41,543 nt of DNA from a virus: the IMG/VR virus record IMGVR_UViG_3300045927_000073, positions 1 through 41,543 of that record; one strand, 5' to 3'. Under the pieces are notes generated by a model. That model did no database searches and was not told the DNA's origin. It was given only the letters and a program-made list of their open reading frames with translations. A program made the translations under genes and the position numbers. Shown here piece by piece: positions 1-41,543 of this stretch (position 1 is its first letter; each line of letters begins with the position of its first letter).

Positions 1-127
1 AGTCGCGCGCAAGAATTCGCCGCCCGCTGTAGATCGTGGGGCTCGCTCGATTGTCTGCGTCGGCGAGCGCGACTATTGCGAACTCATAGAGCGCCGATTG
101 ATTGAGGTTTACGGACTGCGGGCATCA
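1..127. repeat. Terminal direct repeat, left copy (circular contig junction)
   Basis: Bases 1-127 are identical to 41417-41543. An odd-length exact overlap at the two ends is what a de Bruijn assembler leaves when it closes a circular or circularly permuted molecule, so this is probably an assembly overlap and not a biological terminal repeat. The reading frame of the endonuclease gene runs through the join without interruption, which supports circular closure. Confidence 0.95.
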
Positions 128-448
128 GGCGGACTCTTGCTCAACCGCACTGCTGATGGTCGTGCGGGTGGCCCAAGGGGACGCCTCGTAACGGACGCGG
201 CGCGCGCCAAGATTGCTGCGAGTCTACGCGGCCATGCTGTAAGTCCTGAAACGCGCGCCAAGATCGGTCGCGACAGCGCGGCGCGGTCCGTGGCGATTCG
301 TGAAGCGACGGGACGAAGCGTGTCGCGTTTCGCAGCTGAGAGACGAGCATACGCTGCAGCAACGGGCGTCACTCTGCCGCTCAACAAGATCACCGCTGCC
401 ATGATCGCAGAGTGGAAATCGTTAAAAGGAGACTGCCATGCCGCTTAG
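2..448 (+). CDS. GIY-YIG homing endonuclease with NUMOD3 motif (3' part; gene continues from 41298 across the junction)
   Basis: This is the distal part of a 188-residue protein that starts at 41298 and crosses the circular join in frame (41298-41416 followed by 1-448). The N-terminal piece carries a GIY-YIG variant (PYYVGSGG), and this part continues the nuclease fold with an ERRLIEVYG helix carrying the likely catalytic Glu and the family signature GGLLLN. It is followed by a NUMOD3-type DNA-binding motif (SPETRAKIG) that helps recognise target DNA. The domain pair is typical of free-standing phage homing endonucleases. It sits between the tail-terminator and tail-tube genes, an ordinary place for a selfish intruder in a late operon. 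Its stop overlaps the tail tube start by 11 bases, so it is well fitted into the operon. Function is inferred from motifs only. Confidence 0.85.
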   Translation, partial: VARKNSPPAVDRGARSIVCVGERDYCELIERRLIEVYGLRASGGLLLNRTADGRAGGPRGRLVTDAARAKIAASLRGHAVSPETRAKIGRDSAARSVAIREATGRSVSRFAAERRAYAAATGVTLPLNKITAAMIAEWKSLKGDCHAA

Positions 449-1433
449 TGCCGATTTAGTAAGGGTCGCCTTTGTCGAACTGACCGGCGCGCCCCCTGCT
501 GTTCCCATTTCACCTGTGTTCTATGTCGCTCGTCTCACGGGCGAGGGCGTCGCCTTTGCGCCGACGGTGACGACCTCTAACGAGTTCGATGCGTCGGGCA
601 ACATTCGCGACTCGATCCTGACGGGCGGCGAATCGACCGGCGATCTCTCGCTCGAAGTCTCGGACCACGCTGCATTCGAGGAATACCTGCGCGCGGTGCT
701 CGGCGGCGACTGGGTCACGGATGTCCTGGAGAACGGGTCAACGCTGCGACAGTATCTCTTGGAGAAAACCTTCCCCGACGTGCCGACTGCGGGCGAGGAC
801 TCCTATCACCGATTTGATAAGACCACGTTTTCCACGATGACGATCTCTATCGCGCCGGCAGAGCCGATCACCGGCAGCGTCGGCACAATCGGCGGTCCGC
901 TCACGCTGGATACAGCGATCATCTCGGGTGCAACGTATCCCGATCCCGGCGTGGAGCCGGTACTGGTGCCGCAGAACGTCGTGGTCTCTGTCGGCGGCAT
1001 TGCAGCGACGGCGTGCTTCTCGTCCGTGGAGCTTTCTTTCGACACCGGCAGTCGCGCGATCCAGTGCGTCGGCACGTTGGGCACGAAGGAGACTGTGCGC
1101 GGGCGTCTGGACGCGAAGATCAGCGCCACGCTCTATTACGCGGCAGACGAGCCGGTGCAGGCGCTCATCGATCAGACCGAATTCCCGGTGAGCGTGCAAC
1201 TGAACGACGCGGCGGGCGCGATGGAGTATCTCTTCGAGTATCCGCGCTGCAAGATGACTGCCGCCCCCGTCGTCGCGTCGGGCACCAATACCGACGTGAC
1301 TATCGCCATGGAGATTCAGGCGCTCTACGGCGAGGCGGAAGGCTACACGGTGCAGGTCACGCGCGCGCCTTCCGTAATCGCTACGACGGCGGAAAGCGGC
1401 TCCGAGGAAGTCGCTGAACCCGCGATGGCATGA
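438..1433 (+). CDS. Phage tail tube protein
   Basis: A 331-residue protein resembling the TTP_2-type tail tube family of long-tailed phages; it should polymerise as stacked rings around the tape measure to form the tail tube. Support is the N-terminal sequence style, the long beta-rich composition with few charged helices, and position: head-tail connectors and tail terminator lie upstream (across the circular join) and the frameshifted tail chaperone directly downstream. The ATG at 438 is preceded by AAAAGGAG at good distance. The last about 20 residues are Glu/Ala-rich and look like a flexible tail. The stop overlaps the next start by 4 bases. Confidence 0.8.
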   Translation: MPLSADLVRVAFVELTGAPPAVPISPVFYVARLTGEGVAFAPTVTTSNEFDASGNIRDSILTGGESTGDLSLEVSDHAAFEEYLRAVLGGDWVTDVLENGSTLRQYLLEKTFPDVPTAGEDSYHRFDKTTFSTMTISIAPAEPITGSVGTIGGPLTLDTAIISGATYPDPGVEPVLVPQNVVVSVGGIAATACFSSVELSFDTGSRAIQCVGTLGTKETVRGRLDAKISATLYYAADEPVQALIDQTEFPVSVQLNDAAGAMEYLFEYPRCKMTAAPVVASGTNTDVTIAMEIQALYGEAEGYTVQVTRAPSVIATTAESGSEEVAEPAMA

Positions 1434-1852
1434 CGAATCCGCGCGACAAGTACGCCGTTGATCGTGCTGCGGAGAAGCAAGGCGCGGTCGTGCGCGTTGA
1501 TGACATGGAGTTCACCGTGCGCTCTTGCGGCGAATCGAATCGCGGCTTCCGCTATGCGATGGGACTGGCCGCGAATCGCCGCCGCTCTGAGCTACAGGCA
1601 GCAGATGAAACGACCGCTTACGACATTCACGAATCGCTAATGATTCAGGCATTCGCGGATTGCGTCGTGCTCGGCTGGAAGAACGTGTCCAACGGCGACG
1701 GCCACGAACTGCCATTCAACCGAGAAGAGTGCGTGCGGCTGCTGGAGGACTGCCCGAAGGTGTGGGGCATCATCCGCGACGCCGCGCATGACGAGGAAAG
1801 GTTCCGCCCGCTCGCCGTCAAGGAGGACGGCGAGCAATTGGGAAAATCCTAA
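1430..1852 (+). CDS. Tail assembly chaperone (lambda gpG-like, upstream frame)
   Basis: A 140-residue protein between tail tube and tape measure, the position of lambda gene G. It should act as a chaperone that coats the tape measure before tube polymerisation and is absent from virions. No enzymatic motif is present. The frame ends ...ttG GGA AAA tcc taa, which places a canonical slippery heptamer two codons before the stop, so a fraction of ribosomes should continue in the -1 frame (separate entry). ATG overlaps the previous stop as ATGA-type coupling. Identification rests on synteny, size and the frameshift signal more than on sequence. Confidence 0.8.
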   Translation: MTNPRDKYAVDRAAEKQGAVVRVDDMEFTVRSCGESNRGFRYAMGLAANRRRSELQAADETTAYDIHESLMIQAFADCVVLGWKNVSNGDGHELPFNREECVRLLEDCPKVWGIIRDAAHDEERFRPLAVKEDGEQLGKS

Positions 1853-2166
1853 TATGGCATCAGCAATACGGCAAGCATATCGGCCGTCTCGAGGCTGCGG
1901 TGAAACAGGGCAAGCGAGTCCCCGCGCTGGAGGCGCGACCGAAAGTCCCGCTGTGGCTGATGCCGGCGCTCGACGCGGCGTGTGATGTAGGCGTCAGGGC
2001 ATCGTGGCGTGACGTGCGCGAATGGTGCGATTACTACGGGATAGAACTGGAATGGTTGCTGCCCGTGCTGCGGCGCGCGGCGGAAATGCTCGAAGGGCAC
2101 ATGGAGAAACTGAGGAAGCCGACACGTGCAAGCACTGCCCGCAGCGCCATCCCACGTCGTTCTTAG
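1430..2166 (+). CDS. Tail assembly chaperone GT fusion made by -1 frameshift
   Basis: Reading 1430-1846 and then slipping back one base so that the next codon starts at 1846 gives an uninterrupted 245-residue protein: 139 residues of the G-like part followed by 106 residues ending at 2164-2166. The downstream frame starts ILIWHQQYGKHIG and contains a compact helical, Trp-rich domain (about residues 165-225), like the T domain of lambda gpGT, which binds the tape measure. The ORF in the second frame has no convincing ribosome binding site of its own, and only the frameshift explains why its reading frame is open upstream of its first Met (1900). Ratio and efficiency cannot be judged from sequence. 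Confidence 0.78.
1840..1846 (+). promoter_or_regulatory. -1 ribosomal slippery site G GGA AAA
   Basis: Heptamer GGGAAAA in the X XXY YYZ register relative to the upstream frame (codons GGA 1841-1843 and AAA 1844-1846). Lambda uses the related G GGA AAG for its G/GT tail chaperone. The upstream stop follows six bases later, so the site lies exactly at the overlap of the two frames. Confidence 0.85.
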
Positions 2167-2848
2167 CTCGACGCAGAAAGGCGCGATCTACCGCGATGTT
2201 CTTCAGGTAGCCGAGAAGGACTACAAGCACCTGCTGCGCTCGATAGCGTTGGAGGAAGTCGGCGCGCAGGCGCAGATGGGCAACAAACCCACCGGCATGA
2301 TCGTAGATGGCAGGCGCGGCGACATCGAGGACGTAACGCGTTCCATCGTCGTCTGGTTCGCTGATCGCAAGTCGATGTCGGACGCGATCATTGCTGCACG
2401 CGATGCGCTCGTCCGGGCCGGAAGGAGCGTGACGGGGCGCACGATTGGCGCGCTGTCGTTCTACTACAGCGTCGGCGCGGGGGGCGCAGTGACCCCGGGC
2501 GATCCGGCGGCGACGGCGGCGACGATTGCCAATCCTCACGCGCTCGATCTGTATGTGACGCTGCCGCTCGGGCACGTCCGGAAATGGCAATGGATGGGCG
2601 CGGGCGGCCAACGCCTGACGCGCCGCAGCCGAAACAAGAAATGGCGCTATCTCCAGCGCAAGCAAAAACCGATGGTCTCGCGCTCGGTGTTCGAAATCGC
2701 GCAGATTCAGACGCAGCGCCGTTTCCGTTCGCTCGATGTCGAGTACATCTATCTGTCGGTTCAGAACCTGAATCCGGGCGGCAGGACGAGCGTTGATCGT
2801 ATCCCTGCGATCAAGGTGCGCATGAAGGTGCGCGGGCGGGGGCACTGA
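2126..2848 (+). CDS. Conserved tail-region protein of unknown function
   Basis: A 240-residue protein between the tail chaperone and the tape measure. I do not recognise a family. The likely start is GTG at 2126, overlapping the end of the GT frame by 41 bases. The central part (residues about 105-135) is Gly/Ala-rich and the C-terminal half strongly basic (a run of RRSRNKKWR near 170), with beta-type sequence at the end. Its position suggests a structural or assembly role in the tail, but this is inference only. The stop overlaps the tape measure start (TGATG). Confidence 0.7.
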   Translation: MQALPAAPSHVVLSSTQKGAIYRDVLQVAEKDYKHLLRSIALEEVGAQAQMGNKPTGMIVDGRRGDIEDVTRSIVVWFADRKSMSDAIIAARDALVRAGRSVTGRTIGALSFYYSVGAGGAVTPGDPAATAATIANPHALDLYVTLPLGHVRKWQWMGAGGQRLTRRSRNKKWRYLQRKQKPMVSRSVFEIAQIQTQRRFRSLDVEYIYLSVQNLNPGGRTSVDRIPAIKVRMKVRGRGH

Positions 2849-5016
2849 TGGCCGAGACCACTACCCGGATTTACGAGCTACAGGTAAAGCTCGCGCAGGA
2901 TTCGCTCGCGCAACTGAAGAAGCTGCAATCGAGCACGAGCAGCATCGAGCAGGGCTTCAAGGCTGCGGGCGATACCGTCAAGAATTTCGCTCTCGGTCTC
3001 GCGTCCGCTTTCTCGGTCGGCGCGCTCATCTCCGCGATTGACAGCGTAATCACCAAGTTCGATGACATGGCGGCGGCGGCGCAACGCATCGCCATGCCGA
3101 TAGAGGATTTCTCCGCTCTCGCCTACGCCGCGAGTCAGGCGGACCTCGAGATGGCGGACCTCGAGATCGGGCTGAAGGAATTGCAGAAGTCGATGGTCGA
3201 GACGGAGACGAAGGGCGCGAAAGTGCTCGACGTGCTCAAGATCGACAAGACGAAACCGCAGATCGAAGTGCTGAAGGATTTCGCGGAAGCCTTCAAGACG
3301 ATCCAGGACCCGGCGCTCCGCACGAATGCGCTGATCGAAGTGTTCGGCAAGTCCGGGCTGAAGCTGCGCCCGTTGCTGGAACAGGGCGCTGCTGGAATGC
3401 AGAAGCTCATCGAGACGGCGAAGGAATTAGGTCTCGTCGTCAGCGAGGACGCCGCGACGGCGTTCAGCGATCTGGACAACGCGATAAAGACTTCGCAGCA
3501 GCAGACGGCGGCGCTCGGCAAGGAAATGGTGCTCGGATTGCAGCCCGCGTTGATCGACATCCTCGGCGCGTTCACCGGGGCGAAAGAGGGGGCAAGCGCG
3601 TTTGAAGGCGTGGGCAAGGCGCTCGGCGTATTCCTGCGCGGACTCTCTGCCGTCGTGGTTGGCGTCGCGCATGGATTCCGCCAGCTAGGCGAAGTGATCT
3701 ACGGCGTGATGATGACCGCCGCGAATCTGTTCATCGGCGAGCGCACGACCGCAAAGAGCTATTTCGATTCGATGCTCGCCAATCTGGAGAAAAATGATGC
3801 GGCCTACGCGCAGACGCAGAAGCAGATTCTCGGATTCAAGGACGCCACGGATGCGTCAGCCGAAGCGATCACCCATCACGAAGAAGCGGTAAAGAACAAC
3901 GACAAGGCGATACGCAAGGCGCTCTCCACCGACGACAAGAAACCGAAGAAAAAGGAAAAGACGGAATACGAAAAGCTGACCGAATCGCTGGACGATCAGC
4001 TTGCCGCCTTGCAGCGCGTCGAGTCCGAGTATCCAGAACTCGACAAGGCGCTCGCGAAGTATGCCGAATCACTCGCGAAGCTCTCGCCGCAGGAAGCCGA
4101 ACTCGCCTACATCCGCGTGCAGGAAATCGCCGCGATGGAACAGGCGAACAAGAAAACCAAAGAGCTTCGCGACGCGCGCGAGGAACTCGCCAACATCACG
4201 AAATCGCAGCAGACGGAATGGGAAAAGTATCTCGCCGATCTTCAGCGATACGAGGAGCTGATGGCGATCCTGCCAGAGCGCGAGGACGAACTGCGCGAAG
4301 CGATGCGCCGCCGCACCGATGCGTTCCGCGAGGCGAACGACAAGGTGCAGTACGGCGTGAAAAAGGACGATGAACTCATAGAGAAACTCGCGGACAAGAT
4401 CGACGGCTATGCCAAGTCGATGTCGGAATCCCTGATCGATTTCGCGACCGGCGCGCAGGACGCCAAGCACTCGTTTTCCGACATGATGGCTTCGATCCTG
4501 CGCGACATGGCGAAGATGGCGACGCAGATGCTCATCATGGAACCCATGATGAAGCAATTCAAGGATTGGCTGAAGACCGTCGATCTTGCGGGGATGCTCA
4601 CGCCATCGAGCGGACTCGGAGCCGACGTGCCTCCTGGAGGTCCGTGGGCCAAGGGCGGCGTGTTCACGTCGTCGCCGTCGCTGTCGCGATACTCGGGTGG
4701 CGTCTACGACTCGCCGCGCGTGTTCACTTACGCCAAGGGCGCGGGCGTGTTCGCGGAAGCTGGACCGGAAGCGATCATGCCGCTAACGCGCGGACCAGAC
4801 GGATCGCTCGGCGTGGATGCGAGCGGCTCGGGCGTCGTCGTCAACGTCTACAACGAATCGAAGGCGGAAGTCACCACCCAGACGCGAAACGATGTCAATG
4901 GTAGGCGCGTCATCGAACTCATGGTGAAGGACGCCGTGAGCGCGGGCTTCCGCTCGGGCGCGTTCGACGGCGTGATGGGCTCGACCTACGGGCTGAACCG
5001 GCAGGGGGCGCGCTGA
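2848..5016 (+). CDS. Tail tape measure protein
   Basis: A 722-residue protein that should set tail length and be ejected with DNA. Features: heptad-rich helices from the N-terminus, a hydrophobic stretch near residues 45-65 (FALGLASAFSVGALISA), a second one around 265-295, a long highly charged coiled coil at about 355-560 rich in Lys/Glu, and a C-terminal Gly/Ser-rich segment with the pattern typical of lambda-type tape measures (FAEAGPEAIMPLTRGPDGSLGV near residue 640). At roughly 1.5 angstrom per residue, a tail near 100-110 nm would be expected. It is the longest gene between the chaperone and tail-tip genes, as usual. ATG overlaps the upstream stop. Confidence 0.93.
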   Translation: MAETTTRIYELQVKLAQDSLAQLKKLQSSTSSIEQGFKAAGDTVKNFALGLASAFSVGALISAIDSVITKFDDMAAAAQRIAMPIEDFSALAYAASQADLEMADLEIGLKELQKSMVETETKGAKVLDVLKIDKTKPQIEVLKDFAEAFKTIQDPALRTNALIEVFGKSGLKLRPLLEQGAAGMQKLIETAKELGLVVSEDAATAFSDLDNAIKTSQQQTAALGKEMVLGLQPALIDILGAFTGAKEGASAFEGVGKALGVFLRGLSAVVVGVAHGFRQLGEVIYGVMMTAANLFIGERTTAKSYFDSMLANLEKNDAAYAQTQKQILGFKDATDASAEAITHHEEAVKNNDKAIRKALSTDDKKPKKKEKTEYEKLTESLDDQLAALQRVESEYPELDKALAKYAESLAKLSPQEAELAYIRVQEIAAMEQANKKTKELRDAREELANITKSQQTEWEKYLADLQRYEELMAILPEREDELREAMRRRTDAFREANDKVQYGVKKDDELIEKLADKIDGYAKSMSESLIDFATGAQDAKHSFSDMMASILRDMAKMATQMLIMEPMMKQFKDWLKTVDLAGMLTPSSGLGADVPPGGPWAKGGVFTSSPSLSRYSGGVYDSPRVFTYAKGAGVFAEAGPEAIMPLTRGPDGSLGVDASGSGVVVNVYNESKAEVTTQTRNDVNGRRVIELMVKDAVSAGFRSGAFDGVMGSTYGLNRQGAR

Positions 5017-5017
5017 C

Positions 5018-5374
5018 ATGCCAGCCAATCCGTGGCCGCCGAATATCAGCGAGGCATTCACCTCGGACGCCTTCAGCGAGACGCCCCAGGAGGTGACGAT
5101 CCGCAGCGACATGGACACCGGCCCGCCCAAGGTGCGCCGGCGATTCATCAATCCGGTGCGGACCTACGAGTGCAACATCGTGCTGCGCGACGCCGCCGAG
5201 TATCAGAGCCTGCGCGACTTCTACTACATCACCTGCCAGGGCGGCACCGACACGATCTCGATGGCGCACCCGATCACCGGGGCAATGCTGCTCTTCCGCT
5301 TCGCCTCGCCGCCCGTCTACACCGCGCTCGGCATCGCCTGGCGCGCGGCGTTCCGGCTCGAGCTCCTGCCGTGA
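5018..5374 (+). CDS. Minor tail protein, lambda gpM-like
   Basis: A 118-residue protein directly after the tape measure, the position and size of lambda gpM (109 residues), which joins the tail-tip complex. Sequence is beta-rich with a conserved-looking segment around residues 40-75 (RRFINPVRTYECNIVL, FYYITCQGGTD). The start ATG lies one base after the tape measure stop. The stop TGA overlaps the GTG start of the next gene (GTGA). Confidence 0.72.
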   Translation: MPANPWPPNISEAFTSDAFSETPQEVTIRSDMDTGPPKVRRRFINPVRTYECNIVLRDAAEYQSLRDFYYITCQGGTDTISMAHPITGAMLLFRFASPPVYTALGIAWRAAFRLELLP

Positions 5375-5844
5375 GATCGCTTTCCGCCAATGCCGTAGTC
5401 CAGATCAATTCGCTCCAGAGCGGCGCGGCGTGGTTTTATCTCATCGAGATCGCGCACCCGGAGCTCCCCGTTCCCTATCGCTTCGTCAACAATACCGAAG
5501 ATGTCGTCGCGCTCGGCGTCGTGTGGACCCGTTACGAGTTCAGGGTGACGCTCGCCATCGACGACGGGCAGACCCTGCCGAGCGCGGAAGTCGAGTTCAC
5601 CAACGTCGACCGCGTGCTGATCGACGTGATCCGCGGCCTCGCGAGCGCGCCGACCATCAACCTCTATGCCGTGCTGTCGATGACGCCGGACGTGATCGAG
5701 CAGAGCCTCACCGACATGCAGCTGATGGATATCAGCTACGACATGCAGACGATCAGCGGGCGCCTCGTGTCGGGCGACTTGCTCAACGCGCCCTATCCCG
5801 CGGACAGCTACGACCCCGCCCAATTTCCGGGCATCTTTTTCTGA
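5371..5844 (+). CDS. DUF1833 family tail-tip protein (lambda gpL position)
   Basis: A 157-residue protein. GTG at 5371 is chosen because it overlaps the previous stop as GTGA; the upstream in-frame extension is only a shadow of the gpM-like gene. The C-terminal segment (DMQLMDISYDMQT...LLNAPYPADSYD...FPGIF) matches what I know of DUF1833 proteins, which occupy the gpL place in tail modules without a standard gpL. The expected role is an adaptor between tape measure, NlpC/P60 protein and central tip protein. No iron-sulfur cysteines of the gpL type are seen. Confidence 0.78.
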   Translation: MRSLSANAVVQINSLQSGAAWFYLIEIAHPELPVPYRFVNNTEDVVALGVVWTRYEFRVTLAIDDGQTLPSAEVEFTNVDRVLIDVIRGLASAPTINLYAVLSMTPDVIEQSLTDMQLMDISYDMQTISGRLVSGDLLNAPYPADSYDPAQFPGIFF

Positions 5845-6239
5845 TGCGCGATTTCACCCGCTACGTCGGCATTCCCTACAAGGACAAGGGCACCGATCCG
5901 GCGACCGGACTCGACTGCTGGCAGCTCGTGCGCTACTTCCACAAGCAGGAGCTCGGGCGCGAGCTCCCCGACTACCTGGCGCTCTATGACTCCTCGCTTG
6001 ATCCGGACTCGGCGAGCGGCGCCTTCGTTCGTGCGATTCCCGACTGGCGGGCGGTGGACCCGCCGGCGTTCGGGGATGTCCTCATCTTTCGCATCGCGCG
6101 CGGGCCCTGGCACTGCGCGGTCTATCTCGAGGAAGGGAAGATGCTGCACATCGACCAGGGGCACAACTCGGTCATCGAGTCGGTGGACAGCCTGCGCTGG
6201 CGAAACCGTATCTACGGGGTGTATCGGTGGAAGTCCTGA
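5844..6239 (+). CDS. Tail-tip NlpC/P60 peptidase (lambda gpK-like)
   Basis: A 131-residue papain-fold cysteine peptidase of the C40 family. The nucleophile lies in GLDCWQL (Cys about residue 25) and the general base in GPWHCAVYL (His about residue 90); a polar third residue follows near the HIDQGHNS segment. Proteins of this type sit in the tail tip and are thought to cut peptidoglycan peptide during DNA entry or assist tip assembly. Unlike lambda gpK it lacks the N-terminal JAB/MPN domain, a common reduced form in phages with DUF1833 proteins. ATG overlaps the upstream stop by one base (TGATG); the end overlaps the gpJ-like gene by 13 bases. Confidence 0.88.
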   Translation: MRDFTRYVGIPYKDKGTDPATGLDCWQLVRYFHKQELGRELPDYLALYDSSLDPDSASGAFVRAIPDWRAVDPPAFGDVLIFRIARGPWHCAVYLEEGKMLHIDQGHNSVIESVDSLRWRNRIYGVYRWKS

Positions 6240-9200
6240 CGCAGCGCCTGGACAAGCGGCGCTCTCTCGGCTTCGCCGAGGAGGGGCTCACCTGCGCCGA
6301 ACTGGTCGAGGGCTTCGCGCCCGCCGGGATCGACCGCGAATACGTGCTCTGCGCGATCAACGGCGTTCCGGTGCCGCGGCACCTGTGGGCGCACGTCACG
6401 CCCAAAGAGCACGCCCAGGTCATCGTCGCCATCGTGCCGGGCAAGGGCGGCGGCAAGAAGAACCCGCTCGCGCTGATCGCTTCCATCGCCATTGCCATCG
6501 TCGCGCCGATGGCCGCGGGCGCAATACTTGGGGCTTCGGGCGGCACGGTGCTTGCGTTCGGCATCACTGCACAAGCTGCGCTCGGCACGGCGATCGGCTT
6601 CGTCGCGAACATGGCGCTCGGGGCGATCTTCAAGCCCTCGCAGCCGTCGATCTCCGCGGCGAGCGCCTCGACGAGCTCGTCGTCCTCGTCGCCGACCTAC
6701 TCATTGCAGGGACAGTCGAACCTGCTCGATCCCTACGGCCCGGTGCGGCGCATCTTTGGCACGCACCGCATCTATCCTGTCATCGCCGGCCGGCCCTACT
6801 CGGAAATATCGGGCGACGACCAATATCTGACGACCTTGTATGACATCGGCGCGGGTGACTACGAGGTGAGCGACGTTCGCATCGGCGCGAGCCACATCGG
6901 TTACTTCCAGAACGCGAGTTACTACGTCCACCGCAACACCAAGACGCCGGGGCTGCTGTGGTATTGGGGCGCGCGCCACGAGGACGCCTACAGCCTGATC
7001 CTGAATGACGGCTGGAGCACCGTCGACACGCAGCCCGACACGGCCTACTTCGTCGCGACGTTCGTCTTTCCGACCGGCCTCGCCTCGATCAACCGGGACA
7101 CCGGCGCGCAGGGGCAGAACATCGCGCGCTTTCAGATCGAGTGGTCGCCCTACGGCTCGGGCGCCTGGTATCCGCTGCAGTCCGCGCACTACTGGCATTC
7201 GTCGCGCAACATCATGCCGGCCACTGATTCCGCGAATGTCGAGGTCACGGGCGGCGAGCTGCTGCGCCAGGAGGGCTCCTGGGGCAATCCCGACGACGGC
7301 GGCGACGGCGACCTGCGCGCCATGCGCCTCACCTCGACCACGACCGGCTACCCGCCCGGCGCCCAGGTCCTGGAGCTCCGCTCGCAGTCGGTCCCGATGC
7401 CTTACGGCTCGACCTTCATCTACAACGGCACGACCTATACGATTCTCGGCAACGTCACGACCTCGGCCCAGACGCACAACATCTCCCCGCCGCTGCAGAC
7501 CGAGTTCGTCACCCAGGTCACGCACTACGAGGGCGAGGGCGAATGGCTGCAATACGACCCGCCGCAGACGGTGCTCGCCTATCACACGGCGACCAACACC
7601 TACGAAATCCGCGACTCGCGCATTCAGCAACTGGCGCTCTCGGTCACGGTGCGCCCGATCGCCGGCCACGTCGAGGGCCAGCGATTCTCGATCCGCGCGC
7701 GCCAGACGCAGGGCGCCGGCGACGAGCAGTTCACCTACGGCGACATGATTTTCGCTGGCGTGTCCTCGATCAGCGGCACGGTCCCCGCGATCAACCTGCG
7801 AAACGAGCACACGCTCCTCGAGCTCCGCGTCAAGGCTAACGACCAGGTGAACGGCACGCTCGAGGACCTGTCGTGCTTCGCGCAGTCTTATCTGTGGGTG
7901 AGGCGCGCCGGCGCGTGGTCCTACGAGCTCTCGCGAAATCCCGCGTGGTGCCTGTGGGAGGTGCTGACCGGGAAGATGAACAAGCGTCCCGTCTCGCAGG
8001 CGAAGCTCGACCTCGCGAGCTTCGAGGCCTGGGCGAACTACTGCGACTCGATCCACCCGAGCACGGGAGACGCGCGGGCGCGCTTCGATCACGTCGTGGA
8101 TTACTACACGACGCTCTTCGCGCTGGCGCAGACGGTGAGCGCCGCGGGCCGCGCGACGCTCGCGCCGGGCGACGGCCTCTTCCGCGTCATCATCGACGAG
8201 CCCAAGACGACGCCTGTCCAGGTATTCACGCCGCACAATTCGATCGGCTTCAAGGGCACGCGCACCTTCATCGAGGCGCCGCACGCCTTCCGCGCCAAGT
8301 TCATGAACAGCGCGAGCTGGAAAGTCGAAGAGTTCACCGTCTATAACGACGGCTACAGTCTCGGCAACTCGAGCGTGTTCGAGGTGATCGAGCTTCCCGG
8401 CGTCACGCGCGAGGGGCAGGTCTGGTGCGACGCGCGCTACCGCATGGCGCAGGGCATCCACCGACAGGAATCCTGGACGCTGGAAGTCGACTGGGAAAAC
8501 CTCATCTGCACGCGCGGCGACCTCGTGCATGTCGCGCACGACGTGCCGAAGCTGGGCGGGCTGCCGGCGCGCATCAAGGACGTGCATTACACCGGGGGCG
8601 GGCTCGCCGACCAGTGGACGCTGACCGAGCCGGTGGACTTCGGCGGCAACCCCGGCGGCTTCGGCTACACCATCCGCTCGGTTAACGGCGTGATCCAGCA
8701 GGGCCAGTTCGGCGCGCAGTTGGACGCCTACACCGTAGCGCCGCTCGTGCCCATCGGGAACGTGCAGATAGGTGACCTCCACGTGTGGGGCGAGATGGAT
8801 CACATCACCTATCCGTTCCTGGTCGCCGCCATCGCGCCGCAGTCGGACGCCGCCGCGACCTTGACGCTCGTGCCCTACGCGGGCGCGGCGATCTTCGGCG
8901 CGGACCAGGGAGCGATCCCGCCATACGACCCGGTCGTCGATGACGATCTCTCGCTCATCGCGCCCCCGCCGATCCCGCGCGTGACGATCCTGCAGACGCT
9001 CGTCTACGCCGCGCGCCGGCCTCTGCTAACGATCAGCTTTGACTGGCGGCAATACGTCGCGCCGATTTTCGTGAACTATGAAATCTGGCTCGATTGGGAT
9101 TTGAACACGACGGGCGCCCCGGTCCTGCTCGGGCGCAGCGCCTCGCCCAACTTCGAGTGGATGCACGCGATCGATGTCGCGACCATGCGCCACTACGTCG

Positions 9201-10480
9201 GCACGCGCTTCTGCGTGCGCGTGCTTGGGGTCAACTCCTTCGGCGCAAAGCGCACGCTCTCGGAGACGCCCGCGACCTGCGACACGATCATCGGCGACAC
9301 GACGAAGCCCGCGCCGCCGCCATACCTCGATCTGGATTTGAAGCGCGACACGATAACGCTCAACTGGGACCATCCGGCCGCGCCGGACGTGGACTACTAC
9401 GAGGTCCGCTACTCGCCGTTGATCGAGGACGCGAGCTACGCGCAGTCGACCGTGCTCGCGCCGCAGATCGCCTATCCCACGCGCTCCATGGACGTGCCCA
9501 CGCGCCTCGGGACCTACTTCATCAAGTGCGTGGACACGAGCGGCAACCGCTCGGACGGCTTCGCCGCGGCGTTCACGCCCGGCGAGAACATCTGGCAGCT
9601 TAACGTCGTCGCGACATGGGACGACAAGCCCGAGGGCTGGCCGGGATCAAAGGGCAATTTCGAGGTCGCGGGCGGCAACCTGCGGACGATTGCGCTCTCG
9701 GAGGGCGTCTATCACAGCCGCGCCGAGTATTACTACGACCAACTCTACGACGGGGGCGCGATCTACCAGACGCGCTTTACCTCGAAGATCGTCGCGGGCG
9801 GCGTGAGCTTCAATTCCATCATGGCGCGCTGGGTGCCGCTTGCGTCCGCCGCGCCCATCGCGGGCTCGGTCGTGCTGGACACGGGGGACGGCTCGAACAT
9901 CGCCGAGCTGATCGACGTATGGCACGAAATCAGATGGGTGACGGTCGCGAACGTGATGGCCGACTGGACGCCGCTCGCGTCTGCTGTCCCGATCGGCTTC
10001 GGCGAGTCCGACTTCGGGCCGTGGCGGCGCTTCCAGGTCGGCGACTACATCGGCCAGGTGTTCCAGTTCCGCCTGATTGCCGAATACATCGGGCCGGATG
10101 CGGTCGCGGACGTGGGCGCGTCGATTGTCGGCGCGGTCGTCGAAATCGACATGACCGACCGCGTAGACGGCGTATACGACGTGGCCTGCCCGGTCGGCGG
10201 CATGCGCGTCATCTACGAGCCTGCATTCAAGGAACGGCCCGCGATCGCGATCACGAGCGACAGCGTGAGCGTAGGCGATGGTCACGTCATCACGAACTCA
10301 GATCGCAACGGCTTCGACATCGAGTTCCTGAACGGCGGCGCATCAGTCGCGCGCCAGTTCGACTGGCTAGCTAAGGGATACGGCGCGCAGAGCACGCGCA
10401 TCGTCGAGGGAATGATCCGCAGGCGCAGCGGCCCGCGGCGTCAGCCGGTCGCAAGAGTGCATACCAGGAGGGCAGCATGA
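6227..10480 (+). CDS. Central tail-tip / host specificity protein, lambda gpJ-like with N-terminal gpI-like part
   Basis: A 1417-residue protein at the distal end of the tail-tip genes. The first about 75 residues resemble the ubiquitin-like start of gpI-type proteins, followed by two hydrophobic segments (about 85-105 and 108-130; LALIASIAIAIVAPMAAG) that are typical of gpI. A Ser-rich linker and the characteristic gpJ entry segment (GQSNLLDPYGPVRRIFG) follow. The remainder is beta-rich with fibronectin-like modules around residues 930-1110, suggested by repeated Trp/Tyr strand patterns. The GTG start at 6227 overlaps the peptidase gene. The protein should form the hub that binds the receptor and opens the tail. 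The apparent I-J fusion in one ORF is a variation on the lambda order. Confidence 0.88.
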   Translation: MEVLTQRLDKRRSLGFAEEGLTCAELVEGFAPAGIDREYVLCAINGVPVPRHLWAHVTPKEHAQVIVAIVPGKGGGKKNPLALIASIAIAIVAPMAAGAILGASGGTVLAFGITAQAALGTAIGFVANMALGAIFKPSQPSISAASASTSSSSSSPTYSLQGQSNLLDPYGPVRRIFGTHRIYPVIAGRPYSEISGDDQYLTTLYDIGAGDYEVSDVRIGASHIGYFQNASYYVHRNTKTPGLLWYWGARHEDAYSLILNDGWSTVDTQPDTAYFVATFVFPTGLASINRDTGAQGQNIARFQIEWSPYGSGAWYPLQSAHYWHSSRNIMPATDSANVEVTGGELLRQEGSWGNPDDGGDGDLRAMRLTSTTTGYPPGAQVLELRSQSVPMPYGSTFIYNGTTYTILGNVTTSAQTHNISPPLQTEFVTQVTHYEGEGEWLQYDPPQTVLAYHTATNTYEIRDSRIQQLALSVTVRPIAGHVEGQRFSIRARQTQGAGDEQFTYGDMIFAGVSSISGTVPAINLRNEHTLLELRVKANDQVNGTLEDLSCFAQSYLWVRRAGAWSYELSRNPAWCLWEVLTGKMNKRPVSQAKLDLASFEAWANYCDSIHPSTGDARARFDHVVDYYTTLFALAQTVSAAGRATLAPGDGLFRVIIDEPKTTPVQVFTPHNSIGFKGTRTFIEAPHAFRAKFMNSASWKVEEFTVYNDGYSLGNSSVFEVIELPGVTREGQVWCDARYRMAQGIHRQESWTLEVDWENLICTRGDLVHVAHDVPKLGGLPARIKDVHYTGGGLADQWTLTEPVDFGGNPGGFGYTIRSVNGVIQQGQFGAQLDAYTVAPLVPIGNVQIGDLHVWGEMDHITYPFLVAAIAPQSDAAATLTLVPYAGAAIFGADQGAIPPYDPVVDDDLSLIAPPPIPRVTILQTLVYAARRPLLTISFDWRQYVAPIFVNYEIWLDWDLNTTGAPVLLGRSASPNFEWMHAIDVATMRHYVGTRFCVRVLGVNSFGAKRTLSETPATCDTIIGDTTKPAPPPYLDLDLKRDTITLNWDHPAAPDVDYYEVRYSPLIEDASYAQSTVLAPQIAYPTRSMDVPTRLGTYFIKCVDTSGNRSDGFAAAFTPGENIWQLNVVATWDDKPEGWPGSKGNFEVAGGNLRTIALSEGVYHSRAEYYYDQLYDGGAIYQTRFTSKIVAGGVSFNSIMARWVPLASAAPIAGSVVLDTGDGSNIAELIDVWHEIRWVTVANVMADWTPLASAVPIGFGESDFGPWRRFQVGDYIGQVFQFRLIAEYIGPDAVADVGASIVGAVVEIDMTDRVDGVYDVACPVGGMRVIYEPAFKERPAIAITSDSVSVGDGHVITNSDRNGFDIEFLNGGASVARQFDWLAKGYGAQSTRIVEGMIRRRSGPRRQPVARVHTRRAA

Positions 10481-11604
10481 GCCAGTTTAATTTCGGCACG
10501 ATAGATCCGAACGTAAAGACCGGCACCGAGCTCGCCGCCGATCTCAACCAGTGGCGCGACGCACTGCATACGACGCACGCGGGCGTTGCGCGCCCGGCAT
10601 ATGCGACGCCGGGCATGCTGTGGGTCGATCAGACGAGCGCAAGCGATTGGAAGCTCAAGATGGCGACATCTACCGGCGATGTTCTCATCGGCGGCGTTAA
10701 CCCAACGACGAATCAGAAAAGTCCGGCGCTCTTCGCCGACGGCAGCGTCACCGCGCCCGCCCTCGCGTTCGCGAGCGAGCCGGGGCTGGGGTGGTATCGC
10801 TCCGGGCCCGGCCTTATTGGCACGGCCTTTGCCGGAAAGCCTGCGGCGTTGCTTGCGGCAAGTGCGACCGAGACTAATCTGGCTCTATACCCTGGGGGCC
10901 CCGGCGTTGGAACGATTCAGTTGAACTCTGACATCGCCGCCAATCGCTCGGTATTGCAGATGTGGATAAACCAATCGGAAGCGCGGCTGAAATCGTATGC
11001 GCTTGGGTCCGGCACTATCCGGCCTATTACCTACGAAGCGCCTAGCCACAACTTTGAAGGCTCGACTTTTGTAACAAATGCAGGCGGGAGTCTTGGAATA
11101 GGCGTTAATGGCGGCGATTGGCGGTTGGTTAAGGAAGGCACATTCATCCGCCAATATTTCTTTAATAGTTCGCTCCACAAATTACAATCTGATCAGGCGA
11201 CGGGCATCTTCTCCATTGGCACTTCCGGGGGCGACTACGTGTTCAATAACGACGGCGATACTGCGGGGAAGAAAAACGCTGGCGGATGGGTGGCCAATTC
11301 CGACGGGCGCATCAAAGAGCGCATAGAGGATTACACGGCGGGGCTTGATGCCGTGCTGGCGCTTCGCCCTCGACGCTTCAGCTTCCGGCCCGAGACCGGG
11401 CGCGACAGCGAGAAACGCTACGTCGGTTTAGTCGCTCAGGAAGCCGAGAGCGCGATGCCTGATCTGGTGACGAGCGGCAAGGACAAGCTGGGCGATCTGG
11501 AGTTCGACGACATGCGAACGCTCGACATCACCAATATCACTTACGCGCTCGTTAATGCGGTGAAGGAGCTCGCTCAACGCATGCCCAAACCGGAGGTCAC
11601 ATGA
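10477..11604 (+). CDS. Tail fibre protein with C-terminal S74 intramolecular chaperone
   Basis: A 375-residue protein. The N-terminal half is Gly/Ala/Thr-rich beta sequence suited to a trimeric fibre or tip appendage. The last about 95 residues carry the peptidase S74 signature: the conserved Ser-Asp start SDGRIKERIEDY near residue 280, RPRRFSFRPETG, VGLVAQEAESAMPDLV, and a helical end. This domain trimerises the fibre and then cuts itself off before the Ser-Asp site. ATG is preceded by AGGAGGGCAGC. A lower-GC stretch in the middle (about 10,950-11,200) suggests recombination in the receptor-binding part. Confidence 0.88.
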   Translation: MSQFNFGTIDPNVKTGTELAADLNQWRDALHTTHAGVARPAYATPGMLWVDQTSASDWKLKMATSTGDVLIGGVNPTTNQKSPALFADGSVTAPALAFASEPGLGWYRSGPGLIGTAFAGKPAALLAASATETNLALYPGGPGVGTIQLNSDIAANRSVLQMWINQSEARLKSYALGSGTIRPITYEAPSHNFEGSTFVTNAGGSLGIGVNGGDWRLVKEGTFIRQYFFNSSLHKLQSDQATGIFSIGTSGGDYVFNNDGDTAGKKNAGGWVANSDGRIKERIEDYTAGLDAVLALRPRRFSFRPETGRDSEKRYVGLVAQEAESAMPDLVTSGKDKLGDLEFDDMRTLDITNITYALVNAVKELAQRMPKPEVT

Positions 11605-11771
11605 GCGACAAGCCGAACGGCTCGCTTAACGACCAGGACGTCGCCTACATGGTCCAGGTGCTGACGACGCGCCCGCTCGGGGAGGCGCTGGCGCTCTGGT
11701 TGAAGCTCACCGGCCAGCAAGTCGTTCCTGCGAATCCGCCGCAGTCCGCGCCGGCGCAGGGTCCAGGGTGA
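11601..11771 (+). CDS. Small hypothetical protein after tail fibre
   Basis: A 56-residue ORF coupled to the fibre gene by an ATGA overlap and to the next gene by a GTGA overlap. It has a helical middle (EALALWLKLTG) and a Pro/Gln/Ala-rich tail. I do not recognise it. Overlaps at both ends support translation. Location beyond the fibre is where many phages keep lysis or moron genes, but no lysis motif is visible. Confidence 0.6.
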   Translation: MSDKPNGSLNDQDVAYMVQVLTTRPLGEALALWLKLTGQQVVPANPPQSAPAQGPG

Positions 11772-11977
11772 AGAAGCAAGTGCCGCCGCTGTGGGCCGTG
11801 GCAGTCGTCGCGCTCGTAATCGCGTTCATCGTGATGGCGACGACGGGTGGGTGCAGCACGTTCAAGATCGAGGGAGATTGTCACTACGCGCGCACCGTCA
11901 CGACTTCCTACACCTGCGAGCCGGGGTCCAGCATGGAGCACAAGCGCCTTGCTCCTGCGGGAACTCCGGAGCCGTGA
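11768..11977 (+). CDS. Small membrane-anchored or lipoprotein-like protein (family copy 1)
   Basis: A 69-residue protein starting at GTG 11768 (GTGA overlap). A short basic start (KKQ) precedes a hydrophobic segment (residues 8-26) ending in ATTGGC, an imperfect lipobox. The mature part has two Cys and ends EHKRLAPAGTPEP. The pattern IEGDC...CEP...H(K/Q)R(I/L/V)A.P...EP recurs in the truncated gene at 16794-16934, and its end recurs at 22465-22623, so this is a small family spread over the genome. It may be a cell-envelope protein made late or in the lysogen. A role as an Rz1-like spanin subunit was considered, but no partner Rz gene is seen. Confidence 0.65.
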   Translation: MKKQVPPLWAVAVVALVIAFIVMATTGGCSTFKIEGDCHYARTVTTSYTCEPGSSMEHKRLAPAGTPEP

Positions 11978-12278
11978 CTGCGGTGTCGACGGGTCCTCTC
12001 AAGGCGGCGTCAACCCCTGGCGGCTTGCCACGGTGGCGAGCGCTGCAGCCGGATGGGCTGCCTAATATTCGTTCGCCGCTACGTTGTGCTTCAAGGGGTT
12101 ACCGGCCCCTAACTTGCGGTCGAATATTAGGCGGAACAGCATCGGTTTGTCATACAAATCATGACTGAACGTCTTTTTTTCTCAATTATCGCCGACAATG
12201 CGCAACGCCTAAAAACGACTGTAAGTCATTGATTTTAAGATGTGTGAAAGCCTGAATATTAGGCACGCCTAATATTGC
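11978..12278. other. Non-coding region after the late genes: probable attP region
   Basis: About 300 bases with no supported gene, immediately downstream of the integrase gene, where lambda-type phages keep attP. It contains the 10-mer GCCTAATATT in both orientations: 12060-12069 (+), 12123-12132 (-), 12255-12264 (-) and 12267-12276 (+). These look like integrase arm sites. Between the second and third lies an AT-richer stretch (12165-12250) with a T7 run, a candidate core region. The exact crossover sequence cannot be named without the bacterial attB. Confidence 0.6.
12255..12276. repeat. Inverted repeat of the 10-bp motif AATATTAGGC / GCCTAATATT
   Basis: Two perfect 10-bp arms separated by two bases (AC), ending two bases before the integrase stop codon. 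The loop is too short for an efficient terminator hairpin, so a protein-binding site for a dimer (integrase arm or directionality factor) is more likely. Two further single copies lie at 12060-12069 and 12123-12132. Confidence 0.75.
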
Positions 12279-13295
12279 TCACGCCGTACGCAGCATCTGC
12301 GGCCCCTGCACGATCTCCACTTCGCGCCCGCGCAGGTAAATCCTGGTGGTCCTCTCGTCGGTGTGGCCAAGCACTTTCTGCGCGCTCAGTCCTTGACGCT
12401 GCGCTTCCGTAGCGGCGAACGCGCGGCTGTCGCGCATCTGCACGTCCTTTACGTCGGTCTTGCGGACAGCATCGAGCCAATCGCTCAAGATCGTTTTGTA
12501 GGCTGGCCTGCGAGCGCCGAGCGCCCTGAACAGGTAGCGCGGCCGATGCTTGATCGCGATGCTGGGTACGTTGCCGTGCAACGCGCGGCAGCGCGCGACC
12601 CACTCCCGGAGCTGCGGGTTCCACGCGATGATGATCTCCTTCTTCGTCTTCTTCTGGCGAAAGTAGATGCCAGGGCCGTCGTCCAGGATGTTCCGCTCGT
12701 CAATCCCGATCACGTCATCCACGCGCTGGTCGGTCAGGAACATCCCATCCATGATTCCCTTCAGGCGGGCGTTGGCGGCGTCGTAGATGGTGTCCCACTC
12801 GTCCTGCTTGATAAGCCGAGTCCGACGCCCCTTGGGATAGAAGGAGAGCCCGAGGAACGGGTTCCACGATACCACCTTGTCGTCGCGGAACACGGAGAAG
12901 ACCACGCGCCCGAACGAGATCACGCGATTAGCCATGCCTGGCGTGTCGGCCAGCAGCGCCTTCACGTCCGCCGCATCCTCGGGCCTCACGTAGCGCGGAT
13001 GCGGCTTGGCGCGGAGCATGTCCTTCAGGATCTCGGCGCACTCGCCATACTGGCGCTTCGTGTTCTCGGCCAGTGGCTTTACCTTACGCGAGGTGATCCT
13101 TGCCAAAGCCGCGTCGATCAGCTCGCCCAATTCGCCCGATGACCGGCGCAAGCTCTGCGCGTATTCCGCGTGGGCATCCGCCTGCGTCCCCACCCTGCGC
13201 CACTTGTTGCCCTTGACGTGATACACCGCGCCGTGACTCTCGACGTAGCACGGGGGCAGTGTAGAAGGATTCTTCCTGGGTCTGCCTCGGGGCAT
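12279..13295 (-). CDS. int: Tyrosine-type site-specific integrase
   Basis: A 338-residue tyrosine recombinase that should integrate the phage at attB and, with a directionality factor, excise it. The N-terminus is basic (MPRGRPRKNP), followed by an arm/core-binding helical region. Catalytic landmarks: the first Arg in LTDQRVDDVIGI (about residue 195), Lys in the beta-hairpin QKKTKKEIII, the Arg box DSRAFAATEAQ where the usual His is replaced by Asp, LGHTDERTT, and the nucleophile Tyr in RIYLRG near residue 322. The gene is last in the leftward early operon and lies next to the probable attP. The start overlaps the upstream ORF in another frame. Confidence 0.93.
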   Translation of the reverse strand: MPRGRPRKNPSTLPPCYVESHGAVYHVKGNKWRRVGTQADAHAEYAQSLRRSSGELGELIDAALARITSRKVKPLAENTKRQYGECAEILKDMLRAKPHPRYVRPEDAADVKALLADTPGMANRVISFGRVVFSVFRDDKVVSWNPFLGLSFYPKGRRTRLIKQDEWDTIYDAANARLKGIMDGMFLTDQRVDDVIGIDERNILDDGPGIYFRQKKTKKEIIIAWNPQLREWVARCRALHGNVPSIAIKHRPRYLFRALGARRPAYKTILSDWLDAVRKTDVKDVQMRDSRAFAATEAQRQGLSAQKVLGHTDERTTRIYLRGREVEIVQGPQMLRTA

Positions 13296-13455
13296 GGGCC
13301 TGCTCCCTGTAAACGATCAGCGTCCGATCGCGACGGCGACGGAATGCTACACCAAGCGCCTGCAACTCCTTCGCCTGGGAGTCGTACCGCTTCTGTGCGC
13401 GCTGCGACTTGCCGGTGAGCTCGGCCAGTTCGGCGGGGGAAAGCGTGAGCGTCAT
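13084..13455 (-). CDS. DUF4224-like small protein overlapping the integrase start
   Basis: ATG at 13455 is preceded by AAAGGACGGCGG. The first about 55 residues (LSPAELAELTGKSQRAQKRY..ELQALGVAFRRRRDRTLIVYRE) fit the DUF4224 pattern, a short winged-helix-like protein often placed just before a phage integrase; it may act as an excisionase or regulator. The frame then stays open for another 68 codons, running 212 bases into the integrase gene in a different frame. That distal part looks like an antisense-free shadow and may not be functional. Family assignment is moderately sure, the length is not. Confidence 0.65.
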   Translation of the reverse strand: MTLTLSPAELAELTGKSQRAQKRYDSQAKELQALGVAFRRRRDRTLIVYREQAHAPRQTQEESFYTAPVLRRESRRGVSRQGQQVAQGGDAGGCPRGIRAELAPVIGRIGRADRRGFGKDHLA

Positions 13456-13499
13456 CCGCCGTCCTTTGTTCTCGGCGGGGTCGGGTTGGAGGCCAGGTA

Positions 13500-13769
13500 T
13501 CAACCCGCGTCCTCCGTCGCGTCCTGCGGCGCAGGCGCAGCCTCCACAGGGCCTTCCCGAAGCTCGGTTACCCACCAGCCATCGCCCCGCTTGTCGAGCT
13601 TCAGGACCATGCCAAGCGCCCGCATCTCCTCCACGGTCAGGCAGCGCCGCGCCGAGTAGGGCCCGACCCGGTGCCATTCAAAAGCCTTGTCCGAGTTGAA
13701 ATACTCGCCGCAACCGGCGCACTGGCAGTGGGCGTCCCCGAGCTTGCGGATGTTGCGGGGCGGCTTCAT
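13500..13769 (-). CDS. Small phage zinc-finger protein
   Basis: An 89-residue protein with a zinc-finger pattern C-x-C-x2-C-G-E-x-F-N-S-D-K-A-F-x2-H-R-x-G...R-R-C (residues about 15-45), a signature I associate with small phage zinc-binding proteins of unknown role, then a beta-type segment (GMVLKLDKRGDGWWVTEL). Start at 13769 is chosen because ATG overlaps the previous stop (TGATG); the longer upstream frame is a shadow. It belongs to the leftward recombination operon. The end is Pro/Ala-rich. Confidence 0.72.
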   Translation of the reverse strand: MKPPRNIRKLGDAHCQCAGCGEYFNSDKAFEWHRVGPYSARRCLTVEEMRALGMVLKLDKRGDGWWVTELREGPVEAAPAPQDATEDAG

Positions 13770-14224
13770 CAGCGCAGGAACAGGCACTCGAAGTCCGGGT
13801 TCTGGTAAAGCCGGCTTCCGGTGGATGCGAGGATCTGCCCGTCGCTCCGGCGCCGTCCAATCGACCAGATCCACGCCTCGGCGTGCAGGTCGCAGTAGTC
13901 CTTGCCAACCTCGAAACGCTCGAGGATGTAATAGCCGTCGGGGTCACGCGCGCACTGGCTCAGGTCCACGCAGTCCCCGCGCTCGTACTTCTCCCACATG
14001 CGCCGGTTGCTCCCGGCCCGCGGGCGGCGCCTGCGGGGCTTCTCCGTCACGAGCTCGCGCTCAAGCCCGCGCGCGTACTCGGCCCAGGCGCTCATGAGGT
14101 TGCGCACTTCCAGGGCGAGCGCGAGCTTAGTGCGCATGTCCAGGTCGGACGGAATCCGGAAGCTCGGCACCTTGTCGACGAAGGCGTCGGTGCGCGGGGT
14201 ATCGGTCAGAACTTCGGTCTGCAT
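13769..14224 (-). CDS. Hypothetical protein in the recombination operon
   Basis: A 151-residue protein that starts three bases after the putative annealing-protein stop. The N-terminal half (PRTDAFVD...LALALEVRNLMSAWAEYARGLEREL) is helical and resembles a widespread phage opening with a PRTDAF motif followed by an ARxLEREL helix. A basic stretch RRRRPR follows, then a Trp/Tyr/Cys-rich C-terminal domain. No function is recognised. Operon position suggests an accessory role in recombination or replication. Confidence 0.68.
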   Translation of the reverse strand: MQTEVLTDTPRTDAFVDKVPSFRIPSDLDMRTKLALALEVRNLMSAWAEYARGLERELVTEKPRRRRPRAGSNRRMWEKYERGDCVDLSQCARDPDGYYILERFEVGKDYCDLHAEAWIWSIGRRRSDGQILASTGSRLYQNPDFECLFLR

Positions 14225-14227
14225 GCC

Positions 14228-15253
14228 CTACTCTCCCTCGGCCTGGGCGGCGGGTCCGGACGGCTCCCCGGGTTGCTGTTCCGGCGCGGCGCGCTTCGGC
14301 TCGCGCGCCTGCGCCCGCTCCTTCGCGCCCACGTTGCCGCGCTGCGGCTTCGCCGGGCGCTCGCCTTCCTCGCGCTCGCGGTTCTCCATGGCGCTCTTCC
14401 AGGTCGCCTCCCCGTCGCGCAGCGCCCCGTAGAGGCCGCGCAGCTCCACCAGCTCGGCCGGCGTGCAGGCATCGAGCGCGTGTCCGAGGTAGTCCTGGAG
14501 ATCGGTGGCGCGCACGTTGAGCGCCGCGAAGGCGTCGGCGAGCTTCTTCCGCTCCGCGTCCGGGTCCTCCGCCGCCTTGTTCAAGCGGATCTCCCGGATG
14601 ATCTCCTCGGCCTCGTCCTGCAGGTCCCCGGGGATGATGCGAAGCCCCGCGGTTCGCAGCGCCTTGGAGATGAGCGCCTGGCGCTTGTTCAGGAGATCGT
14701 CGTCGGTCGCGGGCACCGTGTAGACGGGCCGGCCGGCGCTATTCATGCGCACCGACAGGTAGCTACCGTCGTCCAGCGGCCTCGAGCGCTCGACCGTGCG
14801 GCTCACCGTGACGTCCATCGGCCAGGTCATGTTGGTCTCGAGGTCGGTCACGCTCACGCGGTGGATCTCGCGCAGGTCGTCGGAGTAGACCATCACCGAT
14901 TCGGCGAGCACGTTCGTCATGCAGCGCAGCGCCACCTCCACGAAGCGGATGCCGAGGCCTTCGACGCCCTTGCCGATCGGCTTGCGGTAGAGGGCGGAGG
15001 TGTTGTGCGCGAAGCTCGGGCGCCGGCACTCCTTCAGGAGGTCCTGGCGCACCTGGTCCCAGTTGCGGGGACGGCGCAGCGCCATCACGTAGCGCGATTC
15101 GACCATCGCTCTTGCCTGCGCCGCCACGGCGGAGGCGGCCGTCTCGTTTCGGGCCTCGATGGCCTCGATCGCGCCGAACTCCTTGCGCTGCGGCAGCGCC
15201 GCCTTGAGGTTGTCCACGCCGCCGCCTGGGCGATCGTTCATCACTGCGCTCAT
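14228..15253 (-). CDS. Putative single-strand annealing recombination protein
   Basis: A 341-residue protein starting at ATG 15253, overlapping the exonuclease stop (ATGA) and preceded by AAAGGAGACAGCAGC. The longer upstream frame is a shadow. The N-terminal third has RYVMALRRPRN followed by a conserved-looking alpha/beta core, and the C-terminal third the motif DYLGHALDACTPAELVELRGLYGALRDGE, which resembles the end of several phage annealing proteins. Pairing with a YqaJ exonuclease, as in lambda red and RecE/RecT systems, is the main argument. It should anneal complementary single strands made by the exonuclease. The last about 45 residues are charged and low in complexity. Confidence 0.68.
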   Translation of the reverse strand: MSAVMNDRPGGGVDNLKAALPQRKEFGAIEAIEARNETAASAVAAQARAMVESRYVMALRRPRNWDQVRQDLLKECRRPSFAHNTSALYRKPIGKGVEGLGIRFVEVALRCMTNVLAESVMVYSDDLREIHRVSVTDLETNMTWPMDVTVSRTVERSRPLDDGSYLSVRMNSAGRPVYTVPATDDDLLNKRQALISKALRTAGLRIIPGDLQDEAEEIIREIRLNKAAEDPDAERKKLADAFAALNVRATDLQDYLGHALDACTPAELVELRGLYGALRDGEATWKSAMENREREEGERPAKPQRGNVGAKERAQAREPKRAAPEQQPGEPSGPAAQAEGE

Positions 15254-16140
15254 GCTGCTGTCTCCTTTGCGAGAAAGACCCGGAACGGGTTGGATGCCTT
15301 CACCGTGTATGCGGCGCGACCCTTGTTCATGCGCCAGGTCGCGAGCGTCTCGCCGCGGTGGCGGAGCTCCGACGCATCGCGCATGAACGCCTGGATCTCG
15401 GCGGCGAGCCACGCGTCGCGATCCTTGAGCCGCCGCGCGTCGAGCCGGCAGAGCATCAGCTCGTCGTGCAGCGCCGCGATGCGCTCGTCGGCCTCGACGA
15501 TCGCGCCGCTGTCCCTGCGGTAGATGAGCCGCGCGTCGATCGGCTTTTCCGGCTCCGGGAGCGTGCGCTCCTCGACGTGGCGCCAGACCTTGCCGCAGCG
15601 CTCGACGATGTAGGCCTCGAGCTCCCGGTCGGCCGGGATCACGTAGACCTCGATCGGCACCGCCCGCCCGGTCGCGAGCGCGACGAGGGAGGCCTCGTTC
15701 ACGAAGCACACCGGCACCTTCGCGAGCGGGAGCCGCGCGACGGCCAGTTGCTGCTGAACCTGCCAGAGCACGCGGTCCGGGACCTCGTCGGTGCCGGGCT
15801 CGCCCCAGTCGCGGCGGTTGTACCAGCCGACCGACTTCGCCTCCACCACCTGGTTCTCGGCGAGCGCGTCCAGGTGCGCGCCCAGCCAGGCGTGCTCGGC
15901 GTGGCGCATCGTGTCCGGCGAGCGCGTGAGCGCGACCGACTCGCGCGCCTCGAACGCATCCAGGATCTTCGCCTCCACGATGTTGCCGAGCTGCACCTCC
16001 GGCACGTCGTCGAGGTTCGCGGGCTCGACCTCGCCCAGCTTCTCGAGCGCGACGCGCACGCCGTCGCCCGACATGATCCGGGGGACGTCGCTGCTGCCGA
16101 TCATCGTCCTCCTGCGCTCCCGCTGTTCGTTCGAAATCAT
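15250..16140 (-). CDS. YqaJ-like viral recombinase / lambda Exo-type exonuclease
   Basis: A 296-residue PD-(D/E)XK nuclease. Motifs: IGSSDVPRIMSG near residue 14 (the IGGSD-type N-terminal motif of YqaJ proteins), LGAHLDAL near 87 carrying the active-site Asp, EAKSVG near 99 giving the E-x-K pair, and the downstream QVQQQLAV helix near 130. It should degrade one strand of linear DNA 5' to 3', supplying ssDNA to the annealing protein encoded next. ATG is preceded by AAGGAGTGAGCCG. The stop overlaps the next start by four bases. Confidence 0.9.
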   Translation of the reverse strand: MISNEQRERRRTMIGSSDVPRIMSGDGVRVALEKLGEVEPANLDDVPEVQLGNIVEAKILDAFEARESVALTRSPDTMRHAEHAWLGAHLDALAENQVVEAKSVGWYNRRDWGEPGTDEVPDRVLWQVQQQLAVARLPLAKVPVCFVNEASLVALATGRAVPIEVYVIPADRELEAYIVERCGKVWRHVEERTLPEPEKPIDARLIYRRDSGAIVEADERIAALHDELMLCRLDARRLKDRDAWLAAEIQAFMRDASELRHRGETLATWRMNKGRAAYTVKASNPFRVFLAKETAA

Positions 16141-16144
16141 CGGC

Positions 16145-16279
16145 TCACTCCTTCTCCATGTTCGCGCTCACGTAGCCCTTGAGCGACAGGCGCTCCTCCT
16201 CGGCCATGTCGATGCCGCCGGCAACGCCGAAGGCGAGGAGGACGAGGAGCAGCACCGCGGCGAGCTCGAGGCGGCTCAC
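16145..16279 (-). CDS. Small membrane protein in the early left operon
   Basis: A 44-residue ORF starting GTG at 16279, overlapping the upstream stop (GTGA) and ending five bases before the exonuclease start. It has one hydrophobic segment (LELAAVLLLVLLAFGVAGG, residues 3-22) followed by a charged tail (EEERLSLKGY). A single-pass membrane peptide is likely; function unknown. The tight overlap supports its translation. Confidence 0.6.
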   Translation of the reverse strand: MSRLELAAVLLLVLLAFGVAGGIDMAEEERLSLKGYVSANMEKE

Positions 16280-16536
16280 GGCCTCTGCGCCGCCCGCTCC
16301 GTCAGCACGTCGATCCGGAAGCCGCCGTGCGCGCTCTCGCAGGCGTAGTCGCTCTTCGCCCCCTCGGCAACGGCGGCCGAGCTGTAGAGCGTCGCGAGCT
16401 CGAGCCGCGCGACGGTCCCGTCCAAGCCGAGATAGCGGCGCCGGCCCGTGGGACCGATGATGCGCACGACGTAGAGCGGGATCGGCCGGCGGTCAGGCCG
16501 AAGTAGTTCGGTGCTGCGGGGATGTGGCTGGTCCAT
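16276..16536 (-). CDS. Hypothetical protein, first gene of the early left operon
   Basis: An 86-residue protein with the best ribosome binding site of the operon (AGGAGGGCAGC before ATG 16536). It is the first gene after the operator-controlled promoter at 16563-16605. Pro/Arg-rich start, then a short beta/alpha core (YVVRIIGPTGRRRYLGLDG). No family recognised; its position corresponds to lambda N, but no Arg-rich N-like peptide or nut site could be identified with confidence. Confidence 0.62.
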   Translation of the reverse strand: MDQPHPRSTELLRPDRRPIPLYVVRIIGPTGRRRYLGLDGTVARLELATLYSSAAVAEGAKSDYACESAHGGFRIDVLTERAAQRP

Positions 16537-16562
16537 GCTGCCCTCCTGGTTGATGGGAGGGC

Positions 16563-16605
16563 ATACTAAGGCAATGCCTAACTATATGTCAATAGGCAAT
16601 GCCTA
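16563..16605 (-). promoter_or_regulatory. PL-like promoter with two repressor operators
   Basis: Reading leftward: -35 TTGACA at 16592-16587, 18-base spacer, -10 TAGTAT at 16568-16563. Operators: TAAGGCAATGCCTAA (16567-16581) covers the spacer and part of the -10, TAGGCAATGCCTA (16593-16605) lies directly upstream of the -35; centres are 25 bases apart. The same operator and same spacing occur at the rightward promoter near 23.9 kb, so one repressor should shut both. Confidence 0.85.
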
Positions 16606-16672
16606 AGTAACGCACAAAAGCGAATTCACGAGGCTGTCAGCCTATGAGGTAGTGTCCTCTGGGGCTCGACAA

Positions 16673-16774
16673 GTCGCGCTTGCCGACAAGGTAGGTCGGA
16701 ACAAGTTTGGTATCAGCGTCGATGGCAACAAAGGTCCATTGGTCTCCGATTCGCGATTGATCTTCGCCCTTGCT
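16673..16774 (-). pseudogene. Transposase fragment (DDE type, IS1-like)
   Basis: On the minus strand about 34 residues read as a transposase piece: GDQWTFVAIDADTKLVP and YLVGKRD, the segment around the first catalytic Asp of IS1-related DDE transposases common in proteobacteria. There are no flanking transposase parts and no visible terminal inverted repeats, so this is a relic. It lies immediately upstream of, and opposite to, a lipoprotein gene that has lost its signal peptide, which suggests the insertion or its decay truncated that gene. Confidence 0.6.
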
Positions 16775-16793
16775 CACGTGACGCTGTTGCGCG

Positions 16794-16934
16794 GTGATGC
16801 TCATTGCCGGGTGCGCGATGACCGTGATCGAGGGCGACTGCACGATCACGCGGGAGATCAAGGCCGTCTACCACTGCGAGCCGTCAGGCTCGCTCAAGCA
16901 CCAGCGCGTCGCGCCGCCCCAGGGCGAACCCTGA
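16794..16934 (+). pseudogene. 5'-truncated small lipoprotein gene (family copy 2)
   Basis: A frame of at most 46 codons begins right after a stop and reads VMLIAGCAMTVIEGDC, i.e. a perfect lipobox (L-I-A-G-C) but only a few residues before it, too short for a signal peptide. The rest (IEGDC, HCEP, LKHQRVAPPQGEP) matches the protein at 11768-11977. The missing start coincides with the transposase fragment just upstream. It is probably dead, unless a transcript starts upstream with an alternative N-terminus. Confidence 0.6.
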
Positions 16935-17100
16935 TCAGGGCCGTCCAGGCGGGCCCAGGTGCGGGCCTCATGTCGAGCATGCGGCTGCACTAGCTCCTTG
17001 GTTCGCGCTTCATGCTCAGTTCCGGAGTGCAGCTCGATTTCCGCCAGCATCTTCTCGAATTGAGCCTTTGTCGGTTTCTTGGCCCATCACGTCTTTCACT

Positions 17101-17313
17101 CTACTCGCGTTCTCCAATTTCAGAGAACCGCTTCATCTCTTGCCGAAATATCTTCTGCGCTTCTTCTTTGGTGTCACCCGTGACTCCAACCGCCAGCGGC
17201 CAGCCCTCCGGGGTAAGCGCCAGCCAGCCCCCGCAACGTCGCTCTATCAAGAGCGGCTGAACCGCGAATAGCGCGTGATTTTCGCTCATATGGCGTTCCC
17301 AAAAGGAGTTCAT
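17101..17313 (-). CDS. Small hypothetical protein (HicB-like fold possible)
   Basis: A 70-residue ORF (alternative start at 17289). The core RRCGGWLALTPEGWPLAVGVTGDTKEEAQKIF resembles a widespread bacterial family of small proteins with a GW.A.sPe...iGV.G.T.eEA pattern that may have a HicB-like fold. No HicA-type toxin is adjacent. It lies divergent to the DUF5343 gene across an AT-rich 137-base interval. The start is preceded only by a weak GGGG. Confidence 0.55.
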   Translation of the reverse strand: MNSFWERHMSENHALFAVQPLLIERRCGGWLALTPEGWPLAVGVTGDTKEEAQKIFRQEMKRFSEIGERE

Positions 17314-17356
17314 GACCCCGCTACTTTAAATTTATTTAAACAACTAAATCAAGTAT

Positions 17357-17426
17357 TTGACTTGGTTCTGATACTCTTGGTACTTGCTAGAACCAAAAAC
17401 CAAGATATAATGCGCCCGTTACCAAG
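17357..17426 (+). promoter_or_regulatory. Promoter with an array of CTTGGT / ACCAAG half-sites
   Basis: Upstream of the DUF5343 gene: -35 TTGCTA (17384-17389), 16-base spacer, perfect -10 TATAAT (17406-17411). Half-sites CTTGGT at 17361-17366 and 17376-17381 and the inverse ACCAAG at 17399-17404 and 17421-17426 surround it; TTGGTTCT (17362-17369) and AGAACCAA (17389-17396) form an 8-bp inverted repeat. The arrangement suggests control by a dedicated regulator, distinct from the phage repressor. Confidence 0.65.
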
Positions 17427-17450
17427 AGACGAACCATGATGGAGTAGTGG

Positions 17451-18161
17451 ATGGCGCTCACCTCCAACGGCAATGCCCCTTACACGCCAGCGGCAACGCT
17501 GGTGAACTTGGTCAAGCGGTTCCGCGATAAGGGTCTCTCATTTCCCGTCACCGTAGACGTTCTAGTTCGTGCGGGCGTTCCCGAAAGCCTCGGAACGCGC
17601 ACGCTGCAATCGCTTCAATTGCTCGAACTTATCGACGAGGCGGGCAATGCTACCGAGACCTTGAAGCGGATTCGTGAGGCCCCCGAGAAGGATTACAAAG
17701 CGACCCTCGCGGCGTGGCTCAAGCGCGTGTACGCCGAGGTCTTTAAGTTCGCTGATCCTGGCGCAGAGGATGAGACGGAAGTGCGCGACGCATTCCGTAC
17801 GTTCGTCCCCCACGCGCAGCAGGACCGCATGGTAAAGCTATTCATGGCGCTATGCGCCGAGGCGGGATTAGCCCCCGAAAGCAAGAAGGCGGAGGCAAAG
17901 CCGCGCGTCCGGATAGCAGCAACGCCGTCGTCGGCATCGACGCAGAGCCCGCGCGTGGTCGTCCGTAAGACGGCCCAGACCCCACACTCGGAAGTGTTGC
18001 GCCCCGGGTCGCTGCCGCCGGAGCTGGCTGGCCTGATGGCCCGCCTGCCGCAGAACGGCTGGACCCAGCCCACTCGTGACCGGTTCCTGAAAACCTTCGA
18101 ATCCGTCTTGGATTACGTCATCCCGGTCGTGGAGAAGCAGCCGGAGGAGAACACTCAATAA
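17451..18161 (+). CDS. DUF5343 family protein
   Basis: A 236-residue soluble protein. The N-terminal about 140 residues fit the DUF5343 pattern as I know it: TPAATLVNLVKRFRDKGL...LVRAGVPES...TLQSLQLLELID, a winged-helix-like unit, then helical WLKRVYAEVFKF and DAFRTFVPHAQQDRMVKLFMALCAEAG. A Ser/Thr/Pro-rich linker (about 150-185) leads to a short C-terminal helical domain. Molecular function of the family is not established to my knowledge; its members often lie in variable islands. It has its own promoter, is followed after 7 bases by the tRNA-like gene and then by the methyltransferase-nuclease gene. ATG is preceded by GGAG at seven bases. Confidence 0.8.
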   Translation: MALTSNGNAPYTPAATLVNLVKRFRDKGLSFPVTVDVLVRAGVPESLGTRTLQSLQLLELIDEAGNATETLKRIREAPEKDYKATLAAWLKRVYAEVFKFADPGAEDETEVRDAFRTFVPHAQQDRMVKLFMALCAEAGLAPESKKAEAKPRVRIAATPSSASTQSPRVVVRKTAQTPHSEVLRPGSLPPELAGLMARLPQNGWTQPTRDRFLKTFESVLDYVIPVVEKQPEENTQ

Positions 18162-18168
18162 CGACTAC

Positions 18169-18285
18169 GACGGGGTGGCAGATTGGGAATGCAGCGGCCT
18201 GCAAAGCCGCGTTGCGCCTCTCGGTTCACAGTTGCCGCTGGGCTCCGATGCGCAAGAAGTTGGTTCGATTCCAACCCCCGTCTCC
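18169..18285 (+). tRNA. tRNA-Cys(GCA)-like gene with a 44-nt hairpin inserted in the variable loop
   Basis: Acceptor 18169-18175 GACGGGG pairs fully with 18276-18282 CCCCGTC; position 73 is T (18283), the cysteine-tRNA identity base, followed by CC but not CCA. D-stem GCA/TGC (18178-18180, 18190-18192) with a GGG-containing loop; a G-A 13-22 mismatch. Anticodon stem GCGGC/GCCGC perfect, loop CTGCAAA giving anticodon GCA (18201-18203). T-arm GTTGG-TTCGATT-CCAAC (18259-18275) perfect. Between anticodon arm and T-arm are 48 bases where 4-5 are usual: G, a hairpin TTGCGC (18212-18217) / GCGCAA (18250-18255) with inner TCGG/CCGA, then GAA. Without the hairpin the variable loop would be a normal 4 bases. 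A normal tRNA scan may miss it. Confidence 0.72.
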
Positions 18286-18375
18286 TTCTTCCAGTATACC
18301 GCATCATCACCTTGACCATCTCTACGCGGCGGCCTTGATCTGGGCGCGGATCACCAATTCATCGTAGGGGGGGCA

Positions 18376-19989
18376 GTGAACTCACTATATTTCGGCGACA
18401 ACCTAGAAGTTCTGCGGGAGTCCATCAAGGACGAATCGGTGGACCTCATCTACCTAGACCCGCCATTCAACAGCAACGCTACCTACAACGTTCTTTTTAA
18501 GACACCGAAAGGTCATCGGTCAGACGCGCAAATCGAAGCGTTCGATGACACTTGGCACTGGGGTGAACATGCTGAGGCGGTTTTCGCCGACCTCATGCAG
18601 CAGTCAAATACCGACGTGGCAGAAGTCACTCGTGCGCTAAGGTCTGTTCTTGGTGAAAACGACATGATGGCGTATCTCGCCATGATGGCCAGCCGGTTGT
18701 TAGAACTGCATCGAGTGTTAAGGTCAACCGGAAGCCTTTACCTGCATTGCGATCCCACGGCAAGCCATTACCTCAAGATCGTGCTCGACCAAGTGTTCGG
18801 CGCAGATAATTTTCAGAATGAGATTATCTGGAAACGCACAAGTGCGCACAGCAGCGCCAAGCGTTACGGCCCGGTTCACGACACTATTTTGTTCTATTCG
18901 AAGACGCCAGATTATCGGTGGATACCGTCATTTACCGCTTATGACTCCCAGTACTTGGAGATGTTTTTTGACCAAACCGACGCTGATGGAAGGCGCTGGA
19001 AACGAATGGACCTGACGGGAGCAGGGACGCGCAACGGCGAGACTGGCCTGGTATGGCGAGGAATAGATGTTACGGCGAAAGGTCGGCATTGGGCTCATCC
19101 GCCTCGCGTGCTTGAAGAGATGGATGCCAATGGCAGAATTCATTGGCCTCAGAAAGAGGCCGGGATGCCACGTCTAAAGCAATATCCAGAAGACCTTCGC
19201 GGCGTTCCGCTGCAAGACATCTTTGCGGACATCCGTCCAATGCACAACTTGTCTGACGAGCGACTCGGGTATCCAACGCAGAAGCCACTCGCCTTGCTTG
19301 AACGAATCATCGCTGCATCGTCCAAGGAAGACGATACAGTACTTGACCCTTTTTGCGGATGCGGCACTGCCGTTCACGCAGCCGAAAAGCTCAAACGCCA
19401 GTGGATCGGTATTGATGTCACCCATCTCGCTATTTCTCTCATTGAGAAACGTCTGCGCGACGCATTCCCAGGCATCGCCTTTGATGTCCACGGCACGCCA
19501 AAAGATTTTGGCGGGGCAAGAAACCTTGCCGAGCGTGACAAATACCAATTCCAATGGTGGGCATGCTCGCTGGTCAACGCGCAACCATTCCGCGGAAAGA
19601 AAAAGGGAGCTGATAGCGGTATAGATGGCCTTATCTATTTTCAGGATGACGACAAGTCACCGAAAAAGATCGTGGTCAGCGTGAAGGGGGGCGATAACGT
19701 CGGCGTAGCGATGCTGCGCGATTTCGCCCATGTGATTGACCGCGAAAAGGCTGCAATGGGTCTCTTTGTGACGCTAACAGAGCCGACAAAGAACATGACG
19801 AGGGAAGGCGTCGGGACCGGTTATTACACTTCGCCGTTAAGCGGCGCCAAGTTCCCAAAGCTCCAGGTGCTGACAGTCGAGGGATTGCTAGCCGGGACCG
19901 AGCAAGCCCGTTATCCCCGCATGGACGCTGGCGGGCTGACGTTCAAGAAGGCCAAAGAGAACGAACCGGAGCAGAAAAAACTCTTGTAA
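18376..19989 (+). CDS. DNA N6-adenine methyltransferase fused to Mrr-like nuclease domain
   Basis: A 537-residue fusion. The N-terminal about 370 residues form a beta-class amino-methyltransferase: motif IV DPPF at 28-31 precedes the SAM motif DPFCGCGTA at 324-332, with the recognition domain between. The C-terminal about 150 residues look like a PD-(D/E)XK domain of the Mrr type: DSGIDG at 413-418 and IVVSVKGG with Lys 437; the usual Glu/Gln of (E/Q)xK is Ser here, so nuclease activity is uncertain. A single-chain restriction-modification enzyme or a phage protection methylase with a regulatory domain are both possible. GTG start at 18376 follows a G-rich run. GC content is lower than in the structural genes, suggesting transfer. 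Confidence 0.85.
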   Translation: MNSLYFGDNLEVLRESIKDESVDLIYLDPPFNSNATYNVLFKTPKGHRSDAQIEAFDDTWHWGEHAEAVFADLMQQSNTDVAEVTRALRSVLGENDMMAYLAMMASRLLELHRVLRSTGSLYLHCDPTASHYLKIVLDQVFGADNFQNEIIWKRTSAHSSAKRYGPVHDTILFYSKTPDYRWIPSFTAYDSQYLEMFFDQTDADGRRWKRMDLTGAGTRNGETGLVWRGIDVTAKGRHWAHPPRVLEEMDANGRIHWPQKEAGMPRLKQYPEDLRGVPLQDIFADIRPMHNLSDERLGYPTQKPLALLERIIAASSKEDDTVLDPFCGCGTAVHAAEKLKRQWIGIDVTHLAISLIEKRLRDAFPGIAFDVHGTPKDFGGARNLAERDKYQFQWWACSLVNAQPFRGKKKGADSGIDGLIYFQDDDKSPKKIVVSVKGGDNVGVAMLRDFAHVIDREKAAMGLFVTLTEPTKNMTREGVGTGYYTSPLSGAKFPKLQVLTVEGLLAGTEQARYPRMDAGGLTFKKAKENEPEQKKLL

Positions 19990-20142
19990 CAGAGGTTATC
20001 TCAAACTGTACCAGCACCCAAACGCGGGCCGCCGATTTGATCCTCCTACGCAGCGGCCCCACCGGCCCGCGCCGCCGGTCAGTCAGGAGGGGCTAGGCGG
20101 GGAAGGGGAAGGAGAGCTCGGGAGAAGCGCGCCTGGCTGCGA

Positions 20143-20946
20143 CTAACAGAGGTCCGGTTCTATGCGTTCGTGAACCGCGATCACCTTGTATGCAGCGGGC
20201 TTGTTTCGGACTGTCTCCACGATCACATCGACGACGTAGGCGTACCGGAAGGGGTTCGCGTCGTCCAGAACCATCCTCGATTTGATGGCGTCCGTCGCGC
20301 ACAGCACCTTCACGGCTCGCGGATGGATCGACTCGATGATTCCCTTGTCGCCCACTGCACTGTTGGGATCGTTGCGGGCCTGATACCAGTAGAGGACCAC
20401 TTGTTCATGCATGCGCGACACCGGCTCACGCAGCTCCTCGATCTTTCTGCGCGCCGTGTTCTGTGCGGCATTTGCCTCGGTGGAGTTCAATGTGAGGTAA
20501 ACCGGACCGTTGATCGTTCCAATGTTAACCTGCGACCCGCTGTCCTTCGCTATGGGCTCAACGAAACTAGACAGGTTTTCGTATGACGTCCTATCCAACT
20601 CCGGCTCGGCGCTGGATTTTCCGGACAGGAATTCATAAGCATCTACCAGGTGCTTTGCGAAACTCCAAACGGCGTCTGCGTACGAAACGCCCTGAAGCAA
20701 GTGTGGGGATATGGCGATTACGTCGGCAATGATGCTCCCGGTGCGCATCTCCTTGACGTAAAGCCGAACATCAGCGGCTGCGGCTTCCGGATCGTTCGTC
20801 TCGAGGGTACGCTTGAATTCGTCTGCGAAGCTGAGGAAGGACCGAGTAAGATCCGTCAGCTCGACGGGTTTGGTGTTCTTGATCTCGATGGTGAGAGCCG
20901 CCCCTGTCGGGGGAGACCGATCTACCGCGCGCAAGCGATCAGGCAT
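20143..20946 (-). CDS. Hypothetical moron protein
   Basis: A 267-residue protein in the accessory region, transcribed opposite to the methyltransferase. No membrane segment or signal peptide. The N-terminal part (LTIEIKNTKPVELTDLTRSFLSFADEF) looks conserved and is followed by an alpha/beta segment, a Gly/Asn-rich strand region (VNIGTINGPVYLTLN) and a C-terminal beta domain (KVLCATDAIKSRMVLDDANPF..YVVDVIVET). I do not recognise the family. Its location between PL and the repressor is where lambda has rex-type exclusion genes, so expression in the lysogen is plausible but unproven. Confidence 0.75.
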   Translation of the reverse strand: MPDRLRAVDRSPPTGAALTIEIKNTKPVELTDLTRSFLSFADEFKRTLETNDPEAAAADVRLYVKEMRTGSIIADVIAISPHLLQGVSYADAVWSFAKHLVDAYEFLSGKSSAEPELDRTSYENLSSFVEPIAKDSGSQVNIGTINGPVYLTLNSTEANAAQNTARRKIEELREPVSRMHEQVVLYWYQARNDPNSAVGDKGIIESIHPRAVKVLCATDAIKSRMVLDDANPFRYAYVVDVIVETVRNKPAAYKVIAVHERIEPDLC

Positions 20947-21050
20947 TGCGCATTATAAGTGGAGTGCCAACCCGCGCTGAGTTCGACCGGGGCGCTCATC
21001 CGAGGCGCGCTGACGAAGGCCTGGCGCTGAGGTTTCACATGGAACTGGGC

Positions 21051-21089
21051 GCCTACACTAGACAGGGGGCTGTCTCGCAAGCTGTCCCG
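21051..21089. repeat. Hairpin repeat A, copy 1
   Basis: About 39 bases beginning GCCTACACTAGACAG and containing the perfect hairpin GACAG-GGGG-CTGTC. The same element occurs at 22625-22663, where flanks are in direct orientation but the 14-base hairpin core is the reverse complement (GACAG-CCCC-CTGTC). The two copies bracket the gene cassettes between 21.1 and 22.6 kb. Confidence 0.8.
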
Positions 21090-21091
21090 GT

Positions 21092-21113
21092 GGCTCATCA
21101 GGTGAGCCTGCCG
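21092..21113. repeat. Hairpin repeat B, copy 1
   Basis: GGCTCA-TCAGG-TGAGCC followed by TGCCG. A second copy at 21832-21853 (GGCTCA-TCCGG-TGGGCC, TGCCG) keeps the stem through a G-T pair. The two copies bracket the two-gene cassette 21193-21825. Confidence 0.7.
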
Positions 21114-21192
21114 CGTTGCGCCGTGAATACCGGAGCCCTGACGGGTGGTGTGCTATCTTAGGCGGCCAAAATGCTCCCCGAGCAGGACGCCC

Positions 21193-21474
21193 ATGCCGGA
21201 CAAAGACGGGAAGTTAACTCCGGAGGACCGGCAAAAAGTAATAGAGTGGATGGGGGCTCATGGCAAGGGCGATCCCCGCTGTCCGATATGCCTCAGCGAG
21301 AAGTGGATGATTGCCGAATTCCTGGTTCAGCCAATGACAATTGGGGGTAATCATTCGCTGCAGTTGGGTGGCGGTGGCCTTCCCAACATTGTGCTGATTT
21401 CCGACCCGTGCGGCTACACGCGTTATTTGAATGCGGTATTGGTGGGGCTGGTCGAGGGCGGAAAGAAAGATTAG
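21193..21474 (+). CDS. Small zinc-ribbon-type protein, first gene of a two-gene cassette
   Basis: A 93-residue protein. ATG at 21193 is chosen over the upstream extension because MPDKDGKLTPED is a typical start and the preceding frame reads through the repeat. Features: RCPICLSEKWMIAEFLVQP near residue 29 and SDPCGYTRYLNAVLVGL near 73, so a C-x2-C pair plus a later Cys in CGYT with a fold like small rubredoxin-like zinc ribbons. It is followed after three bases by a membrane coiled-coil gene; such pairs occur together in prophages of GC-rich proteobacteria (established from memory, not checked). Role unknown. Confidence 0.75.
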   Translation: MPDKDGKLTPEDRQKVIEWMGAHGKGDPRCPICLSEKWMIAEFLVQPMTIGGNHSLQLGGGGLPNIVLISDPCGYTRYLNAVLVGLVEGGKKD

Positions 21475-21477
21475 CCG

Positions 21478-21825
21478 GTGGCGGTCTACGATTTCCCGAG
21501 CAAGCGCGTGACAAGCGAACCGCCTGGCGGAGGTGACGGCATGGATACGCGCGTCACCAAGCTCGAAACCAAACTCGACACCATACTGCCGATGTTGGCG
21601 ACGAAGGCCGATGTATCGGACGCCAAGGCCGACATTATCAAATGGCTGGCAGGTGTCGCATTCGCTATCGTTGCAATCCTCGTTTCGGTTCTGGCGTTCA
21701 TGCTGAATAGGGCGGTTCCCCCACCAGCGGCCATGCAGCAGCCCGCGCCAGTGGTGGTTTATCCACAACCTCAGCAAGCGCCACAACCTGGGCCGCCCGA
21801 TTCAAGGCCCGCTCCGCGGCGGTGA
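21478..21825 (+). CDS. Small membrane protein with coiled coil and Pro-rich tail
   Basis: A 115-residue protein starting at GTG 21478, three bases after the preceding stop. Residues about 22-52 form a short coiled coil (MDTRVTKLETKLDTILPMLATKADVSD), 54-75 a transmembrane helix (LAGVAFAIVAILVSVLAFML), and the remainder is Pro/Gln/Ala-rich, probably exposed. The layout resembles Bdr- or XhlA-like phage membrane proteins. It could act in the envelope with its zinc-ribbon partner, e.g. in exclusion; that is inference. Confidence 0.75.
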   Translation: MAVYDFPSKRVTSEPPGGGDGMDTRVTKLETKLDTILPMLATKADVSDAKADIIKWLAGVAFAIVAILVSVLAFMLNRAVPPPAAMQQPAPVVVYPQPQQAPQPGPPDSRPAPRR

Positions 21826-21831
21826 TCGAGC

Positions 21832-21853
21832 GGCTCATCCGGTGGGCCTGCCG
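21832..21853. repeat. Hairpin repeat B, copy 2
   Basis: Second copy of the element at 21092-21113, placed seven bases after the stop of the membrane-protein gene. Stem GGCTCA/TGGGCC with one G-T pair, loop TCCGG. It may serve as a terminator-like boundary of the cassette although no T tract follows. Confidence 0.65.
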
Positions 21854-21921
21854 GCCGAGCAGGCAGCGGGCGCACCAGCGGTAAGCGACCGGCGTAGCAC
21901 CCGGCGCACACCCTCACCATT

Positions 21922-22404
21922 TCAGATGTCCTTCTTCGTCTGCTTGGCTTTTTCAAGATCTTCGGCCAGCGACCTCCGCGAGAGTAGGGAGAGGCCGGAG
22001 GTGTTGATGTCACCGACGAAGCGTGTGAGTTGAAGAACCGACGAACTGTCCCCCATAGTGCATTCAACCTGACTGAACTGAGCCCCCATGGCGTTACCAA
22101 CCTTGCTGTCCACGCACTTCAAGTTGGGGTACTTGCTCTTGACCGCGTCGAGGACAGTGGCGAAAGAGTCTGGATTGAAGAAGAACATCAATTGATCGAG
22201 TCTATCTTCGTGGTACTTTGGAAGCACTGACACGGAAGGGTACTTCGACGGAACGCCCGCCACAGTGAAGCCCTTCCATGTTGGAAACAAATCTTGGACT
22301 TCTGCTTTGGTCATGCCAACGCTGAGACCCTTGATCTCAACGGACTGAGAAAAAGCCGGGGCGGCGAACCCGAGAAGTAGTGCCATTGCGATAAGGCGTT
22401 TCAT
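21922..22404 (-). CDS. Secreted (periplasmic) moron protein
   Basis: A 160-residue protein with a clear signal peptide (MKRLIAMALLLGFAAPAFSQ, cleavage after AFS). ATG 22404 has an excellent AAGGAG at proper distance; the longer upstream frame is discarded. The mature part begins VEIKGLSVGMTKAEVQDLFPTW, a GM.kaEV motif seen in small envelope proteins with SmpA/BamE-like folds. Two Cys (in NLKCVDSK and VECTMG) could form a disulfide. Likely made in the lysogen to alter the host envelope; inferred from location and signal peptide. Confidence 0.78.
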   Translation of the reverse strand: MKRLIAMALLLGFAAPAFSQSVEIKGLSVGMTKAEVQDLFPTWKGFTVAGVPSKYPSVSVLPKYHEDRLDQLMFFFNPDSFATVLDAVKSKYPNLKCVDSKVGNAMGAQFSQVECTMGDSSSVLQLTRFVGDINTSGLSLLSRRSLAEDLEKAKQTKKDI

Positions 22405-22464
22405 GTTGGTCTCCTTTGTGACGGCACCATTGCCGACTCGGGGACTATATGGGGCAGCGAGCCA

Positions 22465-22623
22465 GTGCGCTTTCCCTCCCGCGCCATTCGGTTGACCGGG
22501 GGCGCCACTGAGCCGCGAAGTTCGCACTGCGCATGGGGGCAAAGGACGCCGGTGACGCAGCCCGTACAGGACGCCCAGAACCTGCAGCATAAGCGCATCG
22601 CACGGCCGCAGGCCGAACCCTAG
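22465..22623 (+). pseudogene. Degenerate small lipoprotein-like ORF (family copy 3)
   Basis: A 52-codon frame from GTG 22465 ending QHKRIARPQAEP, matching the C-terminal signature of the proteins at 11768-11977 and 16794-16934. The region that should be a lipobox reads L-T-G-G, so the lipid-anchoring Cys is missing, and no hydrophobic signal segment precedes it. It lies between the secreted moron and hairpin repeat A copy 2. Probably a decayed copy. Confidence 0.45.
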
Positions 22624-22624
22624 A

Positions 22625-22663
22625 TGCCTACACTAGACAGCCCCCTGTCCCGCAAGCTGTCCC
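22625..22663. repeat. Hairpin repeat A, copy 2
   Basis: Second copy of the 21051-21089 element, starting right after the degenerate ORF. Flanks are direct repeats, but the hairpin core is GACAG-CCCC-CTGTC, the reverse complement of copy 1. Confidence 0.8.
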
Positions 22664-22740
22664 AGGGCCGCCCTACTTGCGCTTGAAGTCGGCGACTAGC
22701 GCCGCCTTCACTGCGTCCAGCGCAGAGTCAACCGGCGGCA

Positions 22741-23244
22741 CTACTTGGCGTCTACGACTTCACACCGGGAGCTTTGCGCTTGGCTGTGAATGGTGCCCAT
22801 GGCGAAATCCTTGATCTTGATCTCACCCTTGGCGGGTATCGTCTCGTAGAGCGTCTTCACCGTTTCGCCCAATTGCGTCCCGCTCTTGGCGAATATCGGG
22901 CAACGGATCCGTATATCCTGCACCGCCTGGTCGTTGTTGTTGGTGAGCTTACCGCTGATGAACATCACGGTGTCGAAACCGCCTTTGCGCCAACTCGTGA
23001 TCTCGATCTTCACGCTGTCGGCGAGGCGCACCGGAGGTGGCGGCGGCGCGCTGGCTGTTGTGTCCGTGCGCGGGCCTTTGGATCCGCCACCGCTGAACAT
23101 GCCGACGAAAACGGCGAGCACGATGAACCCTAACGCGACCAGAGCGCAACCGCTCGTGCGCACGACCTTCTTTCCGCAATGCGGGCAGGCGTCGGCGTCG
23201 GAGCTGATCTCCTTGCCGCATTCTTTGCACTTAGTGAGCGCCAT
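22741..23244 (-). CDS. Zinc-ribbon membrane protein with extracytoplasmic domain
   Basis: A 167-residue protein. Residues 6-24 form a zinc ribbon (C-x2-C...CPHC: KCKECGKEI, ACPHCGKK), 33-50 a transmembrane helix (ALVALGFIVLAVFVGMF), followed by a Pro-rich linker and a beta-sandwich-like domain (IEITSWRKGGFDTVMFISGKLTNNNDQAVQDIRI) resembling FxLYD-type domains. So the N-terminus is cytoplasmic and the C-terminal domain outside. It lies just downstream of the repressor on the same strand, the rexA/rexB-like position, and is probably co-transcribed with the repressor in the lysogen. Function unknown. Confidence 0.78.
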   Translation of the reverse strand: MALTKCKECGKEISSDADACPHCGKKVVRTSGCALVALGFIVLAVFVGMFSGGGSKGPRTDTTASAPPPPPVRLADSVKIEITSWRKGGFDTVMFISGKLTNNNDQAVQDIRIRCPIFAKSGTQLGETVKTLYETIPAKGEIKIKDFAMGTIHSQAQSSRCEVVDAK

Positions 23245-23246
23245 GC

Positions 23247-23507
23247 CTATTTATAGCCCTCACTACCAGGCGGAAACCCGAATGTGTGTTCCACGCGGGC
23301 ATTGAGAATGGGGTTAACGCGCCTTAGTTTGCCGATGCGCTTGATCGTCTTGGCAACGATCCTGCTCGCACCGAGCCGCCTACGTATTTGTCCTAGAACT
23401 TCCTCGCGCTGCGCCTCGTCGAGCTCGCGCAGGAGCTCCACTACCTTTCGCTCTTGCTGGCTGAGTTTCAAGCTTCCCCCCCTGGCTGGCGTTGTCGTCG
23501 TCAGCAA
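23247..23507 (-). CDS. Separated C-terminal part of the CI-like repressor (other frame)
   Basis: An 86-codon frame whose middle (LKLSQQERKVVELLRELDEAQREEVLGQIRRRL) has the helical pattern found at the C-terminus of small phage repressors. It overlaps the end of the repressor gene in the +1 frame. Removing one G from the G7 run (C7 at 23476-23482 on the plus strand) joins the two frames into a repressor of about 205 residues. So this is most likely not an independent gene; no ribosome binding site of quality precedes its ATG at 23507. Confidence 0.55.
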   Translation of the reverse strand: MLTTTTPARGGSLKLSQQERKVVELLRELDEAQREEVLGQIRRRLGASRIVAKTIKRIGKLRRVNPILNARVEHTFGFPPGSEGYK

Positions 23508-23865
23508 TGACCGGAGAGGACTTGATCCGGGGAAAGCGCGAGACAGTATTCGCGGCTACCCGGACTACCTCGTCTTTTCCGTTCTCGGTCATGTTCACCA
23601 TGTAGGTGATGGTCTTCGTGATCTTCTCATCTGCCCCGGCCGGGCCGAACCACCATTCATAGGGAAGGCGAAATAAGTTCACCAACTTGGGGTAGTGCTC
23701 CTTGCTTATGCGGCCATACTTTAGCCAATCTCCGGACACGGATGCCGCCGTGACGCCGCACGCCTTCGCCACATCAACCTGCTTGATTCGCCCATTGGTC
23801 ATGTCGATAGCGGCGCCCAGCCGCCTGCCGAGATGGTCGCCGGTTCGTTGTCTTGCCTTAGGCAT
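23380..23865 (-). CDS. CI-like phage repressor, N-terminal HTH frame
   Basis: A 161-residue frame with an XRE-type helix-turn-helix in the first 70 residues (IKQVDVAKACGVTAASVSGDWLKYGRISKEHYPKLVNLF). The middle (about 75-120) looks like an ordinary linker, while the last about 45 residues are Ala/Arg/Gly-rich nonsense-like sequence, consistent with a frame change at the G7 run. No S24 peptidase domain is present, so RecA-triggered self-cleavage of the lambda type is not expected. The start codon lies inside an operator (23858-23872), giving autoregulation, and the -10 TAGATT ends only six bases before ATG, so the mRNA should be leaderless. Confidence 0.82.
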   Translation of the reverse strand: MPKARQRTGDHLGRRLGAAIDMTNGRIKQVDVAKACGVTAASVSGDWLKYGRISKEHYPKLVNLFRLPYEWWFGPAGADEKITKTITYMVNMTENGKDEVVRVAANTVSRFPRIKSSPVIADDDNASQGGKLETQPARAKGSGAPARARRGAARGSSRTNT

Positions 23866-23937
23866 AGCCTAAATCTAGGTCGATAGGACGCGGTTAGGGA
23901 ATACCTATTGACCCGAAGTTAGGCATTGCCTTACCAT
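23858..23937. promoter_or_regulatory. Immunity control region: three operators, PRM and PR
   Basis: Operators: TTAGGCATAGCCTAA (23858-23872, over the repressor start), TTAGGGAATACCTAT (23894-23908, weaker) and TTAGGCATTGCCTTA (23919-23933). PR rightward: TTGACC 23908-23913, 18-base spacer containing the third operator, -10 TACCAT 23932-23937. PRM leftward: -10 TAGATT (23877-23872) with a poor -35. PR and the PL-like promoter at 16.57 kb share the same -35/operator/-10 layout almost base for base. Confidence 0.85.
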
Positions 23938-23942
23938 GTCGC

Positions 23943-24182
23943 ATGCCAAAGCAGACCCCCTTGGAACGCGCGCGAGAACTCATCGGAGGCACGGTAGCGG
24001 TTGCGGCGCTACTGAAGGTCCAGCCCGCTACGGTTAGCGAATGGTTCTCCGGCAAGCGCACGCTGCCAGAAAAGTATTGCCCGACCATAGAGCGCGCCAC
24101 GCACGGCAAAGTCACATGCGAGGAACTATGCCCACACGTTGATTGGGGATACCTGCGCAAGCCAAAGGCCGCCACCGCATGA
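23943..24182 (+). CDS. Cro-like / YdaS-like DNA-binding protein
   Basis: A 79-residue protein with a helix-turn-helix in the pattern of YdaS/Cro proteins (VAALLKVQPATVSEWFSGKRTLPEKYCPTIERAT, residues 18-52), ending CPHVDWGYLRKP, a typical YdaS-family tail. It is divergent to the repressor and begins only five bases after the -10 of PR with no Shine-Dalgarno, so translation from a leaderless transcript is expected. It should repress the repressor promoter and commit to lytic growth. Confidence 0.85.
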   Translation: MPKQTPLERARELIGGTVAVAALLKVQPATVSEWFSGKRTLPEKYCPTIERATHGKVTCEELCPHVDWGYLRKPKAATA

Positions 24183-24211
24183 ACTCTCCCTCCCCGCGCA
24201 TCACCCTCCCT

Positions 24212-24234
24212 CCCGGGGCGCGGGAACGCCCGGG
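24212..24234 (+). terminator. Strong GC hairpin after cro (tR1-like candidate)
   Basis: CCCGGGGCG (24212-24220) and CGCCCGGG (24227-24234) form a very stable stem with one bulge and a six-base loop. Only a weak T run (GGGTTTCTT about 24250-24258) follows, so it may be an attenuator or Rho-assisted site between cro and the next early gene. Confidence 0.45.
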
Positions 24235-24277
24235 CTGCGCAAGCGGCTCGGGTTTCTTACAACGTAGGTAACAACCC

Positions 24278-24499
24278 ATGTATGCCGATCCGTCACTGAT
24301 TCGCGATCACGTGGTCAAGCTCCGGCTGAACGACCAGGAAGCCGAGTTGATCAACGCATGGGTCAACTACACCGGCCAGCAGAAAGCGGTACTGCTTCGG
24401 GAGATGCTGCTGGAGCAGGCGCGCCTTGACATGGGCCTCGATGCTAACGGCCTTCACGACGTGGCTGAAGGTCCGCAGCGATCGTTGTTCTATCGCTGA
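24278..24499 (+). CDS. Ribbon-helix-helix-type regulator
   Basis: A 73-residue protein in the cII position after cro. The sequence VVKLRLNDQEAELINAWVNYTGQQKAVLLREMLLEQARLD has the strand-helix-helix pattern of Arc/CopG-like proteins: a short beta strand with alternating hydrophobics, then two helices separated by TGQQ. It likely dimerises and binds DNA. AGGTAACAACC precedes the ATG. Target unknown; a CII-like activator role is only suggested by position. Confidence 0.7.
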   Translation: MYADPSLIRDHVVKLRLNDQEAELINAWVNYTGQQKAVLLREMLLEQARLDMGLDANGLHDVAEGPQRSLFYR

Positions 24500-24513
24500 G
24501 AGGGCCCTGAATC

Positions 24514-24711
24514 GTGCCTGAGCGCGGGCCGGAGATGACCAATCTCACCGCCAAGGAGCGGGAACTCATCCGCCGCATCGCTGAGCGTGATGGCGTGACC
24601 GAGGACGAGGCGGCGACGCGACTCGTCAAGATCGCGCTGGCTCGAAGAGTCAAGAGGCGTACCGGGAAGAACCCGGCGCGCGTCTACGACCTGCGGCGGA
24701 GAACGAAATGA
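24514..24711 (+). CDS. Small basic helical protein, possible RHH
   Basis: A 65-residue ORF (GTG 24514; an internal ATG at 24535 would give 58 residues). LTAKERELIRRIAERDGVTEDEAATRLVKIALARRVKRR resembles an RHH-like helix pair with a basic C-terminus. It is translationally coupled to the next ORF by an ATGA overlap. DNA-binding is likely, role unknown. Confidence 0.6.
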   Translation: MPERGPEMTNLTAKERELIRRIAERDGVTEDEAATRLVKIALARRVKRRTGKNPARVYDLRRRTK

Positions 24712-24959
24712 CCCACCGCTACCGACTCGTCGTCAGGCCTGATGAGATCGAGCTCATTGGCGCCCGGAGTTTCGGCCCCGGCGAGATAGCAACGGGCTTC
24801 ATGACGCTGGCGGAGGCCCGGGTTACTGAGGGACTACCAGCGGATGGTCTGCTTTCTCCAAACCCAGCAGCCAGCGCGGCGGCTTCGCATCGGAGCCGTG
24901 CGAGTAGAGCCGCCACGAAACGCGGAAAGCGATCGAAGGCGAAGCGGGGTAGGAGATGA
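24708..24959 (+). CDS. Small hypothetical protein with basic tail
   Basis: An 83-residue ORF coupled by ATGA to the preceding gene. The first about 48 residues look like an ordinary folded domain (YRLVVRPDEIELIGARSFGPGEIATGFMTLAEA). The remainder is Ala/Ser/Arg/Lys-rich and runs antisense to the gene at 24823-25074, so its C-terminal half may be constrained by that gene. Coding is moderately likely. Confidence 0.5.
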   Translation: MTHRYRLVVRPDEIELIGARSFGPGEIATGFMTLAEARVTEGLPADGLLSPNPAASAAASHRSRASRAATKRGKRSKAKRGRR

Positions 24960-25074
24960 GGTCGCCGACCGCCAGCGGGCAAGGATATATCTCCGGCCCG
25001 GGTCCGGTCGGGATGCCGACGGACCGGGCGACATCCTTCAGTGATTCGCTGACGACAAAGCTTACTTCGATCAT
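24823..25074 (-). CDS. Small hypothetical protein, convergent with upstream gene
   Basis: An 83-residue protein with an excellent ribosome binding site (AGGAGGGAGACCC before ATG 25074). Sequence is well balanced: MIEVSFVVSESLKDVARSVGIP, then EIYPCPLAVGDLISYPAS and FRVSWRLYS..KPPRWLLGLEKADHPL, resembling a small beta-barrel. I do not recognise the family. It overlaps the 3' end of 24708-24959 on the other strand by 137 bases. Of the two, this one has the stronger coding signals. Confidence 0.62.
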   Translation of the reverse strand: MIEVSFVVSESLKDVARSVGIPTGPGPEIYPCPLAVGDLISYPASPSIAFRVSWRLYSHGSDAKPPRWLLGLEKADHPLVVPQ

Positions 25075-25158
25075 GGGTCTCCCTCCTGTGAAGGTTGACT
25101 ACTCGCCCAGCAACTGTAGCAGGGGCGGAGACCCGACTTTTTCGTCCCGGAACATCGC

Positions 25159-25296
25159 GTGAACCGCGCGCCCTCGGTACGCCTGTGGGGCACCAGGGTG
25201 CCGGTGCCCGTGACCGTCCCCGAGCGGCTCGTCACGCGCAAGGACGGGAAGGGCCGGATTGTGAGCTACGTTGCCCTCGGGGTGGGGCCGGGGTGA
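25159..25296 (+). CDS. Short hypothetical ORF
   Basis: A 45-codon frame from GTG 25159, with PSVRLWGTRVPVPVTVPERLVTRKDGKGRIVSYVALG reading like a small beta protein. Its 3' end overlaps the convergent BrnA-like gene by 31 bases. No good ribosome binding site. Low confidence. Confidence 0.3.
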   Translation: MNRAPSVRLWGTRVPVPVTVPERLVTRKDGKGRIVSYVALGVGPG

Positions 25297-25478
25297 GAGC
25301 GCGCATGGGCGGCGAGCGCCTCGTTGATCAACGTCTGGTAGCCCTTGCCGGTCTTCGCGGAGCGGCGCCGGAACGCCTCCACGATGGCGTTATCGAGGTA
25401 GATCGTGATGCGCGTCTTGCCGGTCGTCGGGATCACCGCGCCGCGCTTCGCCCTGGAAAAATCATATGCCTTCTTCAT
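25266..25478 (-). CDS. BrnA-like RHH antitoxin without BrnT partner
   Basis: A 70-residue protein with the BrnA-type ribbon-helix-helix: KTRITIYLDNAIVEAFRRRSAKTGKGYQTLINEALAAH (residues 21-58). BrnA normally neutralises the BrnT RNase encoded just before it, but here the preceding genes are a HigA-like protein and a RelE/HigB-like toxin, with no BrnT. It starts three bases after the HigA-like stop, so it is the third gene of one operon. It may be an additional regulator or a solitary antitoxin against a host BrnT. Confidence 0.8.
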   Translation of the reverse strand: MKKAYDFSRAKRGAVIPTTGKTRITIYLDNAIVEAFRRRSAKTGKGYQTLINEALAAHARSHPGPTPRAT

Positions 25479-25481
25479 GGG

Positions 25482-25796
25482 TTACACCGCAACCGTGAGG
25501 CGTACGCCCAGCGAGTCCAGCAGCTTGCGCACGGTCTCGTAGCGCACTTTGGCGCCCGGCGCGAGCGCCTTGTACAGGCTTGCGCGGCCGAGGCCGGACG
25601 CCTTCGCTACAGCGGTCACGCCGCGCGCCTTTGCCACGTCCGCGACCGCAGCCAGGAACACGTCCGGGTTCGGATCCTCGAGCGCGGCAGCGAGGTATTC
25701 GGCGATGACCTCCTCGTTATCGAGGTATTTCGAGGCGTCGAAGGGCGCAAGCTTCAGCGCCTTGGTTCTGCGGTTTCGAGTTTTCGATTTACTCAT
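25482..25796 (-). CDS. HigA-like antitoxin (addiction module DNA-binding protein)
   Basis: A 104-residue protein matching the probable addiction module antidote family: FDASKYLDNEEVIAEYLAAALED, DVFLAAVADVAKARG and the helix-turn-helix VTAVAKASGLGRASLYKAL, ending KLLDSLGVRLTV. It should bind and neutralise the RelE/HigB-type toxin encoded four bases upstream and repress the operon at the palindrome 26106-26123. Toxin-first order is typical for this family. A basic N-terminal tail (KSKTRNRRTK) is slightly unusual. Confidence 0.9.
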   Translation of the reverse strand: MSKSKTRNRRTKALKLAPFDASKYLDNEEVIAEYLAAALEDPNPDVFLAAVADVAKARGVTAVAKASGLGRASLYKALAPGAKVRYETVRKLLDSLGVRLTVAV

Positions 25797-25799
25797 GGC

Positions 25800-26096
25800 T
25801 CATCCTTTCAAGTTCTGCGCCATGCCAATGGCGCGCCTGATGTCGCGCTGCTGCGTGGACTTGTCGCCGCCTATGAGCAGCACATACATCATCTGTCCTC
25901 GCCGCGTGTAGTACACCCTGTAGCCGGGCCCGGCGTGGATGCGCATCTCGCTCACGCCGCTGCCGACGGGCTCGCAATCACCGAAGTTTCCGAGTATGGC
26001 CGAGCGCAATCTCGCGAGGATCCGGGCCTTGCCCTTCGCATCACGCAGCGCGTCGAGCCATTGGTCGAACTCTTCGGTCCTGATCAGCGTATTCAC
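25800..26096 (-). CDS. RelE/HigB-like (phage Gp49-type) toxin
   Basis: A 98-residue protein from GTG 26096; the upstream extension would read through the operator. The sequence TEEFDQWLDALRDAKGKARILARLRSAILGNFGDCEPVG, SEMRIHAGPGYRVYYTRRG and MYVLLIGGDKSTQQRDIRRAIGMAQ is the classic pattern of addiction-module killer proteins with a RelE fold, which cut mRNA on the ribosome. Conserved basic residues in the RIHAGPGYRVYY and GGDKSTQQRDI motifs are intact, so it looks active. The module should stabilise the prophage. Confidence 0.9.
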   Translation of the reverse strand: MNTLIRTEEFDQWLDALRDAKGKARILARLRSAILGNFGDCEPVGSGVSEMRIHAGPGYRVYYTRRGQMMYVLLIGGDKSTQQRDIRRAIGMAQNLKG

Positions 26097-26105
26097 CCGC
26101 GCAAT

Positions 26106-26123
26106 TGTATCCGACCGGATACA
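26106..26123. promoter_or_regulatory. Operator palindrome of the HigBA-like module
   Basis: TGTATCCGACCGGATACA: two perfect 8-base arms around AC, in the intergenic space between the toxin gene (minus) and the VRR-NUC gene (plus). It lies ten bases upstream of the toxin start, a typical autoregulatory site for the toxin-antitoxin complex, and could also influence the rightward operon. Confidence 0.8.
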
Positions 26124-26137
26124 GAAAGGCCACAGCC

Positions 26138-26536
26138 ATGAGCCTCGCAACCCGCCAGGCCTGGCAGGCGCGGCTCTTCGGCGGCGAGGCTACGCCAGGG
26201 CCGCGGCGCACCAACCGGCACCCCGAGCAGGGCGTGTTGAACGCCGTCATCAAGGTCCTGCGCCTGCATCCCAGCGTCTCCTGGGTCGTGCGGATGAATA
26301 GCGGCGCCTACAAGATGCCCGACGGGAGATACGTCCGCTTCGGCTTCCCCGGCTGCCCCGACATCCTGGGCCAGATGCGCGACGGGCGCCTGCTGGCGAT
26401 CGAGGTCAAAGCCGCTCGCGGGCGTCTCACGGACGAGCAGGAATTCATGCTCGGCAAGATCCGAGCGAATAACGGCGTCTCCGGCGTCGCGCGGTCGATC
26501 GCGGATGCGCTGGCGATCGTGGAGAGCGATTCGTGA
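26138..26536 (+). CDS. VRR-NUC domain nuclease
   Basis: A 132-residue protein with ATG 26138 after AAAGGCCACAGCC. The VRR-NUC core is complete: VLNAVIKVLRLHP, VVRMNSGAY, FGFPGCPDILGQMRDGRLLAIEVKAARGRLTDEQEFMLGKIRANNGVSGVARS, with the catalytic PD...E-x-K set in CPDI and IEVK. Such small phage nucleases are thought to cut branched or replication intermediates (Holliday-junction-type activity). It is followed, overlapping by four bases, by an HNH protein and then a helicase, i.e. a replication/recombination group. Confidence 0.9.
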   Translation: MSLATRQAWQARLFGGEATPGPRRTNRHPEQGVLNAVIKVLRLHPSVSWVVRMNSGAYKMPDGRYVRFGFPGCPDILGQMRDGRLLAIEVKAARGRLTDEQEFMLGKIRANNGVSGVARSIADALAIVESDS

Positions 26537-26757
26537 TGCGTAGGTTATTCAGCAGGAAACAGCGACTCGCTCTCGCGATAGTGGCGCATTTCAAATGCGA
26601 GCGATGCGGTATTGAGTTCAAAGAGTTCGAGGCAGACCACCGCCGGCCATGGAGTAAGGGTGGTGAAACGCATGTCCGTAATGGGCAGGCACTTTGTAAA
26701 GCCTGTAATAGGCGAAAGGGAAATAAAGATGAAACCGTTAAGACAGTGGCAACGTGA
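26533..26757 (+). CDS. Small HNH endonuclease
   Basis: A 74-residue protein (GTG 26533 or ATG 26536, the latter overlapping the previous stop). HNH domain: CERCG near residue 23, the first His in EADHRRPWSKGGETHVRNGQALCKACNRRKGNK, and the second zinc pair CKAC. The signature D-H-x5-S-K-G-G-x3-x2-N-x2-L-C-x2-C-N-x2-K is complete, so activity is plausible. Its end overlaps the helicase start by 29 bases. GC content drops here relative to the preceding gene. Confidence 0.88.
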   Translation: MMRRLFSRKQRLALAIVAHFKCERCGIEFKEFEADHRRPWSKGGETHVRNGQALCKACNRRKGNKDETVKTVAT

Positions 26758-28450
26758 AGCAATGGTCGTTATCCGTGGTCTGCAAACAGAAGGGAAATTG
26801 CACGCCCTCATTGCAGCATGCCCAGGTTCCGGAAAGACGAGGCTCACGGTCGAAGTAACGTCGGATGTGAATCTTGGAATGACCAATGATTGCACGGTTA
26901 TCGTCGTGCCATCGCGTGCATTGAAGCGGCAATGGAAAAAGGCTTACAGGTTTGCGGGCATCAAGGCAATCGCGGAGATTGACAACGGGGATCTGGAGGA
27001 GCGGCGCTATCGGGATTTGGACTTGTTTGATCCCGCCAGACCAGTTCAGATCATGACCTACCAGCAGATTGCCGCCAATCCTGACCTGTTCGCCGCGCTG
27101 TGTGCCAGGCACCGCGTTTTTGCTGTCTTCGACGAACTGCACCACGCAGACGACCAGGCGACATTCGGTGAAAGCCTGCTCACTGCGTTTAATGATGCAG
27201 TTTTCAAACTGTCGCTCTCTGGAACGCCATTCAACACACGCGGCGGCACGCTCGCGTTCTGCAATACGAAGGAGGAAATAACCGAAGAGGGCGAGAAAGT
27301 TAGAAAGACCATTGCCGATTTCACCTATTCGTACGGCGATGCTTTGGCCGCAACGGGGTCAGACGATGACCCGATGGTTGTTCGACCGGTTACGTTCGTG
27401 CGATGGAATGGAATTGTAGAGTGGGAGCGCGCGCACATTCACACAGGCGTCATCACAAAAAAGATTTTCAATGGAAAACACAAGTCCGATCCGCTGACGC
27501 CATTGATTGATGCAGACCTAGACTATTTCAAAAAGATGCTGCGTGCTGCGCTCGACGAGTTGGAGGAAGTTCGTAGGCACCAATCAAATGCTGCGATGCT
27601 GATTACTGCTCGTGATACGGACCACTGCGATCAAATTGCCGAATTGTGCAGATCGCTTGGAGTCAAAGACGTCGTCATTATCAAATATGACACGCCCAAG
27701 GCCCAGGACGAAATAGAGCGGTTCGAGAAAGGGTCTTACCGGGTCCTGATAGCGATAAAAATGATTTCCGAAGGAGTCGATATCACGCGCCTTCGCGTGG
27801 GGGTTTATGCCTCGAACATTCTAACGAGAATGTTCTTCTCGCAGTTTATCGGTAGGTTCATTCGCTGGGATGATTCATTGGGCTACTGGCAGCATGCGGT
27901 CATATTTATTCCCGAGCATGTGACGCTCATCAAATATGCAGAGGAAATAGAGCGCATGGTTCTTGATTCGATTATCCAGGAACCGGGAACTGGCGACACA
28001 CCGCCAGAGGCCACCCATATCCTGGTGGGGAAATCCGGGGATGGTCAGGCGAATGGCGCTGTAGAGCGTGGCATGTCTATCGAGGAGCGCGCGGCAAAAG
28101 AGATTGATGACTATCTGACGCGCGCTGGCCTCAAAGGAAGAATAAGTCGCGGCGATGCCATCAAGCTAGTGGAGGAATCAAGAAGAGGGAAAAACAATGA
28201 GTCACAAAGCGACAATGAACCTGACATCAGCAAGAAGAACGACAGGCTGATCGAGGCCGCAGTGCGTGTCGCCAGACGCAAAGGCCGCGAGGACTTGAAG
28301 TTCAGCATCGTTCAAACGATGGCTAATCAGGCGGTGGGGATTCACAAGAAGGACGCTCTCACCCCAGAAGCGATACTGCAGGCACGCGCTAAATGGTTGC
28401 GTGGGTTCATTGCACGTCTTTGGTCAGGGGACATGAATGACGCCGCCTGA
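26729..28450 (+). CDS. SF2 (DEAD/DEAH-type) DNA helicase
   Basis: A 573-residue helicase; ATG 26729 with AAAGGGAAATAAAG is chosen over the longer frame, which is a shadow of the HNH gene. Motifs in order: LRQWQREAM (Q-like), Walker A ACPGSGKT at 30-37, IVVPSRALKRQW (Ia), MTYQQIA (Ib), DELH (motif II, about 145), LSGTPF (III, about 176), AIKMISEGVDI (V) and FIGRFIRW (VI, Q-x2-G-R-x2-R). The C-terminal about 150 residues are charged and unique. Likely role: unwinding replication or recombination intermediates in phage replication. GC content is clearly below the structural genes, suggesting a separate origin. Confidence 0.9.
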   Translation: MKPLRQWQREAMVVIRGLQTEGKLHALIAACPGSGKTRLTVEVTSDVNLGMTNDCTVIVVPSRALKRQWKKAYRFAGIKAIAEIDNGDLEERRYRDLDLFDPARPVQIMTYQQIAANPDLFAALCARHRVFAVFDELHHADDQATFGESLLTAFNDAVFKLSLSGTPFNTRGGTLAFCNTKEEITEEGEKVRKTIADFTYSYGDALAATGSDDDPMVVRPVTFVRWNGIVEWERAHIHTGVITKKIFNGKHKSDPLTPLIDADLDYFKKMLRAALDELEEVRRHQSNAAMLITARDTDHCDQIAELCRSLGVKDVVIIKYDTPKAQDEIERFEKGSYRVLIAIKMISEGVDITRLRVGVYASNILTRMFFSQFIGRFIRWDDSLGYWQHAVIFIPEHVTLIKYAEEIERMVLDSIIQEPGTGDTPPEATHILVGKSGDGQANGAVERGMSIEERAAKEIDDYLTRAGLKGRISRGDAIKLVEESRRGKNNESQSDNEPDISKKNDRLIEAAVRVARRKGREDLKFSIVQTMANQAVGIHKKDALTPEAILQARAKWLRGFIARLWSGDMNDAA

Positions 28451-29093
28451 GGTCGAGCATGGCAAGACTCACGGTCTCATGTTGAATGCGACCCGCGACA
28501 CCATGAATCGCCTGACCACGCTGCCGCGGTTGATGGTATCCATGCTGCGTGAGGACGGATGGCGTGTTTTGTCCCGGCCGATTGATGGCAGGGTATTCAA
28601 GAACGAAACGATCGCTGATTGGGTGCTGGGCGAACCGTGGGCGGGTCTGCACTTTCCGGATTGGGCGACGGCCTACGCTCTGCTCGAGCGCAATCTGGAA
28701 GTCGGTCCGGAATGCATCGAGCGACTGCAAAAAGCCGGGGCACCCAAACCGGCCGAGGTCGAGGCGGGGTTCAAGGCCAAGGTGCGCGAGAGGTTGCCGG
28801 AGACGATGACGCACAGCGAAGCCGGGAAGAAAGGCGGAAGAGGGAATAAAGCCGGGAGTATTACTCCTAGCTTTTCAGACCGAGGAGCTACCCGCGCCCT
28901 GCGCCGCCTCAAGCGCGACCGCCCGGACCTCGCAGAACAGGTCATCGCTGGCAAGCTCTCAGCGCACGCCGCAGCGATTAAGGCAGGATTCCGCGGCGCC
29001 ACCTGGTCTGCTCCCGTTGACCCGGAGCAGCTCGCAGTGTCGATCAGCAAGCGTTATCCCGAATGGGTGATGGTGAGGCGGGAGGACAGGTGA
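28437..29093 (+). CDS. Hypothetical replication-region protein with HTH-like C-terminus
   Basis: A 218-residue protein overlapping the helicase end by 14 bases and ending just before the initiator gene. The C-terminal part (GATRALRRLKRDRPDLAEQVIAGKLSAHAAAIKAGFR, about 155-192) is a sequence I know as recurrent in phage and plasmid replication-region proteins and probably forms a helix-turn-helix. The middle contains a basic Gly-rich stretch (HSEAGKKGGRGNKAG). Function unknown. Confidence 0.7.
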   Translation: MTPPEVEHGKTHGLMLNATRDTMNRLTTLPRLMVSMLREDGWRVLSRPIDGRVFKNETIADWVLGEPWAGLHFPDWATAYALLERNLEVGPECIERLQKAGAPKPAEVEAGFKAKVRERLPETMTHSEAGKKGGRGNKAGSITPSFSDRGATRALRRLKRDRPDLAEQVIAGKLSAHAAAIKAGFRGATWSAPVDPEQLAVSISKRYPEWVMVRREDR

Positions 29094-29094
29094 C

Positions 29095-29757
29095 GTGGCT
29101 GACCGCATCATCCGCGATGAGTTGTGGAACTCGGAGCGATGGCTCGACCTGCCATCGGATACGCACCGGCTCATCTATGTCTCACTCCTGTCGATTGCTG
29201 ACGACTTCGGCAACCTGGAAGGCGGCCCGCGGCGCCTTTATCGCTGGATGCACTGCTTTAGCCAGGTCAAGACCGAAGAAGATTCGATCAAGCTGATGAG
29301 CGCTCTCCAGGATGTCGATCTGGTGCGCCGCTATGAGGTCAAGGACGACTTATCCACAGGTTCTAAGGAGTATTGGCACTTGCCGAGATTCAAGAACTCC
29401 CGGCGGTATTGGGCAAGGAAATGTCCACCCTCGCCATACCCAGAACAGACACACAAAGAAAGCAAAGATGAGGAAGATCAATGCCCTGACGAAAATCCTA
29501 GCGCAGACCTGCCGCAACCCTCTAGTAAGACTTCGGGAGGGGTTGGGGTTGGGGTTGGGGTTGGAGAAGAGGGTTTATCTATCTCTCCTACACGGGGTCA
29601 GGAGGTCAAGGTCAAAAACGTTTTAAAAAAAATGCCTCAAGGTCAAGACCCAGGTCAGGAACAGACCAGGCGCAAACGCGACTATGCCGCAGACGACCAC
29701 GGCCGGCACTGCATGTGCGAGATCTGCTACGCCAAGCGCATGGCGAGGACGAAATAG
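29095..29757 (+). CDS. Replication initiator, lambda O-like position, carrying an internal origin-like element
   Basis: A 220-residue protein from GTG 29095 with GGGAGGACAGGTGAC upstream. The N-terminal about 110 residues (MADRIIRDELWNSERWLDLPSDTHRLIYVSLL.. ADDFGNLEG) match phage replication proteins with a winged-helix start, which bind iterons. The middle is a low-complexity linker including (GV)4 encoded by (GGGGTT)4, and the C-terminal end has C-x-C-x2-C (HCMCEICYAKRM), a possible zinc-binding or helicase-loader contact. Lambda O likewise has its origin inside the linker-coding part. No DnaC-like loader (P) gene is recognised downstream. Confidence 0.78.
   Translation: MADRIIRDELWNSERWLDLPSDTHRLIYVSLLSIADDFGNLEGGPRRLYRWMHCFSQVKTEEDSIKLMSALQDVDLVRRYEVKDDLSTGSKEYWHLPRFKNSRRYWARKCPPSPYPEQTHKESKDEEDQCPDENPSADLPQPSSKTSGGVGVGVGVGEEGLSISPTRGQEVKVKNVLKKMPQGQDPGQEQTRRKRDYAADDHGRHCMCEICYAKRMARTK
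29539..29657. other. Candidate phage replication origin (G4 tract plus GGTCA iterons)
   Basis: (GGGGTT)4GG at 29539-29564 is a textbook G-quadruplex-forming sequence. It is followed by GGTCA at 29596, 29604, 29610, 29641 and 29653 in the same orientation, flanking an AT-rich stretch (29615-29633, with T4A8). Iterons plus an AT-rich block inside an O-like gene parallel the lambda origin. Five short iterons could also arise by chance in coding DNA, so this is a candidate. Confidence 0.55.
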
Positions 29758-29758
29758 C

Positions 29759-29887
29759 ATGATCGACAAGGACGCCATCCTGGCCCGCTCGTGCAACGCC
29801 GCGCGCATTGCGGTTGCCGACTGGGCCTTCGCCGCCGGCATCGTGCAGGGCGTGCGCGAAGCGCGCGTGACGAGCGAGGAAACGTGA
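29759..29887 (+). CDS. Small helical protein
   Basis: A 42-residue ORF one base after the initiator stop, with a helical, Ala-rich sequence (AILARSCNAARIAVADWAFAAGIVQGVREARV). It overlaps the next tiny ORF (GTGA). No ribosome binding site of quality, but tight coupling favours translation. Function unknown. Confidence 0.5.
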   Translation: MIDKDAILARSCNAARIAVADWAFAAGIVQGVREARVTSEET

Positions 29888-29940
29888 AGCACGATGATGA
29901 GAACGATCACGCCTACCTCTACCTGCTGGTCAGGCCATGA
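29884..29940 (+). pseudogene. Truncated copy of the small membrane protein gene at 30317
   Basis: An 18-codon frame (GTG start, GTGA overlap) reading KHDDENDHAYLYLL, which matches KHDDDDNTPYVYLL of the 34-residue protein at 30317-30421 but lacks its transmembrane segment. The stop overlaps the start of the DUF7694-like gene (ATGA), so it may now serve only in translational coupling. Confidence 0.45.
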
Positions 29941-30311
29941 AAGCACTCATGGGCCAGCCCTTTGATGCATGGCGTGACGTTTCAGATCGAGTGCGCGCCA
30001 CGTATGGCGGCATTGGCGATGAGACATGCGGTGTGTTCATCGTGCGCGTGCCCGGCACCGGAGCCGTGCTCCGTGTCATCGCATCGTGCGGAGAGGGCTG
30101 GGATCATGTGAGCGTGTCGCGTCCGAGCCGGTGCCCGACATGGGAAGAAATGTCGTTTGTAAAGCGGGCCTTCTTTCGAGATGACGAATGGGCAATCGAG
30201 TATCACCCGCCGATAAAGGAGAACATTAGCGTCCATGATTTCTGCTTGCACCTGTGGCGATTGCAAGGTGGGGTCATGCCAATACCCCCGCCGTGGACCG
30301 TTGGAATCTGA
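29937..30311 (+). CDS. DUF7694-like protein
   Basis: A 124-residue protein. The segment WDHVSVSRPSRCPTWEEMSFVKRAFFRDDEWAIEYHPP (about 58-95) is the recognisable core of the DUF7694-type family found in many phages, with conserved CPTWEEM and Trp/Tyr/His residues. Molecular function unknown. It sits between the two copies of the KHDD membrane peptide, as if inserted into that gene. Confidence 0.72.
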   Translation: MKALMGQPFDAWRDVSDRVRATYGGIGDETCGVFIVRVPGTGAVLRVIASCGEGWDHVSVSRPSRCPTWEEMSFVKRAFFRDDEWAIEYHPPIKENISVHDFCLHLWRLQGGVMPIPPPWTVGI

Positions 30312-30316
30312 GGCTG

Positions 30317-30421
30317 ATGATGAAACACGATGACGACGACAACACGCCCTACGTCTACCTGCTGCTCCTCGGTATCGTGGTGCTGGTCAGCGCCTTCGTG
30401 CTGGCGTGGGTGCTTGCGTGA
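30317..30421 (+). CDS. Small single-pass membrane protein
   Basis: A 34-residue ORF: acidic start MMKHDDDDNTPYVY followed by one transmembrane helix (LLLLGIVVLVSAFVLAWVLA). The stop overlaps the next ATG. Holin-like size is small; role unknown. Confidence 0.55.
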   Translation: MMKHDDDDNTPYVYLLLLGIVVLVSAFVLAWVLA

Positions 30422-30513
30422 TGATCGGCAGCGAGACGCTCGACTGGGTGCTGCTCGCGGTCGCAATTGTCGTGCTGCTCGTCAACCTCGCGCAGTTCTT
30501 CCTTGACCGATGA
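30421..30513 (+). CDS. Tiny single-pass membrane protein
   Basis: A 30-residue ORF with a hydrophobic helix (WVLLAVAIVVLLVNLAQFF) and charged ends, coupled by overlap to both neighbours (TGATG at its start, ATGA at its end). Two membrane peptides in a row followed by a third basic one suggest a small membrane-protein cluster. Confidence 0.5.
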   Translation: MIGSETLDWVLLAVAIVVLLVNLAQFFLDR

Positions 30514-30647
30514 AACGCTGGCCGCTCATCCGTCATGCCCGCTACCTGTGGCTGTCGTTCTGCCTCTGGCGCTGGTGGCATACCGGCGCCTGTCCGGTCG
30601 ATGCCGACTTCAAGGTGCTCGACGACGTGTGGGAAGGACGCGCATGA
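30510..30647 (+). CDS. Small Trp-rich protein
   Basis: A 45-residue ORF starting with basic and aromatic sequence (MKRWPLIRHARYLWLSFCLWRWWHTG), which may lie at the membrane surface, and an acidic end (DADFKVLDDVWEG). It overlaps both neighbours by four bases. Not recognised. Confidence 0.5.
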   Translation: MKRWPLIRHARYLWLSFCLWRWWHTGACPVDADFKVLDDVWEGRA

Positions 30648-30925
30648 CCCATCGCTCCGGCTCAGGCGGCACCCTGCACATCGGCAGCCGCACCGTGACG
30701 ATACCGCCAGAGCTCAACAACCCTCAGCGGCGCGTGCTGCAGTCGATCGCGCAGGGCAACCGCGGCAGGGGTCAGATCGCGGCGGCGACGGGCCTGCACC
30801 CGTACGCCGTATCCAACGCGGTGAAGCGCCTCGTCGACCTGGGCCTCGTTCGCTCAGGGGACAAGCAAAACTCGCTGGAACTGGCAACGCCACTGCTCTC
30901 CAGCGTGTGGGAAGGTCGGGCATGA
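30644..30925 (+). CDS. Winged-helix DNA-binding protein
   Basis: A 93-residue protein starting at ATG 30644 (ATGA overlap). Residues 27-75 form a winged helix: QRRVLQSIAQGNRGRGQIAAATGLHPYAVSNAVKRLVDLGLVRSGDK, similar to MarR/IclR-type domains. It is the last regulator-like gene before the packaging genes and could be involved in late gene control. That is inference by position. Confidence 0.7.
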   Translation: MTHRSGSGGTLHIGSRTVTIPPELNNPQRRVLQSIAQGNRGRGQIAAATGLHPYAVSNAVKRLVDLGLVRSGDKQNSLELATPLLSSVWEGRA

Positions 30926-31209
30926 CCGATCCCTTCTACCACTCGAACGCCTGGCGCGAGCTGCGCTATCTGTGCCTCAAGCGTGACCACTGGCACTGCA
31001 CCGTGTGCGAGCGCAGCGTGCGGCTTAAAGGCAGCGCGCGAGTCGATCACATCATCGACCGGCGCGAGCGTCCCGACATGGCGCTCGTGCTCTCCAACCT
31101 GCGCACCCTCTGCGCTTCCTGCGATAACAAGCGCCACGCCGAGAAGGGCGGCAGGCACATCGAGCGCCCCGAGATCGCGCTCGACGGATTGCCGAAATCA
31201 TGGAGATGA
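30922..31209 (+). CDS. HNH endonuclease adjacent to the terminase genes
   Basis: A 95-residue protein with a complete HNH motif: HCTVCE near residue 25, VDHIIDRRERPDMALVLSNLRTLCASCDNKRH. HNH proteins next to terminase subunits are required for cos cleavage and packaging in HK97-type phages (established for phages such as HK97), so a role in genome end formation is likely. Here the pair is separated by the inserted toxin-antitoxin module (31238-32127). Confidence 0.85.
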   Translation: MTDPFYHSNAWRELRYLCLKRDHWHCTVCERSVRLKGSARVDHIIDRRERPDMALVLSNLRTLCASCDNKRHAEKGGRHIERPEIALDGLPKSWR

Positions 31210-31237
31210 GAGCGTGCTGGGCGAGAGAACAAACAGG

Positions 31238-31765
31238 TCATGCGGCCTTACGTTCTCTCCATAGCTCGTTGCGACGCATTACGGCCAGATGCAATACCGG
31301 AGCATCGGCTAGCGGATTGAGCTTCAGACGATACAAAATATCGTCGTAGTCCCAGTCTACTTTTGTTTGTGACCCAAGCTCACGGCAAACTCGACCGCGA
31401 AGAATTCGCTCAACAGGATTGCTAATGACAAGCTTGTCGTTCTCCCACCGAGAGAATGTTTCTTCCGTAACGTCAATGAGCGCTGCCAGTTCCTTGGCAG
31501 TCTTTCCCATTGCTTTGCGAACGAAACGAATTTCCTTACCGTTGAGTTTTCGCTCGGTGGTGGCACACCGCATGACTGCCACAGCAGAGATTAGCCCTGG
31601 GACGTTTGGAATATCTATGCGCAGAACTCCGCAGTTATCACACACTGTCGCGATCGCTGCGTCATAAACTTGTACGTCCATACCGCCCATCATTTCTTTA
31701 CTCACTTGATAACGTGGAATGGGTTGTATGCGAATCCCCCCGGCGCATTTCCCGCACGTTGTCAT
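31238..31765 (-). CDS. MqsA/YgiT-type antitoxin (zinc finger plus HTH)
   Basis: A 175-residue protein. ATG 31765 with AGATAGGAGCATAGCA is chosen; a longer start at 31819 would overlap the toxin gene. The N-terminal YgiT-type zinc finger has CGKC (about 4-7) and CDNCG (about 45-49). The HTH follows: KEIRFVRKAMGKTAKELAALIDVTEETFSRWENDK (about 78-112), a hallmark of MqsA-like antitoxins. The C-terminal about 60 residues extend beyond the usual MqsA length. Lower GC than neighbours and opposite orientation to the late genes mark it as a moron. Confidence 0.82.
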   Translation of the reverse strand: MTTCGKCAGGIRIQPIPRYQVSKEMMGGMDVQVYDAAIATVCDNCGVLRIDIPNVPGLISAVAVMRCATTERKLNGKEIRFVRKAMGKTAKELAALIDVTEETFSRWENDKLVISNPVERILRGRVCRELGSQTKVDWDYDDILYRLKLNPLADAPVLHLAVMRRNELWRERKAA

Positions 31766-31779
31766 TGCTATGCTCCTAT

Positions 31780-32127
31780 CTACTCTCTCACTAAAAATAT
31801 CGTTATCAGTTCGAGCCATCTCTCCTCTCGATTGAAACTAACGCCGAGACCGATATGAAGGCCATCTATCGTGAATCCTTCCATGCGAAAGTGCTCTGGC
31901 CGAACATCAATCTCCGCTCTGGTAATCTTTCCGTTCTTGCAAACATGCACGGCATCGTTCAAGTCAACTCCGCACTCCTCATGCAGATTCGCAAGCTCTT
32001 CCTCAAAATGAGTCAGCCCGGTTTCAGGATTGATGTAACTCCCGAAGCCCCATGACGTTCTCGGATCATTGGCCAAATCCCGTATGAGAGAGGCCACCTC
32101 CAGGAACAGCGGATGCGCTGTTGGCAT
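31780..32127 (-). CDS. Putative toxin partner of the MqsA-like antitoxin
   Basis: A 115-residue protein upstream of the antitoxin, 14 bases apart, in toxin-first order as in MqsRA. ATG 32127 is chosen because the longer frame runs through the operator. Its C-terminal part (ITRAEIDVRPEHFRMEGFTIDGLHIGLGVSFNREERWLELITIF) has the strand pattern of small RelE/MqsR-type folds, but I cannot assign a family firmly, and clear catalytic residues are not seen. The -10 element TAGCAT lies eight bases before ATG, so the mRNA may have almost no leader. Confidence 0.6.
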   Translation of the reverse strand: MPTAHPLFLEVASLIRDLANDPRTSWGFGSYINPETGLTHFEEELANLHEECGVDLNDAVHVCKNGKITRAEIDVRPEHFRMEGFTIDGLHIGLGVSFNREERWLELITIFLVRE

Positions 32128-32148
32128 GGACTGGCATGCTACTACGAC

Positions 32149-32167
32149 ACTTGACGTTGCGTCAAGT
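32149..32167. promoter_or_regulatory. Operator palindrome of the MqsRA-like module
   Basis: ACTTGACGTTGCGTCAAGT: two perfect 8-base arms around TTG, overlapping a leftward -35 (TTGACG) of the toxin promoter; the matching -10 TAGCAT lies 18 bases further on. Typical site for antitoxin-mediated autoregulation. Confidence 0.8.
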
Positions 32168-32310
32168 TTGGGATTGACGGATCGAGCGGGACGGCGAGGC
32201 GGCGATGGAAAACGCGGAGAGGTGATCGAAGTCACGGGCCGGGGGGGGATTTCGCGACGCGGGGGCGTCGCGACCGACCGGCGTCCGGTTGGACCCGTTG
32301 AAAAGGTCTC

Positions 32311-32766
32311 GTGAAAAAGTCACGAAAACGTCTCGATAGCACTGTGCAGTTGATCACGCTCGCGCGGGATCTCGACACAGTGGAGATCCCGAAAAGCGTG
32401 ACGTTGACTCCCGAGGAAGCGCAATTGTGGCCGGAATTCGCCTCTGCGAGAGCGCGCAGCGATTGGCGGCGGATGGACCTGGTTCTGCTCGCGAAGATCG
32501 TGAAACTGGAGGCGATGATCCGCAAACAGCAGGCGGTGCTCGACGCAACGGACCTGGTCATGGGAGGGCCGAAGGGCCGGATCAAAGTGAACCCCCTCAT
32601 CACGATCATCGACAAGTTGCAGCGTCAGCAGTTGGCGTTGATCCGCGTGCTATCGCTGACGAACAAAGAGGACGCGCGCGTGGTGGCAGGGCGCGAAGCA
32701 CGCATGCGCACGCTCACGCAGGCGCTGGAGAATGACGAAGATGGGCTTTATGCGAGGCCGCAATGA
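32311..32766 (+). CDS. Terminase small subunit (P27-like)
   Basis: A 151-residue protein from GTG 32311. Pattern of P27-type small terminases: LTPEEAQLWPEFASARARSDWRRMDLVLLAKIVKLEAMIRKQQAVLDATDLVMGGPKGRIKVNPLITIIDKLQRQQLALIRVLSL, where KGRIKVNPLI is the typical variant of the family signature. It recognises the packaging site and regulates the large subunit, encoded next with a 35-base overlap. Confidence 0.88.
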   Translation: MKKSRKRLDSTVQLITLARDLDTVEIPKSVTLTPEEAQLWPEFASARARSDWRRMDLVLLAKIVKLEAMIRKQQAVLDATDLVMGGPKGRIKVNPLITIIDKLQRQQLALIRVLSLTNKEDARVVAGREARMRTLTQALENDEDGLYARPQ

Positions 32767-34387
32767 GGCGAAAAGATTTGACCGGCAATTGCCAGCCGGG
32801 ATCCTAGCGGCGATCAAGAGCGGGCACGTGCCGAGATTCCGGGAGTGGCGCAAGCTCCCGGTCGCGAAGTTGACGCAGGGCGAGAGGGTGTGCCGCTTCA
32901 TCGAGCGCGAGGTTGCCGTGCCGGAGGGCCCGCGGGTCGGGCGCCCGATGCGGCTCTTACCGTTTCAAGAGGCCTTCGTGCTCGCGCTTTTTGACGGGCC
33001 CGAGCGTGCGAGGAAGGCGATTCTCTCGGTGGGTCGCAAGAGCGGCAAGACTGCGTTGACCTCGGCGATCTTGCTCGCCTTCATGTTCATGGAAGGGTTG
33101 TGTTCAAGGAATTCCAGAATCAACAGTGCCGCACTTTCGCGGGATCAAGCTGCGCTCGTTTTCAACTATATGAGGAAATCCGTGATGCTCTCGCCCAGGC
33201 AGACGGAGTACTCGAGGATCACGGAGAGCGGGAAGCAGATCACGAGTTTGAATACCGGCATCGAATACAAAGCCCTCGCCGCCGAGGCCGGCAAGGCGAT
33301 GGGCCTGTCGCCGGCGGTCGTCGTCGGCGACGAGTGGGGCCAGGTCGTCGGCCCTTCGCACCCGTTCATCGACGCGCTCCTGACTTCGCAGGGCGCGCAC
33401 GAGGCGCCGCTCGCGATCGTGATCAGCACGCAGGCTCCGTCCGACGCCGATTGGCTCTCGCTGCAGATCGATGATGCGATCCGCAACCCGGCGCCGGACG
33501 TGGTCTGCCACCTGTACACGGCGGACGCAGGTCTGGAGCTCGGTGACCCGAAGGCCTGGGCGCAGGCGTGCCCGGCGCTGGGCGAGTTCCGAAGCCGCAA
33601 GGACGTGGAGCTACTGGCGAAGCAGGCCGCGCGCCTGCCGGTCGCAGAGAGCTCGTTTCGCAATCTGATCCTGAATCAGCGCGTCGCGCTCGAGTCGCTG
33701 TGGCTCGCGCCCGGGGTCTGGAAGCTGAACGGCGACACGCCCGACCCGGCGATCTTCCGCGACGGGCGTACCGTATCCGCCGGCCTCGACCTCTCGCAGA
33801 GGAACGACTTGACTGCCTGCGTCCTGGCGGCGAAGGACGACGCGGGCGGCGTGCACCTGATCCCGTTCGTGTTCACGCCGATGACCGGCATCAGGGAGCG
33901 GGAGCTGCGCGATCGTGCGCCCTATAGCGCATGGGTCGAGCACGGGCATTTGATCGCAGTGCCCGGCGCGACGATCGATTACGACTGGCTCTTTCAGTAC
34001 CTGCGCGTGCGCCTGGACGACATGCAGATCAAGGTCGACGTCTGCGCCTTCGACCGCTGGCGCATCAACGAGGCAAGATCGGCCGCTGAGCGCAACGGCT
34101 TCGTGGTCAACGTCTGGAGCGAGGTCGGGCAGGGTTTTCAGTCCATGAGCCCGCGCGTCGAGCACTTCGAGACCCTGCTCCTGCAGGGGCGCATCCGCCA
34201 CGGCGCGCACCCGCTGCTCAACATGGCGGCCTCGAACGCGATCGCAGTCAAGGACGCGGCCGGCAACCGCAAGCTCGACAAGGCGAAGAGTACGCAGCGG
34301 ATCGACCCGATCGTCGCCGCGGTCATGGCGGCGGGCGTTTTCATGGTGGAGGCGCCGGCGTTCGACGTGGCGGCGTTTATCGCCTGA
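32732..34387 (+). CDS. Terminase large subunit (HK97-like, Terminase_1 family)
   Basis: A 551-residue packaging motor. ATPase: Walker A-type GRKSGKT at 101-107, DEWGQ near residue 205 as Walker B-type acid, a coupling-motif Ser/Thr pair (IVISTQAPSD near 230). Nuclease: DLSQRNDLTA near 352 with the metal-binding Asp, CAFDRW near 435, and a C-terminal Asp in RIDPIVAAVMA. The N-terminal region (RFIEREVAVPEG, MRLLPFQEAFV) is typical of this family. Together with the HNH protein it points to cos-type packaging. Confidence 0.95.
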   Translation: MTKMGFMRGRNEAKRFDRQLPAGILAAIKSGHVPRFREWRKLPVAKLTQGERVCRFIEREVAVPEGPRVGRPMRLLPFQEAFVLALFDGPERARKAILSVGRKSGKTALTSAILLAFMFMEGLCSRNSRINSAALSRDQAALVFNYMRKSVMLSPRQTEYSRITESGKQITSLNTGIEYKALAAEAGKAMGLSPAVVVGDEWGQVVGPSHPFIDALLTSQGAHEAPLAIVISTQAPSDADWLSLQIDDAIRNPAPDVVCHLYTADAGLELGDPKAWAQACPALGEFRSRKDVELLAKQAARLPVAESSFRNLILNQRVALESLWLAPGVWKLNGDTPDPAIFRDGRTVSAGLDLSQRNDLTACVLAAKDDAGGVHLIPFVFTPMTGIRERELRDRAPYSAWVEHGHLIAVPGATIDYDWLFQYLRVRLDDMQIKVDVCAFDRWRINEARSAAERNGFVVNVWSEVGQGFQSMSPRVEHFETLLLQGRIRHGAHPLLNMAASNAIAVKDAAGNRKLDKAKSTQRIDPIVAAVMAAGVFMVEAPAFDVAAFIA

Positions 34388-34435
34388 CACCGTTGCGGCT
34401 TTTTTCGTAACGCTATCAAAAGCGTGAGCGATGAG

Positions 34436-34455
34436 CGCGCGGCGCGTGTTTTTTT
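34436..34455 (+). terminator. Weak Rho-independent terminator after terL
   Basis: Short GC stem CGCG (34436-34439) / CGCG (34443-34446) with loop CGG, followed by TG and T7 (34449-34455). The stem is short, so partial read-through into the capsid genes is expected. Confidence 0.4.
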
Positions 34456-34474
34456 CGCGTAGTATGCCGTTCTC

Positions 34475-34624
34475 ATGGACACACGGCAGCGCCCGCAGCG
34501 GGACGAACGCGAGAAGCGGCTGCCGCCGTATCCCCTGAAGTCGGGCAACGGTGCGCTCATCCTGAGCGGTAACTCCGGCCCTCGCATGAGCGAGGCCGTG
34601 CATGTCCGAGAGCATCGTCACTAG
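34475..34624 (+). CDS. Short ORF before the capsid gene
   Basis: A 49-codon frame from ATG 34475, ending inside the start of the protease-capsid gene. Charged N-terminus (DTRQRPQRDEREKRLPPYP) then KSGNGALILSGNSGPRM. It fills the interval between terL and the capsid gene. No ribosome binding site is evident; could be spurious. Confidence 0.35.
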   Translation: MDTRQRPQRDEREKRLPPYPLKSGNGALILSGNSGPRMSEAVHVREHRH

Positions 34625-36518
34625 CGACACCAAGGAACTCCCTCTCACCGTCGAGAAGTCGAGCGCGCCCGAGTTCGATGCGCGCTTCGTGCTCTCTGCC
34701 GCCTCTCCCGATCGCGTCAACGACACGATCGCGCCGGCTGCCTACAAGTCGCTGCTGGGCAAGCGTTACACCGCCTGCTGGGACCACAAGCACGACAAGG
34801 TCATCGGCTACTGGGACAACCTGAAGGCGATCGGCGACCGGCTGGTCGGCGACCTGAAGTGCATCCCGACCAGCGTCGGCCAGATGGCGAAGCTGTGCCT
34901 CGCCGAAGGCGTGCCGCTCTGCGCCTCGATCGGCTTCATCGGCAAGGGCGAGAGAAACGACAAGGGCGGCGTTCACTTCACGCAGCTCGAGCTGGGCGAG
35001 GTGTCCCTCGTCATCTTTCCCGCGCATGAGCGCGCGGTGCAGATCGCCAAGTCATTCGGTATCACCCTGCCGGACCCCGCTGGGCAAGTGCCCGTGAGCG
35101 GCGGCCCGGCTCCGCAGTCACTCGCGGCAAGTGCCGCTCGCAGTCACTCCAGGAGTAAGAGCATGGGCAAGACCATTTCCGAGCTCGTAGTCGAGACGCA
35201 GAACGCGCAGGTGGCCGCGCGCGACCGCCTGGCCGAGCAGACATCGAAGTTAGGCGACATCGAATCGCCCACCAGCGACGAATTCATCACCCAGAAGGCG
35301 CTCGTCGACCAGATTGACGCCGAGCTGCAGGCGATCGACGGCAAGCTTGCGACCTTCAAAAGCGCTGAAACGAGACTTGCTGCGGGAGCTCTCGCGACGA
35401 AGAGCGCGCAGGTCCTCCGGCGGGACTCCGTGAAGGACACCGAGAACCTGCTCGGCAAGCTCGCGCTCGTCGTCTACGAGTCGCGCGTCAAGGGCATGTC
35501 GATGGAGCAGGTCGCGCACGAGCGCTTCCCGAATTCCGATGCGGTCGAGACGCTGGTGAAGGCCGCGCAGAATCCGGCTACGACGTTCACGCCAGGCTAT
35601 GCCCAGGAGCTGACCCGCATCGGCTACGGGCAACTGCAGGAGCAACTGCGCGCCGAGGCCCTGCTGCCGAGGATTACGCCCGCCGCGAACAACTACACCT
35701 TCGACGGCTCGGCTTCGATCTACGTGCCGACGCGCCTTGGGACGCTGACCGACGCATCCGGCGCATTCCGCAAAGAGGGCGACCCGATCCCGGTGAAGGG
35801 ACTCACCTTCGGCTCGAAGAGCCTCACGCCGAAATCTCTCGGCGTCATCCTGACCGCGACCGAGGAAATGCTGCGCCGCTCGGTGATCGATCTGGCGTCC
35901 TATTTTCAAACCGCAATGGTTCAGGACACGGCCTACGCGCTCGACGTGCTGTTTCTCAGCAACACGGCGGGCAGCGCGATCGCGCCTGCGGGCATCCGCA
36001 ACGGGCTCGTGGCGGGCGACACGCGCGCCTCGACCGGCGCCTCGGCATCGCAGATCACGACCGATCTCAAGGTCATGCTCTCGGCAATGGCGAGCCAGAA
36101 CATGGGATCGGCGTCACTGCGCTGGATCATGCATCCGAAGAACTGGTTTGCCGTCTCGATGCTGCTGACCGCAACCGGCGCGAAGCAGTTCCCCGAGACC
36201 TCGGCGAACCAGCTCGCGGGCATCCCGGTCGTCACCTCGACGACGATGGACCCGACCATCGTGCTCCTGGTCGATTTCAACCAGCTCGCCTTCGCGATGG
36301 GGAATCCCAGCTTCGTCGCCTCCAACGTGGCGACGCTGCATGAGGAGAACACGACGCCGCTGCCGATCGCCTCGGCGGGCACGCCCAACACGGTCGCCGC
36401 TCCGGTGCGCTCGCTCTATCAGACGAACTCGTGGGCGCTGCGCATGATCATGGACGTGGACTGGATGAAGCTTCGCACGCCCGGCCCGGTCCAGGAGCTC
36501 ACCGCAGTCGCATGGTAG
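34602..36518 (+). CDS. Prohead protease - major capsid protein fusion (HK97-like)
   Basis: A 638-residue fusion. Residues about 20-165 form the S78-type prohead protease: FVLSAASPDRVNDTI, the catalytic His in CWDHKHDKVIG and the Ser in PLCASIGFIG, then ELGEVSLVIFPA. A linker with Met starts at 186 (SMGKTISELV) leads to a delta-like helical scaffold (about 190-300) and the HK97-fold capsid domain (LPRITPAANNYTFDGS... to the end), with the E-loop/A-domain pattern FRKEGDPIPVKGLTFGSKSLTPKSLGVILTATEEMLR. In HK97 these are two genes; fused forms occur in some phages. An internal start near 35162 would give capsid protein alone and may supply the excess of shell subunits. Confidence 0.93.
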   Translation: MSESIVTSDTKELPLTVEKSSAPEFDARFVLSAASPDRVNDTIAPAAYKSLLGKRYTACWDHKHDKVIGYWDNLKAIGDRLVGDLKCIPTSVGQMAKLCLAEGVPLCASIGFIGKGERNDKGGVHFTQLELGEVSLVIFPAHERAVQIAKSFGITLPDPAGQVPVSGGPAPQSLAASAARSHSRSKSMGKTISELVVETQNAQVAARDRLAEQTSKLGDIESPTSDEFITQKALVDQIDAELQAIDGKLATFKSAETRLAAGALATKSAQVLRRDSVKDTENLLGKLALVVYESRVKGMSMEQVAHERFPNSDAVETLVKAAQNPATTFTPGYAQELTRIGYGQLQEQLRAEALLPRITPAANNYTFDGSASIYVPTRLGTLTDASGAFRKEGDPIPVKGLTFGSKSLTPKSLGVILTATEEMLRRSVIDLASYFQTAMVQDTAYALDVLFLSNTAGSAIAPAGIRNGLVAGDTRASTGASASQITTDLKVMLSAMASQNMGSASLRWIMHPKNWFAVSMLLTATGAKQFPETSANQLAGIPVVTSTTMDPTIVLLVDFNQLAFAMGNPSFVASNVATLHEENTTPLPIASAGTPNTVAAPVRSLYQTNSWALRMIMDVDWMKLRTPGPVQELTAVAW

Positions 36519-36521
36519 GGA

Positions 36522-36698
36522 ATGAAACTCGTGCTCGCCGCGCTGCTTCTCGGTGCGGTGAGCGCGTGCATCAGCGTGCGCATCGAATCCCCGTGCGAAG
36601 TGGGAACCCTCATCGATTTCGGTGCGGTCGAGATCCGCACGTGCAGACCGCACAAGCCCGAGTCCTTCAACGCAGCACCAACGATAGCAAGGAGGTAG
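36522..36698 (+). CDS. Small lipoprotein in the capsid operon
   Basis: A 58-residue protein with signal peptide and lipobox (MKLVLAALLLGAVSAC, Cys 16). The mature part (CISVRIESPCEVGTLIDFGAVEIRTC) holds three further conserved-type Cys/Glu features and is of the same size class as the 11768 family, but without clear homology. It follows the capsid gene after three bases. The next gene has a strong AAGGAGGT inside this gene's end. It may alter the envelope of the infected cell. Confidence 0.68.
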   Translation: MKLVLAALLLGAVSACISVRIESPCEVGTLIDFGAVEIRTCRPHKPESFNAAPTIARR

Positions 36699-36702
36699 TG
36701 AC

Positions 36703-37119
36703 ATGCCACAAGAGTTTTTTCTGAAGCTCGAACAGACAAGCGTGCCTGGTGTTGTCAAGGCGACTGCGGTCGAGGCGCCGCCTTCGATCTGGGGGCCGAC
36801 AGATCCACGCCCCGGCTACGGGCCAACGCCTCCCGGCGGCGGGAGCATCTGGGAGCCGTTATTCCCCACTAACCCCATTGTCATACCGCCGATTGACGAG
36901 CCGCCCTCACCGCCAGAAGCCAAACTGACCTCCGTTTTCTCGCCGACGCACGGCAAGTGGGTCTACGGCTATCAGTTGGTGTCTGGCGCTGGGCCGAAGA
37001 AAGAAGACCCGTGCGAGCCGCCAGCCCCGCCGGGATATCAGTTCGCTTGGGTATTTGCCCCGCAATACAACGGCTGGGTTTGGGGCTATCAGCGTGAGAG
37101 CGGAGCAGGACCGAAGTAA
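36703..37119 (+). CDS. Pro/Trp-rich protein with tandem WxxGYQxxSGAGPK repeats
   Basis: A 138-residue protein with the strongest ribosome binding site of the head module (AAGGAGGTAGTGAC). The N-terminal half is Pro/Gly-rich (PGYGPTPPGGGSIWEP), the C-terminal half has two repeats, F(S/A)P..(H/N)G(K)WV(Y/W)GYQ..SGAGPK at about 80-105 and 117-138. I do not recognise the family. High expression next to the capsid gene suggests a decoration or capsid-associated fibre protein; the repeated aromatic motif could bind sugars. Role is inference. Confidence 0.65.
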   Translation: MPQEFFLKLEQTSVPGVVKATAVEAPPSIWGPTDPRPGYGPTPPGGGSIWEPLFPTNPIVIPPIDEPPSPPEAKLTSVFSPTHGKWVYGYQLVSGAGPKKEDPCEPPAPPGYQFAWVFAPQYNGWVWGYQRESGAGPK

Positions 37120-37141
37120 GCCAACGGTTCCCCCGCACGCG

Positions 37142-37175
37142 GACGCGCTTGCAGGCTGCGCGCCCGCGTCTTTTT
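37142..37175 (+). terminator. Rho-independent terminator after the capsid-proximal genes
   Basis: GACGCG (37142-37147) pairs with CGCGTC (37165-37170), followed immediately by T5. A partial terminator here would lower portal and connector expression relative to the capsid. Confidence 0.65.
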
Positions 37176-37190
37176 GAAGGAGCGACGCGA

Positions 37191-37382
37191 ATGATCGAGT
37201 TCCTGGTTTATCTGCTCGTTCTCTGTCTCGTGTTCGGCTTGATCTATTACGCACTGGGTCTGCTGCCGTTGCAACCGCCCTTCAAAAACATCGTCATGGT
37301 CATCCTGATCCTGATCTTCATTCTGCTGCTGCTCGGCGCGATATTCGGGGCGCTCCCGCTCCCTAGATGGCCGCGCTACTGA
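37191..37382 (+). CDS. Small two-helix membrane protein (holin-like)
   Basis: A 63-residue protein from ATG 37191 (GAAGGAGCGACGCGA). Two transmembrane helices, residues 4-25 (FLVYLLVLCLVFGLIYYALGLL) and 33-55 (NIVMVILILIFILLLLGAIFGAL), joined by a short loop. Size and topology fit a class II/III-like holin, but its place in the head module and the absence of an adjacent endolysin leave this open. Similar small membrane proteins occur in other phage head modules. Confidence 0.65.
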   Translation: MIEFLVYLLVLCLVFGLIYYALGLLPLQPPFKNIVMVILILIFILLLLGAIFGALPLPRWPRY

Positions 37383-37395
37383 AGGAGAAAGAGCT

Positions 37396-37641
37396 ATGCG
37401 CACCGTCTGGGCGTTTGAACCGCTCGAGGAACTGAAGGACGTAACCGGCTACGTCGAGGTCGAGGACAAGCTGGCCGAGCTCCTGCTCTCGCAGGACCTG
37501 GTGCAGGACCCCTACGGCGCGGAGCCGCTGCGCTACATCGTGTCCCAGCGCACCGAGCGCCGTGCTCCCAAGACGGCAGGTAAGTCCGCGCAATACGACA
37601 CCAAGGTGGTGACGCCGAAAGCGCCTGACAAACGTCGATGA
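37396..37641 (+). CDS. Hypothetical head-region protein
   Basis: An 81-residue protein from ATG 37396 (GAAGGAGAAAGAGCT). Short acidic helical domain (EPLEELKDVTGYVEVEDKLAELLLSQDLVQD) and a basic, probably flexible tail ([23 protein letters not shown]). The stop overlaps the portal start (ATGA). Not recognised; small genes before the portal are common. Confidence 0.65.
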   Translation: MRTVWAFEPLEELKDVTGYVEVEDKLAELLLSQDLVQDPYGAEPLRYIVSQRTERRAPKTAGKSAQYDTKVVTPKAPDKRR

Positions 37642-39044
37642 GCGTCATAGGCCGCATCAAGTCGTGGCTCGCCGGCGGGTTCGAGGGCAGCTATCGCGGA
37701 CCGGCTGTCGGCTATTCGCACTGGGACAATGCGTATCCGATCCCCTTCGGCGACGGCTATCAGGCGGGACTCACGCTCGATCAGCGCAGCGCGCAGAGCG
37801 TGCCGATCGCCTACGCGTGCGTCATGGCGACGGCGAAAGCGGTGGCAACCTGTCCGGCAGCGCACAAGGTCGTTCTCGAGTCTGGCAGGCGCGAGACCTC
37901 GACGACCTCGCCCGCCTCGCGTGTGCTGCGGAAGCCCAACGCCTACCAGACGTGGCCGCAGTTCATCCTGGACTGCGTGGCGACGATGCTCTTCGAGGGC
38001 GAGGCCTTCGTGCTGCTCCTGCGTGACGACCGCTACGCGGTGAACGCCATGCACCTCATGCCGCGGCGCACGTGCTCGCCGTACGTCGAGACGCTGACCG
38101 GCGAGCTCTTCTACTCGATCGGCGCTAACCCGATGCTGCCCGCGGGAATCGATGCCATGGCGCCCGCGCGCGACATCCTGCATCTGCGCCAGCACACGCC
38201 GCGCCATCCGCTGATCGGGGAGTCGCCGCTCACCGCGGCCGCGCTCGCGCTCGGCGTGAACGTCGCGCTGGCCGGCAACCAGGCGGCGTTCTTCGCGAAC
38301 ATGAACCGCCCGAGCGGCGTGCTCTCGAGCCCCGAGCCGCTCACCAAGGACCAGATGAAGATGCTGCGCGAAGCCTTCGACGAGCAGTCGCAGGGGCCGA
38401 ACGCGGGAAAGATACCGGTGCTCGGCCGCGGCCTCACGTTCTCACAGATGGCGATCAGCTCGCAGGACGCGCAACTGATCGAGGCGCAGCGCATGTCGAT
38501 CGAGGACGTGGCACGCTGCTTCGGCGTGCCGCTGCCGATGGTGGGCGATCTCAGCAAGGCGACGCTGAACAACGTCGAAGCAATGACCAATTTCTGGCTG
38601 GCGCACGGCCTGGGGTCGCTCCTGGAAAACCTCGAGCGCAGCTTCGATGCCGCGTTCAACCTGCCGGCTGACGAGTATGTCGAGTTCGACGAGCGCGCGC
38701 TCCTGCGCATGGACTACAAGTCGCGCATCGACGCGATCACCAAGGCGATACAGGGCGGGGTGATGTCGCCCAACGAAGGGCGCGACGGCGAAGGCCTGCC
38801 GCCCGTGGCCGGCGGCAATACCGTTTTCCTGCAGCAGCAGATGGTCTCCATCGACATGCTGGCCGACCTGCATGCTGCCGAGATCGCCGCGAAGAACCGG
38901 CCCGCCGCCGAGACGCCGCCCGCGCCCGATGACGAGGACGGCGAAGAGCCCGACGAGGACGAAGAAGAGGAAAAAGCGGCAGACCCGGAGATTACGAAGG
39001 CGCTCGTGCTCGAGCTGCGCTACCGCAAGAGGAAAGCGGCATGA
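37638..39044 (+). CDS. Portal protein (HK97 family)
   Basis: A 468-residue portal, the dodecameric ring for DNA passage. Landmarks: [24 protein letters not shown] (about 51-75), [31 protein letters not shown] (about 96-128), [17 protein letters not shown], the long helix [32 protein letters not shown] and [33 protein letters not shown], all classic for HK97-type portals. A long acidic C-terminal stretch ([19 protein letters not shown]) is unusual but seen in some portals. It lies after, not before, the capsid gene. Confidence 0.95.
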
Positions 39045-39880
39045 TCGAGAAAGCCATCGCGGCGGCGCTCGAGCCGCTGGTAGATGACATCGTCGCCCTG
39101 GAGAAACGCATCGAGCGGTTGCAGCTCGTGCCAGGGCCGCAGGGTGAGCCGGGCGTGCAGGGTATCCAGGGTGCGCCGGGCGCTGCGGGTGCCGCGGGCG
39201 CACAAGGTCCCCAGGGCGAGCCAGGGCCGCAGGGTGAGCCGGGCGTGCAGGGTATCCAGGGTGCGCCCGGTAAAACCGGACTACCCGGTGATCCGGGCGT
39301 CAACGGCGCGCCCGGTCTCGACGGCGCCGGCATCGCTGCCCCGCAGTGGGCGAAGGGCGCGGTCTATCGCAAGGGAACGTTCGTCGTCGCCAACCTCGGC
39401 CAGCACTTCGTCGCGCTGCAGGACACCGCGAGCCCGACCGACGAGCCCGAGCACTGGGCGCGGGTGGGCTCGGGCGGCTTTCGCCATCGCGGCACCTTCG
39501 AAAAGGACGCCGTTTACGCCGACGGTGATCTTTTCATGGATAACTACGGGACGTTCTGCATGGTGCATGGCGCCCCGGTGCTGCTCGCCGGGCGCGGCCC
39601 GGTCGGCAGGACGGGCGAGAAAGGGGCGCAAGGCCTGCCGGGCACGAACGGGCGTGACGGGGCCACGATCATCGGCGCCCAGGTCCAGGGCTTCAAGCTG
39701 GTCCTGGTGCAGCAGAACGGCGACGGCACGACCGATCACCTCGAGGCCGACTTCGGGCCGGCCTACCGCGAAGTGATGAAGAGCGCGCTCGAGGCGTCGC
39801 TGCCCGAGCTCATGCAGACCCTGTTCGATCTGCGCGACGACGTAGACACGCTGCTGCAGAACAGGAGACGCGCATCGTGA
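39041..39880 (+). CDS. Collagen-like structural protein
   Basis: A 279-residue protein: short coiled coil (residues 1-26, [18 protein letters not shown]), about 22 Gly-X-Y triplets (about 29-95), a beta-rich module (about 100-180; [27 protein letters not shown], typical of carbohydrate-binding-like fibre modules), a second short Gly-X-Y block (about 188-208) and a C-terminal helix. It should form a trimer, probably a fibre attached to the neck or capsid. The triplet region contains a 48-bp exact DNA repeat. It is placed between portal and head-tail connector, which favours a neck or whisker position. Confidence 0.82.
39130..39177 (+). repeat. 48-bp direct repeat in the collagen-like gene, copy 1
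   Basis: Exact match to 39220-39267, offset 90 bases (30 residues), so recombination between copies changes the collagen stem in frame by 30 residues. Confidence 0.9.
39220..39267 (+). repeat. 48-bp direct repeat in the collagen-like gene, copy 2
   Basis: Exact match to 39130-39177; the base after each copy differs (G versus C), which defines the end of the repeat. Confidence 0.9.
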
Positions 39881-40539
39881 CGACGCCGATCCTCCTGCCG
39901 CTCGACAAGGTGAAGGAGCTCCTCGGGATCACCGACATCGCATCAGACGTTGCCCTGACCGCGGCGCTGCCGGTCGTTACCGCGATGTTCGAGAACTACT
40001 GCAAGCGCGGGCTCGCCTACGTAGCGGACATGGTGGAGGAGCAGAGCATCGTCGCCGTGGAGCGCCTGCCGCTCTTCCGCTATCCCGTGGAAGCGGTCAG
40101 CGAGCTCCTGATAAACGGCGTCGCGCAGGCGCCCGCGCCGGTCGCGCCGCAGGTCGATTCAGCGCATGGCTTCATCTACATCGGCGCGTGCGGCTGGTGG
40201 GGGCGTTATCCCGGCTATGCGGGGTGGGGCTATCCGGGGAGTTTTGCGCGCGTCACCTACTCGGGCGGCTACGACCCGGATGACGTGCCCGCCGATCTCG
40301 CCGTGGCGTTCGCTCAGTGCTGCGCTGATTACGGGGGCGTGACTTATGCGAGCGGGGGTGCTTCGAGTTCTGGCGGCGGCGCTCCGCTCAAGTCTCTGGG
40401 TCTCGGCTCTGGCGCGCTCACCGTCTCGTTCGACACGTCTCAGGCGGCGGCGTCGAGCTACGACACCAGCAGCGTGCCGCCGCTACTCGCGCCGTATCTC
40501 TACACCATCGACGCCTATCGGCTGAAGAGCTACTGCTAA
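39877..40539 (+). CDS. Head-tail connector protein (gp6-like)
   Basis: A 220-residue protein from GTG 39877, overlapping the previous stop. The N-terminal helical part ([38 protein letters not shown]) is the standard start of gp6-like connectors that bind below the portal. A Gly/Tyr/Trp-rich insertion follows (about 105-135), then [18 protein letters not shown] and a Ser/Gly-rich end. Position between portal and head closure supports the role. Confidence 0.82.
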
Positions 40540-40895
40540 TGGCACTCCCTCTTGTCGATTTCGCAGAGATCAGCGCGCTGTCGCAGGAGGCGATTGCGGT
40601 GTACGGGACGACCGTGGAATTCATCGAGCAAGGTGCCCCAACAGGTCGTCCGGTCAAGTGCGTGCTCTATCGCAACGTAGACCTGCTCGCGCTCTTGCAA
40701 GACGTGCAGGGCGAACCCGCGCGCCTGTTGCTCTCCCCCGCTGACTTCCAGCCGCCGAAGCGATTCCCGCAACAGTTCGACACGATTGTGGTGAGCGTCG
40801 GCGGCTTCAAGCGCATCTACTCGATTGACGACGTGCATTCGGTGCTCGCGGCGGACGAACTGCCGATGCTCATCGTGACGCTGAAAGGAAACTGA
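40539..40895 (+). CDS. Head closure / head-tail joining protein
   Basis: A 118-residue beta-rich protein directly after the connector, with one-base stop/start overlap (TAATG). Segment pattern (AVYGTTVEFIEQGAPTGRPVKCVLY, RLLLSPADFQPPKRFPQQFDTIVVSVGG, LIVTLKGN) fits the small SPP1 gp16-like closure proteins by size and fold type. Identification is mainly by synteny. Confidence 0.65.
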   Translation: MALPLVDFAEISALSQEAIAVYGTTVEFIEQGAPTGRPVKCVLYRNVDLLALLQDVQGEPARLLLSPADFQPPKRFPQQFDTIVVSVGGFKRIYSIDDVHSVLAADELPMLIVTLKGN

Positions 40896-41305
40896 TGAGC
40901 AGCGGCGTTGTTCGTTCATCCTTTCGCGCTGCCCTAACCGGACAGTTCCCGACACTGCCGGTATTCGAGACGCTCGCCGTGCGCGTTGACAACACGGCGC
41001 TGCCGGAATTGTGGGCGGCGACGGATTTCGTGCCGATCAGCGATCTGCCGATCTCCATCGGCGCGCCCGCCTGTCGGCGCGAGTTGGGCACGTTCCGCAC
41101 CTACGTCGTAGGGCGCACTGGTGCGGGTGAGTTCAATGTCATCTGGATGGCGGATCAGATCGCCGCGTACTTCCGCAACTGGCGCGACGCTGCCAAACAG
41201 ATTCGGGTGCAGAGCGTGATTCCGCCCGCGCCCTCCGAGTTTTCCGATGGACGATGGCTACTCCTGGCAATCGATTTTGCTTTTGCTCACGATTATTATG
41301 TTTAG
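40895..41305 (+). CDS. Tail terminator / completion protein (lambda gpU-like place)
   Basis: A 136-residue protein, one-base overlap with the previous gene (TGATG-type). The sequence FRAALTGQFPTLPVFETLAVRVDNTALPELWAATDF and the C-terminal YFRNWRDAAKQIRVQSVIPP...LLLAIDFAFAHDYYV fit the DUF4128-like tail terminator proteins that cap the tail tube. The next gene in the circular map is the homing endonuclease and then the tail tube, consistent with that role. Confidence 0.72.
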   Translation: MSSGVVRSSFRAALTGQFPTLPVFETLAVRVDNTALPELWAATDFVPISDLPISIGAPACRRELGTFRTYVVGRTGAGEFNVIWMADQIAAYFRNWRDAAKQIRVQSVIPPAPSEFSDGRWLLLAIDFAFAHDYYV

Positions 41306-41543
41306 AGTCCAATCCATTCCGAAAGCATGTCGCAATCGCCATTTCGCCTATGTCGATACTGACGCGAACGGCATGCCCTACTATGTCGGCAGCGGTGGCT
41401 ACCGGCGCATACGCCTAGTCGCGCGCAAGAATTCGCCGCCCGCTGTAGATCGTGGGGCTCGCTCGATTGTCTGCGTCGGCGAGCGCGACTATTGCGAACT
41501 CATAGAGCGCCGATTGATTGAGGTTTACGGACTGCGGGCATCA
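41298..41543 (+). CDS. GIY-YIG homing endonuclease with NUMOD3 motif (5' part; continues at position 2)
   Basis: ATG 41298 overlaps the tail terminator stop by 8 bases. This part encodes the N-terminal GIY-YIG domain: FAYVDTDANGMPYYVGSGG (variant PYY...VGSG for GIY...YIG), YRRIR with the conserved Arg, and RSIVCVGERDYCELIERRLIEVYG with the Glu-bearing helix. The last 127 bases are the duplicated end. The complete gene has 188 codons when the circle is closed. No group I intron is seen, so it is a free-standing endonuclease. Confidence 0.85.
   Translation, partial: MFRVQSIPKACRNRHFAYVDTDANGMPYYVGSGGYRRIRLVARKNSPPAVDRGARSIVCVGERDYCELIERRLIEVYGLRAS
41417..41543. repeat. Terminal direct repeat, right copy
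   Basis: Identical to bases 1-127; see the left copy. Remove one copy to obtain the circular sequence of 41,416 bp. Confidence 0.95.

Follow-up and report, generated by a model that had tools for sequence, protein, structure and literature searches.

The 41.5-kb virus record IMGVR_UViG_3300045927_000073 (41,543 nt; the whole of this stretch is called the window here) carries a tRNA-Cys gene in which a hairpin of 44 nt interrupts the variable (V) region of a class-I core (Table 1). The gene at 18169-18283(+) was recognized by the covariance model RF00005 with 50.2 bits (E=2.1e-9, 1.5 kb searched; family cut-off 29 bits), and the alignment is full length (model positions 1-71), with all of the extra bases placed exactly 3' of the anticodon stem and 5' of the T stem. 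The first-pass annotation, which had proposed folding the gene with such a model, described a tRNA-Cys-like gene whose variable loop holds an inserted hairpin, and this description is borne out: the coordinates, the perfect acceptor, anticodon and T stems (7/7, 5/5 and 5/5, that is 17/17 Watson-Crick pairs), the GCA anticodon, T73, and the 48-nt V region with its 6-bp TTGCGC/GCGCAA helix are all as it had them. The best reading, to which we give about an even chance, is that of a phage-borne tRNA-Cys with a class-I core that retains the hairpin as an oversized V arm.

Table 1. Parts of the tRNA-Cys gene and neighbouring features (positions in the window).
Feature	Position	Strand	Remarks
Promoter-like site TTGCTA-16-TATAAT	17384..17411	+	Upstream of DUF5343; 10/12 matches; 1 found vs 0.5 expected in shuffles
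DUF5343 protein, 236 aa	17451..18161	+	Pfam PF17278, 71 bits; weak PADLOC PDC-M34A match
Acceptor stem, 5' strand GACGGGG (positions 1-7)	18169..18175	+	7/7 Watson-Crick with 18276-18282
D arm GCAGATTGGGAATGC	18178..18192	+	3-bp stem, A14, G18 G19, T15; from RF00005 alignment and comparison with ordinary tRNA-Cys D arms
Anticodon arm GCGGC-CTGCAAA-GCCGC	18194..18210	+	Anticodon GCA at 18201-18203
V region, 48 nt	18211..18258	+	4 nt in most tRNA-Cys
Inserted 44-nt hairpin	18212..18255	+	Outer helix TTGCGC (18212-18217) / GCGCAA (18250-18255); inner pairing weaker
T arm GTTGG-TTCGATT-CCAAC	18259..18275	+	
Acceptor stem, 3' strand CCCCGTC, then discriminator T73 and CCT	18276..18286	+	T73 at 18283
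N6/N4 DNA methyltransferase with C-terminal Mrr-type nuclease domain, 537 aa	18376..19989	+	

In bacteria, U73 and the GCA anticodon are the major determinants of cysteine identity, to which G2-C71 and C3-G70 also contribute (PMC9976931). The window tRNA has both major determinants as well as C3-G70, while A2-U71 replaces G2-C71; its acceptor branch is of the 7/5 type and its D arm is that of a class-I cysteine tRNA. Its likeness to a tRNA is far above chance, as a relaxed cloverleaf scan for V regions of 26-70 nt across the 5.36 Mb of fetched sequence returned only three tRNAs, namely the window gene and two from other phages, L201 (V 30 nt, anticodon UAA) and L491 (V 36 nt, anticodon UCU), of which the covariance model confirmed the latter and not the former. 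Compared with ordinary bacterial class-I tRNA-Cys, the gene shares the core, the stem lengths, GCA and U73, but its V region has 48 rather than 4 nt, position 15 is U where a purine is usual, position 48 is A, neither base being as in the ordinary tRNA-Cys fetched, and CCA is not encoded, the gene ending in T73-CCT.

Deletion of 18212-18255 restores a perfect class-I cloverleaf with a V loop of four bases (G + GAA), as the first-pass annotation had noted. Since four nucleotides is the commonest V length (25 of the 32 ordinary U73/GCA tRNA-Cys at the fetched loci), and since the joined core is ~80% identical to the nearest ordinary tRNA-Cys over 54 nt without a gap, the simplest history is that an ordinary tRNA-Cys took up the extra bases in one clean insertion. 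The base of the hairpin directly abuts the anticodon stem. Its outer helix is probably real, because six terminal Watson-Crick pairs arise in 0.04% of shuffles with exact ends and in 0.75% when the ends may shift. The inner pairing carries little weight as evidence: the folding energy of the 44-nt insert (-17.4 kcal/mol) is equalled by 51 of 1000 dinucleotide shuffles and is thus modestly better than chance. With 48 nt and a 6-bp outer helix the V region falls into class II, for which at least 10 nt forming a stem are taken, and it exceeds the 4-23 nt over which V regions of tRNAs usually range (PMC5733544). A role as a terminator was rejected, no terminator-like site having been found.

That exact removal yields a normal 4-nt V loop is what would be expected if the insert were taken out by splicing, or by cleavage and re-ligation, to give a normal 73-nt tRNA. 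This is nevertheless highly improbable, given that the region 18195-18275 matched no intron or ribozyme family even at E<=10 (only tRNA-type models and chance-level Rfam matches were obtained), that the minimum-energy fold is a plain hairpin in which, judged from the fold alone, no bulge-helix-bulge occurs at the insert borders, and that a review of bacterial tRNA introns lists them only at the anticodon loop (PMC4033280).

A search for the same insert elsewhere, which had also been proposed, gave no counterpart. In a complete scan of 2.9 million viral contigs the pattern TGCAAA-N28-58-GGTTCGANTCC-N10-TCC matched 71 stretches, and the good tRNAs among them, after their stems were checked, have V regions of 20-22 nt; a second tRNA-Cys of the window's kind was not among them. 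Two wider pattern scans of viral contigs for GCA tRNAs with a long V region, as well as one of 369 genomes of one class, gave none of the window's kind among the matches listed, while a pattern scan of genome contigs gave, among the matches listed, selC*-like and other long-armed tRNA-Cys. Taken over all pattern scans, the matches listed were class-II and selC*-like tRNA-Cys, pairs of neighbouring tRNAs and matches due to chance. Against phages and plasmids, BLASTN gave no more than partial matches to tRNA-Cys. Searches anchored on neighbouring genes found no such tRNA at the methyltransferase (79 loci), the phrog_3657 gene (78 loci) or the phrog_9226 gene (4 loci); the search via the integrase gave no matches, and that via DUF5343 no confirmed locus. 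Among the records searched, the window tRNA is so far a singleton.

The lack of a second case in the complete scan of viral contigs is in keeping with the main rival, a freshly interrupted tRNA-Cys pseudogene, in which a small palindromic element landed in the V loop, or replication slippage expanded it, leaving a non-functional gene whose stems have yet to decay. We regard this as a tentative possibility, and a serious one because engineered V-loop inserts are marginal, position 15 is unusual and no CCA is encoded: in ‘V-Spinach’ tRNAs, which carry an aptamer within the V loop, tRNA activity was only marginal, and inserts engineered at this place usually lose activity (PMC7590224). The modest folding energy of the insert would likewise fit a pseudogene. 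On the other hand, all 17 stem pairs are intact, the base of the hairpin neatly meets the anticodon stem, and the window holds no further copy of the insert.

Long V arms on tRNA-Cys are not themselves without parallel, and the earlier view that long variable arms are absent from bacterial tRNA-Cys proved wrong in general. The selC* tRNA-Cys has one (PMC7609411), sharing cysteine identity and the long arm with the window tRNA but having an acceptor branch of 8/4 instead of 7/5. Class-II tRNA-Cys with GCA, U73, a 7/5 branch and V regions of about 20-22 nt were found in L135, L204, L214, L217, L220, L224, L238, L245, L256 and others, mostly tRNA-rich large viral contigs, and ARAGORN calls a tRNA-Cys at the class-II site in 8/8 such loci examined. 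These tRNAs of large phages have the cysteine anticodon, U73, a V arm and a phage genome in common with the window tRNA, which differs from them by its class-I D arm, its V region of 48 nt, and the presence of no other tRNA in the window. A third parallel is man-made: in V-Spinach and V-arm aptamer-tagged tRNAs a hairpin is placed at the variable loop or arm as in the window, and hairpins engineered at the tip of the V arm can leave the tRNA translationally active, in contrast to the marginal V-loop inserts (PMC7590224). A class-I core bearing a V arm of 48 nt is still exceptional.

In the viral contig L491 (70.8 kb) a match to RNase P class A RNA (4070-4332(-), 131.8 bits) is surrounded by a cluster of about 28 tRNAs; it adjoins a tRNA with the anticodon UCU, U73 and a V arm of 36 nt. 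Extra nucleotides in the anticodon loop were seen in the viral-contig tRNAs L220:9382-9549(-) (about 96) and L238:1926-2036(-) (about 39), both missed by ARAGORN, and L220 has two more oversize tRNA matches (5835-5955 and 3716-3871). A GOLLD RNA match (174 bits) is located at L256:8087-8514(+), in a tRNA-rich viral contig.

Retention of the hairpin as an oversized V arm is favoured because RF00005 reaches its score despite the insert, with every stem pair, GCA and U73 in place, because long V arms occur in the class-II tRNA-Cys (20-22 nt) and in the UCU tRNA of L491 (36 nt), and because tRNAs with an aptamer at the V-arm tip can stay active (PMC7590224). It is weakened by the single copy without a homologue among the records searched, by the marginal activity of V-Spinach (PMC7590224), by U15, A48, A2-U71 and the unencoded CCA, and by cysteine codons that are not enriched in the phage (98 in about 9,770, mostly TGC), which also led us to reject a role in codon supply. 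Since the V region is the most length-variable part of a tRNA, long-armed tRNA-Cys exist and U73, GCA and C3-G70 are present, we infer that the tRNA is most likely charged and keeps its hairpin, which in the mature molecule would form an oversized variable arm directed away from the core. The tRNA would be cut from a transcript probably shared with the DUF5343 and methyltransferase genes, CCA would be added enzymatically, and cysteine would be charged via U73 and GCA. Its likeliest use would be that of a cysteine tRNA, either additional or altered, which the host's tRNA-acting enzymes handle less well. That it is a functional natural tRNA of unprecedented V-arm length whose hairpin is a working module, either a protein docking site or a shield against tRNA-cutting defences, seems unlikely.

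The gene lies between the DUF5343 gene and the methyltransferase-nuclease gene, as the earlier description had it. Seven bases separate the DUF5343 stop codon from the tRNA, alignments of homologues of the methyltransferase-Mrr protein begin at about 18376-18379, and the promoter-like site upstream of DUF5343 may also drive the tRNA. Much of 17000-20000 has a G+C content of about 0.47-0.56, and 17500-18250 stands out with 0.58-0.65, a profile that suggests an acquired cassette. With such neighbours, a DUF5343 protein that weakly matches a candidate defence family and a methyltransferase-Mrr fusion, and with cysteine codon use that gives no call for an extra tRNA, the tRNA could belong to a small defence or counter-defence cassette with both proteins and act against host anticodon nucleases, or against toxins that target tRNA, as a decoy or as a substitute that resists the nuclease. 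We consider this quite improbable: the anticodon loop is ordinary and no nuclease was identified, no tRNA was found just upstream of the methyltransferase gene in the homologue loci checked in other viral contigs, and none adjoins DUF5343 in the window's layout at five loci from genomes. The methyltransferase homologues thus reveal no conserved linkage that would back a joint function, and specific evidence was found for none of the functions first put forward (decoy, splicing, regulatory RNA). Immediately downstream of homologues of the methyltransferase-Mrr gene, tRNA genes were seen at L022:7746-8080 and L048:7691-7765, possibly as integration sites.

The window tRNA is a genuine and unusual case that has so far been seen once. 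Should the RNA prove to be charged and used, it would show that evolution can add a 44-nt hairpin to a tRNA of class I with function preserved, where engineers struggled, and it would be a warning that standard tRNA finders overlook such cases, ARAGORN having called no tRNA anywhere in the window. As a pseudogene it would be no more than a minor curiosity.

The record is that of a temperate, HK97-like phage. Its genes for tail, terminase, head and portal, together with an integrase, a helicase and a repressor-like gene, mark it as temperate and tailed. Relatives of its terminase occur in HK97-like phages and many others, and the closest relatives of its integrase in Bordetella and Pseudomonas phages, which together suggest a proteobacterial host. 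An origin of the tRNA as an attachment site is unlikely, as its 3' part has no second copy in the window and the integrase, with repeated CCTAATATT sites on its flanks, is 5 kb distant. Beside the integrase gene, at 12030-12280 of the window, the CCTAATATT and AATATTAGG motifs are repeated and possibly represent arm sites of the phage attachment site.
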